Origin: Oncomelania hupensis
Lineage: Eukaryota; Mollusca; Gastropoda; Littorinimorpha; Pomatiopsidae
NCBI GenBank assembly: GCA_036898135.1
Contig: CM072513.1
Coordinates: 36,007,428-36,071,427 of the forward strand
Length of the DNA: 64,000 nt
Direction of reading: 5' to 3'
Shown: in pieces, positions 1-64,000 of the stretch
Layout of the letters: every line of letters starts with the position of its first letter
Numbering within the stretch: the stretch's first letter is position 1
The notes under the pieces: generated by a model
What the model saw: the letters and a program-made list of their open reading frames with translations, nothing else
Databases searched by the model: none
Told to the model about the DNA's origin: nothing
Made by a program: the position numbers and the translations under genes

Positions 1-1667
1 ACTGTTAGAATTGTATGCAGAATGACTGTTGTAGTACTATGAAGACAAGCCCAATCTTCCAATCTGTTCCTAAAACAAATTACATAGATTAACATAAACC
101 CAAATCAACTAAATGCATCCAAAAGTAACCTAAATATTGTGACGAGATCACTAGTTTTACCCTGCCTATTTACTATTTAGCCTTGTTTAGTCATTGTAAC
201 TTTAGAAAGTTAGAGTATTACACAGCAGCTGATTACAGTATAGGAGGTACCTTGATGCAGGCAGTTAGTGAAGTCAGCACTGTGTGCCTTGAATCTGAAA
301 GTTTTAACCAATGGGACGCAGGCAGAGCGGTTAGAGCCGGTTCTGACTGGGTCAAAACCTAGCATAGCTTAAGTCAGTGCTACGAAAGACACCGAAGTCT
401 ACACAGCTAGACCGGAGCAGAGAACTATCTTCACTCATAGACCAGGAAACAGGACTTGTGAATTTTAGAATTCACCCAAGTAGCCACGAGGCCTGACTTT
501 GTCAAACGGGTAAATGAACATACTTCTGTTTCATCGTGATATATTTATATTATTGTTGAAATTATGTTTGTAGAATTTGCCATGCATAGATTTGACTTGT
601 TAATCCGAATTTGCGTGACCACGTGGCGAAACACGACCGGTTGCGCCGCCATGTTGTATACCTGACGAAACCACTGTTGTTGAACCTATATGTATGTTTG
701 CAGACCAGTGGCTGTACCAGTGAATGTTTATATTATTATTAATTCTGTATGTGTGTAGTTAGCCACGATTTATATTTATGTATGTATAGGAAATTAGAGT
801 TGAGATTCCAGTGGACCACGGACGTAGCAGAATGTTCGTCGCTTATGTATAGAGATGTGGAGCTATCACTGAGGGCTACTTTGGCTTTCAGTGAGACGCT
901 CTGCACAAACCGATTATTCAGGGTTGTGCAGAATTTCGTCTCTTATATTACAGACGAGCAGGCGAGCTATAACGTGCGCCCAACTCCACAGGAAAACCAA
1001 GTTGGCTGTTTAGCCCCTACAGCACAAGACTGAGGGAGCAACCCTGGAAACACCCTGCAAGACCCCACAGCGTGGCAAGGGACCAAACTACACGACGACA
1101 CATCGTGTACCAGAAGCTACCTCAACGAAGGACTTCAAACACACCATACTGCAGTTAAGTGCTTAAGCAAAAGTGCACCCAAACTGATAGCAAAAGGACC
1201 ACAGTAGTCCACTCTTCAGAACTGTAGTAAAACGGACCACAGTAGTCCAATCTTCATGAAATCTAGAAGCCAGTGCCCGATGAAGACATAACAGCTGCAT
1301 AGACTATCAGCGATCGAATTATTTACAGTGACTCATGACTTTTTAAGGCAGATTAGTACATAGAAGATCTTGAATAGAGTAGATGAAATAAATGTGTGAT
1401 TTTAACTGTTATCAAGTGGCTGGACTACATATGATTCATAGCCGTGTGAAAGCTAGTGTGACAGTGATCTTTTACCATTTTTCTATCTATCTCTGTATCC
1501 CAGCCTTAACACAGACCGAGCTAAACAAATAAATTTATTAAAGTAATTCACAGGGTGACTAGCTAGCAGTTCCCATCGAATAAAGCGTGAGGGTTACAGC
1601 ATCCATTGTGCAGAGCCCAGTAACAACTAAAACCCCACGTGACAAATATTATAGACAGACCGGCTCT

Positions 1668-1830
1668 CAGAGAGAGAGAGAGAGAGAGGGATGGAGAGAC
1701 AGAGAGAAAGGCAGGCAGGCAGGCAGACGGACAGACGGACAGACAGAACAGACAGATAGATTAGATAGATAAACAGTCAGGCAGACAAACAATCAAGCAG
1801 ACAAACAGTCAGAAACAGATAAACAATAAG
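1668..1830. repeat. (GA)n then (GACA/GGCA)n compound microsatellite
   Basis: A GA dinucleotide run passes into degenerate GACA, GGCA and GATA tetranucleotides. It contains no protein signal; frames across it only read out the repeat. Confidence 0.85.
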
Positions 1831-2384
1831 ACCGAGAGATCAATAGGCATACAACTCACAATGTGCACTCTATGTAGTAGCTTATCTTCACAACCTGCTA
1901 TTTGTCTTTGATATTGTTTACTCGTTCCAAGACGGATTCTTCTCTTATCAAACGGTTGCAATATTGGCAGTTGCTGCTAAAACATCAGATTGCTGTGCTA
2001 AACAACACTTCACTTCAAACCCGCTAAAGAGAGATATGAAAACGTGGACAAAAATCTGTTTTCCATTTATCTCAACACTGAAATTATCGAGCTTTACGCA
2101 CCAAGGAGGAATTAGTAAGAGGTCGGGGGAGGGGGGAGGGGGGAAATAGGGGAGAGGGAAGAGGTTAACGTGTAGCTAGGAAGGTGGATACGGCTGGATA
2201 ATGAATGGCTTATAATGGTGCCCAAAATATTGGACTGCAAATCAAATTATTTAGACTATATTTACAGCATGTGTGAATTTGTGCTGCCGTAAACATCTAG
2301 CCTACTTCTTAACATTATATCACAGAAAACGACAGCATCAATTTTGTTTTCGGAAACGACGAGTTAACATCGAAAAAAGATAAA

Positions 2385-2500
2385 TGAGCAGGACGGTGAG
2401 GAAGATGAAAATGAAGAAAGAGAAAGAAGGAGGAGGAGTAAAAGGAGGAGGAGAGATGAGGAGGAGGAGGCGAAGGAGGAAGAAGAAAAACAGCAGCAAC
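2385..2500. repeat. Purine-rich GGA/GAA tract
   Basis: The plus strand is almost pure purine, made of GGA and GAA triplets. It lies about 200 bases inside the presumed intron of the receptor gene. Confidence 0.6.
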
Positions 2501-2684
2501 AAGAAAAACACCATTCAAGATAGCAAAAATGTAACCAACAAATAAGCGAAACGAAGAACGAACAGAGAGGAGAATACAGAAAACAATATGGAAATCAATG
2601 GAAACCATAATATATTATTGTAATAGATGCAACAGCACAGATGGCAACCACACGACCTACAAACCACACCACATCACACACAAT

Positions 2685-2692
2685 CACTGACC
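2685..2692 (-). other. Splice donor of the receptor exon
   Basis: On the minus strand the junction reads AAAG|GTCAGTG, close to the metazoan donor consensus. The last exon base is 2692. The split codon is AG|N, as expected for the conserved Arg of the ER(Y) motif at the end of TM3. Confidence 0.8.
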
Positions 2693-3395
2693 TTTCCAGA
2701 GAGATGGCGACGAGCGTGAGGACGCTGGCGAAGACCATGATGGGAAGAACGTATGAGATGACCGGGCACAGGAGACGGTTGCCGAACACGTTCCAGTGGC
2801 AGGGGCTGCTGTATTCGAGCAGCTTCAGCGGCATCACCAACACCGACACCATCAGATCCGCCGCCGCCAGGTTGAGGATGTAGTAGTTGGTGACGGTGTG
2901 CATGTGGGCGTTGCGCCAGACGGTCAGGATGACCAGCGCGTTGCCGCAGACGCTGAGCACCATGATGAGGAGGTAGACCGCCACTAGCAAGCACAACACC
3001 CACCACGTCTGCGTGAGGTCCGAGTACTGGTTCCCCTTCATCGGGCCGCAGGGGTCCTCGTGGTAGCCCAGCAGCATGTCCATCGTCGTTGACGACGACG
3101 ACAACGATGTAGGTGTAGGTGAAAGAGATACCACCACCTCTCCTCCTCCTCCTCCAGCTCCTACTATTCCTCCTTCGGCTACTCCGGCTGTCTCAGCACT
3201 GTATCCTCCTCCACTTCCTAATCCGCCCCCTACTCCTCCATGTTTACTGATGCCAGTCATCGCGGAAGGAAAAGAGTCGCCCACAGATCGGAACGAAGAC
3301 TCAAACGCTGGCGCCACGGTGACCCAAGCTTTGGGGTCTTGGTGGGTCCAGCGACTTTCGGAAAGGTTGATATAGTACGTGGATTCGAACGCCAT
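2692..3395 (-). CDS. Class A GPCR, first coding exon (N-terminus to TM3)
   Basis: This is a partial gene: 234 codons plus two bases, read from the ATG at 3395. Residues 1-130 are extracellular, with an N-glycosylation sequon at N10 and a Gly-rich stretch (about 53-85). TM1 is about 131-157 with the GN pair (N152). TM2 is about 167-190 with the LAAAD motif (D180). The first extracellular loop carries WNVFG (W201) and is followed by the disulfide Cys C210. TM3 ends at VAISLER, where the DRY/ERY motif should continue in the next exon. An AAG|GTCAGTG donor sits exactly there, in phase 2. These are class A (rhodopsin-type) hallmarks, and the pattern resembles peptide receptors (the orexin, ETH-receptor or CCK-receptor assemblage). 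Ligand and subtype cannot be decided from one exon. The start codon has a purine at -3 and G at +4. TM4-TM7 must lie on exons beyond position 1. Confidence 0.88.
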
Positions 3396-3730
3396 TGCGG
3401 TAGCTTCTGTGTACCTGTCAGTAAACGCTTAAAGCCGAAGGTTGTGGTTTAGTGATTTGACAAAGTATCTGACACTGAATGAAGTGAAGTTTCTTTTAGA
3501 TTGAGAACTGAAACATAGAAAGGAAGTCGGTGCAATGAAATGAGCGAGAAATATAGTGCTACATGCATACAACGAACAATACAAAAGTTATTTCAATAAT
3601 GGTACTGGATGCAGTCAATACACAATTTTTAAAACTAAAAATTCTTTTTTTCCTTTCCGTCTTCCAATAGCGTTTTCCCTGCCTTTACACCACCTGTTTG
3701 AGTGATGGGTGTGTATTTGTTGTTGTGTGT
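3396..3730. other. Upstream side of the receptor exon; nothing defined
   Basis: This should hold the 5'UTR and perhaps the promoter or an upstream intron of the receptor. I see no convincing TATA box or other site. Confidence 0.4.
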
Positions 3731-3742
3731 GTGAGGGTGGAT

Positions 3743-3780
3743 GCGCTGGACCTAAAGCAATAATCATGTAGTGTAATGTA
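3743..3780 (+). mobile_element. Family A, 38-bp 5'-truncated copy
   Basis: Only the last bases of family A (GCTGGACCTAAAGCAAT) and a short (TAATG)-type tail are present. A perfect 12-bp target-site duplication TGAGGGTGGATG flanks it (3731-3742 and 3781-3792). This is extreme 5' truncation, as expected of target-primed reverse transcription. Confidence 0.8.
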
Positions 3781-3897
3781 ATGAGGGTGGATGAGACAGG
3801 TGAGCGTGTATGTTGGTACAGATCGCCGCGCTTTCAGCCTGATTGATTTGGAGAAAGGCGCGTACATAGCATCCTGTATTATTATTATTATTTAATT
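3781..3897 (+). repeat. (ATT)n-tailed dispersed repeat
   Basis: The element starts GATGAGACAGGTGAGCGTG and ends in CATCCTG followed by (TATTATT). The same sequence recurs inverted at 39498-39578 and partly at 48913-48962, on the two sides of the satellite array. It looks like the 3' part of a SINE or LINE. A family A copy is inserted just upstream. Confidence 0.7.
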
Positions 3898-4650
3898 ATC
3901 TTCAGTTTGATGGAGTAGTCTACTGGATTGTCTGTGCGACGCTTTCATCTACCATGTATTGCCACAGAACGCTATGGGGTGAGGGTGGGGTGGGGGATGT
4001 CATGCTTCTTCTGCCCTCATAACCTCCCTACCCGACGACCAGGACAGTCGAGGGTCTGAGATGAGGTTAGAAGAACACAGGCATGATGAGACGCATCTTC
4101 AGTGTGATCTGAAAAGCAACTGGGGTATTGAGAGTTTTATTTATTTAGGATGCCACAGGGATTACATTTTGAATCTTTCAAAACGCCACGTGAATGTCCT
4201 CTCGTATCTGTTCTGGTTCCCACCACTTTGTTAAAGAAACTTTTCTGTTGTCGCTGTATGCAAAACAAAACCAAAATCCATATTATTATTGTGAATCGGC
4301 AATCATTATTTTATGAGACTTGACCTGAAGCAAAATGCATGTAGATCGTGACAAATCAATTACGATGACAAAGAACCAGCCTGTATCATGCTTGCCTTAG
4401 GCATGTCTTCGTGGTAGGGGTTCAGGTGAAGGTATGTTAGTGTAGGGAGGCGCCAAGGGATGGGATTTGGGTGTGTGTTGGGTGTAAGAAGGTGGGGGAG
4501 GGGGAAGTGCCGAAAGGGAGTGTAGGTTAACACAACATCACATGTCTAAACATTCTCTAGCCATAGCAAATAATACACCACAACATTACCATAGCAACTA
4601 ACATTGCACATGTCTATTGACTTCAACCACAGGGGCATCCTCGAAAGCAA
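3898..4650. other. No gene seen
   Basis: Unique-looking intergenic sequence with a G-rich patch near 4490-4520. There are no coding or repeat signals that I can name. Confidence 0.5.
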
Positions 4651-4654
4651 AGCG

Positions 4655-4942
4655 GTAGCCTACCACAGTACACACTACAGCATGTAGTAGGCTATCGCTA
4701 CCACAGTACACACTGCATTATGTAGTAGGCTACTGCTACCACACTACACACTACAGTATGTAGTAGGCTACCGCTAACACAGTACATACTACTGTATTTG
4801 GTAGGCTATCGCTACCACAGTACACACTACTGTATGTAGTAGGCTATCGCTACCACAGTACACACTACTGTATTTGGTAGGCTATCGCTAACAAAGTACA
4901 CACTACTGTATGTAGTAGGCTACCGCTACCACAGTACACAGA
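4655..4942. repeat. 38-bp minisatellite, about 7.5 copies
   Basis: The unit includes ACAGTACACACTACTGTAT and GTAGTAGGCTATCGCTACC. Copies differ by a few bases (TATTTGGTAGG versus TATGTAGTAGG). CTACT and AGTAG inside the unit can pair as a small hairpin. The array abuts the 5' edge of an RTE LINE fragment. Confidence 0.85.
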
Positions 4943-6208
4943 GACCCATCAGTTCTAGCATGTCCCGAGAACAGAGAAGAAGAAATCCCAATTCTCCGAG
5001 GAGAAGTTGAGGCAGCAGTGCAGTCGCTGAAGAAAGGGAAGTCAGCGGGAGTGGACAACATACTCGCGGAACTGCTTCAAGCAGGAGGAGAAGCGATGAT
5101 TGACACCCTCACCATTATCTATAACAAGATCTGGCAGAGTGGAAAGTGGCCTACACCATGGACCCAGTCGCTTGTCATCACTCTTCCCAAAAAAGGTAAC
5201 CTTCAGGAGTGTAAAAATTACCGCACCATCAGCCTCATTAGCTATCTAAGCAAGGTCCTCCTAAAAATAATACTCAACAGGTTGAAACCCCAAATCATAG
5301 CTGAAGAACAAGTAGGATTCAGGGCAGGGTGAAGTACCACTGAACAGATTTTCAACCTCAGAATAATCTTTGAGAAATACCTACAGCGCCAACAACATCT
5401 TTATCAGGTGTGCGTAGACTTCAAGAAGGGGTTTGATCGAGTCTGGCATGCAGCTCTGTGCAACATCAGCCCTAAAATTATTAAAGTCATCAAAAGCCTG
5501 TATGACCAGGCTACCAGTGCAGTCCATAACAGCGCCATCAGAAACTGGTTCAGAACAACAATCGGTGTGCGTTTTGGATGCCTACTCTCTCCAACACTCT
5601 TCAACATCTTTCTAGAGCGCATCATGTCAGATGCCCTTGCAGATCACGAAGGCACAGTAAGCAAAGGGGGTAGATCAGTCTCCAACCTTCGTTTTGCGGT
5701 TGATATTGATGGATTGGCTGGAGAGGAACAAGAACTTAAACAGCTGGTACACAGGCTTGACACTACCTCCAGAGCCTATGGAATGGTAATAAGTGCAGAG
5801 AAGACCAAAATGATGACCAATAACACCAATGGCATCATCAACAAGGACATCAAAGTCCAAGGCCAATCCCTCAACACAGTGCATAGCTTCAAATATTTAG
5901 GAGCCATTGTATCAGACAATGGGTCCCGATAGGAAGTCCTCTCAGTAAGCATAGGGGGTAGATCAGTCTCCAACCTTCGTTTTGCGGTTGATATTGATGG
6001 ATTGGCTGGAGAGGAACAAGAACTTAAACAGCTGGTACACAGGCTTGACACTACCTCCAGAGCCTATGGAATGGTAATAAGTGCAGAGAAGACCAAAATG
6101 ATGACCAATAACACCAATGGCATCATCAACAAGGACATCAAAGTCCAATGCCAATCCCTCAACACAGTGCATAGCTTCAAATATTTAGGAGCCATTGTAT
6201 CAGACAAT
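4943..6208 (+). pseudogene. RTE-type LINE reverse transcriptase, decayed fragment
   Basis: This is a remnant of a non-LTR retrotransposon RT. Recognisable blocks in order are GKSAGVDNI, TLPKKGNLQECKNYR, EEQVGFRAG, CVDFKKGFDRVWH (motif A), GCLLSPTLFN (motif B) and NLRFAVDIDGLAG (motif C, where the usual FADD is FAVD). A TGA stop falls after FRAG at 5330-5332, and a catalytic Asp of motif C is lost, so it cannot be active. The endonuclease and the C-terminus are absent. The family is shared with fragments at 8428, 25725, 29095 and 37835. I place it in the RTE clade from the C-terminal block (GGRRRGR...RWEDNIREW) and the short-repeat tails of sister copies. That assignment rests on family knowledge and was not computed. 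Confidence 0.85.
5944..6208 (+). repeat. Second copy of a 288-bp tandem duplication inside the RTE fragment
   Basis: Bases 5656-5920 recur at 5944-6208, a fixed offset of 288, with only a few substitutions (for example CCAAGGCC versus CCAATGCC). The duplicated part spans RT motif C and the thumb, so the fragment carries two motif C blocks. The event occurred after the FADD-to-FAVD change, because both copies share it. Confidence 0.9.
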
Positions 6209-7187
6209 TCATAATTATTGTACCTCTCTTTTCTTCCATCCATACTTCCAGATTATCTTTTAAAGGTGTACGCCCTCTCTACGAAGAAAACATGTCAACC
6301 CAAACGACAGTGTAATCGAATTACCCTCGTATTATTTTAGAGGTAAAATAAGCTCAAGAAACCCTTGACCAGGTCGTGCCTGTCAACGTTCATGACATGT
6401 TTACCATTGAACTCGAAAGAATATCTAGCGAAGTGAAAAGTGCATGGAAATGATAATAAGCTTTATTTCTATTTGCAGGCACACGCGCGCGCACCCACAC
6501 ACACATCCACACGCGCACACCCTCACACACACAAACACTCATGATATTTATTCGCAATCTGCGGCAGCGTGAGTGTCATGAACGGCAAGAGAACGCTAAT
6601 TTCAGGAAAGCATTTTCGAACTGGTTGAAGAACCTTTATAGAAAGTCGCCACATATAATATATATCTATTTCTCTATGTAACTTGTGAATGGGAATCGAA
6701 CCCAAGTACAATAAGATGGCAAGACATTCATATTCCAGGAACCAGCAGTTGTATATTTTGATTTTTATTTTAAAGTTGTGAGGTTGTTTTGTTCGCAGGC
6801 ACGCTCTGAATGATGTGACACCCTTCGAACTATTTGCGAGCTAAACATGTCCAACCTCAGTTCAGCCAACGCTGAGATACAGTGCAACACGTGTTTTGCA
6901 AAGAATATGACACCAGAGACCTTGATCTACGAGACTGAGAAAAGACGAATAGCTTGGGAGACTGGCCAACATCACAGGTAATGTTCCTGTGAAGTTCGAA
7001 CGCAATCTGTTTAGTGGTTCTTAAGATATATAGCGTGCAACGGACTAACCGACGGACAGACCGACATGTGTCTCGTTCTGATTCTCAACTAAACTAAAGT
7101 AATCTCAGGCAAATCTGAGAATACAAAAAGGTAAAATTGACATTGACGTTACCTATTTAAGACTAGAGCTAGGTGGAGTTGACAGGT
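6209..7187. other. No gene seen; (CA)n near 6475-6540
   Basis: Contains a mixed (CA)n/(CG) microsatellite near 6478-6535. The remainder shows no coding or element signature that I recognise. Confidence 0.5.
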
Positions 7188-7198
7188 GGGTTGAGTGA

Positions 7199-7669
7199 TT
7201 GGTTGATTGATTGATTGTTGATTTAGGTCCAGCGGACTCTTCCGAGCCAAATCAGGACCGGACAACCCCCGATCCGCAGAAAAGATCTGCTGAAACAACC
7301 CTAGTGGGAAAATTGAACGCCCTCCACCGGCCAGTCACTTTACAATGAAGACATCCCACGCAGGGGACGGCTGAGGCTTTACCCCAACTACTCGAACCCC
7401 GGGTTACAAAAACAAAATAGAATACAAACATCATTATAAATTATCAACAAAACATATACATATAAAATGCCTATATTGCTAAATAATAACATCATAGGAA
7501 GCCCTAGTGACCACCCGGCAGAAAGCGTCCAACACTCCCAAGCTGATCCAACTGACCTCATACACAAACAAGGAGTCTTGTCCAGGAAGAGTTTTCAAGA
7601 AAAAAGGCAGGTCATTGATCTAGCGAAGAAGAAGATAGTATAGCAGAGTGATAGGGCAGGAATGGGAAA
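7199..7669 (-). mobile_element. Family A, 5'-truncated copy
   Basis: In minus orientation the copy ends in CTGATTTGGCTCGGAAGAGT and then ACCTAAA..CAA plus an (ATCA)n-type tail. Its 5' head is missing. An 11-bp duplication GGGTTGAGTGA flanks it (7188-7198 and 7670-7680). The element encodes nothing evident. Confidence 0.9.
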
Positions 7670-7680
7670 GGGTTGAGTGA

Positions 7681-8394
7681 AACAGCTGCCGATTTGACAA
7701 TGTTTGTAAAGGGTGACCTGTACTTAAAATCTTCGCAGATTTGATTGTACCAAAAGACCCCCTTCCACACTTCTTCGCTAACTTGACACTTAAAGACTTA
7801 GGCTAATTATAGCTGTCGCTAAGACAACGAGTGTAAAATGTAAACTTTCCGTGTTCTTATAGAGCTTTAGAACATGTACACAGGTCGACGCTCTTTCAGC
7901 TTTAAGAAGGGTTTAGCAGATCCTATGACCTCTTGTCCTCTTTGGAGCAGTGGCTCCCTCAACGGTGACCCCTATTTCACTCATAAATGTCACGTGCACC
8001 AAATTGCACTGTCCAATGTGTGCTTTTTCCACCGAAGTTGTAGACATGATACTGGATTAAGTTGCCCCAGAGTGTCTAACGCAATTGTTTACACCACTAC
8101 TTCGATTAGCCTTAATCAGGTCGGGCTGAAGAGTAAGCTGTCAACAACATAGGGAAAAGATAATTGTATGTGGAAAGGTCACACTCAGCGCGCAATGGCA
8201 TAATATGGAGAAATCCAATTTGTGAACAAACCTGGACCATAAAGGAACTTGAATATAAGCCGGTACTTTGAATTTAAGCGCACTTAAAAATAACCGACCT
8301 CATCGTAACAGTACTGAACGCACAGCATAGCCTGTACCTGTGTTGAGTAAAACAAGGACTGCTCAAGTTATACCTAAGACTGATATCAAAATGG

Positions 8395-8398
<4 letters not shown>
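7681..8398. other. No gene seen
   Basis: A 92-codon frame (7874-8152) has no motif and I do not call it. No repeats are evident. Confidence 0.45.

Positions 8399-8427
<29 letters not shown>
8399..8427 (+). repeat. Poly(A) tract of about 28 bases
   Basis: An uninterrupted A run immediately precedes an RTE 3' fragment. It could be the tail of an unrecognised retroposed sequence to its left, but no clear target duplication is visible. Confidence 0.7.
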
Positions 8428-8430
<3 letters not shown>

Positions 8431-8915
8431 TCCATGATCATGATTATGCTGCGCTCCCTTGGCATGCCCATCTTCCTATACGCTTGTGAAATAATGGACC
8501 CTCGCAGCAGATCTACAACGAAAAATACAAAGCATGGAGATGAGGTGTTAGAAGACTTCTGGGCATTTCCTATACCCAGCACATCACCAACGACGAAGTC
8601 CGATAGACCATCACACAAGTTATTGGACCTGCTCACAGTGGTGAAGAAATGGAAACTCCGATGATATTGCCATGTCACCAGATCATCAGGCCTTGCAAAG
8701 ACCATCCTGCAAGGCACATTACAAGGAGGCAGAAGAAGAGGGAGACCGAAGAAGAGGTGGGAGGACAACATTCAAGAATGGACTGGCTTGATACTGAGCG
8801 AAACCATCAAGATTGCTGAGGACAGAGAAAGATGGAGTACGCTTGTTAAACGATCATTTATGGTGCCCCAACGACTTCAGAGTTACGGGATATGATAGGA
8901 TAGGATAGGATAGTT
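8428..8915 (+). pseudogene. RTE LINE 3' end, 5'-truncated and frameshifted
   Basis: Conceptual reading gives the RTE C-terminus: PIFLYAC, then HITNDEVR, GGRRRGRPKKRWEDNIQEW and RSFMVPQRLQSYG, with stops and frame changes between them. It ends in a (GATAG)n microsatellite tail at 8894-8914, the same tail as the copy at 29095-29545. It matches the lineage of the RT fragment at 4943-6208. Confidence 0.85.
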
Positions 8916-9709
8916 TAAACTTTTACAACTATGACCGCGCGCAGACTCAATTTTAGCCAATAATAAAACACAAACAGCTGTCTGTTGTTTTATTTTATAC
9001 AGTAGACTATTTGCCGTGCACGCAATATCGTGAAACACATGTTAGTTTAGAATAGAGAACACATTTTGTACACACGACTTCGTGGTTCAAACCCGCAAAA
9101 GGCCAGACCTATTGGTCACGTACAGTGCTATTCAAATGTCTTGAGTACAGGAATGCACTTTGGCTATAAATAATAAGCAAAACAAGGAGTAGCCTACGCT
9201 TGAGCCAAAGGCAATAACCTCAGCTGGGCAGACGCCACATTACTGTGCAGAGAAGAGGATGAGGAGGAGGATAGTTCACGAGTACCAATTCACCTCTTTC
9301 TGTACAATGTAATATCTCAAATGATGATGATGATGCTGGTGAACCTTGCTACTAAAAATACAAATTACCGTGCCTGTCCAGCAAGTCGTTATTCCCTCTG
9401 GGTTGACCTGTTGTTGTTTTTCTGTTGTTGTTGACCTGTTATATCTGCTATACCTTATTGATCTGCACACACGGTATCACTGGTTACTAACAAGTAATCT
9501 GTGTTTATTATTAGGCTACCTGAACCTGAATACACCGACGAAGCATATCTACCAGGAGTGCTTCGGTGAACGATCTACAAAGGCATTGAGCGGCCTTTTA
9601 AGCTGGCAAGTGCACTATATTAGAACAATTCTTTTACTTTACGAATGTAGTATCTACAGTTACTACTATAGTAACGTTGTAGAAGATCGTAGATATGTCA
9701 AAGAGTTCA

Positions 9710-9710
<1 letters not shown>
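8916..9710. other. No gene seen
   Basis: AT-rich sequence without recognised coding or repeat features. Confidence 0.45.
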
Positions 9711-9712
<2 letters not shown>

Positions 9713-9766
<54 letters not shown>

Positions 9767-9822
9767 GGAGTATCATCATTATCGTCGTCGTCATCATCAT
9801 CATCATCATCATCATCATCAAG
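9713..9822. repeat. (ATT)n and (ATC)n microsatellites
   Basis: A run of ATT triplets (9713-9765) is followed by ATC/GTC triplets (9776-9820). Open frames through here (poly-Leu, poly-Ile) are artefacts of the repeat. Confidence 0.95.
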
Positions 9823-9829
9823 GCGAGAT

Positions 9830-11759
9830 TGTAATAACATACATGGAGTACGATTAGAAGTGTAAAGGAACGTCAAGGCGGCTACCTCGTTCCTCAGTCT
9901 TCGAGCTCCTGGATCAGAGGAATGGACAAGCCAGCAGAGACCTTAATCAGGTCCACTATGGAGACCTGATTGATGAAGGCAATAAGTCTTGCACCAGCAG
10001 ATGTCTGGGCGGTGATACTGGCGTGTTCATTTGCTTTCCCTGCCAGGCTGCTGATCGGCCAGTTAGTTATTAGGCCGTTCACCGAGACACTGACCACCGC
10101 CGTTGCTTAGACCAGGTCCTTCGCAAAATAACACGAGGAAGGCGGGAAGTTTCTTTGCTGCTAAGAATTGCAAGTATCTAGCTATATGCAAAAAGAGCAA
10201 AAAAGGCTATTAAAGTCGGGTCCTCAGAAAATAATGAAGGATAAGGGTGTGATTTGTGTTGTTTACATATTAAGTTAGTAGTACTAGGTAGCAACAAGAA
10301 AGCTGAAGAGATTCGCAGCTTTGGGCCACGAGAAATTCACTGCAGTCACTGCTTCGGACGTTGCCTCGTTTTCCTGCATTCGCGCCGTAGTTATCACAAA
10401 ATGTTTAACGTCTCCTTGTCTCGCCCTTCCCCACACAGAGGTGATCTTTTGAGAAACTACCGCTAGGCAACTTAATTAATAGGACATAAGACTGGACCGC
10501 TGGGTACGCAAAAGATTGCATGCCCGAGCCCACGCTTCTCGTGGAAATAATATTCCTGGATTTGCAGGAATTGGTCTGAGAGTGCTGGTTGCGGAATATT
10601 TGAAGACTCCCGGTGCCCCTCCACCGTCGCCAGTCCACCACCGCCCCTCCCGGAACCCTTCTAATTCGTCCACAAATATTAAAACACACACAGTTCTGAG
10701 ACCCGCCGAGTACAAAACTAGTGAGAGGCAAAATTAAGCTTCGGCTCGTAACAGCTACTCGGTGAGAGCTGAAAACACACACAATACACACTTAGAGTTC
10801 ATTGGACTAAGCCAAATAGGTCTAGGCCAGCGTCATCTAGGAGTACCAATTTTCAGACAATCCCCACGGAGGGAGACGTGGTAAAGTAAGAGTGTTTTTT
10901 TTCTTTCTTGTGTGGCCTTTGACAGTACCTTTCAAAGGTGTCTGACTAAAAGGCTGATAACTGGATCCATATTCATTAATCGACATTAACTTTGCGATAA
11001 ATTTTGACAGAGATACCTTTACTGCAAGCTTTGTAATACATACATACCTATGTAACAGGGATGCGTAAGGAGTGGGGAGGGGGGTGGGAACGTAATAAAG
11101 ATTTCTGAAAAGAGAGATAACCTAATAGATTAGGGTCTATGGCCGTGTATGTTGCGTGCGATGCTTGATTTTGATTGAACGTGCAATTTTTGAACACTTG
11201 ACTGAATGATCGATAATAACAGAATGAATAAAAAAACACTGACACATATAAGACTCGGGTTATATTTATTCTCTATTGTTATGTCAGTGGTATATTCCGC
11301 TAGTGGTCATGATCATGAAGAAACAGTAGTCCACAAATTTACGACGAAATATTTCCCGTGGCCCACAATCCTGTGCAGTATGTTTAGCTATTGTCTGAAG
11401 GAGTTTGTAATACTGCCACTATCCACGTTAAGGTCGTTAAAAAGATTTAAAATAAGGGAGGAACAACGAAGCTTAACGTCCTATTGCATCAGCGTTAAGG
11501 ACGATCACCACGTCGCCACCCTGACAATAATGATTATCATCATCATATCAAAGATGAGATCCTACGGATCTCATAAGGGGGACGTGCTTTTGTGAATTTG
11601 ACATGCGATGTGTTGCGAAATGTTCATGGTGCTGTGTTCTTTGTATTGATAATTTATATACTTGTGTGTCTTATTGTTTCGTAGGCACAGACGACGCCAT
11701 CAATAAGAACTATGCTCTGTTTGAACAACATTTTAATATTAACTAATAAATCAATTATT
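9830..11759. other. No confident gene; one unexplained minus-strand frame
   Basis: The frame at 9894-10097 (minus, 67 codons; contains ASITAQTSAGARLIAFINQV) has an ordinary amino-acid mix and could be an exon or a transposon piece. I recognise no family and see no clear splice signals. Other frames here look random. Confidence 0.3.
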
Positions 11760-11862
11760 CTCTCTCCTTCTTCTTCATCATCATCACCCATCACCTCCTC
11801 CTCCTCCTCCCCCTCCTTCTTCTTCTTCTTCTTCTTCTTCTTCTTCTTCTTCTACCCCTACC
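11758..11862. repeat. (TTC/TCC/TCA)n pyrimidine-rich microsatellite
   Basis: TCA, TCC and TTC triplet runs follow each other on the plus strand. Poly-Ser and poly-Phe readings are artefacts. Confidence 0.9.
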
Positions 11863-12675
11863 CCGTCCATTTCTTCTTCGCAAATGATTCCTACAAAGTA
11901 AAGAGTAACAAACGCCGTTAACCTGGCCTGCTGTCAAACGCATCATAAGACGCGGTTTAGCAAGTGGCTAGTTTTCTACCCCCACCATTTTCCTCACACA
12001 CACCCAAGGTGATTACAGGAATGGAAATGTACTTGCATCTAGTTATAACAGAAAAACAAGCAATCAAACTGTTGTAAACCGCCTGCAGACGTCTCAATAA
12101 TCGGGCATTAAATCCCTTTCAATGGGTGTGAAATGGGTAATCAGCGATGACCAGCTATGAACGCCACCTAGGAGGAATGTTGAAGAGAAACGGAATGCTG
12201 ACTATATCTATTTGGAGACAGCTTACACGCCTGGTCATCATTACTTGCCAGACAGCAGCTTGAGCTCCTGCGCTAAACATTCGCACAGGGGTTGAGCACA
12301 TCTCTTTCTCGCTGACCTGCATTTTCCACTGCGGCGGTCAACACAAGCCGACCTGACCATTGCGGCGGTCAGCCGCACTGCAAGTTCCACTGCGGCGGTC
12401 TTTCAGGCTCAGCTCACGCCTGCTCCAGACTCCAGCTGCTGTTATCCCTCGACTTAACGGGCTTTCCGCTTTGTCCCTTCAGCCTTGTCTGTATTGGACG
12501 CTTTCAGCAGACTGGAGAGATGCCGAAACGACACAACGCGCCACATCAAACTACGCACTTCATTTTCTACATTCTGTGGGTTCTTTGGACTGAGTACCGG
12601 CGTCGGTTCGTCGAAATGTGCCGCGCCGCCCTGCTGCCGGTCTCTCTACCCCTTGGCAGCTCCCCTCTTTCGCTA
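11863..12675. other. No gene seen; three imperfect CTGCGGCGGTC copies
   Basis: The motif (C)TGCGGCGGTC appears three times between about 12330 and 12402, in a moderately GC-rich stretch. Short open frames here are not convincing. Confidence 0.4.
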
Positions 12676-12688
12676 TGATCGGGCAACA

Positions 12689-13265
12689 TTACATTAAATT
12701 ACATGATTATTGCTTTAGGTCCAGCGGACTCTTCCGAGCCAAATCAGGACCGGACAACCCCTGATCCGCATAAAAGATCTGCTGAAACAACCCTAGTGGT
12801 AAAACTGAAAGCTCTCCACCAGCCAGTCACTTTACAATAAAGACATCCCACGCAGGGGACTCTGAGGCTGTACTCTAATTTATCGAACCCCCTTTTACAA
12901 AAACAAAATAGAATACAAACATCATTATAAATTAACAACAAAACACATACATATAAAATGCCTACATTACTAAATAATAACATCATAGGAAGCCCTAGTG
13001 ACCATCTGGCAGAAAGCGTCCAATATTCCCAAGCTGATCCAACAGACCTCATACACAACTAAGAAGTCTCGCCCCGGAAGAGTTTTCAAGAAAAAAGGTA
13101 GATGATTGGTCTAGCGAAGAAGAAGATAGTATAGCAGATTAATAGAACAGAGCAGGAATGAGAAAGAGCAAATTAGAAAGACAGCGGCAGTGGGAATTTA
13201 AAGCACTAAATTTTCAGAAAGTGGGGATACTATTTATACTGAAACCCCCGGCACACCAACAGGGG
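12689..13265 (-). mobile_element. Family A, near full-length copy with target duplication
   Basis: A 13-bp perfect duplication TGATCGGGCAACA flanks it (12676-12688 and 13266-13278). In minus orientation it has the family's CCCCTGTTGG..GCCGGGGGTTTC head and the GGCTCGGAAGAGTCCGCTGG 3' region. The tail is (TAATG)-type. No long frame is conserved between copies, so it is probably non-autonomous. Confidence 0.92.
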
Positions 13266-13534
13266 TGATCGGGCAACAAGGGAATCGTGTAGAGTGGCGA
13301 TCTCCGGACTGCAGGCCCTTCGCACCGCCAGCGTTTCTCCGCTTTTGTATGCCCATCCGGCTCATACGGCCTCCTCGCAAGGTCCTAGGGCTCCATCGTC
13401 ATACCTCCTCGAGCGTTCCTTGAGTATCATGACCTACCTTCCTCCCGTCTGCGCATCTGCCTCCACAACTTTGCTACCGCCTTGAGCGCACTGCTTCTAC
13501 AGGACATCATCACCACGATTTCGTACTACAGCAT

Positions 13535-13773
13535 GATTGAATGAGCATAGAGGTTTAACATCTACACCCACCATTGGCGATATGGCAGACGGGGATAACC
13601 ATCCCAGGGAAAGAGGGGTAGAGACCTAAATCAACACTGAACCACCAGAGCAATCATACTGCTAGAATGGACAGTGAAAATGGCCACATTTTATATCGCT
13701 CACCACGGGATTCGAACCTGGGTCATCGGTGTGCCAGGCGAACGCTCTACCACTTGAGCTACGCCGGTGGGGG
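13535..13773 (-). mobile_element. tRNA-derived SINE (SINE 1)
   Basis: Read on the minus strand, the head is GGCGTAGCTCAAGTGGTAGA with a B box GGTTCGAATCCC about 45 bases on, which are Pol III type 2 promoter elements. The body ends in an (ATTC)-type tail. A short duplication TACAGCAT flanks it (13527-13534 and 13774-13781). Sister copies lie at 52663-52926 and 56071-56310. Confidence 0.88.
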
Positions 13774-13781
13774 TACAGCAT

Positions 13782-14379
13782 AATTTCTTATTCAAATTCC
13801 TTATACGCTTAGCTGTCCGGGGACATAATCTACTCAACAACATGCCTCGACGTCATTTGAAGAGTCTGTTCATCTTTGATTCTCGCCTGATCGTCTTTCA
13901 ATTCTATTTTAAGCTCGTTTTAAAAAATATTGTCCAGAAAGAACAACTACAATCGAAACGATACAAATCGAACGGTTTTAATCATTCTAATTCTATAAAG
14001 GGAACTAATAAACGCACAATATTGATTCTCCCCCTTTACTCTCTTCAGGTTCCAAGTTGAGGTTTCTTTTGACAGCGATTGTCACTTCAAACGGATGCAC
14101 GACTGCGGGGATACTATTTCAAAATAAACCGCCCACGTAGAAACTATAGCACGCTTGGTAATTGTCCAAGAAGTTATTGTTGTAAGGTTGTCTTTGAAGA
14201 AATGTGAGCCGTTGTAAATATTAATGATCTCCCAGGCTTTCTGTCATAGGTTTGCACCGCAGCTCTTTAGAAGCCCGTCACAGTGCTTCACATCCTTCTC
14301 TAAACATCTTGTTTTTTCAATACACACGCGTGTACTGTCACTTGTAACGATAGTAGTTCTCGGAGTATTATCCGCTGAA
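13782..14379. other. No gene seen
   Basis: AT-rich sequence. The 97-codon frame at 13767-14060 has no motif. Confidence 0.45.
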
Positions 14380-14530
14380 GAGCGTACTCTACAGCGTGTG
14401 CAGAGTTTTGCCTTAAAGGAACCCACTTTGACCACTTTGATCCTTTTAACATTCATCGCTCAAAAAAATAACTCTTTCCAAACTATACTCCTTTTTTCTA
14501 AATCAATAAATTCCGTAGTTTGTGTGCCTA
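14380..14530 (-). repeat. Dispersed repeat shared with 59880-60035
   Basis: The minus strand shares ACTACGGAATTTATT, GAGTTATTTTTT, GTTAAAAGGATC and TCAAAGTGGGT..CTTTAAGG, in the same order, with 59880-60035 on the plus strand. The type of element is unknown. Confidence 0.65.
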
Positions 14531-14795
14531 TTAATAGCAACAGCCGTTGGTTAGCCAGCCAGCCAACATTCTGGAGCTAAATACAGCATCAACCAAAGCT
14601 GGCAAGAGACCAAAACCCATTAACAGAAATTGTTCGGTAAGGTATTTTCTTTTTATGTTGATAAAATTAGACCCTACCCAGCCCCAGACACCAAAGACGC
14701 ATCTTCATAATAATAATAATAATAACGGATTTTTATATAGCGGGTACTCCAGCCTATGACCAGACTCACCATGCTTTACATAATCATTACATATT

Positions 14796-15893
14796 AGGTG
14801 CCAACCAGTACGGATTGACCGTATTTAATTCCGGCGAAGTGAATTAAATACGGAAATACGGTAGCTTTAATAAAAATACGGAGGAGAAGTTGCCGATCGT
14901 TTATTCCTTTACCAGGCATAGCGGCCGAAAGCGGCCAAAGGTCTAAACAGGCAAAACGCCCAAAAGCGTCCGTATCAACCACTGGTTATATTTTCGTGTT
15001 GTTTGAAAGATTGCGAGACTTCCGGCAATTGACTTCCGGTTTATTCTGTTGTGAAAACATTCGACTGCATTTCCACAAGTTTTCTCTTTGATGCGTTCGT
15101 TTTTTCGATTTACAAAAATTGAGTGTTAAAATGGATGGTTTGGATTCTTCGACTGATGAAGGAGAGTTTACAGGCTTCCATTTATCAGACATTAAAGTGA
15201 GAGAAATAGACTTTAAGTCGGAGGAAGAGATCGGTACTGACATTAGTCATTAGTGTCAGTAGCATGCATGCATCCGATCTTTCAGATGGGCAGGGAAGTA
15301 AAGAAGAGGAGGAGGCTTGTTTGGACTTTTTAAAACTTTTTTTTTGTAAACACATGGAGTAATAAAAAACAAGACATAACAAGAGAAGCATAAAAAGGTA
15401 GATAATCAAAAAAGAATTTATTTCTGTTCATTTTGCATTTTATTTCATCTAAATCTTTGCATTAATACCTAAGAGTAAGATGTGGTGTTTTTACTAACGT
15501 ACCCCGAAATATCTCTAAAATTATAAAATGTCTCGCCTGTTTAGAGCTTAAAAAAATAGACAGACGTGTGCCCAGTAAAGGGATATGCCAGCGGTGCTTC
15601 TGTACCGGTTTCTGGTCTCATAATAGTACTCCTGCACTCACTGAACGTCGCTGTGTTCAACGAGCTGATATTCATGGTGATTTTAGATTAAAACAAGTGT
15701 GATGTTCAACAAGCTGATTTTCATCGTAATTTTAGAGGACTGAAAATAGCCTGCTGTTTTAGAGGGAAGCCTGTCGTTACTTTATAGTGTCATTGGCTGG
15801 GTTTTGCGAGAAAAAAAAATACTGAAAAGTGTTAAAAAAATACTGACAAACGGGTCCGGAAATACTGACAAGAAGATTAGGGCGTTGGCACCT
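14796..15893. mobile_element. Putative TIR DNA transposon, about 1.1 kb
   Basis: The ends are AGGTGCCAAC (14796-14805) and its exact reverse complement GTTGGCACCT (15884-15893). Subterminal GTATTT and CCGG motifs recur near both ends. No target duplication is evident. A 40-codon frame lies inside. The superfamily is undetermined. Confidence 0.5.
15131..15253 (+). CDS. Short acidic frame inside the TIR element
   Basis: The 40-residue reading MDGLDSSTDEGEFTGFHLSD... is acidic and Ser-rich and stops at TAG 15251-15253. A second acidic patch (DLSDGQGSKEEEEACLDF) follows in another frame about 20 bases on. That suggests a once longer first exon or N-terminal piece of a transposon protein, now broken by frameshift. 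I know no family for it. Confidence 0.3.
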   Translation: MDGLDSSTDEGEFTGFHLSDIKVREIDFKSEEEIGTDISH

Positions 15894-15939
15894 CTGCATA
15901 TAAATACATGCACTCGATAAAACATTGCTTTTGCTACAA

Positions 15940-16835
15940 TACACCAAAAGACAGAACAGTAAGGGTACAGCTATTTACAACTATGTACAAAAATTATTTT
16001 AAAAAAAGACAGAAATAGACTATTTACAACTATGTACACAGATGACATAAAAGACAGAAATAGAATAGCAAAAAAACTATTCACAGCTATTTATATGCCC
16101 GGTTAGGCCCAAGAGGAAAAACAGTATAATTATGTACAGCCGTGTATACACTTACGGATCAGACAGAGACAAAAGAGGAGAATGGCAGCGGGATACAAAT
16201 CAGTCTGAATAATGCAGTTTGAAGAGGTGGGTTTTGAGGGCCTTTTTGAATGCTTGTGTTGATTGTATGTTGCGGATATGGGAGGGAAGGGAATTCCACT
16301 GCTTAGGTGCGGCGTAGGCGAATGCACGTTGGCCGTATGTCTTAGTGCGGGTGACGGGAACCTTGAGTGTGCGAGTTTCAGCAGAAGATCTTAAAGTGCG
16401 TGAAGGGGAGTAGACAGACAGCAGGTCAGCAAGGTAGGAGGGACAAGAATCAGTGAAGAAGTTGTGACAGAGAACAGAGAGTCTATGCGTGCTTGCACAG
16501 GAAGCCAGTGAAGGGAATGTATTAGAGGTGTGATGTGATCGCGTTTCTTAGCTCGGAATACTAGTCTAGCTGCTGAGTTCTGAACCTTTTGTAGCTTGTC
16601 AATGATGTGTTTTGGGGAGCCAGCGAGGAGAGAGTTGCAATAGTCAAGACGAGAAAGGACGAGAGCGCAGACTAGGGTTTTGGTGGCAGTGAGTGTAAGA
16701 TAGTGGCGAAAGGAGCTGATTTGGCGTATGGCCGTGTATGCAGAGCGACAGACGTTGGAGATGTGGTTGTTGAGGGACAGGTCATCGGAGAGAATGTAGC
16801 CGAGATTTCTTGCTGAGGATGAGAACTGAATGTTT
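15940..16835 (-). pseudogene. Older L2/CR1-like LINE, 3' part (RT C-terminus and 3'UTR)
   Basis: On the minus strand from 16835 the reading is SSARNLGYILSDDLSL, VCRSAYTAIRQIS, LSRLDYCNSLLAG, LHWLPVQARI and, after frameshifts, WNSLPSHIRNIQSTQAFKKA. That is the usual order for the thumb and C-terminus of L2/CR1-group LINEs. The upstream RT core of the same copy is at 21148-21585, separated by the 2A-bearing LINE. Stops and frame changes show it is dead. The 3' part has a partial internal duplication (AGACAGAAATAG..CTATTTACAACTATGTAC near 15960-16080). Confidence 0.85.
16822..16835. repeat. 14-bp target duplication, 3' side of the LINE
   Basis: AGAACTGAATGTTT, identical to 21148-21161. The bases beyond differ on both sides, so 14 bp is the full length. 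It derives from the TNIQFSS codons of the older LINE. Confidence 0.93.
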
Positions 16836-16851
16836 CTTGTTTTAACATAAG

Positions 16852-16857
16852 TTTATT
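16852..16857 (-). terminator. AATAAA polyadenylation signal of the LINE
   Basis: On the minus strand GAATAAACTT lies 16 bases before the inferred 3' end of the element, a normal distance to an RNA cleavage site. This supports the boundary set by the target duplication. Confidence 0.75.
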
Positions 16858-17261
16858 CAACAACAAACCAGATATTAATACAATGGAAAACATCAGGGCA
16901 CACAAAAGCACAAGGCTTAAATAAGTGCTACCCAAATAATAATAATGTGTCAAAATATCACTGGCGGACGACATGAAACAACAACAGAACATTGATAGAA
17001 ATACAAGAAATAAAAAAAAAGAAATAATTTTTTAATAAAAAGAAAAGAAAATTTTAGACAAAAAAAAAAGATTTCGAAGTGAAGAGGAAGAAAAAAAAGG
17101 AAAGGGGGTGCATGGTGGTGGTGGGGGAGTGGGGTTGGGCGTGGAGGGGGAGGGGCGGGTGTGAGAGAGTTATACTTGTGGGAAGAAAATAATGAGTGTG
17201 TTGAAGATCAAAGTTAGAAAGCGAAGTATGTGGAAAGTCGTTGAAAATAAAATTTGAAAAT

Positions 17262-17345
17262 ACAATATAATATAATATAATATAATATAATATAATATAA
17301 TATAATATAATATAATATAATATAATATAATATAACATAATATAA
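17262..17345 (-). repeat. (TTATA)n pentanucleotide array in the LINE 3'UTR
   Basis: It starts only about 15 bases after the TGA stop of the LINE frame. It is internal to the element, because about 425 more bases precede the target duplication. Confidence 0.95.
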
Positions 17346-17358
17346 GCCTAATATGCGG

Positions 17359-20300
17359 TCAGAATCGGTTACATGAAAGTAAAAATGTGTGAACAGTTGA
17401 AAACGTCTTGGCATTTTCTTGCAATGACAATTCTGCATTTCCAAAGAGTAAGGTATTAACTTCCCTTAGTACAGGATCAAGAAGACCAATCGTTTGAATA
17501 CGGGCATCGTCAAACAAAGGACAAAAAAGCAGGAAGTGTTCAGACGTTTCGGCCGGGTGTCCGCAACGGCAAATCGGGTCGTTTATCAAATGGCGACGAT
17601 ACATATCGTAGTTAAGGTTGCTTACACCCAGCCGAAGCCTGCAATGGATAATTTGTTGTTGTCGTGCACCATGATAATAAAAAGGCGGGACTACAGAGTC
17701 GTCTTTGGAGAGATGTCGTTTAAATAGGCTGACTGACGGATTGACTTGAATTTCCTCAGGGAGCTCATTCCACATGCTAGTAGAAGAGGGGATAAAGGAA
17801 TTTTTGTAGATTTCAATGTTGTGTGCGGGGATTCTACGCTCGAAAGGCCTTCGACGGTGGTAAGGATTAACTGACGAGACAAGCGGTGGGACCAAGTCAG
17901 AAAGATACTCAGGACAGCGCTCATTGACCATTTTATGGAAGGTAAGTAGTTTGTGCCGCCTACGTCTTTCTTTCAATGGGCAGAGCCCGGATTCCCTGTA
18001 CAAGGATTCATGGCTAGTTCCCTTTACTGCCCCTACAATTATTCTAATCCCTTCGAGATGAAGTTTTTCAAGTGAAGTAGCTTGAGTGTCAGTACAATTG
18101 TCCCATATTACATCGCCATAATCAAAATGAGGTAAAACAAAGGACTTATACATGACTTCGAGGGCTTTTCTGCACAGTTTGTATTTGTATGATCGTAAGC
18201 ATGCCAGTAGAAGAGTTACCATCTTAATTATGCTATTTATGTGTATATCCCACTTACAATTGTTTTGCAATGTCAGGCCTAGATGTTTATGGTGATCAGT
18301 TTCAGACAAAGTCGTGCTATTAAATATTAGAGGATGGTTTGGCAATGTGTCACGTTTAAAGGTTAAGAGTTCGGTTTTTTGTTCATTGAAAATTACTTTC
18401 CATTTTTTAGCCCAATTACTAATTTTCTCTAGGTCTGAATTTAGAATTTCGGCTCGAATGTCAGGGTTTTTTAGGGCTAGAGATATGCTAGTGTCGTCAG
18501 CAAAGAGTTTGATTATGGATTCAATGTTTGCAACAATATCATTAATGTATACAAGAAATAATAAAGGTCCCAAGACAGACCCTTGAGGTACGCCTGCGGA
18601 GATGGGTTTGTAGGTTGACTTACTGCCTTTAATGACGACGGCTTGTCTACGGTTTTTAAGATAGTCAACAAAAAATTGGAGAAGTTTGCCTCTTATACCT
18701 ATAGCTGCTAGTTTAGCTAATAATCCCTTGTGCCATACTCTATCAAAAGCTTTGGATATATCGAAATAGATAGATTGGTTTGTTATTCTGTTGTTATAGG
18801 CCAGGCATATGTCATTATAAATGAAAATTAACTGATTAATAGTAGAATCGCCATGTATAAATCCAGACTGAGATTGAGTTAGAATATTGTTATTGTTCAA
18901 AAATGAATACAAATGGATATGGATACAACGTTCAAGGATTTTTCCGATGCAGCTTAAAAGTGAGATAGGACGATAGTTAGTACATAATTCGGTGGGACCT
19001 TTTTTGTGGATTGGTGTGACATGTGCTGTTTTCCAAGTTTCTGGGAACAGTCCTTCCGACAAACAGCGGTTAAAAAGTAGACTTAACGGTTCAGAAATTA
19101 CATCAACCGCTGCTATCAGTAATTTGTTATGAATTTTGTCTGGGCCAACAGCTTTATTTGGGTCTAGATGTTTTATAACTTTGGCTACTTCTGATGGGGT
19201 AATTACAATTTCATTAAGTTCATTTTCTAGGTAAGGCAGCTCAGGAGGGTTGTCATCAGGTGTTTCTAAGGTTGATTGTTGGATAAAATATTCATTAAAA
19301 GCATTTGCTTTTTCCTCATTGGTATTGCATGGTTTTCCGTTGAATAGGATTGGTGGTATGCTATCGGAGATGCCCTTTTTGTTCATAAAAGCTTTAACTA
19401 ATTTCCACCAGTCTTTGGTTCCAAACTGTGTAGGGTCAGATGCCTTTTGGTCTAATTCGTTTAAAAAATCTAATTTTCTTTGTTTAATCTTATGCGTCAC
19501 CTGGTTTCTAAATTGCCGATATACTTTCCAATCGTTGGTTTTATTGGTTTGTTTGGCATGTTTAAATAATGTATATCTTCTTTTAAGGGCGTGGCGGATT
19601 TCATTAGTTAACCAGGCAGCATCTCTGCTACGTATAGTGACCATTTTCACAGGCATACATTTACAGGCAATATCAAAGAAAGACGCAGCGAAATCTTCGG
19701 CGCATTTGTGTATGTTCCCTGTTGTGATCTTTTCGTGCCAATTTATTTCTGAGAGCATATTACAGAATTGGTCAGAGTCTAGTTTATCATAATTATATAT
19801 AGTTCTTGTATATGAACATTTTGTGTTGATACTGTTGGTAACTGTAACGCACGGTACACAGTGATCACTGCAAATTTCAGGAAGTACTTCTACGTTTTTA
19901 ACTAAATTGGTGCTCTGTGTCATTACTAAGTCAATACAGGTGCTAGTAGTTTCAGTTATCCTTGTGTCTGAGTTTGTAAGCTGATTTAAACTAAACATAT
20001 TGAGGGTATCTAACAAGTGTTTAGAGGGAGAGTTGAAGTCGTCATTGAAGTCACCTAGTATTATGAATTTGCAGCCCGTGTTGTTGACTTTCCGAAGGCT
20101 TTCTTGAACTAAATTCCAGTATTCAACAGACAGACTAGGTTGACGGTAAAAGGATCCTATTAGTAATGGTTCGTTATTAAGCTGGGTTTCTATCCATATT
20201 GTTTCTAAGTTGGGTACATAGAGATCTGGTCTAGGTTTACAAACGAGATGACATTTAACATAGATAGCAACACCACCCCAGCCCTGGTTGACTCTGTCTA

Positions 20301-20823
20301 ATCTAACTGGGGGATGGAAATTCTGGAGGTCAGTTTCATTACTTGTGTGGGAAGGATTAAACAACGTTTCAGAACAGGTAATGATGTCAAACTTGTGACT
20401 TTCAGCTTCAATTAAACTTTTATGTCGTGGAAAACTTCTACAGTTCAAATGAATAATTTTAAGTTCATGATATGGGTTAGGCCCTGGATTGAGTTCTATA
20501 TCTCCGCAGACCAGCAAAAGCAGTAGAGCTAAAGCAAGCAAAGAGTTTAAAGAGTGTGAGCTTGGTGTTTGAGTAGTTGCTGGCAAGGGATTACAGCATG
20601 TCCTATATGGCTGAGAACTGATCATGATGTTAGAGAATACAGTACTGTTAAAGAGGAAAAAAACAAAGAGGGATAACGATATACCTCTTTGGTTAAAATT
20701 GAACAAGAAAATGAGGAAAGCTGCGACATCAAACTTATTGTGGAATATCTTACTATTACAGCTGACCGCTTGAGAGTAAAAGTATCCAACCCTGGCTCTG
20801 TAGGTACGTAAGTCGCAAGTCAT
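17359..20823 (-). CDS. LINE polyprotein: 2A leader, AP endonuclease, reverse transcriptase
   Basis: 1154 residues, no internal stop. Residues 94-106 are a hydrophobic leader, and 107-115 are GDIELNPGP, the 2A skipping motif, with the break expected between G114 and P115. The AP-type endonuclease follows (about 121-325): HLNCRS (N127), SETL (E152), GSFYRQ, GDFN (257-260), TCIDL (D298) and SDH (319-321). The RT (about 540-860) has HKKG...NYRPISL, QSGF, FDISKAFDRVWH (D688), [10 protein letters not shown] and FADD (774-777). The C-terminus carries C1085, C1087, H1096 and C1101, a zinc-knuckle-like pattern. All catalytic positions I can check are kept. The start may be M1 (20823) or M67 (20625); M67 has A at -3 and begins a compact 48-residue leader, so I favour it. 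The enzyme nicks target DNA and copies its own RNA in place. Confidence 0.95.
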   Translation of the reverse strand: MTCDLRTYRARVGYFYSQAVSCNSKIFHNKFDVAAFLIFLFNFNQRGISLSLFVFFLFNSTVFSNIMISSQPYRTCCNPLPATTQTPSSHSLNSLLALALLLLLVCGDIELNPGPNPYHELKIIHLNCRSFPRHKSLIEAESHKFDIITCSETLFNPSHTSNETDLQNFHPPVRLDRVNQGWGGVAIYVKCHLVCKPRPDLYVPNLETIWIETQLNNEPLLIGSFYRQPSLSVEYWNLVQESLRKVNNTGCKFIILGDFNDDFNSPSKHLLDTLNMFSLNQLTNSDTRITETTSTCIDLVMTQSTNLVKNVEVLPEICSDHCVPCVTVTNSINTKCSYTRTIYNYDKLDSDQFCNMLSEINWHEKITTGNIHKCAEDFAASFFDIACKCMPVKMVTIRSRDAAWLTNEIRHALKRRYTLFKHAKQTNKTNDWKVYRQFRNQVTHKIKQRKLDFLNELDQKASDPTQFGTKDWWKLVKAFMNKKGISDSIPPILFNGKPCNTNEEKANAFNEYFIQQSTLETPDDNPPELPYLENELNEIVITPSEVAKVIKHLDPNKAVGPDKIHNKLLIAAVDVISEPLSLLFNRCLSEGLFPETWKTAHVTPIHKKGPTELCTNYRPISLLSCIGKILERCIHIHLYSFLNNNNILTQSQSGFIHGDSTINQLIFIYNDICLAYNNRITNQSIYFDISKAFDRVWHKGLLAKLAAIGIRGKLLQFFVDYLKNRRQAVVIKGSKSTYKPISAGVPQGSVLGPLLFLVYINDIVANIESIIKLFADDTSISLALKNPDIRAEILNSDLEKISNWAKKWKVIFNEQKTELLTFKRDTLPNHPLIFNSTTLSETDHHKHLGLTLQNNCKWDIHINSIIKMVTLLLACLRSYKYKLCRKALEVMYKSFVLPHFDYGDVIWDNCTDTQATSLEKLHLEGIRIIVGAVKGTSHESLYRESGLCPLKERRRRHKLLTFHKMVNERCPEYLSDLVPPLVSSVNPYHRRRPFERRIPAHNIEIYKNSFIPSSTSMWNELPEEIQVNPSVSLFKRHLSKDDSVVPPFYYHGARQQQIIHCRLRLGVSNLNYDMYRRHLINDPICRCGHPAETSEHFLLFCPLFDDARIQTIGLLDPVLREVNTLLFGNAELSLQENAKTFSTVHTFLLSCNRF
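20479..20505 (-). other. 2A ribosome-skipping motif GDIELNPGP
   Basis: The codons read GGA GAT ATA GAA CTC AAT CCA GGG CCT. This matches the D-[V/I]-E-x-N-P-G|P consensus at every position. Such motifs make ribosomes release the upstream peptide at Gly and continue from Pro. Here that would free the endonuclease-RT from a hydrophobic leader. The function is inferred from the motif. Confidence 0.92.
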
Positions 20824-21147
20824 TTAAGTTATTGTACTCGAGAGTATAGAGAAGAGGAAGTTGGCCAGGGGTAGGAGGCAAAACTTTGTCTTGGTAGTGT
20901 AAATATTTGTGTCTCTCCACAAAATCTCTCTCTCAGTGGGAGTGGGGGTCAGAAATAACATCGCTAAGCAAAATAACAAATGAAAAAGGGACAATAAACA
21001 AAATATAATAAACTTAAAATGTATTAAAAATTGTTTACAAAATCGTAGTCAACAAGAAAGAAAAATCAAAAATGAAATATGCAAAAACAACGACGGTATG
21101 AGTATTGCGACATGTGAGGGGAACGCTCGTGCCATGTATAGGTATAT

Positions 21148-21161
21148 AGAACTGAATGTTT
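21148..21161. repeat. 14-bp target duplication, 5' side of the LINE
   Basis: Perfect partner of 16822-16835; it marks the 5' end of the inserted LINE at 21147. Confidence 0.93.
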
Positions 21162-21585
21162 GTTGTCCCTACTGTAAGCGATGTTGGGAGAGGCGGGAGT
21201 AAGGAGGAGGTGTTGTGCTTGTGAATGAGGAGGGCTTCGGTTTTATCGTCATTAAGCTTAAGCTTGTTGAGTGTCATCCATGACTTAATGTCTGTGATGC
21301 AGTTCTCCAAAGTCTGAACAGTGGAATTAATGAGAGAGGGGGCAGTGGATTTATAAAGTTGTGTGTCGTCTGCAAATGACTGACTCTCAACAGCATGCTT
21401 TCTAAGCAGGAGAAGCAGTGGCCTGGTGTACAGAGTGAACAACACCGGCCCTAAAACGGAACCCTGAGGCACGCCGCACACCAATTCTGCTGTGCTGGAG
21501 AAACAGCCATCGATAGTGACTGCTTGTGATCTGTCAGAAAGATATGAGTGGAACCAAGCCAGGACCTTCAAGCCGTGTGGTTCAC
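21148..21585 (-). pseudogene. Older L2/CR1-like LINE, RT core
   Basis: The reading [20 protein letters not shown], then [17 protein letters not shown] (motif B) and SFADDTQLY (motif C), continues to [11 protein letters not shown], where the 2A LINE interrupts it. The frame resumes at 16821 with SSSARNLGY, in phase. The catalytic FADD is kept in this half; the 5' part of the element (endonuclease) is missing. Confidence 0.88.
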
Positions 21586-21700
21586 TCAGAAATAGGGTCA
21601 AAAGTCACATCGCTATGGTATTGATGTACCGTTAAAACAGGGGAAATCACTCCCTGTCCGCCCAGAAATGGAAAACTCAAACTTAAGCGGTTGGCTTGAG
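21586..21700 (-). repeat. Dispersed repeat shared with 59645-59745
   Basis: The minus strand reads GACAGGGAGTGATTTCCCCT, then TTTTAACGGTA, CATAGC, TTTGACCCTATTTCTGAGTG and CGGCTTGAA. The same string appears on the plus strand at 59645-59745. It abuts the broken edge of the older LINE. Confidence 0.75.
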
Positions 21701-21704
21701 CAAC

Positions 21705-22225
21705 GAAAGCCCACTTTACCGTTGTTTAATGTAACTACAATGCGAATTTTAGGGTAAACCCGATTTAGCCAAAGGACAGGATAGGATAAGAAACCATTAA
21801 ACCTTCGAATTTTGGCCTTTTAACGATTATAACATTATAACCCTATTTGTCACCCATGCAGGCGAAATTTGGGTGTCTCCTCAAAACTCACAAATCCCTC
21901 CAACACCCCCCCTCACGCTAGGCACCCTTCTCCAACCCACCCCCATCTCTTCTTACAGTAAACCGTCCTTTCCCTCCCGGTCTCTTCACCTCTATCACCA
22001 CCACCTGATCTCCTTCTAAATATCTGCAAATGAGAATCTGTAATCTAACTTGAAAGTGGTTTTTTTTCGTGTTCATTTGGCAAAATCGAGTTTTCATTTC
22101 CTGGAAAAATACAATTTAACGATTTATAACTACGAAATTACTTTTATGTGTGTGTTTTGTTGTGTTGTTGTGTTGTTGTGTTTGTTAAATACCAATAATT
22201 CTCTTCATGCAGCCTGTGGGGAGGG
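21705..22225. other. No gene seen
   Basis: AT-rich with a C-rich patch near 21900-22010; nothing recognised. Confidence 0.45.
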
Positions 22226-22228
22226 GCG

Positions 22229-22354
<126 letters not shown>

Positions 22355-22757
22355 GCGAGTATGTACGTTTTTCCACGAGTTCACGACTGCATTGTTGCTG
22401 ATATATTATGAACACCGTGTGTGTTAATTCTTACTACATTACTTTTCGAATCATTATGTTTAAATGACAGATTCATTTTTGTACTGCTATGCCTCTAATT
22501 TGATAGCAAAGCCACCGAACTTTTGAATGATGAAAACAGAATAGTACTTGCGATGACGGTGAGTTTCTTATTCCATTCAACCTCGTTTCGCAATCCTGTA
22601 CCAAACTGTATTGCAACGTGTGCTTAACTGAGAATGCAAACGAACATTATACGTAAGGGATGGGAGATGAGTGTGTGGATGAGAAGGATGGGGGAGGGAG
22701 GAAAAGAATGGAAGTTGGCATGGCACCGAAACCAGAAGAACCTATTATTCCTATTTT

Positions 22758-22761
22758 TGTT

Positions 22762-22837
<76 letters not shown>
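22758..22837. repeat. (ATC)n microsatellite
   Basis: About 26 uninterrupted ATC triplets. Poly-Ile, poly-Ser, poly-Met and poly-Asp frames are artefacts. Confidence 0.97.
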
Positions 22838-22944
22838 CCTTCTTTCTTTCGTCTTGTTCTTCTTCCATGATAAAAAAAAAAAAGCGCAGTTTCAACATGA
22901 ATAAACTCCATGCATGCTTCTTGCTAATCGTTTCTGTCAGCTTA

Positions 22945-23020
22945 TGATTTCCCCATCTTATTAATGCCTTGTCAACGCGTTGAGGACATTTGTCGTGTGG
23001 AGTATAGCGCTGCAACCTCA
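22945..23020 (-). repeat. LINE 3' fragment shared with 24265-24345
   Basis: The minus strand GTTGCAGCGC..ACTCCACACGACAAATGTCC and TCAACGCGTTGACAAGGC match 24265-24335 on the plus strand. The latter is joined to a LINE C-terminal coding remnant, so this is probably its 3'UTR. Confidence 0.7.
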
Positions 23021-23184
23021 ATGCAGCTAAAGGTTAAACACGTTTTATTAGAAACGCGTCATTCAAACAAGTATTGGCTCTGTACCGTGAATTTTTAACC
23101 CTTTTGATTGTGACGAATTTGTTACAAAAATCGGGAGATTTCGAATATTTTGAATATTTTTCGATCAAATGCGTGATTTTTTAA

Positions 23185-23455
23185 AAAAAATTCTTCGGAT
23201 GAGGGTATAACCCGAGGTCTATTCTGTGTTACCACGCATTCCAACTTTAAAGATCCTGACGCCAGTGTCCTATACGAGTGTGTGCCGGATACACAAATAC
23301 ACCTAGCAATTCACTAGGTCCCTTCTCAACCATCCCCAATTACCCAGGATTTTGTGGGCGTCAGAATGATTCCAAAGGCTTCAAGTGGGCGCTACCTGTA
23401 TTGGCCAGCGCCTTGAGCAGCTCTTGAGCTAGAAAAGCGCTTTATAAAAAAAATA
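23185..23455 (+). repeat. Family B repeat (GCGCTTTATAA-ended)
   Basis: It shares with 31700-31905, 49608-49900 and 62085-62440 the order GGATGAG.GTATAA.CC.AGGTCTA, CTTTAAAGATCCTGACGC and CCAGCGC.TTGAGCAGCTC. It ends in GCGCTTTATAAAAAAA. It is probably the 3' part of a SINE or LINE. Confidence 0.75.
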
Positions 23456-23459
23456 AGAA

Positions 23460-24180
23460 GATAAGAAATATACGCCAATAATTGAGCATAAGATGGCAGA
23501 CTGCTCAGTAGTCTTGTTCTTCTTCTTGTTCTTCGTGACACTTCTACGTATTAAAGAAATGGAAGATGTAGCTACGCTGAAGCGACATCCATCATCTTGT
23601 CTTTAAGAACGCTTACTTTTTAAAACTGCCTTCCTTTTAAAAAAAACTGTTTAAAATATATTATAAAATATAAAATAACACAGAGAAGGTTTCAGATGCT
23701 ACTCGAGACGTTTTGAGTGAGGAAATGGGGTACTCGACAATATGACAAGGCTCTTGTTTGATTTAAGTGGAGCCTACAATATTTATTTATTTATGCGTTT
23801 TCATGTTATAATACTAATATTAAAATATTATTTCCGGTTATTTTATAATTAAGGTTTTTACGATATTATTTTGAAGATAACTTTAAAGACATTGGGTTAA
23901 ATTAGAATGGTGAATTTACCTTGTTAAGATATTTTTCCGGATTTGTTTTCAAGCAATAATTTTGGAATGTTACCATTTTACACGTTTGGAAATGTTTGAT
24001 AGGCTGCATCCAAATACTATTATACCAATAATACCAATCACCCGAAAAAGCTGGTGGCCTTGATTGAATGATTCTCTGATATATTGATTGATCACATGGG
24101 GTATTCCACATACCCCGCATGAATAACTATGTTCCTTTGGCATGCTCAGTGCAGCCGCCTGGGCGTCACGTTTTGAAACT
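23460..24180. other. No gene seen; very AT-rich
   Basis: AT-rich unique-looking sequence without element hallmarks. Confidence 0.45.
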
Positions 24181-24184
24181 GTAT

Positions 24185-24345
24185 TGCAGCAATTAACTGG
24201 AACTCCCTGCCCTCCAATTCATCATTGTCCACTCAGCCGCTAAATCGCTTTTGACACTCTGCTCAAGACGTTGCAGCGCCACACTCCACACGACAAATGT
24301 CCTCAACGCGTTGACAAGGCAATCAACCGCTAATCCCAAAAAACC
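24185..24345 (+). pseudogene. LINE C-terminal remnant plus 3'UTR piece
   Basis: The reading NWNSLPSNSSLSTQPLNRF is the end block typical of CR1/L2-group LINE proteins (WNSLP...). A stop follows, then the GACAAATGTCCTCAACGCG segment shared with 22945-23020. Confidence 0.6.
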
Positions 24346-24914
24346 CACAAGATAATCAAATCAGCCAGATGGAGAAGAAGAGGAAGCAAGCATTCTGTGG
24401 GCTCGAAAACAAAAACAAAGAAGATGCTTAAGTGACAGCCTCATCAGTTCAACGGAGGAAACAAAATGCTTTCGTGTGGCGATTTTCGATCAGTATTTTT
24501 TTCCTTTCTTCCTCTCCCCCTCGCCTACCTTATCTTACCCTTACCCCCTTCAGTCTTGTCCGCGTTCTCCCTCTCCCCTCCCCCCGACCCTAATATCACA
24601 GTCGTTTCTAATTTTCGTGCAGTTTTTAATTTTCATCTTTAAGTCAGTGAGATGTCGTGTTTTCAAACTTGTACACTCTGTAGGATAATCGTATAGAAGA
24701 GTTTATGAATCCAGATTTTTATTAAGGTGTAAGCCCTCAAATAAGCGTGTAAACACATTAGAAAAAAACATTCGGTTCCTCGAGAGTTTAAGAAAAGGGT
24801 CTTTGATACGGTAATTACGCGTCATTGGTTATCACAATCACCCAATCATCTCCCATTTATTATTTATAGCCAATGCGCTAAGGATTGTTGGGCACGCTCC
24901 ACCGATTGTTTATT

Positions 24915-24920
<6 letters not shown>
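24346..24920. other. No gene seen
   Basis: Pyrimidine-rich near 24500-24590; no coding signal. Confidence 0.4.
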
Positions 24921-24958
<38 letters not shown>

Positions 24959-24978
24959 GTGGTGTGTTTGTGTGTGTT
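24921..24978. repeat. (GT)n microsatellite
   Basis: GT run with a short CG interruption. Confidence 0.9.
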
Positions 24979-25002
24979 TACGCAGGCCTTTAAGAGAAAT
25001 AA

Positions 25003-25606
25003 CATAACATAACATAACATAACATAACATAACATAACATAATTATTGCTTTAGGTACAGCGGACTCTTCCGAGCCAAATCAGGACCGGACAACCCCCGA
25101 TCTGCATAAAAGATCTGCCGAAACAACCCCAGGGGTAAAACTGAACGCTCTCCACCAGCCAGTCACCTCACAATAAAGACATCCCACGCAGGGGACGCTG
25201 AGGCTGCACTCTTATCCATCGAACCCCCGTCCACAAAAACAAAATAGAATACAAACATCATTATAAATTATCAACAAAACACATACATATAAAATGCATA
25301 CATTGCTAAATAATAACATCATAGGAAGCCCTAGTGACCACCTGGCAGAAAGCGTCCAATATTCCCAAGCTGATCCGACAGACCTCACACACAAATAAGG
25401 AGTCTTGTCCCGGAAGAGTTTTCAAGAAAAAATGTATGGGACTGGTCTAGCGAAGAAGAAGATAGTATAGCAGATTGATAGAACAGAGCAGGAATGAGAA
25501 AGAACAAATGAGACAGACAGCGACAGTGGGAATTTAAAGCACTAAATTTCCAGAAAGTGGGGATACTATTTATACTGAAACCCCCGGCACCCCAACGGGG
25601 GAAATC
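25003..25606 (-). mobile_element. Family A, full-length reference copy
   Basis: 604 bp with a perfect 12-bp duplication TAAGAGAAATAA (24991-25002 and 25607-25618). In minus orientation it begins CCCCCGTTGGGGTGCCGGGG, which can fold back (CCCCC with GGGGG). It ends CTCGGAAGAGTCCGCTG..CCTAAAGCAATAAT and a (TTATG)n tail. It encodes no long frame. This copy defines both family ends. Confidence 0.93.
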
Positions 25607-25629
25607 TAAGAGAAATAATCCTTGTAGTG

Positions 25630-25932
25630 CTTCAGACGATCTTTGGAACGTTATTAAACGCAAAGTTTACACTCCAAAAAAAAAAACAAAATTAAAAAAA
25701 AAACACTCCATACACCACACTACACCACCAATGGCATGAACACAAACATTAAAATCCAAGGGCAATCCCTCAACACGGTGCATAGCTTCAAATATTTAGG
25801 AGCCATTGTATCAGGCAATAAGTCCCCAAAGGAAGTCCTATCCAGGATCATACAAACAACTGCCTGGAAAGAGAGGACCATCAGTCTACACTACAAGGTA
25901 AGGCTGCTGCAATCCCTTGTCATTGTCGCAGA
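25630..25932 (+). pseudogene. RTE fragment, first unit of a tandem pair
   Basis: Starts CAGACGATCTTTGGAACG. From about 25725 it reads NIKIQGQSLNTVHSFKYLGA and ends RLLQSLVIV, the thumb region of the RTE RT. The second unit is at 27231-27529; the hAT element lies exactly between them. Confidence 0.85.
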
Positions 25933-27230
25933 CAGGGATGGGCAAACTACTTTTCAAAAGTAGTCCCCTACACTACAGTTACATTAGTCTAAAAAAGTAG
26001 TTCGCTACTTTACAATTACATTTTGAAGGAATGTAGTTCGCTATTTTTATGCTACTTTACAAAAAGTAGCTAACTACTTTTAAAACTACTTTTTTTAAAA
26101 CTGTAATCACAACTGGAACTGCTAAGTATTTTTTAAATGTAAGTAAATTTTTAAAAAAAAGACAAGAAAAAAGAAATAAAGAAATACTTTTAATGATATA
26201 TGTTCTTCATCAGATTCCTCCCTCCCCCCCCCCCAAAAAAAAAAAAAAAAAAAGAAAAGATACAAAATATTTCCTTAGACTACAAAATTTGTTAATGTTA
26301 TTGATAACATTGCAAGTCAAGATCATTATATAGGAGCACACTTAATACATTATGTATGGTATAAATATACCATTTGCAAAATACAAAAAAATATTATTAA
26401 TAATAAATTAATAATAAAAGTCAAAAATAGAAGAAAAAAAAAGTTATATGTACTCTGTTATGTCTGATACAAAACATAAATACAGCCATAAGGCTGTACA
26501 GGCAGTTGAGAATAAATGGGCCAAATTAGTTTTAACAAAATAAATACACACAGACTGCAGTCCAACTAATCATTCAATGAATCAAGAAAACACTGACACT
26601 TCCTTAAAAACCTTTCTTAGAATTGTACTTAACCAACACTTTTGCCTCAAAGTTAGAATCAGTAACTCTGGTTCTGATCTTAGTTAAAATAAGTCCAGCC
26701 TGATTAAACAAACGCTCAACTGCTGCACTGCTGGGCAATGAGGTGTTCGTCCTCAGGAAGACAGCCTTGACACCAGGGTACTTGTCCAGTTCATCCAGAG
26801 ATTTGGCCAGTCCCTCTGTCAGGTAGGCTGCAGACTCGGCCACGTCAGCGACATTATCAAAGAGGATAAAGTCCTCATCAGTTTGAGACTTGACCGCTGC
26901 CTGGGCTGGTGGCTTGATGGAAATAAGTCACGTGTCTGGCTTTTGCTTTAATTACCCTGTCAAAATCATGCTTCCGTTCGCTGAGCGAGCGATCAATCTC
27001 GCGCGAGACAGCACTCGCTTCAGCTTGACTGAAAGTGCAAGTCACACGGCAAGAAAAGTAGATCTAGCGTAGCGAAAAACACATTTTCGCTACTTCGCTA
27101 CTGACAAATTAGTAGTTCGCTGCTTTACAACTACTTTTTTACAATATGTAGTTTGTATCGTTACAAACTACTCCAAATAGTAGCGAAACTACAAAATGTA
27201 GTCGCTACTCTCGCTACTTTCCCATCCTTG
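25933..27230 (-). mobile_element. hAT-superfamily transposon, internally degraded
   Basis: Ends CAGGGATGGG (25933-25942) and CCCATCCTTG (27221-27230) are inverted repeats with one mismatch. The 8-bp duplication GTCGCAGA (25925-25932 and 27231-27238) has the hAT length. Subterminal AGTAG..CTACTTT motifs are dense at both ends. A transposase C-terminal remnant lies inside. At 1298 bp it is too short to be autonomous. Confidence 0.93.
26604..26932 (-). pseudogene. hAT transposase C-terminal dimerisation domain remnant
   Basis: The open frame begins after a TGA near 26932; its first Met is at 26843. It contains YPGVKAVFLRTNTSLPSSAA, then VERLFNQAGLILTKIR and NFEAKVLVKYN. The SSAAVERLFNQAG..T..R block is the hallmark of the hAT C-terminal dimerisation region. 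The catalytic core and zinc finger are missing. Poly(C)/(A) and AT-rich filler occupy the rest of the element. Confidence 0.9.
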
Positions 27231-27529
27231 GTCGCAGACGATCTTTGGAACGTTATTAAACGCAAAGTTTACACTCCAAAAAGAAAGAAAAAAATAACCA
27301 CATCACTCCATACACCACACTACACCACCAATGGCATGAACACAAACATTAAAATCCAAGGTCAATCCCTCAACGCGGTGCATAGCATCAAATATTTAGG
27401 AGCCATTGTATCAGGCAATAGGTCCCCAAAGGAAGTCCTATCCAGGATCGTACAAACAACTGCTTGGAAAGAGAGGACCATCAGTCTACACTACAAGGTA
27501 AGGCTGCTGCAATCCCTTGTCATTGTCGC
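27231..27529 (+). pseudogene. RTE fragment, second unit of the tandem pair
   Basis: It repeats 25630-25932 almost base for base, with small differences such as AAGAAAGAAAAAAATAACC in place of an A-rich run and ATAGCATC for ATAGCTTC. It again ends at CATTGTCGC. Both units carry the RTE thumb segment and neither is functional. Confidence 0.85.
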
Positions 27530-27833
27530 GAAAATACGCGTCTCTTCTATCAGCAACGGTGCATCTTTAGTTTTGTTTTTCTTGATGTTCATAATAACAA
27601 GGTTTAGGTACCTTTAAGGTTTGCAGTATCGATAAAATTCCCAAGTCTGTGTTTTGACGTCGTCGTGTCATACGTCACAGACCGATTGCGTCATAGTAGA
27701 CGTAAACAAAAATTCTTCACTGAGGAAAGAGCTTGCGACTCAGGAGGACATTGCTACCTCAGACATCCAACACGGCATAACGAGTGCAAGGCAAACCAGT
27801 TGAAAAGATCGATCAAGGAGGATACCGAGAGGT

Positions 27834-27870
27834 TACATTACATTACATTACATTGCACCCCAACGGGGGT
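27834..27870 (-). mobile_element. Family A, 37-bp head-to-tail micro-insertion
   Basis: In minus orientation it is the family A 5' head (CCCCCGTTGGGGTGC) joined directly to an (AATGT)n tail, lacking the whole body. The 11-bp duplication TACCGAGAGGT (27823-27833 and 27871-27881) shows it inserted as such. Confidence 0.82.
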
Positions 27871-27881
27871 TACCGAGAGGT

Positions 27882-29090
27882 ACCTTAGGTGCACTGCGGG
27901 TCATCCGGAACGTACGGGTGAGAGTGACCATCAGTTTCACTGACTCGGAGGTCCAGTGACCAAGGTCGTCGACTGGCCGTTACCGTGTGGGAGGCCATTT
28001 GCTTTCACGAACCGTTGGGTTCAATTCTTCATGCGCCATCGTGGGTACGTGTTCAGCTAGGATACACTAGGCTAAAAGATGCCAGATAGATAGCTATATA
28101 GGTAACAAAAACAATAATAACAATGTGTTTTATTCCATGTTATTTAGTATATTTTCATGTGAAATAAGTGTAACTTTTCCATCATTGTTTCTACATTTTT
28201 AGCCTCAGCGCATTCTAGACCGATTCTTAGATCTTTTAAACTTCATTTCACCACGTTGATTGATCTATGGTTATATTCAGATTTAGATCTCTTGCAGAGG
28301 ATCCGGTTTGGAGAGCACTTGGCAGAAGTGTTTGTTTATGTCGTTGAATGTAAGGCATGAAAGTGGAAGCATGAAGGAAGGGTCATCAGTCATCTCATCT
28401 ATCATTCAGTATCAGTCACTGTGTGTTTTAATATATACACCATTGTATACTTTTTTTTAATGCTTTGACGAACGAAGAACGTTACGCTAAACTTGTGGTT
28501 CGTCATAGAAATTCATATCTGAGACATTAGGTCACCACCTGATCGTTTCAGGCGCGACAAATACCGGCCCGGAGTTGTGTGGACATCGTCGGGGAACAAC
28601 AACATCGAAGTATTCAGAAGATCACGACCAAGCCAGCGACAAGAAAGTAATAGACGGAGTATAAAGAGACAGTGACACTACGTGACATCAACATTACCAT
28701 CATCATTGGAAGCGAGAACATTCGTGTCTATACTCCAGTCTCGCTACTTAAGATAAGTAGACTTTTTAACTTCATCATGAACAGCAGATGAGACAACACC
28801 GGATTGTTAGTCCGGATATAATTCAATCGTATATGACTATATCATCGTTCTTATCATTCATAAACATCATCATTGAGTGAAGAAGTTGATTTGTATCATT
28901 ATCATCATCAGAGTGTACGCGTTTATGGTGCAAGTGCGCGCGTGTTCTCATCTTTGATGCTGTAACTGTCCTCAACTGCAGACACCGCCTATTTATTAAG
29001 ATCACCGAAGCAACCGCGGCTGGTGGTGCGGCATCCCCCTGAAATCATTGCGTATTTTGGGGTAAGGGCCGCATAAGAATCCTCCCGTGC
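27882..29090. other. No gene seen
   Basis: No recognised repeats or coding frames. It is somewhat AT-rich with scattered ATC triplets near 28840-28910. Confidence 0.45.
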
Positions 29091-29094
29091 TTTG

Positions 29095-29545
29095 ACAGTC
29101 ATCTCCATCTTCCTATACGCTACCGAAACATGGACCCTCACACGAGATTACAACAAAGAATACAAAACATGGAGCTGAGGTGCTACAAAAGACTTCTGGG
29201 CATTTTCTATACCCAGCACATCACCAACGACGAAGTCCGATAGACCATCACATAATGCTCACCGCGGTGAAGGAACAGTAACTCCGATGGTTTGGCCACG
29301 TCACCAGAGCACCAGGACTTGCAAAGATCATCCTACAAGGCACGGTGCAAGGAGGCAGAAGAAGAGGGGAGACAGAAAAAGAGGAGGGAGGACAACATTC
29401 GAGAATGGAGTAGCTTAACACTGAGCGAAGCCATGAGGGTTGCTGAGGACAGTGAAAGATGGAGCACGCAGGTTAAACGATCTTCTGTGGTTCCCCAACA
29501 ACTTTCGAATTACGGGATAGGATGGGATAGGATAGGATAGGATAG
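29095..29545 (+). pseudogene. RTE LINE 3' end with (GATAG)n tail
   Basis: The reading VISIFLYATETWTLT, then HITNDEVR, PRLAKIILQGTVQGGRRR and NIREWSSLTLSEAMRVAEDS is broken by frameshifts. The tail GGATAGGATGGGATAGGATAG (29515-29545) matches the copy at 8428-8915. That repeat tail is how many RTE elements end. Confidence 0.87.
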
Positions 29546-29887
29546 AATCACACTCAAATTTTGTAAATTATGAGACACAAACAAATGGGTTGACATATTA
29601 AGCAAAATAGATAGTTATAGCGGTTTTTCACACAAATTATACGAGGGTGTTTATTTGCTTGTTTGTTAGACGCACTTTAAATTTCTGATAGAAAACTCCA
29701 TGGTAATTGAAATTTTCATCATTGTCAAAAAAAATTTGATTGCATGAAAATTCGTGACGGTATTAACCATTAGCCGTTCTTTCGCCTACAGCGAGGACTC
29801 GACTATTTCAGTAAGGGAAGTGTCTCATTTGCTGCTATGCCAGCGACTGCCGGCGGCTAATTGGTTAATATAGCCCTATTTATAAAA

Positions 29888-29930
<43 letters not shown>

Positions 29931-30125
29931 ATTGCTGTGACCAGAAGATATATCGAAAGTTTATACTTGAGGCCATTTAGGGACATTGTTGCTTTTAGTT
30001 TTATATTAAAAAAAAATGTTTATGTGGACAATTGATGGCAGAGAAAGGGGGAGAGAGAGAGAAACAGACAGACAGAAAGATAGACAAAGAGAGACAGAGA
30101 AACTGCAGATTCCAGAATGCTGCAA
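29546..30125. other. No gene; (AAAT)n at 29882-29933 and (GA)n near 30045-30105
   Basis: Two microsatellites in otherwise featureless AT-rich sequence. Confidence 0.6.
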
Positions 30126-30129
30126 CGTC

Positions 30130-30229
30130 AACCATGAAATAAGGATGGATTTCTGAAGGACAGTCTACTGCTCCTTGCGCTTTCCCAAAATGATGTTAAC
30201 TCCCTCACTCACCACACCACACACCCCCC
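30130..30229 (+). repeat. 3' fragment of the SINE 2 family
   Basis: GAAGGACAGTCTACTGCTCC, CGCTTTCCCAAAAT, GTTA.CTCCCTCACTCA and ACACCACAC closely match 31345-31420, the 3' half of the first SINE 2 copy. Confidence 0.65.
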
Positions 30230-30241
30230 ACTACACACTTT

Positions 30242-31191
30242 AGTTAGTTATTCATTGCTTACAAGGTCCAGCGGACTGCAAAGAGCCGAATCAGGACCAC
30301 AAAATCAAGACCGTATCTTGGCTGAAAGAGGACTCACCCATGATCCGCATAAAAGATCTGCTGAAACAACCCCAGTGTAACACTGAAGGCACTCCACCAG
30401 ACGGTCACTGTGCAATAAAGGCATCCTACGCAGGGGACGCTGAGGCTATACTCTAATTTATCGAACCCCCGTTTACAAAAACAAAATAGAATACAAACAT
30501 CATTATAAAATATAAACAAAACACATACATATAAAATACTTACATTGCTAAATAATATCATAGCAAGTTCTAAGAACCATTTGGCAGAAAGGGTCCAATA
30601 TTCCCAAGCTGACCCAACAGATCTCATACACGAATGAGGAGTTTTGTCCCGGAAGAGTTTTCAAGAAAAAGGGTAGGTGACTGGTCTAGCGAAGAAGAAG
30701 ATAGTATTGTATATTAATAAAACAGAGTAAGGTAAAAAAAAAAAAAAAAAAAAAAAAAAAGGTAAAGGTGGTCCCATAGCCTTGTGGCAGTAGGGGAGCG
30801 TGACGTTGGAGATCACATTTATCTTGGGCCAGCGTAATGAGGGTGATGCCCATCTCTCTCCCTCGCTGCTTTACCTTCCCCACCCTTAAGAGAGTAGGTA
30901 CTCAGTCACAGTTGAGTCAACTGGGGGGGCGTTGTTATTTGTCGCTTCACGGTTTGCGGTCACCCATCCAAGTGCTAACCGCACTGGACGGTGCTTAACT
31001 TGCGACAAAGTAGCGAGTGCTCCAACCACTGCGCTATCCGACACCCCGAGAGTAGGAATGAGAAAGAACAAATGAGAAAGACAGCGAAAAGTGGGAATTT
31101 AAAGCACTAAATTTCCAGAAAGTGGGGATACTATTTATAAAAATAAAAAAAAACGGCACCCCCACGGGAGGGAAGGGGGTGGGGGGGTGGG
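30242..31191 (-). mobile_element. Family A copy split by a composite SINE
   Basis: A 12-bp duplication ACTACACACTTT flanks the whole (30230-30241 and 31192-31203). This copy has an extra segment of about 60 bp near 30290-30340 (CCGAATCAGGACCACAAAATC and on), shared only with the copy at 33543, so two subfamilies exist. A 316-bp SINE sits inside at 30733-31048. Confidence 0.88.
30733..31048 (-). mobile_element. Composite tRNA/5S-rRNA-like SINE
   Basis: On the minus strand the head reads GGTGTCGGATAGCGCAGTGG, with a perfect tRNA A box (TAGCGCAGTGG). About 45 bases on comes AAGTTAAGCACCG and then GGTTAGCACTTGGATGGGTG ACCGC, which matches the box C region of 5S rRNA genes. It ends in CCACCTTTACC and a run of about 28 T. 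An AGAGTA(A)GG duplication flanks it (30724-30732 and 31049-31056), inside family A. Confidence 0.8.
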
Positions 31192-31204
31192 ACTACACAC
31201 TTTT

Positions 31205-31440
31205 TTCACTTGGGTAGGAAGAGCTAGAGTGGCTCAGGTAGATTCGCCTGGTTGTGCTCGCATGCAAGGAGGTCAGCGTTCAGGGGATCGCATCTCGATG
31301 CCAATAAAGGAGCCGTTTCCTCGCATGATCCGTAACCTTTATGAAGGTCAGTCTACAGCTCTATGCGCGTTCCCAAAATAGTGTTAGCCCCCTCACTCAA
31401 CACACCACACCTTATAAAATACCACAGCAAACCACACCAC
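31205..31440 (+). mobile_element. tRNA-derived SINE (SINE 2), first copy
   Basis: Head GAGTGGCTCAGGTAGATTCGCC (A-box-like) and a B-box-like GTTCAGGGGATCGCATC. The 3' part has CTCACTCAACACACCACACC. The same head recurs immediately downstream in direct orientation. Confidence 0.6.
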
Positions 31441-31445
31441 AAGTT

Positions 31446-31682
31446 TTTCTCACTGGGTAGCAAGGGTGGCTCAGGTAGAATACTCGCCTGGTGGTGCGCA
31501 TGCAAGGAGGTCAGAGTTCAGGGGTTCGCATCTTGATGCCAATACAGGAGCCGCTTCTTGACATAATCCGTAACCTTGTGCAGAAGGTGTCGGCTCCGGC
31601 CTTGTAATGTACTTAACCGGTAGTTCAGGCTGTTTTTGTTTTAGGCGCGGCGGCACGATAAAGAATCAAGTCAGTCAGTTTA
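31446..31682 (+). mobile_element. tRNA-derived SINE (SINE 2), second copy
   Basis: Same head (GGTGGCTCAGGTAGAATAC, then GGGGTTCGCATC) but a different 3' part ending in an (AGTC)n tail at 31665-31680. Two copies with different tails lie side by side. Confidence 0.6.
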
Positions 31683-31699
31683 AAGGTCAGATGAAAACA

Positions 31700-31905
31700 G
31701 GCTAAAATAAACCTCGTGCATGCTGGGTGTTAATTGTGTACTGGCACTCACCCGACTAGGAAATGAGCGTCAGTAGCCTTTAACTTTCGTGCGATGAAAT
31801 GCATGCGGGCACAGACTAGACCTAGGTTTATAATATCCTCCGAAGGAGTACAATTAAATTTTACGCAGCTTGAGCAGCTCTTGGAACCGCTAAATGCGCT
31901 AAACA
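31700..31905 (-). repeat. Family B repeat, diverged
   Basis: Shares GTGCATGCTGGGTGTT, GGCACTCACCCG.CTAGGA, GAGCGTCAG and CCGAAGGAGTA with 49608-49900 and 62085-62440. Confidence 0.65.
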
Positions 31906-33540
31906 AGAAACAAATTCCAATTTGAATGTCAGAGATCTATAATGCCCACGTTTATATCTGATTCAAGATTAAATATTGGCTGTCTCTCTCAGCCGCTCAG
32001 AGCGCTTCAACCTAACCGTAACATTTTTTTAACCTGCTGAATAAACAGGCCTACGGGGCTGAGGACCGGCCGGAGCAGCGCATTGGAATGCGACCTCGCG
32101 TGACTTTTCGGTCATGCCGCAGTGGAGTTATTTTTTGCAATTATGAAGACTCCCTCCCATTCTGGACCGGCGGGGTATCCATTACAAAGCACACAGACTG
32201 AAAATCCTGTGTCGATCGTGTCGTCTCAATCGCATCACTGGTAAACAAATACAGCTCCATGTGCTGTAGAACGGAGTCTGCTTCTTTGACCTTTGTATTC
32301 CGCGTAAAACCTGGAAATGTTTTTGGTCGACCGAGGCGAGACAGTCCCGTCCGTGGGATCCCCTGGTCTGTCCGCCTGTGTGATGTGATATCTTACGAAC
32401 CGCTGGGGAGATGTCCAATGAAAATCGATTTAATTAGAGATACATAGATGCTGCAACGAAATCACTTTCGCTGGGAGTTCGATTGTACTACGTCACACAT
32501 TTTTGAAGGTCACATGACTTCCTCCTTCATGCGATACGACTCTCGTCCCAAATAAGCAAAGCCATTTTCGCGAAAATGCAAGATGACCACGGACACCATT
32601 TCGTCATTATTTTTTAATGTTATCTTGGTCAATTAACAGCATTTTCTTCTAAGAAATACTTAGATTGATATTCGGACTATTGATTCGCGCGTCTTAGGCC
32701 ATTCAAAATGCTGTTATGGTAGGCATTTGTTGAGATATGCATGTGTCGAAAGCCTTGGACGTGAGATCCAACATTGCGACAAGATGAACTCCATCGATTG
32801 GCATTTTATTCCGGCTTGTTTGCTTCCAGAATGACATAACATTTACGTCTAAGTTGCTAATACATGTATCTTACTGCTGTTTTTATTAATGGGACGATTT
32901 ATATATCTATATACTATTTTTTTAAATGAGTAAATTAGGCGTTTCAAGTTCTTCTACAGTAGCAGTATTGTAAGCCTGGTTGTAGGATACTGTTTGGCAG
33001 AGTACATACGAGCACTGTCCCTTTGAAACCCAATTTTTCTTGTTTCACCACAAGAGAGTTACTCAAAGGGAATCAATAAACGAAAGGTTGCGTCTCTTAC
33101 TTCAGCGACGCGAAGTTCGCTGACCCGTCTTTCTATGCTGCTAGTTGTACGAAAATGGATGCGCGCGCATCCTTCATGCAACGAAAGGTTAACGAAGCCA
33201 AACTCCAACGAAATGCTACCTATATTTCTTTATTATTAACACCCGTACGTCGCAGTCCATATGCCATCCACTTTTTCACAAGGTCAGTGTTTAATCGCTA
33301 AGGAAATGAAATCACCAAGTACGTTTGCACATCGTAGCTCAAAATCTATTGAAAAAGGGAGAGATTTTCATTAATTCCGAGGCCCACGTTTGGCGCAACA
33401 GCTCACCGAAATGTTTTATACCTGGCAAAAAACTATAGACTTTCGTCACAAGCATTATCTCACCAACGTTTGTCGAACTTTTAGGAAGATTTTGTAGAAA
33501 TATTCCTATATCGAAACTGTAGTCTCGCGTGCTACAAATT
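31906..33540. other. No gene seen
   Basis: 1.6 kb without recognisable coding, tRNA-like or repeat features. It is one of the longer plain stretches in the window. Confidence 0.45.
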
Positions 33541-33542
33541 TA

Positions 33543-34162
33543 TTACGTTACATTACATAATTATTGCTTTAGGTCCAGCGGACTCTTCCGAGCCAAATCA
33601 GGACCAGTACAGCCGAATCAGGACCACAAAATCAAGGCCACAACTTCGCTAAAAGAGGACTCGCCCCTGATCTGCATAAAAGATCTGCCGAAACAACCCT
33701 AGTGGTAACACTGAACGCATACCACCAGTCGGTCACTTTGCAATAAAGACATCCCACGCAGGGGACGCTGAGGCTATACTCTAATTTATCGAACCCCCGT
33801 TTACAAAAACAAAATAGAATATAAACATCATTATAAAATATCGACAAAATACATACTTATAAACTGCCTACATTGCCAAATAATAACATCATAGGAAGCC
33901 CCAGTGACCACATGGCAGAAAGCATCCAATATTTCCAAGCTGATCCAACAGACCTCACACAAAAAAATAAGGAGTTTTGTCCCGCAAGAGTTTTCAAGAA
34001 AAAAGGTAGGGACTGGTCTAGCGAAGAAGAAGATAGTATAGTAGATTGATAGAACAGAGTAGGAATGAGAAAGAAAAAAGGAGAAAGACAATGACAGTGG
34101 GAATCTAAAGCACTAAATTTCCAGAAAGAGGGGATACTATTTATCCTGAAACTCCCGGCTCC
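33543..34162 (-). mobile_element. Family A copy, subfamily with the extra 60-bp segment
   Basis: A (TAATG)-type tail abuts GGCTCGGAAGAGTCCGCTGG on the minus strand. The head is degraded (GCCGGGAGTTTC). No target duplication is clear. The 60-bp segment is shared with the copy at 30242. Confidence 0.85.
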
Positions 34163-34189
34163 ATAGCCTCAAAATATCAAGGTTGACCG

Positions 34190-34742
34190 TGTTACGTTGA
34201 AACGCGCACGATAGTTCGTGTGTGACGCGCACGATGGATGCGATCGTTTTGTTTTGCCAAGCGTGCAGTGGCGGAGTGTATTTATCCTTGATTTGATTTT
34301 GCGTTGTTGTTGGAAGGGGATTTGTATGGCGTTGGTAATTTTAGTTTGTCGATATTGTTTGAGAATTTTCTGGAGTTGGTTGTTTACTGTCGATCGAAGC
34401 GTATGGATAATTCTGGTGGTAACTAAAGAAGCTTCCATCCCAAATAAGGTTGTATGACGGGAGACACTGATGACGAAATGTGTTTTGATTGGTTATAATT
34501 ATGTTTTGCCCGAACGTTCTTTATTTTTCTGGAGTTAGAGAGACTATATAAGTTAATATTATAAGTGCCGCACTGTTTAAAAAATGAATTGTATTGTAAA
34601 GTTGAAAGTGAAAAGTTGAGAGTGGAAATAGCGATTGTATGCAGTTGTTGATGTTCGCTGAATAAAGTTGGAAAACTATATACGACGACTTTGCCTTGTT
34701 GCTGAGAGAGCAGGCTGCGTGGATAAACGAATCTGAGTTACA
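34190..34742 (+). mobile_element. LTR-like element (forward)
   Basis: Starts TGTTACGTTGAAACGC and ends GAGTTACA. It contains a TATA-like CTATATAAGTT near 34543 and a polyadenylation signal AATAAAG near 34665, in LTR order (U3-R-U5). The sequence just after it, TTTCAAGCATCGGGGCTGAA, is shared with the inverted copy at 53930-54462, as an internal 5' end would be. No gag or pol is visible. Confidence 0.72.
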
Positions 34743-34799
34743 CTTTATCAGGTTTCAAGCATCGGGGCTGAATCAACTGTACACTAACATGTGTGAGGA

Positions 34800-35270
34800 A
34801 AGTTTGGGATTCTGATATAACCTTTGAGATACATTTTGCATGAGAGCCATGGCCTTGAAAGATGTGGCAGCTGATTATTGCATTTCACGTGCTTTCACTG
34901 ATATTCTCGTGCATTCTCGTACTGCTTCCATGAACGCGAGCTCTCACTAGTTTAAAAATAAACAAGCTCGTTGGGCATTACCGTGTCGTCGTCCATTGAG
35001 CTTCCCTTTCTTCGATCTGGTTCTGCTCCCTCTATTCTTTTCATTTGTCCTTGAATAACAAAAAAAAGGCCATCGCAATGTTTACCTTGAACAGATAGTC
35101 CTTGATTTTTACACCGTTTGCATGTTTCCCTGTGTCCACTGGCCGTTGAATAAGAACTTCACAAATTTAACATATACGAAATAAACCCCAAATGAAACTT
35201 CAGTGGACAATGGTCCAGGAGGGCCAGAGGAAACAAATCCACACAAAATATAGAGTATAGGACGAAAAAA
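34800..35270. other. No gene seen
   Basis: Featureless between the LTR and the TTAA-flanked element. Confidence 0.4.
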
Positions 35271-35944
35271 GAGTTTAAAGGGCCATGTCAGGCTTATTTT
35301 GGTGTAAAAAACGCGTTTATTTGCGTTTTGGCGTGACTTAGGTTAACCAGACATATGCATGTTGTAGGAAATTGTTTTCTCACCTTCCCTCACAGTGTTC
35401 AGTTTATTTCGGAATCGTTTGGGGCCATAATCGGACGAATTTTGTGGCTGAAGCGAAGCGTTTTCACCCTCCGATCAGGCTGTAATTTGATCTCGTACGT
35501 TTGCGAGGTTTAGAAAGTGGTGAATTGTGGGTAAAAATTCCGATGACGTCACAATACGGAGCATGCCTACACAAGCCTACAGTCTGCAGAGAGTGTGGTC
35601 TGCAGAGCTCCTTTGATTATGCTTTGTTGTTCTTGCTCGCTAATGTATATATTGATGAAAAGTTTATGTGAGAATCGTAATTTAGTACAGCTGTGTTTGT
35701 GAAGTTCAGTTTGAGCTTTACTCCTCACAACAATACATATGTACCGTGTGTCATTCTGTATACATGAATATGTTATGATGGAGAGACACGGAATTTTCAC
35801 TTGTGAATCAAGTGTGATTACTAAAAAAAAATAAATAATAATAATAATAAAAACAAATTTCACGAGAGAAATGCCTGTGCCAAAATGATGGGTTGTGTAT
35901 TACAAGGTAGAATTTTATTGACTTCTCCTGTGTGGTGTCAGTGT

Positions 35945-36240
35945 TTCCCCCTCCTCCTACTCCACTCTGTGGGGGTGCAGAGGGTTTCTGTATAAATAGT
36001 ATCCCCCCTTTCTGGAAATTTAGTGTTTTATATTTCCACTGTCACCGTCTTTCTTCTTTGTTCTTTCTCATTCCTACTCTGTTCTATCAATCTACTACAT
36101 GTATCCTCTTCACTAGACCAGTTACCTACCTTTTTTCTTGAAAACTCTCTCACAACTCCTCATTTGGGTATGGAGTCTGTTGGGTCAGTTTGGGGATATT
36201 GGATGCTTTCTGCCAAATGGTCACCAGAGCTTCATACATG
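35945..36240 (+). mobile_element. Family A 5' head joined to LINE sequence
   Basis: GGGTTTCTGTATAAATAGTA, CTTTCTGGAAATTTAGTG, TTTTTTCTTGAAAACTCT and TGGATGCTTTCTGCCA follow the family A 5' half in order. After AGAGCTTC the sequence departs from family A and leads toward the RNase H frame at 36358. Confidence 0.8.
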
Positions 36241-36357
36241 TGCACATATTGATATTGGCTATAGCCAAACTAAAAAAGAGGATAATCCTAATATATTAGT
36301 TACTGAGGTAAAAAAAAAAAAAGCATATTGAAAGTAGGCTAATTACAAAAACCATAT

Positions 36358-37064
36358 ATGCATATTTTTACTGATGGATCAGTTTTAGATTCTTCGGATA
36401 GTGGATCAGCATATATTATTCCTGAAATAAATATCAGAAGGTCATATTATTTAGGAAAGGGATTTTCTATATTTACAGCTGAGCTTTATGCTATTTTCGT
36501 GGCTTTACATTTCATCATGACGTCACCTTTAGAATTATTTTGTATATTAGTTTGGGTTGATTCAAAAGCGGTTCTGTATGCATTAAAACAGTGGAACTGT
36601 AAAGACAGACGGGAGCTTATCTATGAGAAATTAAACATATGATACACTGTGTGATTTCTAGAGGAATAAACATTGATTTCTGTTGGGTTCCATCACATTG
36701 CGGAATTCATTGGAATGAGGTATGTGACAGATTAGCTAAGGAGGGAGCACAAAGGTCATCAGATTCTATAACTATAACAAATTTGAATATGTGTAATCAT
36801 GAAATTTTTTCTTTACTAGAAAAGGCAGTGTATCATGATAATATTAAAAATATATCTATACTGAATTGTTCAAGACCACTTTCTAAATTAATATATAAAT
36901 TAAGAATGAATGCATTTAGCAATAAATACTCAGTAGATGTTAAATGTATATATAATACAAGTCTATCAGTACATCACCTTCTCTTTGACTGCTCAGTTTT
37001 AAGAGATATATTTAAAGTAAATGGACTGAACGTCGCTACTTTCGCTTCAGATTGCTGGTTGTGA
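36358..37064 (+). pseudogene. LINE RNase H domain and C-terminus, frame-broken
   Basis: The first frame (36358-36642) opens with IFTDGSVLDSSDSGSA and continues AELYAIFVALH and VWVDSKAVLYAL. These carry the catalytic D, E and D of RNase H1. A stop and frame change at about 36640 separate the second frame (36639-37064) with FCWVPSHCGIHWNEVCDRLA, the final His/Asp block. A short C-terminus has HHLLFDCSVL, as in LINE or R1/I-group proteins. No RT precedes it here. The last codons run into the right half of the host transposon. Confidence 0.87.
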
Positions 37065-37285
37065 CGTCACAGCCATGGGCTTGCCGCCGCGGGGATTTTG
37101 AAGTCTCGCGTAGCAGACGAATTTGGCTTCTTTTTGAGCATGCATTTTGTGTAAAATTAGACTGATGCAACACAAAACATGTGATTTACTGTTTGGATTT
37201 TGCATCTTTAGATGCTAAACTGTATATTTAAATCAACCCCAACTGCTTTATCTGACCTTAAAAAGAGCCTGTTATGGCCCTTTAA

Positions 37286-37499
37286 TTTTTTTTAATGGAC
37301 ATCAGCTTTAAAACAGAAAATATTAGCAAAAAAGGCAATCGTGTTTAAGTTGATGAAATAAAGGGTTTAGAAAGCGGTGATTTAGACTACGAAACATGGA
37401 TCTAGACTTAGGTGAAAATGTGTTAGCAAATTAGCTGTATGTTGTTTTTTTCCCTTTTATATTCATAAAAAGTAGGCTATGCAAAGTGAATTTAGCTGG
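37286..37499. other. No gene seen
   Basis: AT-rich spacer. Confidence 0.4.
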
Positions 37500-37798
37500 C
37501 TGAGAGAGAGAGAGAGAAAGAGAGAGAGAGGGGGGTAAGGGGGGGGGGCAGACAGACAGAGACAAAGAGAAACGGACAGGCAGACAGAGAGCACAAACTC
37601 ACGAACACAATCTCAAAAGCACGCCTACATACAAAAACCACGGAAGGCACAAATGCATGCGATCTCTTCCTCTCGCTCTCTCTCTCTCTCTCACCTACTC
37701 ACTCTCTCTTACACTTAATCTCAATCGTCCACACTCACTCACTCACTAATTCTCACATACACGCACACACATACACAATCACACACACACATACATAT

Positions 37799-37832
<34 letters not shown>
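37500..37832. repeat. (GA)n, (CT)n and (CA)n microsatellite cluster
   Basis: GA run near 37502-37532, G run near 37540, CT run near 37672-37692 and CA runs up to 37830. The cluster touches the 3' end of the minus-strand RTE copy. Confidence 0.9.
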
Positions 37833-37836
<4 letters not shown>

Positions 37837-38890
37837 AGCCTATCCCGTAACTCGAAGGTCGTTGGGGCACCACAGATGCTCGTTTAGCCAGCGTGCTCCA
37901 TCTTTCACTGTCCTCAACAACCTTTATGGTTTCGCTCAGTGTCAAGCCAGTCCATTCTCGAATGTTGCCCTCCATCTCTTTTTCGGTCTCCCTCTTTCTT
38001 TTGCCTCCTTGCACCGTGCCTTGCAGGATAGTCTTTGCAAGGCTTGATGTTCTGGTGACGTAGCCATACCATCGGAGTTTCCGTTCCTTCACCACTGTAT
38101 GTCATCGTGTTGTCCACTGGCTTGTGTGATGGTCTGTCGGACTTCGTCATTGGCGATGTGCTGAGTATAGGGAATGCCCAGAAGTCTTCTGTATCATCTA
38201 ATCTCCATGCTTTATATTCTTCGTTGTAGATCTGCTGTGAGGATCCATGTTTCGCGAGCGTATAAGAAGATGGAGATGACAAGGGAGCGCAGCAGCCTTA
38301 CCTTGAAGTGTAGATCAATGGTCCTGTCTTTCCAAATGGGTTTCAACCTTGTCAGGGCAGCAGTTGTTTGTACGATCCTGGAGAGGACTTCCTGTCGGGA
38401 CCCATTGTCTGATACAATGGCTCCTAAATATTTGAAAGCACCGTGTTGAAGGAATGGCCTTGGACTTTGATATCCGGTTTGATTACATTACATGATTATT
38501 GCTTTAGGTCCAGCAGACTCTTCCGAGCCAAATCAGGACCAGATCCGTGTTGGTGCCATTGATGCTGTTGGTCATCATTTTGGTCTTCTTTGCACATGTT
38601 TCCAGTTCACAGTCTCTGGAGGTGGTGTCAAGTCTTTGTACCAGCTGTTCAAGTTCTTAGTCCTCTCCAGCCAATCCATCAATGTCATCCGCAAAACGGA
38701 GGTTGGAGATTGCTCTAACCCCTATGCTGCCTGTGTCTTCGTGATCTGCAAGGGCAGATGCGCTCTAGGAAGATGTTGAAGAGTGTTGGAGAGAGTAAGC
38801 ATCCTTGATACCCACCGATCGTTGTTCTGAACCAGTTTCCGATGGCGCTGTTGCAGAGGACTGCACTGGTAGCCTTGTCATACAGTCACA
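37833..38890 (-). pseudogene. RTE LINE, RT to C-terminus, interrupted by family A
   Basis: On the minus strand it runs from the ATSAVLCNSAIGNWFRTTI region through FADDIDGLAG (catalytic Asp pair kept), KYLGAIVSDNGSRQEVLSRI, LIYARETWILT and ILQGTVQGGKRKRETEKEME to LTLSETIKVVEDSERWSTL and VPQRPSSYGIG. Stops and frameshifts are scattered. It is the longest RTE copy here. A family A copy at about 38481-38542 splits it. Confidence 0.88.
38481..38542 (-). mobile_element. Family A, 62-bp truncated copy inside the RTE copy
   Basis: Tail (TAATG)-type and CTCGGAAGAGTCTGCTGGAC only. An imperfect duplication ATCCGGTTT/ATCCGTGTT flanks it. Comparison with the RTE copy at 4943-6208 shows the uninterrupted target. 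Confidence 0.8.
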
Positions 38891-38915
38891 CACACACACA
38901 CACACACACACATAC
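38885..38915. repeat. (CA)n microsatellite
   Basis: Short CA run at the 5' edge of the RTE copy. Confidence 0.85.
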
Positions 38916-39127
38916 TCGAACGCTTACACAGTCTGAGGACTATGATTCTAGACCTCGGTTGTGGGGACTATTAGAAAGAATAGGTATTTTTGAGATTCGA
39001 TACTGCAAGCATTGTCTCTTGGCTCCCGAAAGCAGCGCTAGGGGTCGTACGTTTCAAAATAGTAACTGCTCTTTGAGCTATTAGACTTGGTATGTTGCGT
39101 GATAAGTGAAGACTGGCGGGAATGTTT

Positions 39128-39357
39128 TGTGAGGACTAAATACACACATTCACAAATAGCATTCATGTTGAGGACTTCGTACACACTTGCTTACACACTC
39201 TTAAACCGTATTACGACCGAGGACCATGATGCGGGGGTGTATTGTGAGGACCTAATACACACATTCACAAATAGCATTCATGTTGAGGACTTCCATACAC
39301 ACTTGCTTACACACTCTTAAACCGTATTAAGACCGAGGACCATGATTCTAGACCAAC
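39128..39357. repeat. 115-bp tandem duplication
   Basis: TGTGAGGACTAAATACACAC and the following 95 bases recur 115 bases later with few changes. Both contain GCTTACACACTCTTAAACCG. Confidence 0.85.
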
Positions 39358-39417
39358 GTTTTCAGGACCGTTAGCAAGTCCTCAAGATGAATGTTGAATG
39401 GAATAAAGTGCATTATG

Positions 39418-39497
<80 letters not shown>
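39418..39497. repeat. (ATA)n microsatellite
   Basis: About 26 ATA triplets. On the minus strand it is the (TAT)n tail of the adjoining dispersed repeat. Confidence 0.97.
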
Positions 39498-39499
<2 letters not shown>

Positions 39500-39578
39500 A
39501 GGATGCTATATACACGCCATTTCCCAAATCAATCAGGCTCAAAGCGCGGCGATCTATACCAACATACACGCTCACCTG
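39498..39578 (-). repeat. (ATT)n-tailed repeat, left border of the satellite
   Basis: Reverse complement of the element at 3781-3897 (CAGGTGAGCGTGTATGTTGG to CATCCTG). It stops exactly where the first 949-bp unit begins. Confidence 0.8.
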
Positions 39579-42500
39579 TTCCTGGACCTCTATCTATCAA
39601 TACAGATCAAGCTATCACCAGTCCCATACCTCGGGGGTCGTATCCCATCCCCCATCCCCCTAACTATCTTAATCTTAATCAAACAGTCACCTCTGCCTCA
39701 ACCCAAAGAGCTAGGCTATTGCTTATTCCTATGTGGACAGTGGCTGTGATGCTGCTTTAGGGTTAGGGGTTTGGGTTGTGATCCATCAACTCTTCTTGAG
39801 ATAGGTGAAGCATTCAGGGGGTCCTCTTGGGGATGAGCCCAATATGGACCGCCTGACTGGATGGGTTGAGGAGAAACTTCAGGTTCTTAGAGGTCTGTAC
39901 TTTGAAAGGGTTCCAATCTCCCAATAACGACCGGACATTTGGGCGGGAAACCGTCTGGCGCCCAAAATACTGCCAAAGGCACCGTTTAGGTGCACCAAGT
40001 GGGTACAGCACACATACCCTGACCGAACAATGTTGGAAAAGCAGCCAAATTCATCCCCATGAGGTGGCCACTTTGGATCGAAAGTATTTGGTCATTTTGT
40101 ACAAGGATTTCAGGACGGTCAGATCAATCAAACAGTCACCTCTCCCCAACGCGTTCTTTCATTCTTTCCGTGTTGGGGGACTATATGCAGGGTTGGGGCT
40201 AGAACATAACTGGTAAATGGGAACAGACTGGGTGAAGTGGTTCTTGAGGTATTGAACTTATACGACGCAAATCGCGCAACGATTGTACACACTTTCCTCT
40301 ATCAACCCATGCCATCATCACTTTGGGAGCTCCTATCGTATCACCCCTCCCCTAACTTGGGGCTGGTTTTGTTTCTTGGCGTACTATAGGATGTGTCTAG
40401 GACTCAGCATCAAGGGATACCAGATACAAGATACAACAGAGCTTTATTATCTGACTGTGAGACATGAACTTGATCAATACACACAACCCATAACACATGG
40501 ACCCTACTCTGGTTGCACTTTACATTGTTCCTGGACCTCTATCTATCAATACAGATCAAGCTATCACCAGTCCCATACCTCGGGGGTCGTATCCCATCCC
40601 CCATCCCCCTAACTATCTTAATCTTAATCAAACAGTCACCTCTGCCTCAACCCAAAGAGCTAGGCTATTGCTTATTCCTATGTGGACAGTGGCTGTGATG
40701 CTGCTTTAGGGTTAGGGGTTTGGGTTGTGATCCATCAACTCTTCTTGAGATAGGTGAAGCATTCAGGGGGTCCTCTTGGGGATGAGCCCAATATGGACCG
40801 CCTGACTGGATGGGTTGAGGAGAAACTTCAGGTTCTTAGAGGTCTGTACTTTGAAAGGGTTCCAATCTCCCAATAACGACCGGACATTTGGGCGGGAAAC
40901 CGTCTGGCGCCCAAAATACTGCCAAAGGCACCGTTTAGGTGCACCAAGTGGGTACAGCACACATACCCTGACCGAACAATGTTGGAAAAGCAGCCAAATT
41001 CATCCCCATGAGGTGGCCACTTTGGATCGAAAGTATTTGGTCATTTTGTACAAGGATTTCAGGACGGTCAGATCAATCAAACAGTCACCTCCCCCCAACG
41101 CGTTCTTTCATTCTTTCCGTGTTGGGGGACTATATGCAGGGTTGGGGCTAGAACATAACTGGTAAATGGGAACAGACTGGGTGAAGTGGTTCTTGAGGTA
41201 TGGAACTTATACGACGCAAATCGCGCAACGATTGTACACACTTTCCTCTATCAACCCATGCCATCATCACTTTGGGAGCTCCTATCGTATCACCCCTCCC
41301 CTAACTTGGGGCTGGTTTTGTTTCTTGGCGTACTATAGGATGTGTCTAGGACTCAGCATCAAGGGATACCAGATACAAGATACAACAGAGCTTTATTATC
41401 TGACTGTGAGACATGAACTTGATCAATACACACAACCCATAACACATGGACCCTACTCTGGTTGCACTTTACATTGTTCCTGGACCTCTATCTATCAATA
41501 CAGATCAAGCTATCACCAGTCCCATACCTCGGGGGTCGTATCCCATCCCCCATCCCCCTAACTATCTTAATCTTAATCAAACAGTCACCTCTGCCTCAAC
41601 CCAAAGAGCTAGGCTATTGCTTATTCCTATGTGGACAGTGGCTGTGATGCTGCTTTAGGGTTAGGGGTTTGGGTTGTGATCCATCAACTCTTCTTGAGAT
41701 AGGTGAAGCATTCAGGGGGTCCTCTTGGGGATGAGCCCAATATGGACCGCCTGACTGGATGGGTTGAGGAGAAACTTCAGGTTCTTAGAGGTCTGTACTT
41801 TGAAAGGGTTCCAATCTCCCAATAACGACCGGACATTTGGGCGGGAAACCGTCTGGCGCCCAAAATACTGCCAAAGGCACCGTTTAGGTGCACCAAGTGG
41901 GTACAGCACACATACCCTGACCGAACAATGTTGGAAAAGCAGCCAAATTCATCCCCATGAGGTGGCCACTTTGGATCGAAAGTATTTGGTCATTTTGTAC
42001 AAGGATTTCAGGACGGTCAGATCAATCAAACAGTCACCTCCCCCCAACGCGTTCTTTCATTCTTTCCGTGTTGGGGGACTATATGCAGGGGTGGGGCTAG
42101 AACATAACTGGTAAATGGGAACAGACTGGGTGAAGTGGTTCTTGAGGTATGGAACTTATACGACGCAAATCGCGCAACGATTGTACACACTTTCCTCTAT
42201 CAACCCATGCCATCATCACTTTGGGAGCTCCTATCGTATCACCCCTCCCCTAACTTGGGGCTGGTTTTGTTTCTTGGCGTACTATAGGATGTGTCTAGGA
42301 CTCAGCATCAAGGGATACCAGATACAAGATACAACAGAGCTTTATTATCTGACTGTGAGACATGAACTTGATCAATACACACAACCCATAACACATGGAC
42401 CCTACTCTGGTTGCACTTTACATTGTTCCTGGACCTCTATCTATCAATACAGATCAAGCTATCACCAGTCCCATACCTCGGGGGTCGTATCCCATCCCCC

Positions 42501-45500
42501 ATCCCCCTAACTATCTTAATCTTAATCAAACAGTCACCTCTGCCTCAACCCAAAGAGCTAGGCTATTGCTTATTCCTATGTGGACAGTGGCTGTGATGCT
42601 GCTTTAGGGTTAGGGGTTTGGGTTGTGATCCATCAACTCTTCTTGAGATAGGTGAAGCATTCAGGGGGTCCTCTTGGGGATGAGCCCAATATGGACCGCC
42701 TGACTGGATGGGTTGAGGAGAAACTTCAGGTTCTTAGAGGTCTGTACTTTGAAAGGGTTCCAATCTCCCAATAACGACCGGACATTTGGGCGGGAAACCG
42801 TCTGGCGCCCAAAATACTGCCAAAGGCACCGTTTAGGTGCACCAAGTGGGTACAGCACACATACCCTGACCGAACAATGTTGGAAAAGCAGCCAAATTCA
42901 TCCCCATGAGGTGGCCACTTTGGATCGAAAGTATTTGGTCATTTTGTACAAGGATTTCAGGACGGTCAGATCAATCAAACAGTCACCTCCCCCCAACGCG
43001 TTCTTTCATTCTTTCCGTGTTGGGGGACTATATGCAGGGGTGGGGCTAGAACATAACTGGTAAATGGGAACAGACTGGGTGAAGTGGTTCTTGAGGTATG
43101 GAACTTATACGACGCAAATCGCGCAACGATTGTACACACTTTCCTCTATCAACCCATGCCATCATCACTTTGGGAGCTCCTATCGTATCACCCCTCCCCT
43201 ATTTTGGGGCTGGTTTTGTTTCTTGGCGTACTATAGGATGTGTCTAGGACTCAGCATCAAGGGATACCAGATACAAGATACAACAGAGCTTTATTATCTG
43301 ACTGTGAGACATGAACTTGATCAATACACACAACCCATAACACATGGACCCTACTCTGGTTGCACTTTACATTGTTCCTGGACCTCTATCTATCAATACA
43401 GATCAAGCTATCACCAGTCCCATACCTCGGGGGTCGTATCCCATCCCCCATACCCCTAACTATCTTAATCTTAATCAAACAGTCACCTCTGCCTCAACCC
43501 AAAGAGCTAGGCTATTGCTTATTCCTATGTGGACAGTGGCTGTGATGCTGCTTTAGGGTTAGGGGTTTGGGTTGTGATCCATCAACTCTTCTTGAGATAG
43601 GTGAAGCATTCAGGGGGTCCTCTTGGGGATGAGCCCAATATGGACCGCCTGACTGGATGGGTTGAGGAGAAACTTCAGGTTCTTAGAGGTCTGTACTTTG
43701 AAAGGGTTCCAATCTCCCAATAACGACCGGACATTTGGGCGGGAAACCGTCTGGCGCCCAAAATACTGCCAAAGGCACCGTTTAGGTGCACCAAGTGGGT
43801 ACAGCACACATACCCTGACCGAACAATGTTGGAAAAGCAGCCAAATTCATCCCCATGAGGTGGCCACTTTGGATCGAAAGTATTTGGTCATTTTGTACAA
43901 GGATTTCAGGACGGTCAGATCAATCAAACAGTCAACTCTCCCCAACGCGTTCTTTCATTCTTTCCGTGTTGGGGGGACTATATGCAGGGTTGGGGCTAGA
44001 ACATAACTGGTAAATGGGAACAGACTGGGTGAAGTGGTTCTTGAGGTATGGAACTTATACGACGCAAATCGCGCAACGATTGTACACACTTTCCTCTATC
44101 AACCCATGCCATCATCACTTTGGGAGCTCCTATCGTATCACCCCTCCCCTAACTTGGGGCTGGTTTTGTTTCTTGGCGTACTATAGGATGTGTCTAGGAC
44201 TCAGCATCAAGGGATACCAGATACAAGATACAACAGAGCTTTATTATCTGACTGTGAGACATGAACTTGATCAATACACACAACCCATAACACATGGACC
44301 CTACTCTGGTTGCACTTTACATTGTTCCTGGACCTCTATCTATCAATACAGATCAAGCTATCACCAGTCCCATACCTCGGGGGTAGTATCCCATCCCCCA
44401 TCCCCCTAACTATCTTAATCTTAATCAAACAGTCACCTCTGCCTCAACCCAAAGAGCTAGGCTATTGCTTATTCCTATGTGGACAGTGGCTGTGATGCTG
44501 CTTTAGGGTTAGGGGTTTGGGTTGTGATCCATCAACTCTTCTTGAGATAAGTGAAGCATTCAGGGGGTCCTCTTGGGGATGAGCCCAATATGGACCGCCT
44601 GACTGGATGGGTTGAGGAGAAACTTCAGGTTCTTAGAGGTCTGTACTTTGAAAGGGTTCCAATCTCCCAATAACGACCGGACATTTGGGCGGGAAACCGT
44701 CTGGCGCCCAAAATACTGCCAAAGGCACCGTTTAGGTGCACGAAGTGGGTACAGCACACATACCCTGACCGAACAATGTTGGAAAAGCAGCCAAATTCAT
44801 CCCCATGAGGTGGCCACTTTGGATCGAAAGTATTTGGTCATTTTGTACAAGGATTTCAGGACGGTCAGATCAATCAAACAGTCAGCTCTCCCCAACGCGT
44901 TCTTTCATTCTTTCCGTGTTGGGGGACTATATGCAGGGTTGGGGCTAGAACATAACTGGTAAATGGGAACAGACTGGGTGAAGTGGTTCTTGAGGTATGG
45001 AACTTATACGACGCAAATCGCGCAACGATTGTACACACTTTCCTCTATCAACCCATGCCATCATCACTTTGGGAGCTCCTATCGTATCAGCCCTCCCCTA
45101 ACTTGGGGCTGGTTTTGTTTCTTGGCGTACTATAGGATGTGTCTAGGACTCAGCATCAAGGGATACCAGATACAAGATACAACAGAGCTTTATTATCTGA
45201 CTGTGAGACATGAACTTGATCAATACACACAACCCATAACACATGGACCCTACTCTGGTTGCACTTTACATTGTTCCTGGACCTCTATCTATCAATACAG
45301 ATCAAGCTATCACCAGTCCCATACCTCGGGGGTAGTATCCCATCCCCCATCCCCCTAACTATCTTAATCTTAATCAAACAGTCACCTCTGCCTCAACCCA
45401 AAGAGCTAGGCTATTGCTTATTCCTATGTGGACAGTGGCTGTGATGCTGCTTAGGGTTAGGGGTTTGGGTTGTGATCCATCAACTCTTCTTGAGATAAGT

Positions 45501-48500
45501 GAAGCATTCAGGGGGTCCTCTTGGGGATGAGCCCAATATGGACCGCCTGACTGGATGGGTTGAGGAGAAACTTCAGGTTCTTAGGTGTCTGTACTTTGAA
45601 AGGGTTCCAATTTCCCATTAACGACCGGACATTTGGGCGGGAAACCGTCTGGCGCCCAAAATACTGCCAAAGGCACCGTTTAGGTGCACCAAGTGGGTAC
45701 AGCACACATACCCTGACCGAACAATGTTGGAAAAGCAGCCAAATTCATCCCCATGAGGTGGCCACTTTGGATCGAAAGTATTAGGTCATTTTGTACAAGG
45801 ATTTCAGGACGGTCAGATCAATCAAACAGTGACCTCTCCCCAACGCGTTCTTTCATTCTTTCCGTGTTGGGGAACTATATGCAGGGTTGGGGCTAGAACA
45901 TAACTGGTAAATGGGAACAGACTGGGTGAAGTGGTTCTTCAGTTATTGAACTTATACGACGCAAATCGCGCAACGATTGTACACACTTTCCTCTATCAAC
46001 CCATGCCATCATCACTTTGGGAGCTCCTATCGTATCAGCCCTCCCCTAACTTGGGGCTGGTTTTGTTTCTTGGCGTACTATAGGATGTGTCTAGGACTCA
46101 GCATCAAGGGATACCAGATACAAGATACAACAGAGCTTTATTATCTGACTGTGAGACATGAACTTGATCAATACACACAACCCATAACACATGGACCCTA
46201 CTCTGGTTGCACTTTACATTGTTCCTGGACCTCTATCTATGAATACAGATCAAGCTATCACCAGTCCCATACCTCGGGGGTAGTATCCCATCCCCCATCC
46301 CCCTAACTATCTTAATCTTAATCAAACAGTCACCTCTGCCTCAACCCAAAGAGCTAGGCTATTGCTTATTCCTATGTGGACAGTGGCTGTGATGCTGCTT
46401 TAGGGTTAGGGGTTTGGGTTGTGATCCATCAACTCTTCTTGAGATAGGTGAAGCATTCAGGGGGTCCTCTTGGGGATGAGCCCAATATGGACCGCCTGAC
46501 TGGATGGGTTGAGGAGAAACTTCGGGTTCTTAGGTGTCTGTACTTTGAAAGGGTTCCAATCTCCCAATAACGACCGGACATTTGGGCGGGAAACCGTCTG
46601 GCGCCCAAAATACTGCCAAAGGCACCATTCAGGTGCACCAAGTGGGTACAGCACACATACCCTGACCGAACAATGTTGGAAAAGCAGCCAAATTCATCCC
46701 CATGAGGTGGCCACTTTGGATCGAAAGTATTTGGTCATTTTGTACAAGGATTTCAGGACGGTCAGATCAATCAAACAGTCACCTCCCCCCAACGCGTTCT
46801 TTCATTCTTTCCGTGTTGGGGGACTATATGCAGGGTTGGGGCTAGAACATAACTGGTAAATGGGAACAGACTGGGTGAAGTGGTTCTTGAGGTATGGAAC
46901 TTATACGACGCAAATCGCGCAACGATTGTACACACTTTCCTCTATCAACCCATGCCATCATCACTTTGGGAGCTCCTATCGTATCACCCCTCCCCTAACT
47001 TGGGGCTGGTTTTGTTTCTTGGCGTATGTGGACAGTGGCTGTGATGCTGCTTTAGGGTTAGGGGTTTGGGTTGTGATCCATCAACTCTTCTTGAGATAGG
47101 TGAAGCATTCAGGGGGTCCTCTTGGGGATGAGCCCAATATGGACCGCCTGACTGGATGGGTTGAGGAGAAACTTCAGGTTCTTAGAGGTCTGTACTTTGA
47201 AAGGGTTCCAATCTCCCAATAACGACCGGACATTTGGGCGGGAAACCGTCTGGCGCCCAAAATACTGCCAAAGGCACCGTTTAGGTGCACCAAGTGGGTA
47301 CAGCACACATACCCTGACCGAACAATGTTGGAAAAGCAGCCAAATTCATCCCCATGAGGTGGCCACTTTGGATCGAAAGTATTTGGTCATTTTGTACAAG
47401 GATTTCAGGACGGTCAGATCAATCAAACAGTCACCTCCCCCCAACGCGTTCTTTCATTCTTTCCGTGTTGGGGGACTATATGCAGGGTTGGGGCTAGAAC
47501 ATAACTGGTAAATGGGAACAGACTGGGTGAAGTGGTTCTTGAGGTATGGAACTTATACGACGCAAATCGCGCAAACGATTGTACACACTTTCCTCTATCA
47601 ACCCATGCCATCATCACTTTGGGAGCTCCTATCGTATCACCCCTCCCCTAACTTGGGGCTGGTTTTGTTTCTTGGCGTACTATAGGATGTGTCTAGGACT
47701 CAGCATCAAGGGATACCAGATACAAGATACAACAGAGCTTTATTATCTGACTGTGAGACATGAACTTGATCAATACACACAACCCATAACACATGGACCC
47801 TACTCTGGTTGCACTTTACATTGTTCCTGGACCTCTATCTATCAATACAGATCAAGCTATCACCAGTCCCATACCTCGGGGGTCGTATCCCATCCCCCAT
47901 CCCCCTAACTATCTTAATCTTAATCAAACAGTCACCTCTGCCTCAACCCAAAGAGCTAGGCTATTGCTTATTCCTATGTGGACAGTGGCTGTGATGCTGC
48001 TTTAGGGTTAGGGGTTTGGGTTGTGATCCATCAACTCTTCTTGAGATAGGTGAAGCATTCAGGGGGTCCTCTTGGGGATGAGCCCAATATGGACCGCCTG
48101 ACTGGATGGGTTGAGGAGAAACTTCAGGTTCTTAGAGGTCTGTACTTTGAAAGGGTTCCAATCTCCCAATAACGACCGGACATTTGGGCGGGAAACCGTC
48201 TGGCGCCCAAAATACTGCCAAAGGCACCGTTTAGGTGCACGAAGTGGGTACAGCACACATACCCTGACCGAACAATGTTGGAAAAGCAGCCAAATTCATC
48301 CCCATGAGGTGGCCACTTTGGATCGAAAGTATTTGGTCATTTTGTACAAGGATTTCAGGACGGTCAGATCAATCAAATAGTCACCTCCCCCCAACGCGTT
48401 CTTTCATTCTTTCCGTGTTGGGGGACTATATGCAGGGGTGGGGCGAGAACATAACTGGTAAATGGGAACAGACTGGGTGAAGTGGTTCTTGAGGTATGGA

Positions 48501-48840
48501 ACTTATACGACGCAAATCGCGCAACGATTGTACACACTTTCCTCTATCAACCCATGCCATCATCACTTTGGGAGCTCCTATCGTATCACCCCTCCCCTAA
48601 CTTGGGGCTGGTTTTGTTTCTTGGCGTACTATAGGATGTGTCTAGGACTCAGCATCAAGGGATACCAGATACAAGATACGACAGAGCTTTATTATCTGAC
48701 TGTGAGACATGAACTGGATCAATACACACAACCCATAACACATGGACCCTACTCTGTTTGCACTTTATATTCTTACTGGACATCTATCTATCAATAGAGA
48801 TCAAGCTATCCTATTAACCATCCCATAACTAGAGGTGGTT
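39579..48840. repeat. Satellite array, unit about 949 bp, ten repeats
   Basis: Units start (TTCCTGGACCTCTATCTATC) at 39579, 40528, 41477, 42426, 43375, 44325, 45274, 46222, a fused unit, 47824 and a partial at 48773. Most are 949 bp; single-base indels give 948 or 950. Units differ by only a few bases each. Repeats eight and nine are fused by a deletion of about 297 bp at 47026. The last partial unit is clearly diverged, as is usual at array edges. Each unit holds a 116-codon and a 131-codon frame on the plus strand separated by one TAA. Neither has a recognisable domain, so I treat them as by-products. On the minus strand the unit has AATAAAGCTCTGTTGTATC, like a LINE 3' end. Confidence 0.97.
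47020..47032. other. Deletion junction between satellite repeats eight and nine
   Basis: TTCTTGGCGTA joins TGTGGACAGTGG; normally 297 bases lie between. A TA shared by both edges is the only microhomology, so the loss was probably by end joining within the array. Confidence 0.85.
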
Positions 48841-48912
48841 GGGCCCCCTCCTCCCCCACTCTTACCCTTATACTAACACTTTACCCCATCCATATCATAT
48901 CACTACATCACC

Positions 48913-48962
48913 TGTAGATGAGACAGGTGAGCGTGTATGTTGGTTCAGATCGCCGCCCTTTA
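48913..48962 (+). repeat. (ATT)n-tailed repeat fragment, right border of the satellite
   Basis: GATGAGACAGGTGAGCGTG to CAGATCGCCGCCCTTT, the 5' part of the element at 3781-3897. It faces the opposite way from the copy at the left border. Confidence 0.8.
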
Positions 48963-48969
48963 GCCACCC

Positions 48970-49600
48970 TCACCACAGATAACCCTATTGCACGATGGTC
49001 TAATGGTAGTGCGTTAGGTTAGGAGATCAAAATCATTGGCATAGCTCAATTATTGAGTTCAGAGTGACTGTTTTAGTGATCCAACCCCCCAAAAGAACAT
49101 GTCTCCTAAACCACCTTTTGGAGATTTGTTCAAAAACGGTAGCTACGATTTCCTTTTAATTTCGCACACTAGTAGGGTTAGGGTTAGTGGCAAATGTATC
49201 AAATTTTATTCTGATGAATACAATTGTGAATAAAATTTGATTCAACAACAATAGCTAGACTCCATTTCGTTTGCTCAAATAAGCCTACTCTAACAAATAT
49301 TTGGCCAAGGTTTTGAGTTGCGGCTTTCCAAAACCGCTTTGATGTGCGCAATTTGTTACCAGTGTGTGTGTATCTGCAGCCACACGCACACACACACACA
49401 ATCTTCAGCTTAGGCTGTTTTCACGTTCGCACACATACAATCACAGCTATAAGTGAGCGTCACAGTAGGGAGTCTTCGACTGTCCTATCCTGCCACAAAG
49501 TACCTGTTCCTTTTCCAATTAAAGAGCGATAGTTTAGCTATGTTTCTGGTTAAAACACGCTGAGCATTGACACTAAAATGTTGACCGTATGAAGGGTTAC
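48970..49600. other. No gene seen
   Basis: A weak tRNA-like string (GATGGTCTAATGGTAGTGCG near 49000) lacks a B box. A short GGGTTAGGGTTAG occurs near 49176. A (CA) patch lies near 49380. Confidence 0.4.
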
Positions 49601-49607
49601 AGACATA

Positions 49608-49900
49608 TTTATTATTTATTTATTTATTTAATCGTTCTTATATAGCGCTTTTCCAGCTCAAGAGCTGCTCAAAGCGCTGGCCGATACAGGATCTAACTCA
49701 AGGCACCCGAGACGCCCACCCGCAGCCTTTGGGCGCATGGTCTGACGCCCGGACAACTGAGCACAATCCTGGGCAGCCAGGGATGAAAGAGAAGGACCTA
49801 GGTGCATGCTGGGTGTTTTCTTGTCACCGGCACTCACCCGTCTAGGACATGAGCGTCAGGATCTTTAAAGTCCGAATGTATGCGATACAGACTCAATAGC
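49608..49900 (-). repeat. Family B repeat with (AAAT)n tail
   Basis: In minus orientation it ends CCAGCGCTTTGAGCAGCTCT, GGAAAAGCGCTATATAAG and an (AAAT)n tail (49610-49632 on plus as TTTATTTATT). This is the best-preserved 3' end of the family in the window. Confidence 0.8.
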
Positions 49901-50010
49901 GCGAACATTTTTCAGTGAAAATTTTTTCGGGATAATAAGATACAACGGAGATATAGGATAACAAAGGAGTCAAGTACCCCTAATTCTTGACCAATTTTAA
50001 TCGGGTTTGT

Positions 50011-50070
50011 GATCCGGTCCTGATTTGGCTCGGAAGAGTCCGCTGGACCTAAAGCATCAATCAATCAATC
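50011..50070 (+). mobile_element. Family A, 60-bp truncated copy
   Basis: CCTGATTTGGCTCGGAAGAG, CCGCTGGACCTAAAGCA and an (ATCA)n tail. Perfect 12-bp duplication AATCGGGTTTGT (49999-50010 and 50071-50082). Confidence 0.92.
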
Positions 50071-50304
50071 AATCGGGTTTGTTGCAAAATGACCAGCTCC
50101 ATCTGCCAAGACAGATGGTGGTTAAAAACACATCACCTCGGTGGGGGGTAGGTGGGGTGGGGGTGCCCCCATGAGGTGGGTGATGAGATAAGACCCCCCC
50201 CCCCCCCCACATTGTTGATGGGATAGCTTTTTCTAATGCAGCTGCCGCGTATCCCCCAAAAACAAGAAAACAGCCCCAACGATCTGCGAGTTATGGTATT
50301 GGTG

Positions 50305-50415
50305 ATATAAACACAGTTTAGACTAGTTGCGCGATTCGCGTCGTATAAATTCTATATCTCGGGAACCACTGCACCGATTTGGATCATGTTTACCAGTTTT
50401 GATCACGGACCCGTG
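50305..50415 (-). repeat. Satellite-related dispersed fragment
   Basis: The minus strand has ACTGGTAAA, GCAGTGGTTCCCGAGATAT, GAATTTATACGACGCGAATC and GCGCAAC. These match, in order, the satellite segment at 40203-40280 and its repeats. It is diverged and single copy, outside the array. Confidence 0.75.
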
Positions 50416-50521
50416 CACCTAAAAAATAATGTCAGGTTTGGCTCACAAAAACTAACTCCATGGTCTCGAGCTGTGTGTGTTTTCCCATATAGACCCAAAA
50501 ATTGATGGCCTTTCTAGGAAG

Positions 50522-50600
50522 CCTTCATAGCTAAGTTAGTAAAACTTCCGCCTACCGTGCAGGACGACCCAAGTTCAAACCTCACGCGGACCGTATTTTT
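50522..50600 (+). mobile_element. Degenerate tRNA-derived SINE head
   Basis: CATAGCTAAGTTAGTAAAAC (A-box-like) and CAAGTTCAAACCTC (B-box-like) at tRNA spacing, before a T-rich and (ATT)n stretch. Confidence 0.5.
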
Positions 50601-50655
50601 TTTTTTACACTACAATATGGATATTTTTCTTTTTAATATAGGCTTTTTACCTTTA

Positions 50656-50657
<2 letters not shown>

Positions 50658-50686
<29 letters not shown>

Positions 50687-50713
50687 TTTTTTTTTTTAAT
50701 TTACTAATAATAA

Positions 50714-50781
<68 letters not shown>

Positions 50782-50810
50782 TACTATTACTATTATTATA
50801 TCTTATATCA
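50658..50810. repeat. (ATT)n microsatellite
   Basis: Two long ATT runs separated by an AT-rich spacer. Poly-Tyr frames are artefacts. Confidence 0.95.
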
Positions 50811-50867
50811 AATTTTCTTTTAAAACCTTGGTGGTTTTTTTATATTTCTATTTGTATTATTCTATAT

Positions 50868-50966
50868 CAGGGGCGTCGCACACGGGGGGCGGGCAGGGGG
50901 GGCACCCGCCCCCCAATAATTTGGCCCAAAAAAAAAAAGAAAGAGAGAGAGAAAGAAGAAAAGAAG

Positions 50967-50998
<32 letters not shown>

Positions 50999-51840
50999 TT
51001 TCAAACGATAGAGGAAGGCAGGAAGAATCAATAATTAAAAAAAATCACCATATTTTTAAACCGTAGTGTAAAGGGCTAACGTACGAAATAATATTACAAT
51101 AATCTATTAGCATGTGCCTGTGTTTCACAACAAAATATTTCGTGGCCCTAACGCAATCACCGGGCAGCAGAGCTGGCTTTCGCTGTTTGAAAGAAGTGTC
51201 ATTTCATCACGCAAAAAGCAAAATTAACAAAACAATGGAATCGTCTGTTTTCCAGGTTTGTTGATATCAATTATTTACTTTAGTCTGTAAAATGAGTAAG
51301 GCAAGGGTGAATGTGCAAGTGTCAATAAATAGTTGAGGTGCGCGATATTTTTTAATTTAGATTTAGTTTGTTGATAGGCCTACACGTGCACGTGCTTTGA
51401 TCGCAAAAGGGGAAAAAAAAAGGACCCGTTCGCTTTTCTGGGGACAGATAACGTGGTCTTGACTGCTTTGATTATTACACCACCACCCCCACCCCCCACT
51501 ACCCATTATAGGTTTCACTTGGTTTGTTTGTTTGTTTGTTTGTTTTGTTTGTTTATGTGTCCGCGAATAGATCTCCGATGTTTGTGGACTGAACTAGCTG
51601 AGATTTTGTTCATGGACTACTAGTAAGATCATCTCGATCCTTCCCAAAATCCAAGGTCACAGCTAGGTCAAAAAGGACAAAACCTGACCTTTGGCTCCTT
51701 TTTTGGTCTGTAAAAAGATCTCTGGTGTTTGTAGACAAAATGACGTCCCGCTTGTCAGCCCCCCCCCCCCCCTCCCCACCTCCCTGTCGACAGGGTTGCC
51801 CCCCCCCCCCCCCAATATTTTGGACCGTGCGACGCCCCTG
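50868..51840. mobile_element. Non-autonomous TIR transposon, 973 bp
   Basis: Perfect 14-bp inverted ends CAGGGGCGTCGCAC (50868-50881) and GTGCGACGCCCCTG (51827-51840). Flanks share TATAT (5 bp), though in AT-rich context. CAGGGG-type ends suggest hAT-like, but an 8-bp duplication is not seen. Inside are G/C runs and a purine tract (50930-51000). No transposase. Confidence 0.72.
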
Positions 51841-51847
51841 TATATTC

Positions 51848-51914
51848 AATATTATTATTATTAGTATAAGTATTAGTATTAGTATTAGTATTAGTATTAG
51901 TATTAGTATTATTA
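51848..51914. repeat. (TATTAG)n hexanucleotide repeat
   Basis: About nine TATTAG units directly beside the TIR element. Confidence 0.92.
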
Positions 51915-52002
51915 CCAAGGATCGGGATGGGGTGGTACGTGTAGGTAAAAGGGGGCTACGGGTAGGTTTAAAGGGGCATGGGTAGGCATAACGGGGATAC
52001 GT

Positions 52003-52282
52003 GGGGCCGGGTAGCTCAGTTGGTAAGAGCGTCTTGCTAGTAACCGAAAGGTCGCTGGTTCGAATCCCGGATTGGTCAACGTGTGATCATATTATTTTCC
52101 CCTTTACCAACAACTGGCCCGCTGGTGTCAGTATAAATCGGTCCAGTAGTCACCTATATGCGAAAGTGTCGTGTGACTATAATCTACAAACAACGGGGAT
52201 ATGGGTATATATAAGGGGGTATGGTGATGGTCCCCTATACGCCTATGTGTCCGGGGACGTTAATCTATATAACTAACTAACT
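52003..52282 (+). mobile_element. tRNA-derived SINE (SINE 3)
   Basis: GGGCCGGGTAGCTCAGTTGG has a perfect A box, and CTGGTTCGAATCCC is a perfect B box 34 bases further (52057-52067). A body of about 200 bp ends in (AACT)n (52271-52282). The anticodon arm does not pair (TCTTG versus CCGAA), so this is not a tRNA gene. Confidence 0.82.
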
Positions 52283-52314
52283 CGATTCCTTTCATCCATA
52301 CCTGCGAAACGATC

Positions 52315-52512
52315 AACGGGGAAGTATCAAGGAGGGTACAGGTAGGTTACAAGGGGGGTACGGAAGGTATCAAGGGGGTATGGGGAGGTATCAAGTGGGT
52401 TCGGGAGGTATCAAGGGGGTATGGTGAGGCATCATGGAGTGGGGGGGAGACTAGGAGATATCAGAGGGGGTGGGTATGGTGAGGTATCAAGGGGGATATG
52501 GGGAGGTATCAT
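52315..52512. repeat. G-rich degenerate minisatellite
   Basis: A unit of about 20 bp, GGTATCAAGGGGGTATGGGGA, repeats about nine times with much drift. Related wording occurs at 51930-52000. Confidence 0.75.
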
Positions 52513-52662
52513 CGTCCAAATGAAACTCGCTCACAACAGTTGTCTCTGTCTACATTTCAAACAGCAACCTGTTGGCTTGCCAGGGTACAAAAACCACTAG
52601 TATGTATATATTCTACTTCACTTTGTCAACAGTTTTACTGTCACTACATCACCTGTGTGAAT

Positions 52663-52926
52663 GAATGAATGAATGAATGAACATTGAGGTTTAACGTCTA
52701 CACCCACAATTGGCGATATGGCAGACGGGGATAACCATCCCAGGGACAGAGGGGTAGGGCCCTAAATCAATACTGAACCACAAGAGCCATCATACTGCTA
52801 AAATGGACAGTGAAAATGGCCACATTTTATATCGCCCACCACGGGATTCGAACCTGGGTCATCGGTGTGCCAGGCTAACCCTCTACCACTTGAGCTACGG
52901 CTTTGCCCCTCCTCCCCCCCCCCTCC
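52663..52926 (-). mobile_element. tRNA-derived SINE (SINE 1) with 13-bp duplication
   Basis: Perfect duplication CACCTGTGTGAAT (52650-52662 and 52927-52939). B box GGTTCGAATCC at 52844-52854 on the minus strand; the tail is (ATTC)n. A C-rich run at the 5' edge (52905-52925 on plus) is part of the insert. Confidence 0.93.
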
Positions 52927-52939
52927 CACCTGTGTGAAT

Positions 52940-53584
52940 AGGAAAGATGAGCTTATAATTATGTTGCTACAGCTCACAAGGACATACGATTTAGCCTTAC
53001 ATAGGCAAGAGGAAAGAAAAAAATTGACGAAAGCAGCCTCCATAACTCAGAATAGTTGAAGCCACAATGTATGTGTGACGTGAGACAATGCGAGGGTCGC
53101 AAGCTGGAGGGGGTGGAGCCCTTGAACACCTTATTGGGCAGAATAGTTCATGTCACAATTCATTAATGCAGTGGTGAGCCAATTGCAGGCTCGCCAAGAT
53201 GTAGGGTGGAGTCTATGTAGCTCGCAAAGCCATAGGGGTGGAGTCAGGTCTCTAGTTGCGCGATCCAACGCGACACACTCGGCGACATGGTCATGTGACG
53301 CTACGTGTGACCAATCCTCTTCAAGATATGAGTGCGGAAATCTGTCAAGTTGGACTCCCTCTCTCTCCTTCTTAGTAAAAATGTGTTTAGCCCAATACGC
53401 ACACGCACAGTCAAGTTTATAATTGCATCTTGGTAAGGACTATGCTCAAACTTAGCCAAAATAGTCTAGGCCTCACGTAGACAGCGTTTTTGCAATAAAA
53501 TTGTGAGGACTATGGTTGTAAGCCCTCAGAGCGGAAAAAGTCCTCACAGCGTGGGTGTGCAACATGGCAAAGTCCTTACGAGGG
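52940..53584. other. No gene seen
   Basis: Two loosely similar segments (GGTGGAG near 53110 and 53230) but nothing that I can name. Confidence 0.4.
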
Positions 53585-53595
53585 CGTAGGTTCAA

Positions 53596-53602
53596 AAACA
53601 CA

Positions 53603-53641
<39 letters not shown>

Positions 53642-53662
53642 GCACACACACACACACACACT
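53596..53662. repeat. (CA)n microsatellite
   Basis: CA run with a few interruptions. Confidence 0.92.
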
Positions 53663-53929
53663 CACACCAACCAGAACGTGCACATTGACTTAAGATTTTA
53701 AAATATTAATAACGTGAAATGACTTAAACAAATTTAATTAAGAAACGTACTAGCAAACTGAAAGACAAAAATAACAACAACAGTCTCAATGATTTCAGGA
53801 AGACTGAAAATTTTTAAATTTGGAGGATGGGTGGGATGTGGGAAGAAAAGGTGCGGAAGATGGAGTTGTTACACGGTTGTTGTTATTTATTAGTAGTTGA
53901 TTCAGCCCCGATGCTTGAATCTTGATACG

Positions 53930-54462
53930 TGTAATTCGGATTCATTTATCCACGCAACCTGTTCACTCGGCAACAAGGCAGGAGTCGTCGTATGAAGTTT
54001 TCCAAATTTATTCAGCATACATGTACATGAACAACTGCATGCAATCATCACAAATCTCTATCAAGCACTTTACCCACTTTTTTTCACTCTTTCTAGACGA
54101 CACAGCGCACCGCTAATAATTATAGTCTCTCTATAATCGATAGAAAGCTCGAACACTCCATCGTGACCCAATAACAACCAATCAAAATAAACCTGTCACC
54201 GGAACTATGCACTGTCTGACGTCATATAACTTTATTTAGGTTAGAAGAATCTCTTAGCTACTACTAATTTATCTAAATGCTTCGATCGATAGTAAACAAG
54301 TAATTCTAGAAAATTCTCCAATAATATCGACCAACGAAAATTATCAACATTATACAAAGCTTCTTCTAACAACGCAAAATCAAATCAAAGGTAAATACGC
54401 TCTGTTATTGCATGGCCTGCAAAACAAAACGATCGGATCTATCATGCGTCTCAAACGTAACA
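53930..54462 (-). mobile_element. LTR-like element (reverse)
   Basis: Reverse-strand relative of 34190-34742. It starts TGTTACGTTTGAGACGC and ends GAATTACA, followed by ATTCAAGCATCGGGGCTGAA. Diverged by substitutions and small indels. A retained AATAAA lies near 54005-54015 on the minus strand. Confidence 0.72.
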
Positions 54463-55572
54463 GGAGTGGAAGGAAGGCACAGAAAGAATTATTCTTTTTA
54501 AAAAGAAGAGATTTCTACGTCAGTATGTTGTTTTTTTCCCGGTGATCTTCTCTTAGCATATGGACCAATTTTTATTTTTGCTGCTGCAGGCAGTGCAGCA
54601 CTTTCACGTGACTATTTCATGTTTATGCTACGTTCGTAAGACGTTGAGAGTATTTATGGGTTGTCTGCGTGGTAGACATGCGTATATTTTCTTCCCTAGA
54701 TAGTTACGGACTTGAACTGGTCATTTTATATAGTGGTCAGGAGGGTTATGCATGTGGACAAGGGCGGTAATAGGGCGTTGAATAAGGGTGAGGCTGAGAA
54801 AGAATAAGTGTTAATCAGGAGTTTCAGAAAGAGTGTTGGGATCGACTCCGGAAAATGAAACTGAAATAAGAAATAATCTAAAATCATCTTGCGGCCACTT
54901 AACTGTTAGACTACGTTATACTATTATTATATGACATGGGTAAAATTTGCCATTACATTGTAACAAGCCATGCTGTTTTATTGATCTACATAGTATCACA
55001 CTGGACAATTGGTTTTCGGCTCTACAGTAATAGATCGAGCGGTGTATCTATGTAAGCCTACTGTATTCCTATCGTGTGATCATAAAAGAAAACGATTTTT
55101 TACCCCCCAAAAACCTCACTAACAAGCAAACAAAGCAAACATACACACAGACCACACTTTTTTTTTCACATCCAGAGAATATGAGACGTTTCATCGATGT
55201 TAAGTTTCAAATTCGGGTGATCTTAGGTTGCGAGATCCAGACAAATAAGTCATAAAATCACACACCCACACACGCACACAAGCACGCGCGCACGCACGCA
55301 TACACAAACACACTAGGTTTTCGGAACACAAACTATCGGATTTTTTCAAAACCAGCTTCGGTGGACTTGCTTTGTTTGTCAACACATGGTAGATTTGGAA
55401 AAAGAAGAGTGGTGATTTGAATAATGAATAAACAGAACAACAAAACACACCGGACTTATTTTGTCAAATTGCTTGCATGAGCGTAATTGGAAATTTCGGC
55501 CTGTCGCTTTTTGCAGCAAACCACAAACGAGTTCATCATCAACTAATTGTAGAATTGGAAGTCATATCCACA
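54463..55572. other. No gene seen
   Basis: AT-rich with a (CA)/(CG) patch near 55260-55310. No coding or element signal. Confidence 0.45.
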
Positions 55573-55589
55573 CACGCGCACGCGCCTGC

Positions 55590-55625
<36 letters not shown>

Positions 55626-55668
55626 ACACACACACACACCAACACACACACATATACACATGAAGCAT
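55573..55668. repeat. (CA)n microsatellite
   Basis: Mixed CA and CG dinucleotides, then CA runs. Confidence 0.92.
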
Positions 55669-56070
55669 TTCCTCCACCCTCCTCTACACCCGTCACACAC
55701 ACATCAACAAACATAAACCACTAACAAGACAAACACACTTGAAACCAAACTAATGCGCATGTCGCACAATGAAGCGACGACATTATAATGTACAGTGGCC
55801 CATTCAGCCCAATGGACGTTCGCTTCTTGTTTGATATAAACAGATATAGAAAGTGCAAATGATAATCTATAAGGCAAATCTCTTCAAAGCTAATCAATGG
55901 AAATCAACAGCAAATAAGTTCACAATAAATTGCCCTAACTGGACAATGCAAACCCGTTCCAAGCTACGTACACTAGGAATAAAGAGGGGCGGTAGAACGA
56001 AATTTCACCCAATGGACACAGCCCTACGGTGTTTCTAAACGCGTTCTCATCCCATGGCGACTTGCCCCAC

Positions 56071-56310
56071 TTCCGCAGCTCGGTGGTAGAGCGTTCGCCT
56101 GTCACACCCGCCACACTGATGACCCGGGTTCATAGCAGGTGGTGTTCAAGATAAAAGTGGCAATGGTTCGCTGTCCTCCTTAGCGTATGATTGCTGTGGT
56201 GGTTCAGTGCTGATTCAAATCCCTACTCCTCTTCCCTGGGATGGTTACCTCCGTCTGCTGTATTGCCAGTGATAAGTTTTGTTATATAATACCTTATTGT
56301 CCGTTCATTC
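56071..56310 (+). mobile_element. tRNA-derived SINE (SINE 1), older copy
   Basis: CAGCTCGGTGGTAGAGCGTT is the A-box region; the B box is eroded (GGGTTCATAGC). The body CTGTGGTGGTTCAGTGCTGA, CTTCCCTGGGATGGTTA and an ATTC end match the copies at 13535 and 52663. Confidence 0.82.
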
Positions 56311-58320
56311 GAGCGCGACTTAATTCTACATACTTCGTGCACTGTGAGTAATAATGACTGCACAATTAATTAATCAGAGAGAAAGGGAAAGTAAAACGTG
56401 TCAATCTCCTAACTGATTAGTTATTTCTGCGTGATGGCCTTACAGAACACAGCTCCTTCGCAAGGGAATGCAAGACTCTAGTTGTCGACCCTGTCTCTCT
56501 GCCTCTGTCTACCCATCTCTGGTATCCTCCAAGCATAGTCTTGGGAGTCCAAAAGGGAAATTATATATTGTATACAAGTTTTCTTTGAAGTTTACAATGA
56601 AACTAATGACCATCCGAGTTTTACACATCGCCATATTTGTTTTTTGCTTGTCTTGTTTGTTTGTTAATGTCACAAAGAGAGGGGTTGGGGGGATGGGGGG
56701 TAAGCTCTTAATCTCTCGCGCTGTATTACCTCCTTTGTTAGGCTAATGATGCGATGACATTCAAGAGATTAATGCTAGGCCAACTAATTAAATGAGAGAC
56801 AGTCAGGGGATAGACGAGAAAGATGGTAGACTACACTAGTTGAGAAATTCAAGTACAAAGGCCAGTCTGGGTAGGTGCAATTTATAACTATTTAGTTTAT
56901 TTATTCGAAGTGGGTAGTCTGGGTCAAATAATTCTAAAGTGAGTCACTGGTGGATAGCGTCTATATCAGTAAGGAGTAGCTCGGAGATATTCTGGGTGGT
57001 CGACTTCTGGGGTACTAGTGCTACTGTGGACTGATATCGTCATAGGGCAAGAGTGTATCTGTATGGTTCAGAGCCTCACAGATAATCTGGCGAGTGGTGA
57101 TGCTCGTAGGGTCAGTAACTTAGCTGGTTTAGTGACGGGCGGCGGTTGATCCAAGATAGTCTGGGTGGTCACTTGACCAGGCTTTAGCGTGGGTTCAGAA
57201 GCAATGCGGGTTAGTCGGTCACGCTATGACGCAATGACCACGAGTGCCGATCTTGTGGGAGGTACAGGCGAAGAATTCAGCTTTCGTTGCTAGCTGTCTA
57301 GGAGATGATGAAATTCAGAGTAACGCTTCTCGTTGACTCCCTGGGTTGTCAGGGGCCTGCAGCGGGTCAGCGACTTGGAGATGATACAGGGCCGGGGTAA
57401 TTCGCCCGGTACAGGAGCCCGTCTGTAACGCAATACAGACTCTGTATCAGCGGGGGATAGGTATATCCTGGGTTCAGCGCCTGTGGCGCAATTGCCCATT
57501 TCAGATTTCAAATTGGTCTGCCCAGTCAAGCGTTGACCGGTGCATTCCAACAGTCAAACAATGCAACTAGGTTTATAGGGCTATAGTGGAGTTTACTGGC
57601 AGCCGCTAATATATGATACCTTCGGCGCATTAAGATGGGGATAGTGGCAACAGGGGCGAATATTTATACATTGGGAGCAAGGCGGAAAGCAAATGGAATA
57701 GGTACAGGGTAAAAGGGTTGTAGGCAAGGGCTGTACTGGGGACTTTAATCTATGTGGAGGGGCAGCATGGCATGGGATATTTACACATGGGGCTAACATG
57801 GAGCATACAAGTATAAATTCAAACATGTCATGGGTCATATACAAGGTAGAAAATATGTGCAAGGAATAAATACAAGTCACAGCAACACATCAAGGCAAAA
57901 CTATAAACATGAACATACATATCGACAGGACGTATGGACAGGTTGGGCGAACGACGGGTGATGGGTCTGCTACATGACAAAGAGTAAGTTTCCTCTCTTA
58001 CCTTGACTCAGACGGGTTGAAGCACACGAGTACTGCCGTAGCTCAGAGGTCCGCCGGGTGATGGGGACGTGTCTTCGGACAAGTTGTGGCTTGAAGGCTT
58101 GATGGTTTTCGACTGACGCCGAGTCTAACGGTGTGTCAGGCTTTAACAGGGGTTCCCCGAGGGGCGGGGCTTAAGCGCGTGGGCCAGCGAGCCTGCTAGG
58201 GGTGACTGGATGTGTGGAAGAAGTCGCTGGCTGTGTGTGAGGAGTGACTGTGGGCAGGGTAGCTCAGAGGTCGATTGTACGCCTCGTCACAGTGCTTGGT
58301 TTTTTGTTGTTGTTGTTTTG
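56311..58320. other. No gene recognised
   Basis: GC content rises from about 57000. The motif AGTCTGGGT(A/G/C) recurs irregularly (for example near 56864, 56927, 57158). Frames at 57290-57550 and 57593-57880 (minus) have no known motif. It could be a diverged LTR or non-coding transposon sequence. Confidence 0.35.
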
Positions 58321-58330
58321 TGTTTTATTT

Positions 58331-58382
58331 GTATTAATTAATTAATTAATTTATTTATTTATTTATTTATTTATTTATTTTT
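58331..58382. repeat. (ATTA)n/(TTTA)n microsatellite
   Basis: ATTA repeats pass into TTTA repeats. Confidence 0.93.
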
Positions 58383-58458
58383 GCTTTGTCATCCCTGGTG
58401 CAAATATGAATGTATTTTTGAGCATGTTTTGCTTACATATCGACGACCACTGAAAGAT

Positions 58459-58520
58459 TGTTTGATTGATTGATTGTTGCTTTAGGTCCAGCGGACTCCT
58501 CCGAGCCAAATCAGGACCGG
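58459..58520 (-). mobile_element. Family A, 62-bp truncated copy
   Basis: Perfect 11-bp duplication CACTGAAAGAT (58448-58458 and 58521-58531). It contains only GGTCCTGATTTGGCTCGGAG and on to the (ATCA)n-type tail, on the minus strand. Confidence 0.92.
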
Positions 58521-58531
58521 CACTGAAAGAT

Positions 58532-59540
58532 GGGATATGGCAAAACCGGGGTCTAGTCTTGTCATGGATGCATTCCATCACAAATTTTTAACAATCATGA
58601 TGATCATGTCCTTTAGACAAGTGAGTGCCAGAAACCAAACAGCACAACCAGCAAGCAGGCACTAGGTCCTAATATACCCCTTCGGCCGTTCAGGACCGCT
58701 CGCTCAGCTGTTTGTGGCGTTAGACAGTGACCATCATGCAAGCAGAAAGTTGATAAGATCATGTTCTGCGATTTGAGCAGCTTCCTGAGCTCAAAAAATC
58801 TACAGAATAACGATTCATAGATCATACATAAGGTTGTGGTTTTTTTAACGAGATCGCGAGCTTGCCCCTTTATGATGAAGCCTGTCTGCGTGGGAATTAA
58901 AGAGCTGCGCACCAAAGTTATGCTGTTATTTAGATAAATCAGTTCGATACCAGAACAGTACAGAAATGACTCGGAAATTGCCTACTTTGGTTGAGAGAGA
59001 TAGAAAAAAAGGCCGAGAGAGTCATGCAGAAAACCAGGCGGCACGTGAAACAATCGCAGAATTAAGCAAGATGGCAAGATATTCAAATGTATTTCCAACT
59101 CTCACACACACATACACACACACTATAAACTTACACACACGCACACACAAACAAAACCGAAAAATAAGCTTTTTCCAAAGTGTTAATTTTGTTGGCTGTA
59201 CTCACCTTATTTAAAGGAAGCATGAGGTAAACGTGAAATGATAGGCCACTATATGAACTATCTGCTAGCAAAAATGATCAAACACCACTCAGCCAATCTT
59301 GAAATACAGCGCAAAACGTGTTTAAACAATGATGAAGCACAATGTCCTTGACCTTGGAGAAAGTACTAATGCACGCTCAGCAGTAGTTAAAGTATTCCCC
59401 AAAAAAAGTATGAATTTTGGGTCAGTTATTCTTCAGATACAACAAAAAGTGTGTTTTGAACAAAATAGTAAATTTGGAGTGATCGACTGGCCGACAACCG
59501 GACTGTTATTGCAGGAGGGCCCATGTCTTAAAGTACATTT
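58532..59540. other. No gene seen
   Basis: Contains a (CA) patch near 59104-59150; otherwise nothing recognised. Confidence 0.4.
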
Positions 59541-59547
59541 ATACCAA

Positions 59548-59745
59548 CACTAAGTGACCGGGAGGTGGAGTGCCTTCAGTGTTAACATTAGGATTGTTTT
59601 AGCAGATCTTTTATACAGATCGGGGGCGAGTCCTTTCGGTTCTGACAGGGAGTGATTTCCCCTGTTTTAACGGTAAATCGATACCATAGCCGTGTGACCT
59701 TTGACCCTATTTCTGAGTGGACCGCGCGGCTTGAACAATGCGTCT
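59548..59745 (+). repeat. Diverged family A segment plus repeat shared with 21586-21700
   Basis: AAGTGACCGGGAGGTGGAGT to GCAGATCTTTTATACAGATC follows family A sense order. It then passes to GACAGGGAGTGATTTCCCCT..GAGTGGACCGC, shared with 21586-21700. This suggests another subfamily with a different 3' end. Confidence 0.65.
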
Positions 59746-59879
59746 TTTGGTGTCTGGATCTATTTTATCAACCTAAAACGAAAAACCTTACCGAACAATT
59801 TTTAACGGGTTTTCTTACCGGCTTTGGTACCTGCTATTTTTAGCTCCAGACTATTGACGACAAAAGACACAAATAGGAA

Positions 59880-60035
59880 CAAACACTACGGAATTTATTC
59901 ATATAAAAAATACCCATTCTTTCCGAGAAGTTATTTTTTGTTGTAAGCTCATTTTATATGGGGCAACACTCACTGTGAACGTTAAAAGGATCTGTCGAGG
60001 GGGTGTAGTCAAAGTGGGTCCCTTTAAGGTGAAAG
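59880..60035 (+). repeat. Dispersed repeat shared with 14380-14530
   Basis: See the shared landmarks ACTACGGAATTTATT and GTTAAAAGGATC. This copy has an extra 16 bases (GTCGAGGGGGTGTAG region). Confidence 0.65.
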
Positions 60036-60735
60036 CAGGAGTGGATGTCGTGACCTTACTTAGTCGTTCGTATCAGGTAATGCGTTATAGGAAACGAAGC
60101 CTCGCTGATTGCCTGCCTTCCGCCCATATCCAACTCGCCCGAGCGATAATGGTAATGATGTAACAACGATGGATGGGGTCTTTGGTTGGCTGCAAGAAAG
60201 CCTGTAGTGGACTCAAGGACATTGGAAAGCGATCGAAGCAGCAAACATGCCACCCTTGGCTGTTACATTCTGGCCACGAAATTCCCGTGCAGTGAGACGT
60301 CACTTCTCCAAACATGCATTTCTCTCCCGATGTCAACTGCTAAGAGACCCTGGAATGGATTGCACTATGAGCATGCTAGCAAAGCTATAATGTAGCCACA
60401 AAGAGGAAAAAAACCAACAAGATGACAAGCCATTCAAATGCATTTGAAGACTCAAATACCTTCACACATTTACCAATCTTGCCACCGACGTTAAGTTTCA
60501 AGACTACACAAACAACAGAATTATCGGACGGACATTTTGACCAAACAGACAGGCCAACTAATTGCCACCAAAAGATTGGCCACTCCTTGAAGTACCTGTG
60601 TATCACATACAAATTGGTTCATGCCGTTTTGAGCTATTACATAAGCTGCGTTCAGCAAAGATCGACCCCAGCAAAACTGACCTTGGAGATCAAGCAATAA
60701 CGCGAAACGGGAGATATCGGAATTGCTCAGATTAA
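60036..60735. other. No gene seen
   Basis: No recognisable coding or repeat features up to the AATAAA-tail signal at 60740. Confidence 0.4.
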
Positions 60736-60739
60736 GATG

Positions 60740-60808
60740 AATAAAGTTGTATTGTATTGTATTGTATTGTATTGTATTGTATTGTATTGTATTGTATTGT
60801 ATTGCATG
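60740..60808 (+). repeat. AATAAAG followed by (TTGTA)n tail
   Basis: AATAAAGTTGTATTGTATTG and about 14 pentanucleotide units. A polyadenylation signal running straight into a short tandem repeat is typical of a LINE or SINE 3' end. The upstream body was not identified. Confidence 0.7.
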
Positions 60809-60809
60809 T

Positions 60810-61470
60810 ATTGTATTACGTACAAAGGACAGTCAGGCAAGACTCCTCCGACAGACTGACATTTGGATCATTCTATTTTTCCAACTAAATTAAAGTATTC
60901 CTTGAAAAGTGCGAATAAAATTTTTTAAGGTAAAAAAGAGACATTCTGGAAACTGGCAGCTCGCGGAGATTAATCCACAGAACTCCGCTGTGTATTTGGC
61001 AAAACAATGCTTCTCTGCCTTGTTGGTGGTTGTTCAAATTATTTTGTGCAGTATATCGCAAACTGTCACAAGATAGAATTATATAATGTGCGTAATTGCA
61101 GATTTCGTTATTACTGTCTTAAATATAGGCCAAATGTATGTATGGTCCAAATTTCTCTCGGAGAGAAACTACGTCATTAGTGACCAGTTTGTTGTGGTTT
61201 TTGTTTGTTTGTTTATTGTTGTTGTTGTTGTTGTTGTTGTTTCAATGACGTAGGGAAGAAAGACGTCACGAGGTCTGTAAAGCCTGGTGGTGGATAGAAC
61301 AAGTGAACCGGAAACATTTTTTTTTTTTTTGAGGGGGGGGGGGGGGTGGTGGATTTGAGCTGCTGGCGCAACCGTACTCTTATTCAGGATGGTCTGCCGG
61401 ACCCACCGCTGCACTGCCGGGTACAGCGAGACATGTTGTATGAATCGCCAGGAGCTGTTTCTGAGGGGAA
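60810..61470. other. No gene; (GTT)n near 61208-61242
   Basis: One GTT microsatellite and a T/G homopolymer pair near 61317-61345. Confidence 0.5.
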
Positions 61471-61474
61471 TCTA

Positions 61475-61733
61475 CAGGGTTGCCCAAAAGTAGGTTTACA
61501 GTTATCACGTAGACTATTTATTTGAAAATTCCACACTAGAACAGCGGGAAATTCGATTCGTTATACCTGTTAACATAAACATAAATAAATTACAATGAGC
61601 AAGGAAAAAGCTGTTTATGTAAGTTAGATTTATACTCTAAGGAATGTTTTATATTCATTATTGGTATTACTAGGCAAATAACTTCAAAGGTAGGCCTAAT
61701 TTAATAATGTAAACCTACTTTTGGGCCACCCTG
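61475..61733. mobile_element. Mariner/Tc1-type MITE, 259 bp
   Basis: 26-bp inverted ends (61475-61500 and 61708-61733; CAGGGT(T/G)GCCCAAAAGTA then GGTTTACA) differ at one position. TA dinucleotides flank both sides, the Tc1/mariner target. The AT-rich interior has no transposase. Confidence 0.9.
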
Positions 61734-61735
61734 TA

Positions 61736-62084
61736 TATCCGAGATCGGACAATCAACCGTTAGGTCATGTAGTTAGTGGTGTTTGTTTATTTGTTGTCCA
61801 ATATGTGTATTTAACTGTTCATTTTGCAATTTTGTTTATAGCAATTTTAATATATTTATTCGGTTTACTAACGTAACAAATAACGACCAACAAAGCAACT
61901 TATGATAAAAGCGCGTCATGTTTTGTTTGTTTCAGCTTGCTGTAATATTTTGAGAGGGATTTTAAGTTAACTTCATGGAATAATCATAATTTGAGGAATG
62001 TTGATCATCACTGAAGTAAGCTTACGTATCGTACGAACATTACCTTTCGATTTGGAACATCATCTTAAATTCGGAACATTATAT
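61736..62084. other. No gene seen
   Basis: AT-rich, no features. Confidence 0.45.
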
Positions 62085-62440
62085 TTAATTTAATTTAATG
62101 TTCGTCATTTGTAAGGCGCTTTAGCCTAAGGATCAAGGCGCTGGCCCATACAGAATCTAACTCAAACCGCCCGAGACGCCCACCCGCAGCCTTTGGGCAC
62201 ATGGTCTGACGCCCGGACAACTGAGCACAATCCTGGGCAGCCAGGGATGGGGGAGAAGGACCAAGTGCATGCTGGATGTGTTCTTGTTACCGGCTTTCAC
62301 CCGTCTAGGACACGAGCGTCAGGATTTTTAAAGTCCGTTATGATGGAATGTATGCGACACACAGACTAGACCTCGGTTTATACTCTCATCCGAAGGAGTA
62401 GGAAAACAGGAGTAAAGTGTCTTTCCCAGGGACACAACAC
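62085..62440 (-). repeat. Family B repeat, longest copy
   Basis: Shares more than 250 bases with 49608-49900 (CGCCCACCCGCAGCCTTTGG, ACAACTGAGCACAATCCTGG). It extends 5' into CCGAAGGAGTAGGAAAACAG and CTTTCCCAGGGACACAACA. An (AAATT)n-type tail is at its left edge. Confidence 0.82.
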
Positions 62441-62444
62441 AATT

Positions 62445-64000
62445 GGATTTATTCAAAACATTGTTTTTGACATTTTAGAGAACTGTTTATAGTTTCTGAC
62501 AAGACTGGTATCCACAAAGAAACGGGTTATCTTCTGACTTGTGTTATTGAGAAGTAAAGACATTTTAAACATACAGGGTTGTCTAATGTATTTTTTCTGT
62601 ATGTACTGCGTACGTAGATCCGAGTACTTAGGACAAACAAGCAAGAAATGTATTTCAGTCTCAGGCACACCCTCACAAAAGGGACAAAAAATATTTGGAT
62701 CCTTACGTAAACCCTCATATTGGAGAAAATGATGACGTAGTGGTAACATACCAAATCTAAATCTAGTGAAAATGTTGCGTGCGTGAATGCACTGAACATA
62801 ACTGAAGTAAAGACGGAGTGATAGTGAAGAAAAAAAAAAAGACGAATAAACACTATAAAACGTGTGGGACTGAAACGCAGAATGTCAATCCTGATAAAAC
62901 AGTCTTTAAGGCGCTGTTTAAACTCAGCAATAAACAATTTAGTACTCCCAACCGATTGCGCTTCCCACACCACTCCAAACCCATACCTGTACAAAACGTT
63001 TCTCACATTGCATGCCCACGTTGTGTAGTTTTGTCTTTGAAGAAAGAGAATCGTGTTTTAGGCTTTTTGGGGGATTCTGGTATCACCCATGGAAACCACA
63101 CATAACCAGAACCTAATACATTTAGCGTAAGTATTAATAAAGAGAGGATACCTGCCTAGTTCGCCGTAAATGACATGTTTTGGCGCTCTTTGAGTGACGC
63201 ACATGAATCGTTTCATTGCAGAAAGGTGCACACGCAGAATTATAGTCTGGTTAGCAGTGAGACCCCAAACTTCTGCACCGTAGGTGAGAATAGGCTGTAT
63301 CTGACTGTCGAAAAATTTAAAGAAAAATTCTGGCGAATGTTCTCCAATTGACCACATCAGTCTTACAAGGGTTGCGGCTCCCTTTCTTGCACGTTCAGAC
63401 AAGTCTGATAAAGTTGGTTGGAACGAAACTCTTGTAGTAATAATAATGCCCAAATACTTATACGCATTAAACAGCGGTGATGCTAGCGTCTCCAAATACC
63501 CATCTCTCATTCTGAGCAAGGAATCCGTTTCTAAATACAATAACATTCGATTTCTCAAGATTTACAATAAAATCTAGGCGTCTAGCAACATTGTACAAAA
63601 TATTTAGCTGAGTTTGAAGACCAATAATACTATCAGATAAAAGTGCTACATCTTCAGCGAACAATAAAATTAATATTTCAATAATGTCCGGAGACTTTCC
63701 GTGTCTGCCGTTTGCATTTATTTCCTTAGTTAACTCATTAATTAGAAGTGAAAATAAAACCGGTGGACAGCAATCACTCTGCTTGAGGCCACGAGGACAT
63801 AGAAAAACGTCAGTGAGGTCAGCACCAGCTCGTACTCGGGTCTTAACGACGTTGTACATGCTCTTAAGGGCGTTTAGACACTTTCCGTTGATACCATTTA
63901 CGTGTAAAATTTTCCACAGCTTATCCATGCACACAGTGTCAAATGCTTTTTCAAAATCAATAAATGCCACGTATAATTTACGGTGTCTAACCAATTGCTT
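62445..64000 (-). pseudogene. LINE reverse transcriptase, decayed, runs off the window
   Basis: From the right edge on the minus strand: YVAFIDFEKAFDTVCMDKLW (motif A), CPRGLKQSDCCPPVLFSLLI (motif B, usually KQGC.LSP), ILLFAEDVALLSD (motif C, FADD changed to FAED), NAYKYLGIII and ILTYGAEVWGL. After frameshifts comes GLRKDPNIFCPFCEGVPETE and IHFLLVCPKY, a C-x2-C..H-x4-C zinc-knuckle-like block near the end. At least two frame breaks (near 63500 and 63055) and the changed motif C show it is dead. The clade is not assigned. Confidence 0.88.

Follow-up and report, generated by a model that had tools for sequence, protein, structure and literature searches.

The LINE at positions 16836–21147 of the window (the 64,000-nucleotide stretch of Oncomelania hupensis DNA analysed here) is a recent insertion. 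Because some sister copies reach in the 5′ direction through a spacer to an ORF1, the sequence comparison is best read as indicating a young, 5′-truncated copy of a two-ORF APE-type LINE. Taken as a whole, the locus is best explained by the recent insertion of such a truncated element, whose ORF2 carries a leader and a 2A (StopGo) motif predicted to cause skipping. We give this reading a probability of about 0.8.

Structure of the inserted element

The features of the locus are as follows.

16836–21147, minus strand: putative 4312-bp copy, truncated at its 5′ end, of a two-ORF APE-type LINE belonging to family A; sister copies have a common 3′ end and the longer ones reach further 5′
16822–16835: target-site duplication AGAACTGAATGTTT, copy at the 3′ end of the element
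21148–21161: target-site duplication, copy at the 5′ end of the element
17359–20823, minus strand: ORF2, 1154 aa; leader, 2A, AP endonuclease, reverse transcriptase, CxC..H..C end
20503–20823, minus strand: leader, residues 1–107, with a YRARVGYF motif near the N-terminus and hydrophobic peaks at 50–68 and 91–109
20479–20502, minus strand: 2A/StopGo core DIELNPGP, residues 108–115; predicted skip at Gly114/Pro115
19861–20448, minus strand: Exo_endo_phos (AP endonuclease), residues 126–321 (Pfam, E 2.3e-11)
18271–19011, minus strand: RVT_1 reverse transcriptase, residues 605–851 (Pfam, E 1.5e-34)
17521–17571, minus strand: C-terminal CxC..H..C motif (CRCGHPAETSEHFLLFC); its four Cys/His columns do not vary across 20 aligned sequences
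20824–21147, minus strand: remnant of the ORF1–ORF2 spacer, or 5′ region of ORF2, where the copy starts; seven sister copies (L019–L024, L031) continue upstream of 21147
17259–17345, minus strand: 3′ UTR array of (AATAT)n, shared with sister copy L031
21148–21604, minus strand: older LINE (RT fragment), upstream part, split by the insertion
16200–16835, minus strand: older LINE, downstream part, split by the insertion

The preliminary description had reported a perfect 14-bp target duplication, and the two copies of AGAACTGAATGTTT are indeed identical at 14/14 positions and are its only occurrences in the window, both strands considered. The duplication can be read as 19 bp if one mismatch is allowed (18/19, by eye). 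When the insert and one duplication copy are removed, the reading frame of the older LINE is continuous over the junction. The window copy carries 13 private substitutions in 4.3 kb and its 5′ end lies 324 bp upstream of ORF2. Target-site duplications, a shared 3′ end and variable 5′ truncation, by which an APE-type LINE is recognised, are all found. Scanning the window against Rfam and for tRNAs gave no match.

ORF2 is open over its 1154 codons without a stop, and its AP endonuclease and RT share one frame with their catalytic residues, in agreement with the earlier assignment to the APE type. The endonuclease residues, the FADD box of the RT and the CxC...H...C end, described earlier as zinc-knuckle-like, are invariant or at least 90% conserved in 20 aligned sequences including that of the window (the alignment is numbered one below ORF2, its reference starting at codon 2). 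ORF2 also matches the LINE-1 ORF2p RT in the PDB (8sxt, E 8e-16). The description of the LINE as apparently intact applies to the ORF2 frame only; the element as a whole appears 5′-truncated and is without the ORF1 of other copies.

The leader ahead of the 2A core

An R-x3-G-x-F-like motif, picked after inspecting the leaders, lies near the N-terminus of 46 of 85 EN-RT leaders (200 shuffles: mean 0.2, maximum 2) and of 18 of 40 ORF1 leaders (shuffle maximum 2). The N-terminal ends can be aligned at 97% when sequences are chosen by this motif. As that choice biases the comparison, it was redone without selection, and the similarity was much weaker (17%, E 0.0015; at most 0.1% in 30 shuffles). 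A 19-residue window above KD 1.6 is present in 74 of 96 EN-RT and 41 of 48 ORF1 leaders. In the window copy, residues 91–109 reach a KD19 of 2.11 directly before the core, a hydrophobic stretch of the SpNLR type. The stretch upstream of it exceeds KD 1.6 in the window copy, whereas that of L022 does not, and the 65-residue leader of family B has no window above this value; a membrane anchor is thus not a general feature.

Between L018 and L022, all 11 differing codons in residues 1–90 are nonsynonymous (dN/dS 1.44, from small numbers), and all five that differ between L018 and L019 change the residue. These comparisons suggest that a large part of the leader is weakly constrained.

It is possible, though on balance doubtful, that the leader is itself a working peptide, whose task might be to dock the ribosome or the mRNA of ORF2 at a membrane, and that the 2A serves to free it intact while the enzyme merely follows. 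The recurring motif and the alignable N-terminal ends, with the selection bias and weakness given above, favour such a role. Against it stand the freely evolving middle, the roughly 50 residues that family B lacks relative to family A, and the proteins P0015, P0026, P0033 and P0034, which start almost at the 2A, possibly as mis-started predictions.

In other families of the source genome, the 2A is located on ORF1-type frames. Pfam searches with three of these frames gave only matches below the cut-off, many of coiled-coil type, so these frames are called "ORF1-type" from inspection by eye, from the EN frame that follows in several of them and, for family A, from a PDB match.

ORF1 upstream of ORF2

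At least 13 of 40 ORF2 places in the source genome have an L1-type ORF1 match upstream on the same strand, 2.65–3.4 kb away (at least 6 of 19 in family A and at least 7 of 21 in family B; lower bounds, since 33 ORF1 matches were used). In a third family the distance is 2.7–3.4 kb in the four cases looked up. The family-A ORF1 matches LINE-1 ORF1p in the PDB (2yko/2ykp, E 2e-4). The two ORFs are separated by about 2.5 kb of spacer, which contains many tandem repeats and is homologous among L019, L021, L022 and the C2 copy. Families A and B therefore appear not to be confined to the one ORF expected of 2A LINEs, and the earlier statement that this element has a single ORF is not supported beyond the window copy, which would have become single-ORF by truncation.

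The ends of the copies are consistent with this architecture. In family A, 14 of 15 loci compared stop at element base 4311 or 4312 (L032 at 3705), and the 5′ ends vary. In the 12 family-B copies compared, the 5′ ends are spread from 88 to about 2000 bp upstream of the ATG, a pattern of random 5′ truncation and not of one shared single-ORF start. Candidate duplications of 14 bp in L021 and 13 bp in L019 coincide with the start of their homology to the C2 copy; the flanks examined of L020, L022, L023, L024 and L031 yielded no plausible duplication. Both L021 and L019 carry a cut ORF1, the upstream sequence of L022 contains runs of N, and in the C2 copy the ORF2 frame is broken after 831 codons.

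A genuine single-ORF LINE, with leader-2A-EN-RT as the mobile unit and the upstream ORF1 copies belonging to unrelated elements, would account for the 27 of 40 ORF2 places without an ORF1 match within 6 kb upstream (among the 33 matches used), for the many open ORF2 frames and for the finding that none of the copies examined has both ORFs complete. It would also agree with the published view, reportedly that of Odon 2013, that ties the 2A to one-ORF elements. We nevertheless consider it improbable: within these families ORF1 and ORF2 are paired on the same strand with almost constant spacing, the spacers are homologous, the candidate duplications of L021 and L019 lie at or inside ORF1, and the family-B 5′ ends scatter.

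Conservation and distribution of the 2A core

The exact DIELNPGP of the preliminary description is present and contains the only NPGP in the six frames of the window; by composition, the 8-mer is expected about 1.6e-7 times in the ORF2 protein. It lies at the N-terminus of ORF2 ahead of the endonuclease-RT, separating a leader from the enzyme and not two enzymes, as had been proposed. The core follows the StopGo pattern (D/G/C/N)(V/I)ExNPGP and is immediately preceded by LLLVCG, which belongs to the recognised L-rich class of upstream contexts. The canonical core, G at position 11 and the L-rich hexapeptide are shared with viral StopGo sequences (PMC12846837). The same work reports canonical cores and L-rich contexts to be active in reticulocyte lysate and StopGo chimeras to be frequently inactive, so the core alone is not enough to infer activity.

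NPGP is kept in 107 of 121 proteins examined and absent from the first 260 residues of 14. Three of these have an altered core deeper in the protein (P0032, DIEEHPGP; P0049, DVHPHPGP; P0063, DIHPNPGT), P0088 starts almost at the altered core DVHLNSGP, and a search for core-like sequence found none in the remaining ten. A comparison of families A and B shows differences in 12 of the 14 2A codons but in only two residues. In residues 91–114, L018 and L022 differ in two codons, both synonymous, and L018 and L019 in one residue outside the core; the L033/L035 pair, which had been cut by family-A numbering, was left out of this segment-wise comparison. The pattern points to purifying selection on the 2A at the amino-acid level. 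By motif and by selection, the window core appears to fit the active class, and it is very probably active.

The source genome (1.45 Gb) contains 565 D[V/I]ExNPGP sites (control: 1) and 116 of the Glu-to-His form (control: 0). Other residues at position 14 account for 42 sites in total, not above background (723 genome sites). Nineteen of 20 genome 2A sites inspected lie in LINE frames. His at position 14 is rare in viral StopGo according to PMC12846837, where it is reported as >95% active; here it is a second regular state, found at 116 of 681 Glu-or-His genome sites and in 46 of 107 EN-RT proteins with the core, but in 0 of 55 ORF1p relatives. The protein tree comprised 101 rows of at least 850 aa with the core (search matches and the window protein), and the tally of Glu/His changes was restricted to the E and H rows, leaving out the Q, K, N and F rows. 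The view of the 2A as a relic, in which the hydrophobic stretch is retained for use as a signal or an anchor and DIELNPGP has ceased to cause skipping, could draw on the common hydrophobic leaders and on altered cores such as those of P0063 and P0088, but is very unlikely given core residues kept despite synonymous divergence, Glu and His as the only residues above background at position 14, and the activity reported for His in the viral context.

Relatives are also encoded at 17 loci on prokaryote genome contigs. In six of these (L001–L004, L011, L015), from mussel-symbiont assemblies, a frame contains an NPGP core; in nine others (L005–L010, L012–L014) the frames exceed 700 aa and lack it, with no frame listed for L016 and L017. 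We infer that the mussel-symbiont loci are host DNA in the bins. Viral contigs gave 75 pattern-matching stretches, none of them a relative.

Comparison with known systems

The class itself, APE-type LINEs with a 2A, is already known. Odon et al. 2013 (Mol Biol Evol) reportedly found 2A in APE-type non-LTR retrotransposons of the Rex1, Crack, L2, L2A and CR1 clades and linked it to one-ORF elements. Those elements reportedly have an AP endonuclease, an RT and a 2A in the EN-RT frame, as here, but one ORF, whereas here the longer copies have an ORF1 some 2.5 kb upstream and the 2A is also borne by ORF1-type frames in other families. L1Tc of Trypanosoma cruzi (Heras et al. 2006), a trypanosome element with a short leader, is likewise said to carry a 2A in frame ahead of the endonuclease. 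LINE-1 ORF1p and ORF2p match ORF1 and ORF2 of family A, and L1 is not known to carry a 2A. The inter-ORF spacer of L1 is given as 63 nt in PMC5972666, compared to about 2.5 kb here.

In sea-urchin NLRs, according to Roulston et al. 2016 (PMC4981915), skipping decides between the cytoplasm and the secretory path, and a hydrophobic N-terminal stretch directly precedes a D[V/I]ExNPGP core, as in the window. The payload there is an immune receptor behind a 26-residue leader; here it is a LINE enzyme behind 65–115 residues including the core, with an extra motif.

Relative to the class as described in the literature consulted, the Glu/His alternation at position 14, the hidden ORF1 and the leader motif may, with caution, be regarded as additions.

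Proposed mechanism and implications

The longer form of the element would consist of an L1-type ORF1, a repeat-rich spacer of about 2.5 kb, and an ORF2 encoding leader, 2A, endonuclease and RT. StopGo at Gly114/Pro115 most likely frees a 114-residue leader with a hydrophobic end, and the enzyme would start at Pro115 as a soluble protein. The unskipped product would retain the leader; by analogy with the 2A signal sequences of sea-urchin NLRs, there is slightly less than an even chance that it is drawn to membranes, which would lower the amount of free enzyme. As it lacks ORF1 and the upstream region, the window copy probably cannot move autonomously.

A wider reading, which we offer tentatively, joins these elements: in animal LINEs the R-x3-G-x-F leader, the hydrophobic stretch and StopGo would form a portable N-terminal cassette, placed on ORF1p or EN-RT depending on the family, with the freed leader having its own job. 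Position 14 would act as a two-state Glu/His switch, with His on EN-RT-containing frames and not on ORF1p, possibly setting the escape of the enzyme. If true, the 2A in LINEs would be a standing part of the toolkit, and would neither stand in for an ORF1 that was lost nor represent a rare borrowing from viruses.

A LINE with a 2A that is labelled single-ORF may be a 5′-truncated two-ORF element with a long spacer. With some 680 Glu- and His-type cores in the source genome, the purpose of the 2A in LINEs becomes testable on natural pairs within one host: Glu versus His, a leader on ORF1p versus EN-RT, and the long leader of family A versus the short leader of family B.

Architecture and insertion of the window copy

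The element at 16836-21147 (minus strand) belongs to LINE family A of the Oncomelania hupensis genome, which also contains a related family B. Its ORF2 consists of a leader, a 2A (StopGo) core, an endonuclease (EN) and a reverse transcriptase (RT).

Features of the window copy
17359-20823, minus strand: ORF2, 1154 codons without a stop (ORF reading)
20479-20502, minus strand: DIELNPGP 2A core, residues 108-115 (sequence)
Residues 126-321 of ORF2, minus strand: Exo_endo_phos (Pfam)
Residues 605-851 of ORF2, minus strand: RVT_1 (Pfam)

The open frame of 1154 codons, the exact DIELNPGP and the perfect 14-bp target duplication noted in the preliminary description were all confirmed, and the duplication has no other occurrence in the window. 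NPGP is found once across the six frames of the 64-kb window, within this core; from the composition of the ORF2 protein, DIELNPGP is expected 1.6e-7 times. With the insert and a single copy of the duplication removed, an older LINE frame becomes continuous (...VGTTNIQF / SSSARNLGY...), and the element was therefore inserted into this older LINE.

The window also contains LINE RT fragments at 4919-5932 (plus) and 62527-63994 (minus), and NPGP is absent from all of its frames except ORF2. A GPCR fragment is located at 2595-3395 (minus; 7tm_1, E 5.6e-20). Some relatives of this receptor-like frame are named leucokinin receptor. The nearest named ones belong to two caenogastropods, Batillaria attramentaria (73%, with 46% of the query covered) and Nucella lapillus (68%, with 52% covered), so that the genome is probably that of a caenogastropod snail.

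We searched the genome (1.45 Gb, 428 contigs) by tblastn with the ORF2 frame; copy counts are lower bounds. Family A comprises the window copy (100%), one 99% copy and several 96-97% copies of full or nearly full length. Differences between the window copy and its sister copies number 36 in 4310 sites for L019 and 21 in 3633 sites for L028. The window copy carries 13 private substitutions (5 UTR, 3 synonymous, 5 non-synonymous), counted where six or more other copies could be read and agree. The insertion is recent and the copy, judged from its sequence, is young. Among 15 family-A loci compared, the 3' end lies at element base 4311 or 4312 in 14 and at 3705 in L032, while the 5' ends vary. 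Candidate duplications of 6-13 bp are present at five truncated loci.

A probable two-ORF element truncated at the 5' end

The element had been described as having a single ORF, which the sister copies do not bear out. Seven of them (L019-L024, L031) extend 5' beyond the start of the window copy; the additional sequence contains tandem repeats of 24 and 41 bp, and most of these copies also have an (AT)n tract there. Homology further upstream is common to L021, L022 and L019, and L021 and L019 share a frame within it. The product of this frame in the C2 copy (L071, L064), a sister copy with ORF1 upstream of ORF2, matches LINE-1 ORF1p (PDB 2ykp/2yko, E 2e-4). The ORF1 frame of the C2 copy has 363 codons; ORF2 begins 2485 bp past its end and is interrupted after 831 codons. 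None of the copies read has both ORF1 and ORF2 complete. Candidate duplications of 14 bp (L021) and 13 bp (L019) are each positioned right where homology to the C2 copy starts; within the flanking sequence examined, no plausible duplication was found for L020, L022, L023, L024 and L031.

From a genome search with ORF1, 33 of the matches were paired with the ORF2 matches. A same-strand ORF1 is located 2.65-3.4 kb upstream of ORF2 at 6 or more of the 19 places in family A and 7 or more of the 21 in family B, or at least 13 of 40 in all. In a third family, all four ORF1 matches looked up are followed by a listed 2A site after 2.7-3.4 kb. Family B occupies at least 21 places at 73-74% identity, and most of its frames are open over 1106 codons (1105 residues counted from Met), with a much shorter leader than that of family A. 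When 12 family-B copies were compared to one of them, 5' homology broke at 88, 114, 203, 217, 375, 691, 767, 1573 and 1887 bp upstream of the ATG, the rest reaching approximately the end of the examined sequence. The family-B copy L045 breaks at 217 bp, yet has an ORF1 further upstream. As aligned, this pattern is one of truncation or local rearrangement, not of a common single-ORF start. The upstream extension of the sister copies, the ORF1 pairing and the scattered 5' breaks lead us to read the single ORF of the window copy as the result of 5' truncation of a two-ORF element.

The spacer of ~2.5 kb between ORF1 and ORF2 in the C2 copy (L071 and L064; 2233-4718 from the start of L071) is unusually long for a LINE, and tandem repeats are present in the sister copies. 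It may contain a second promoter.

Conservation of the 2A core

The 2A is conserved: 107 of 121 proteins (the window protein and the best 120 of 370 relatives) have NPGP in their first 260 residues. The window core is canonical, and the hexapeptide LLLVCG just before it agrees with the L-rich context class of the viral StopGo work (PMC12846837). Between subfamilies (L018 vs L022), all 11 differing codons in residues 1-90 are non-synonymous (dN/dS 1.44), compared with dN/dS of 0.13 for EN and 0.18 for RT; the two codons that differ in residues 91-114 are both synonymous. The one residue of 91-114 that differs between L018 and L019 lies outside the core. In the comparison of families A and B, codons differ at 12 of 14 aligned 2A positions and residues at only 2, with synonymous sites saturated; dN is 0.39 for the remaining aligned leader vs 0.15 for EN.

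Position 14, the Glu of the core, is Glu in 54 of the 107 proteins, His in 46, Gln in 3, Lys in 2, Asn in 1 and Phe in 1, and Pro comes next in 32 of the 46 His proteins. A quick ML tree (101 rows, sequence after the 2A) requires at least 12 Glu/His changes. The pattern D[V/I]xxNPGP has 723 sites in the genome (reversed-pattern control, 63), of which 565 are of the Glu form (control 1) and 116 of the His form (control 0); other residues total 42 sites, not above background. Of the first 100 sites listed, 81 have Glu, 11 have His and 8 have another residue. Rare cores among the relatives include DVHPHPGP (P0049, His at 14 and 16), DIEEHPGP (P0032), DIHPNPGT (P0063) and DVHLNSGP (P0088).

His-14 is flagged as rare in viruses and was measured as >95% active in lysate (PMC12846837). 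The string HPNPGP appeared in one paper of the literature searched, a mycovirus study. LINE cores with His-14 were not found described in that literature, which did not include Odon 2013 and Rao 2025; we do not claim priority.

The 2A in ORF1-type and EN-RT frames

From a list of 100 of these 723 sites, twenty were read by eye, 12 at the head of the list and 8 at its end. Eleven are in ORF1-type frames (leader, 2A, coiled-coil-like and basic parts), all with Glu; seven are in EN-RT frames, one is in a frame with PHD and EN, both identified by Pfam, that carries the His core DIHSNPGP, and the remaining site is not a frame. Searching with a single ORF1-type protein gave 73 relatives. One core pattern is matched by 54 of them and a somewhat shorter version by 55, each of which has Glu. 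The named members come from ticks apart from one Hydra and one fish protein; these two and some of the tick proteins show no core. His-14 thus occurs in 0 of 55 ORF1p and 46 of 107 EN-RT cores, counts of related rows and not of independent events.

The LINE frames at L046 and L049 place a His-form 2A between a leader and a PHD finger, followed in L049 by the endonuclease; from letters alone, the L049 core is the commonest among 100 His sites listed. 2A-bearing LINEs also occur in assemblies labelled mussel symbionts or Thiolapillus (L001-L004, L011, L015; P0003), probably as host DNA in bacterial bins.

In nine ORF1-type loci with a 2A, grouped by eye into about seven families, coding sequence continues in frame immediately after the ORF1 stop (TAA, TAG or TGA), towards an endonuclease frame.

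ORF1 stops with in-frame continuation
L060:1849
L062 2491 (reverse strand)
L065:2500
L051:2999
L063:2143
L067:2281
L048:2331
L056:2634
L059:2838

The sequence following the stop is similar to GGATGTGGCCAG (G-C-G-Q-S-like) in 7 of these 9 loci. L050 is an exception to the continuation; in L051, ORF1 is frame-shifted and 7 codons after the stop were examined. The arrangement looks like a second recoding site, by readthrough or stop-restart.

The leader and a proposed mechanism

The motif [YFHWC]-R-x3-G-x-[FYWHN], picked after inspection of the sequences, was looked for in leaders of 60 residues or more. It lies within the first 45 residues in 46 of 85 EN-RT leaders, that of the window protein among them, and in 18 of 40 ORF1 leaders; when the leaders were shuffled 200 times, neither set gave more than 2 occurrences. 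Profile comparison of the EN-RT and ORF1 N-terminal ends gave 97% with motif-selected rows, a selection-biased value, and 17% (E 0.0015) with unselected rows, where 30 column shuffles reached at most 0.1%. A common origin of the two leaders is suggested.

Among leaders of 40 residues or more, 74 of 96 from EN-RT frames and 41 of 48 from ORF1 frames contain a hydrophobic window above KD 1.6; the matched stretches following the 2A contain none. The window protein peaks at 50-68 (1.82) and 91-109 (2.11), with one window >1.6 elsewhere. L022 has the second peak only and the family-B leader neither.

From published StopGo work, the Gly114-Pro115 bond would be skipped in most rounds, so that the enzyme would start at Pro115 and the leader would leave as a separate peptide. 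By analogy with sea-urchin NLR proteins (PMC4981915), the unskipped product may be drawn into the membrane system. The stretch adjoining the core would still be inside the exit tunnel at the moment of the skipping decision, and membrane recognition before skipping would therefore be unlikely in family B. The window copy has an extra upstream hydrophobic stretch (50-68) without counterpart in the family-B leader, and this stretch could already be exposed when skipping is decided.
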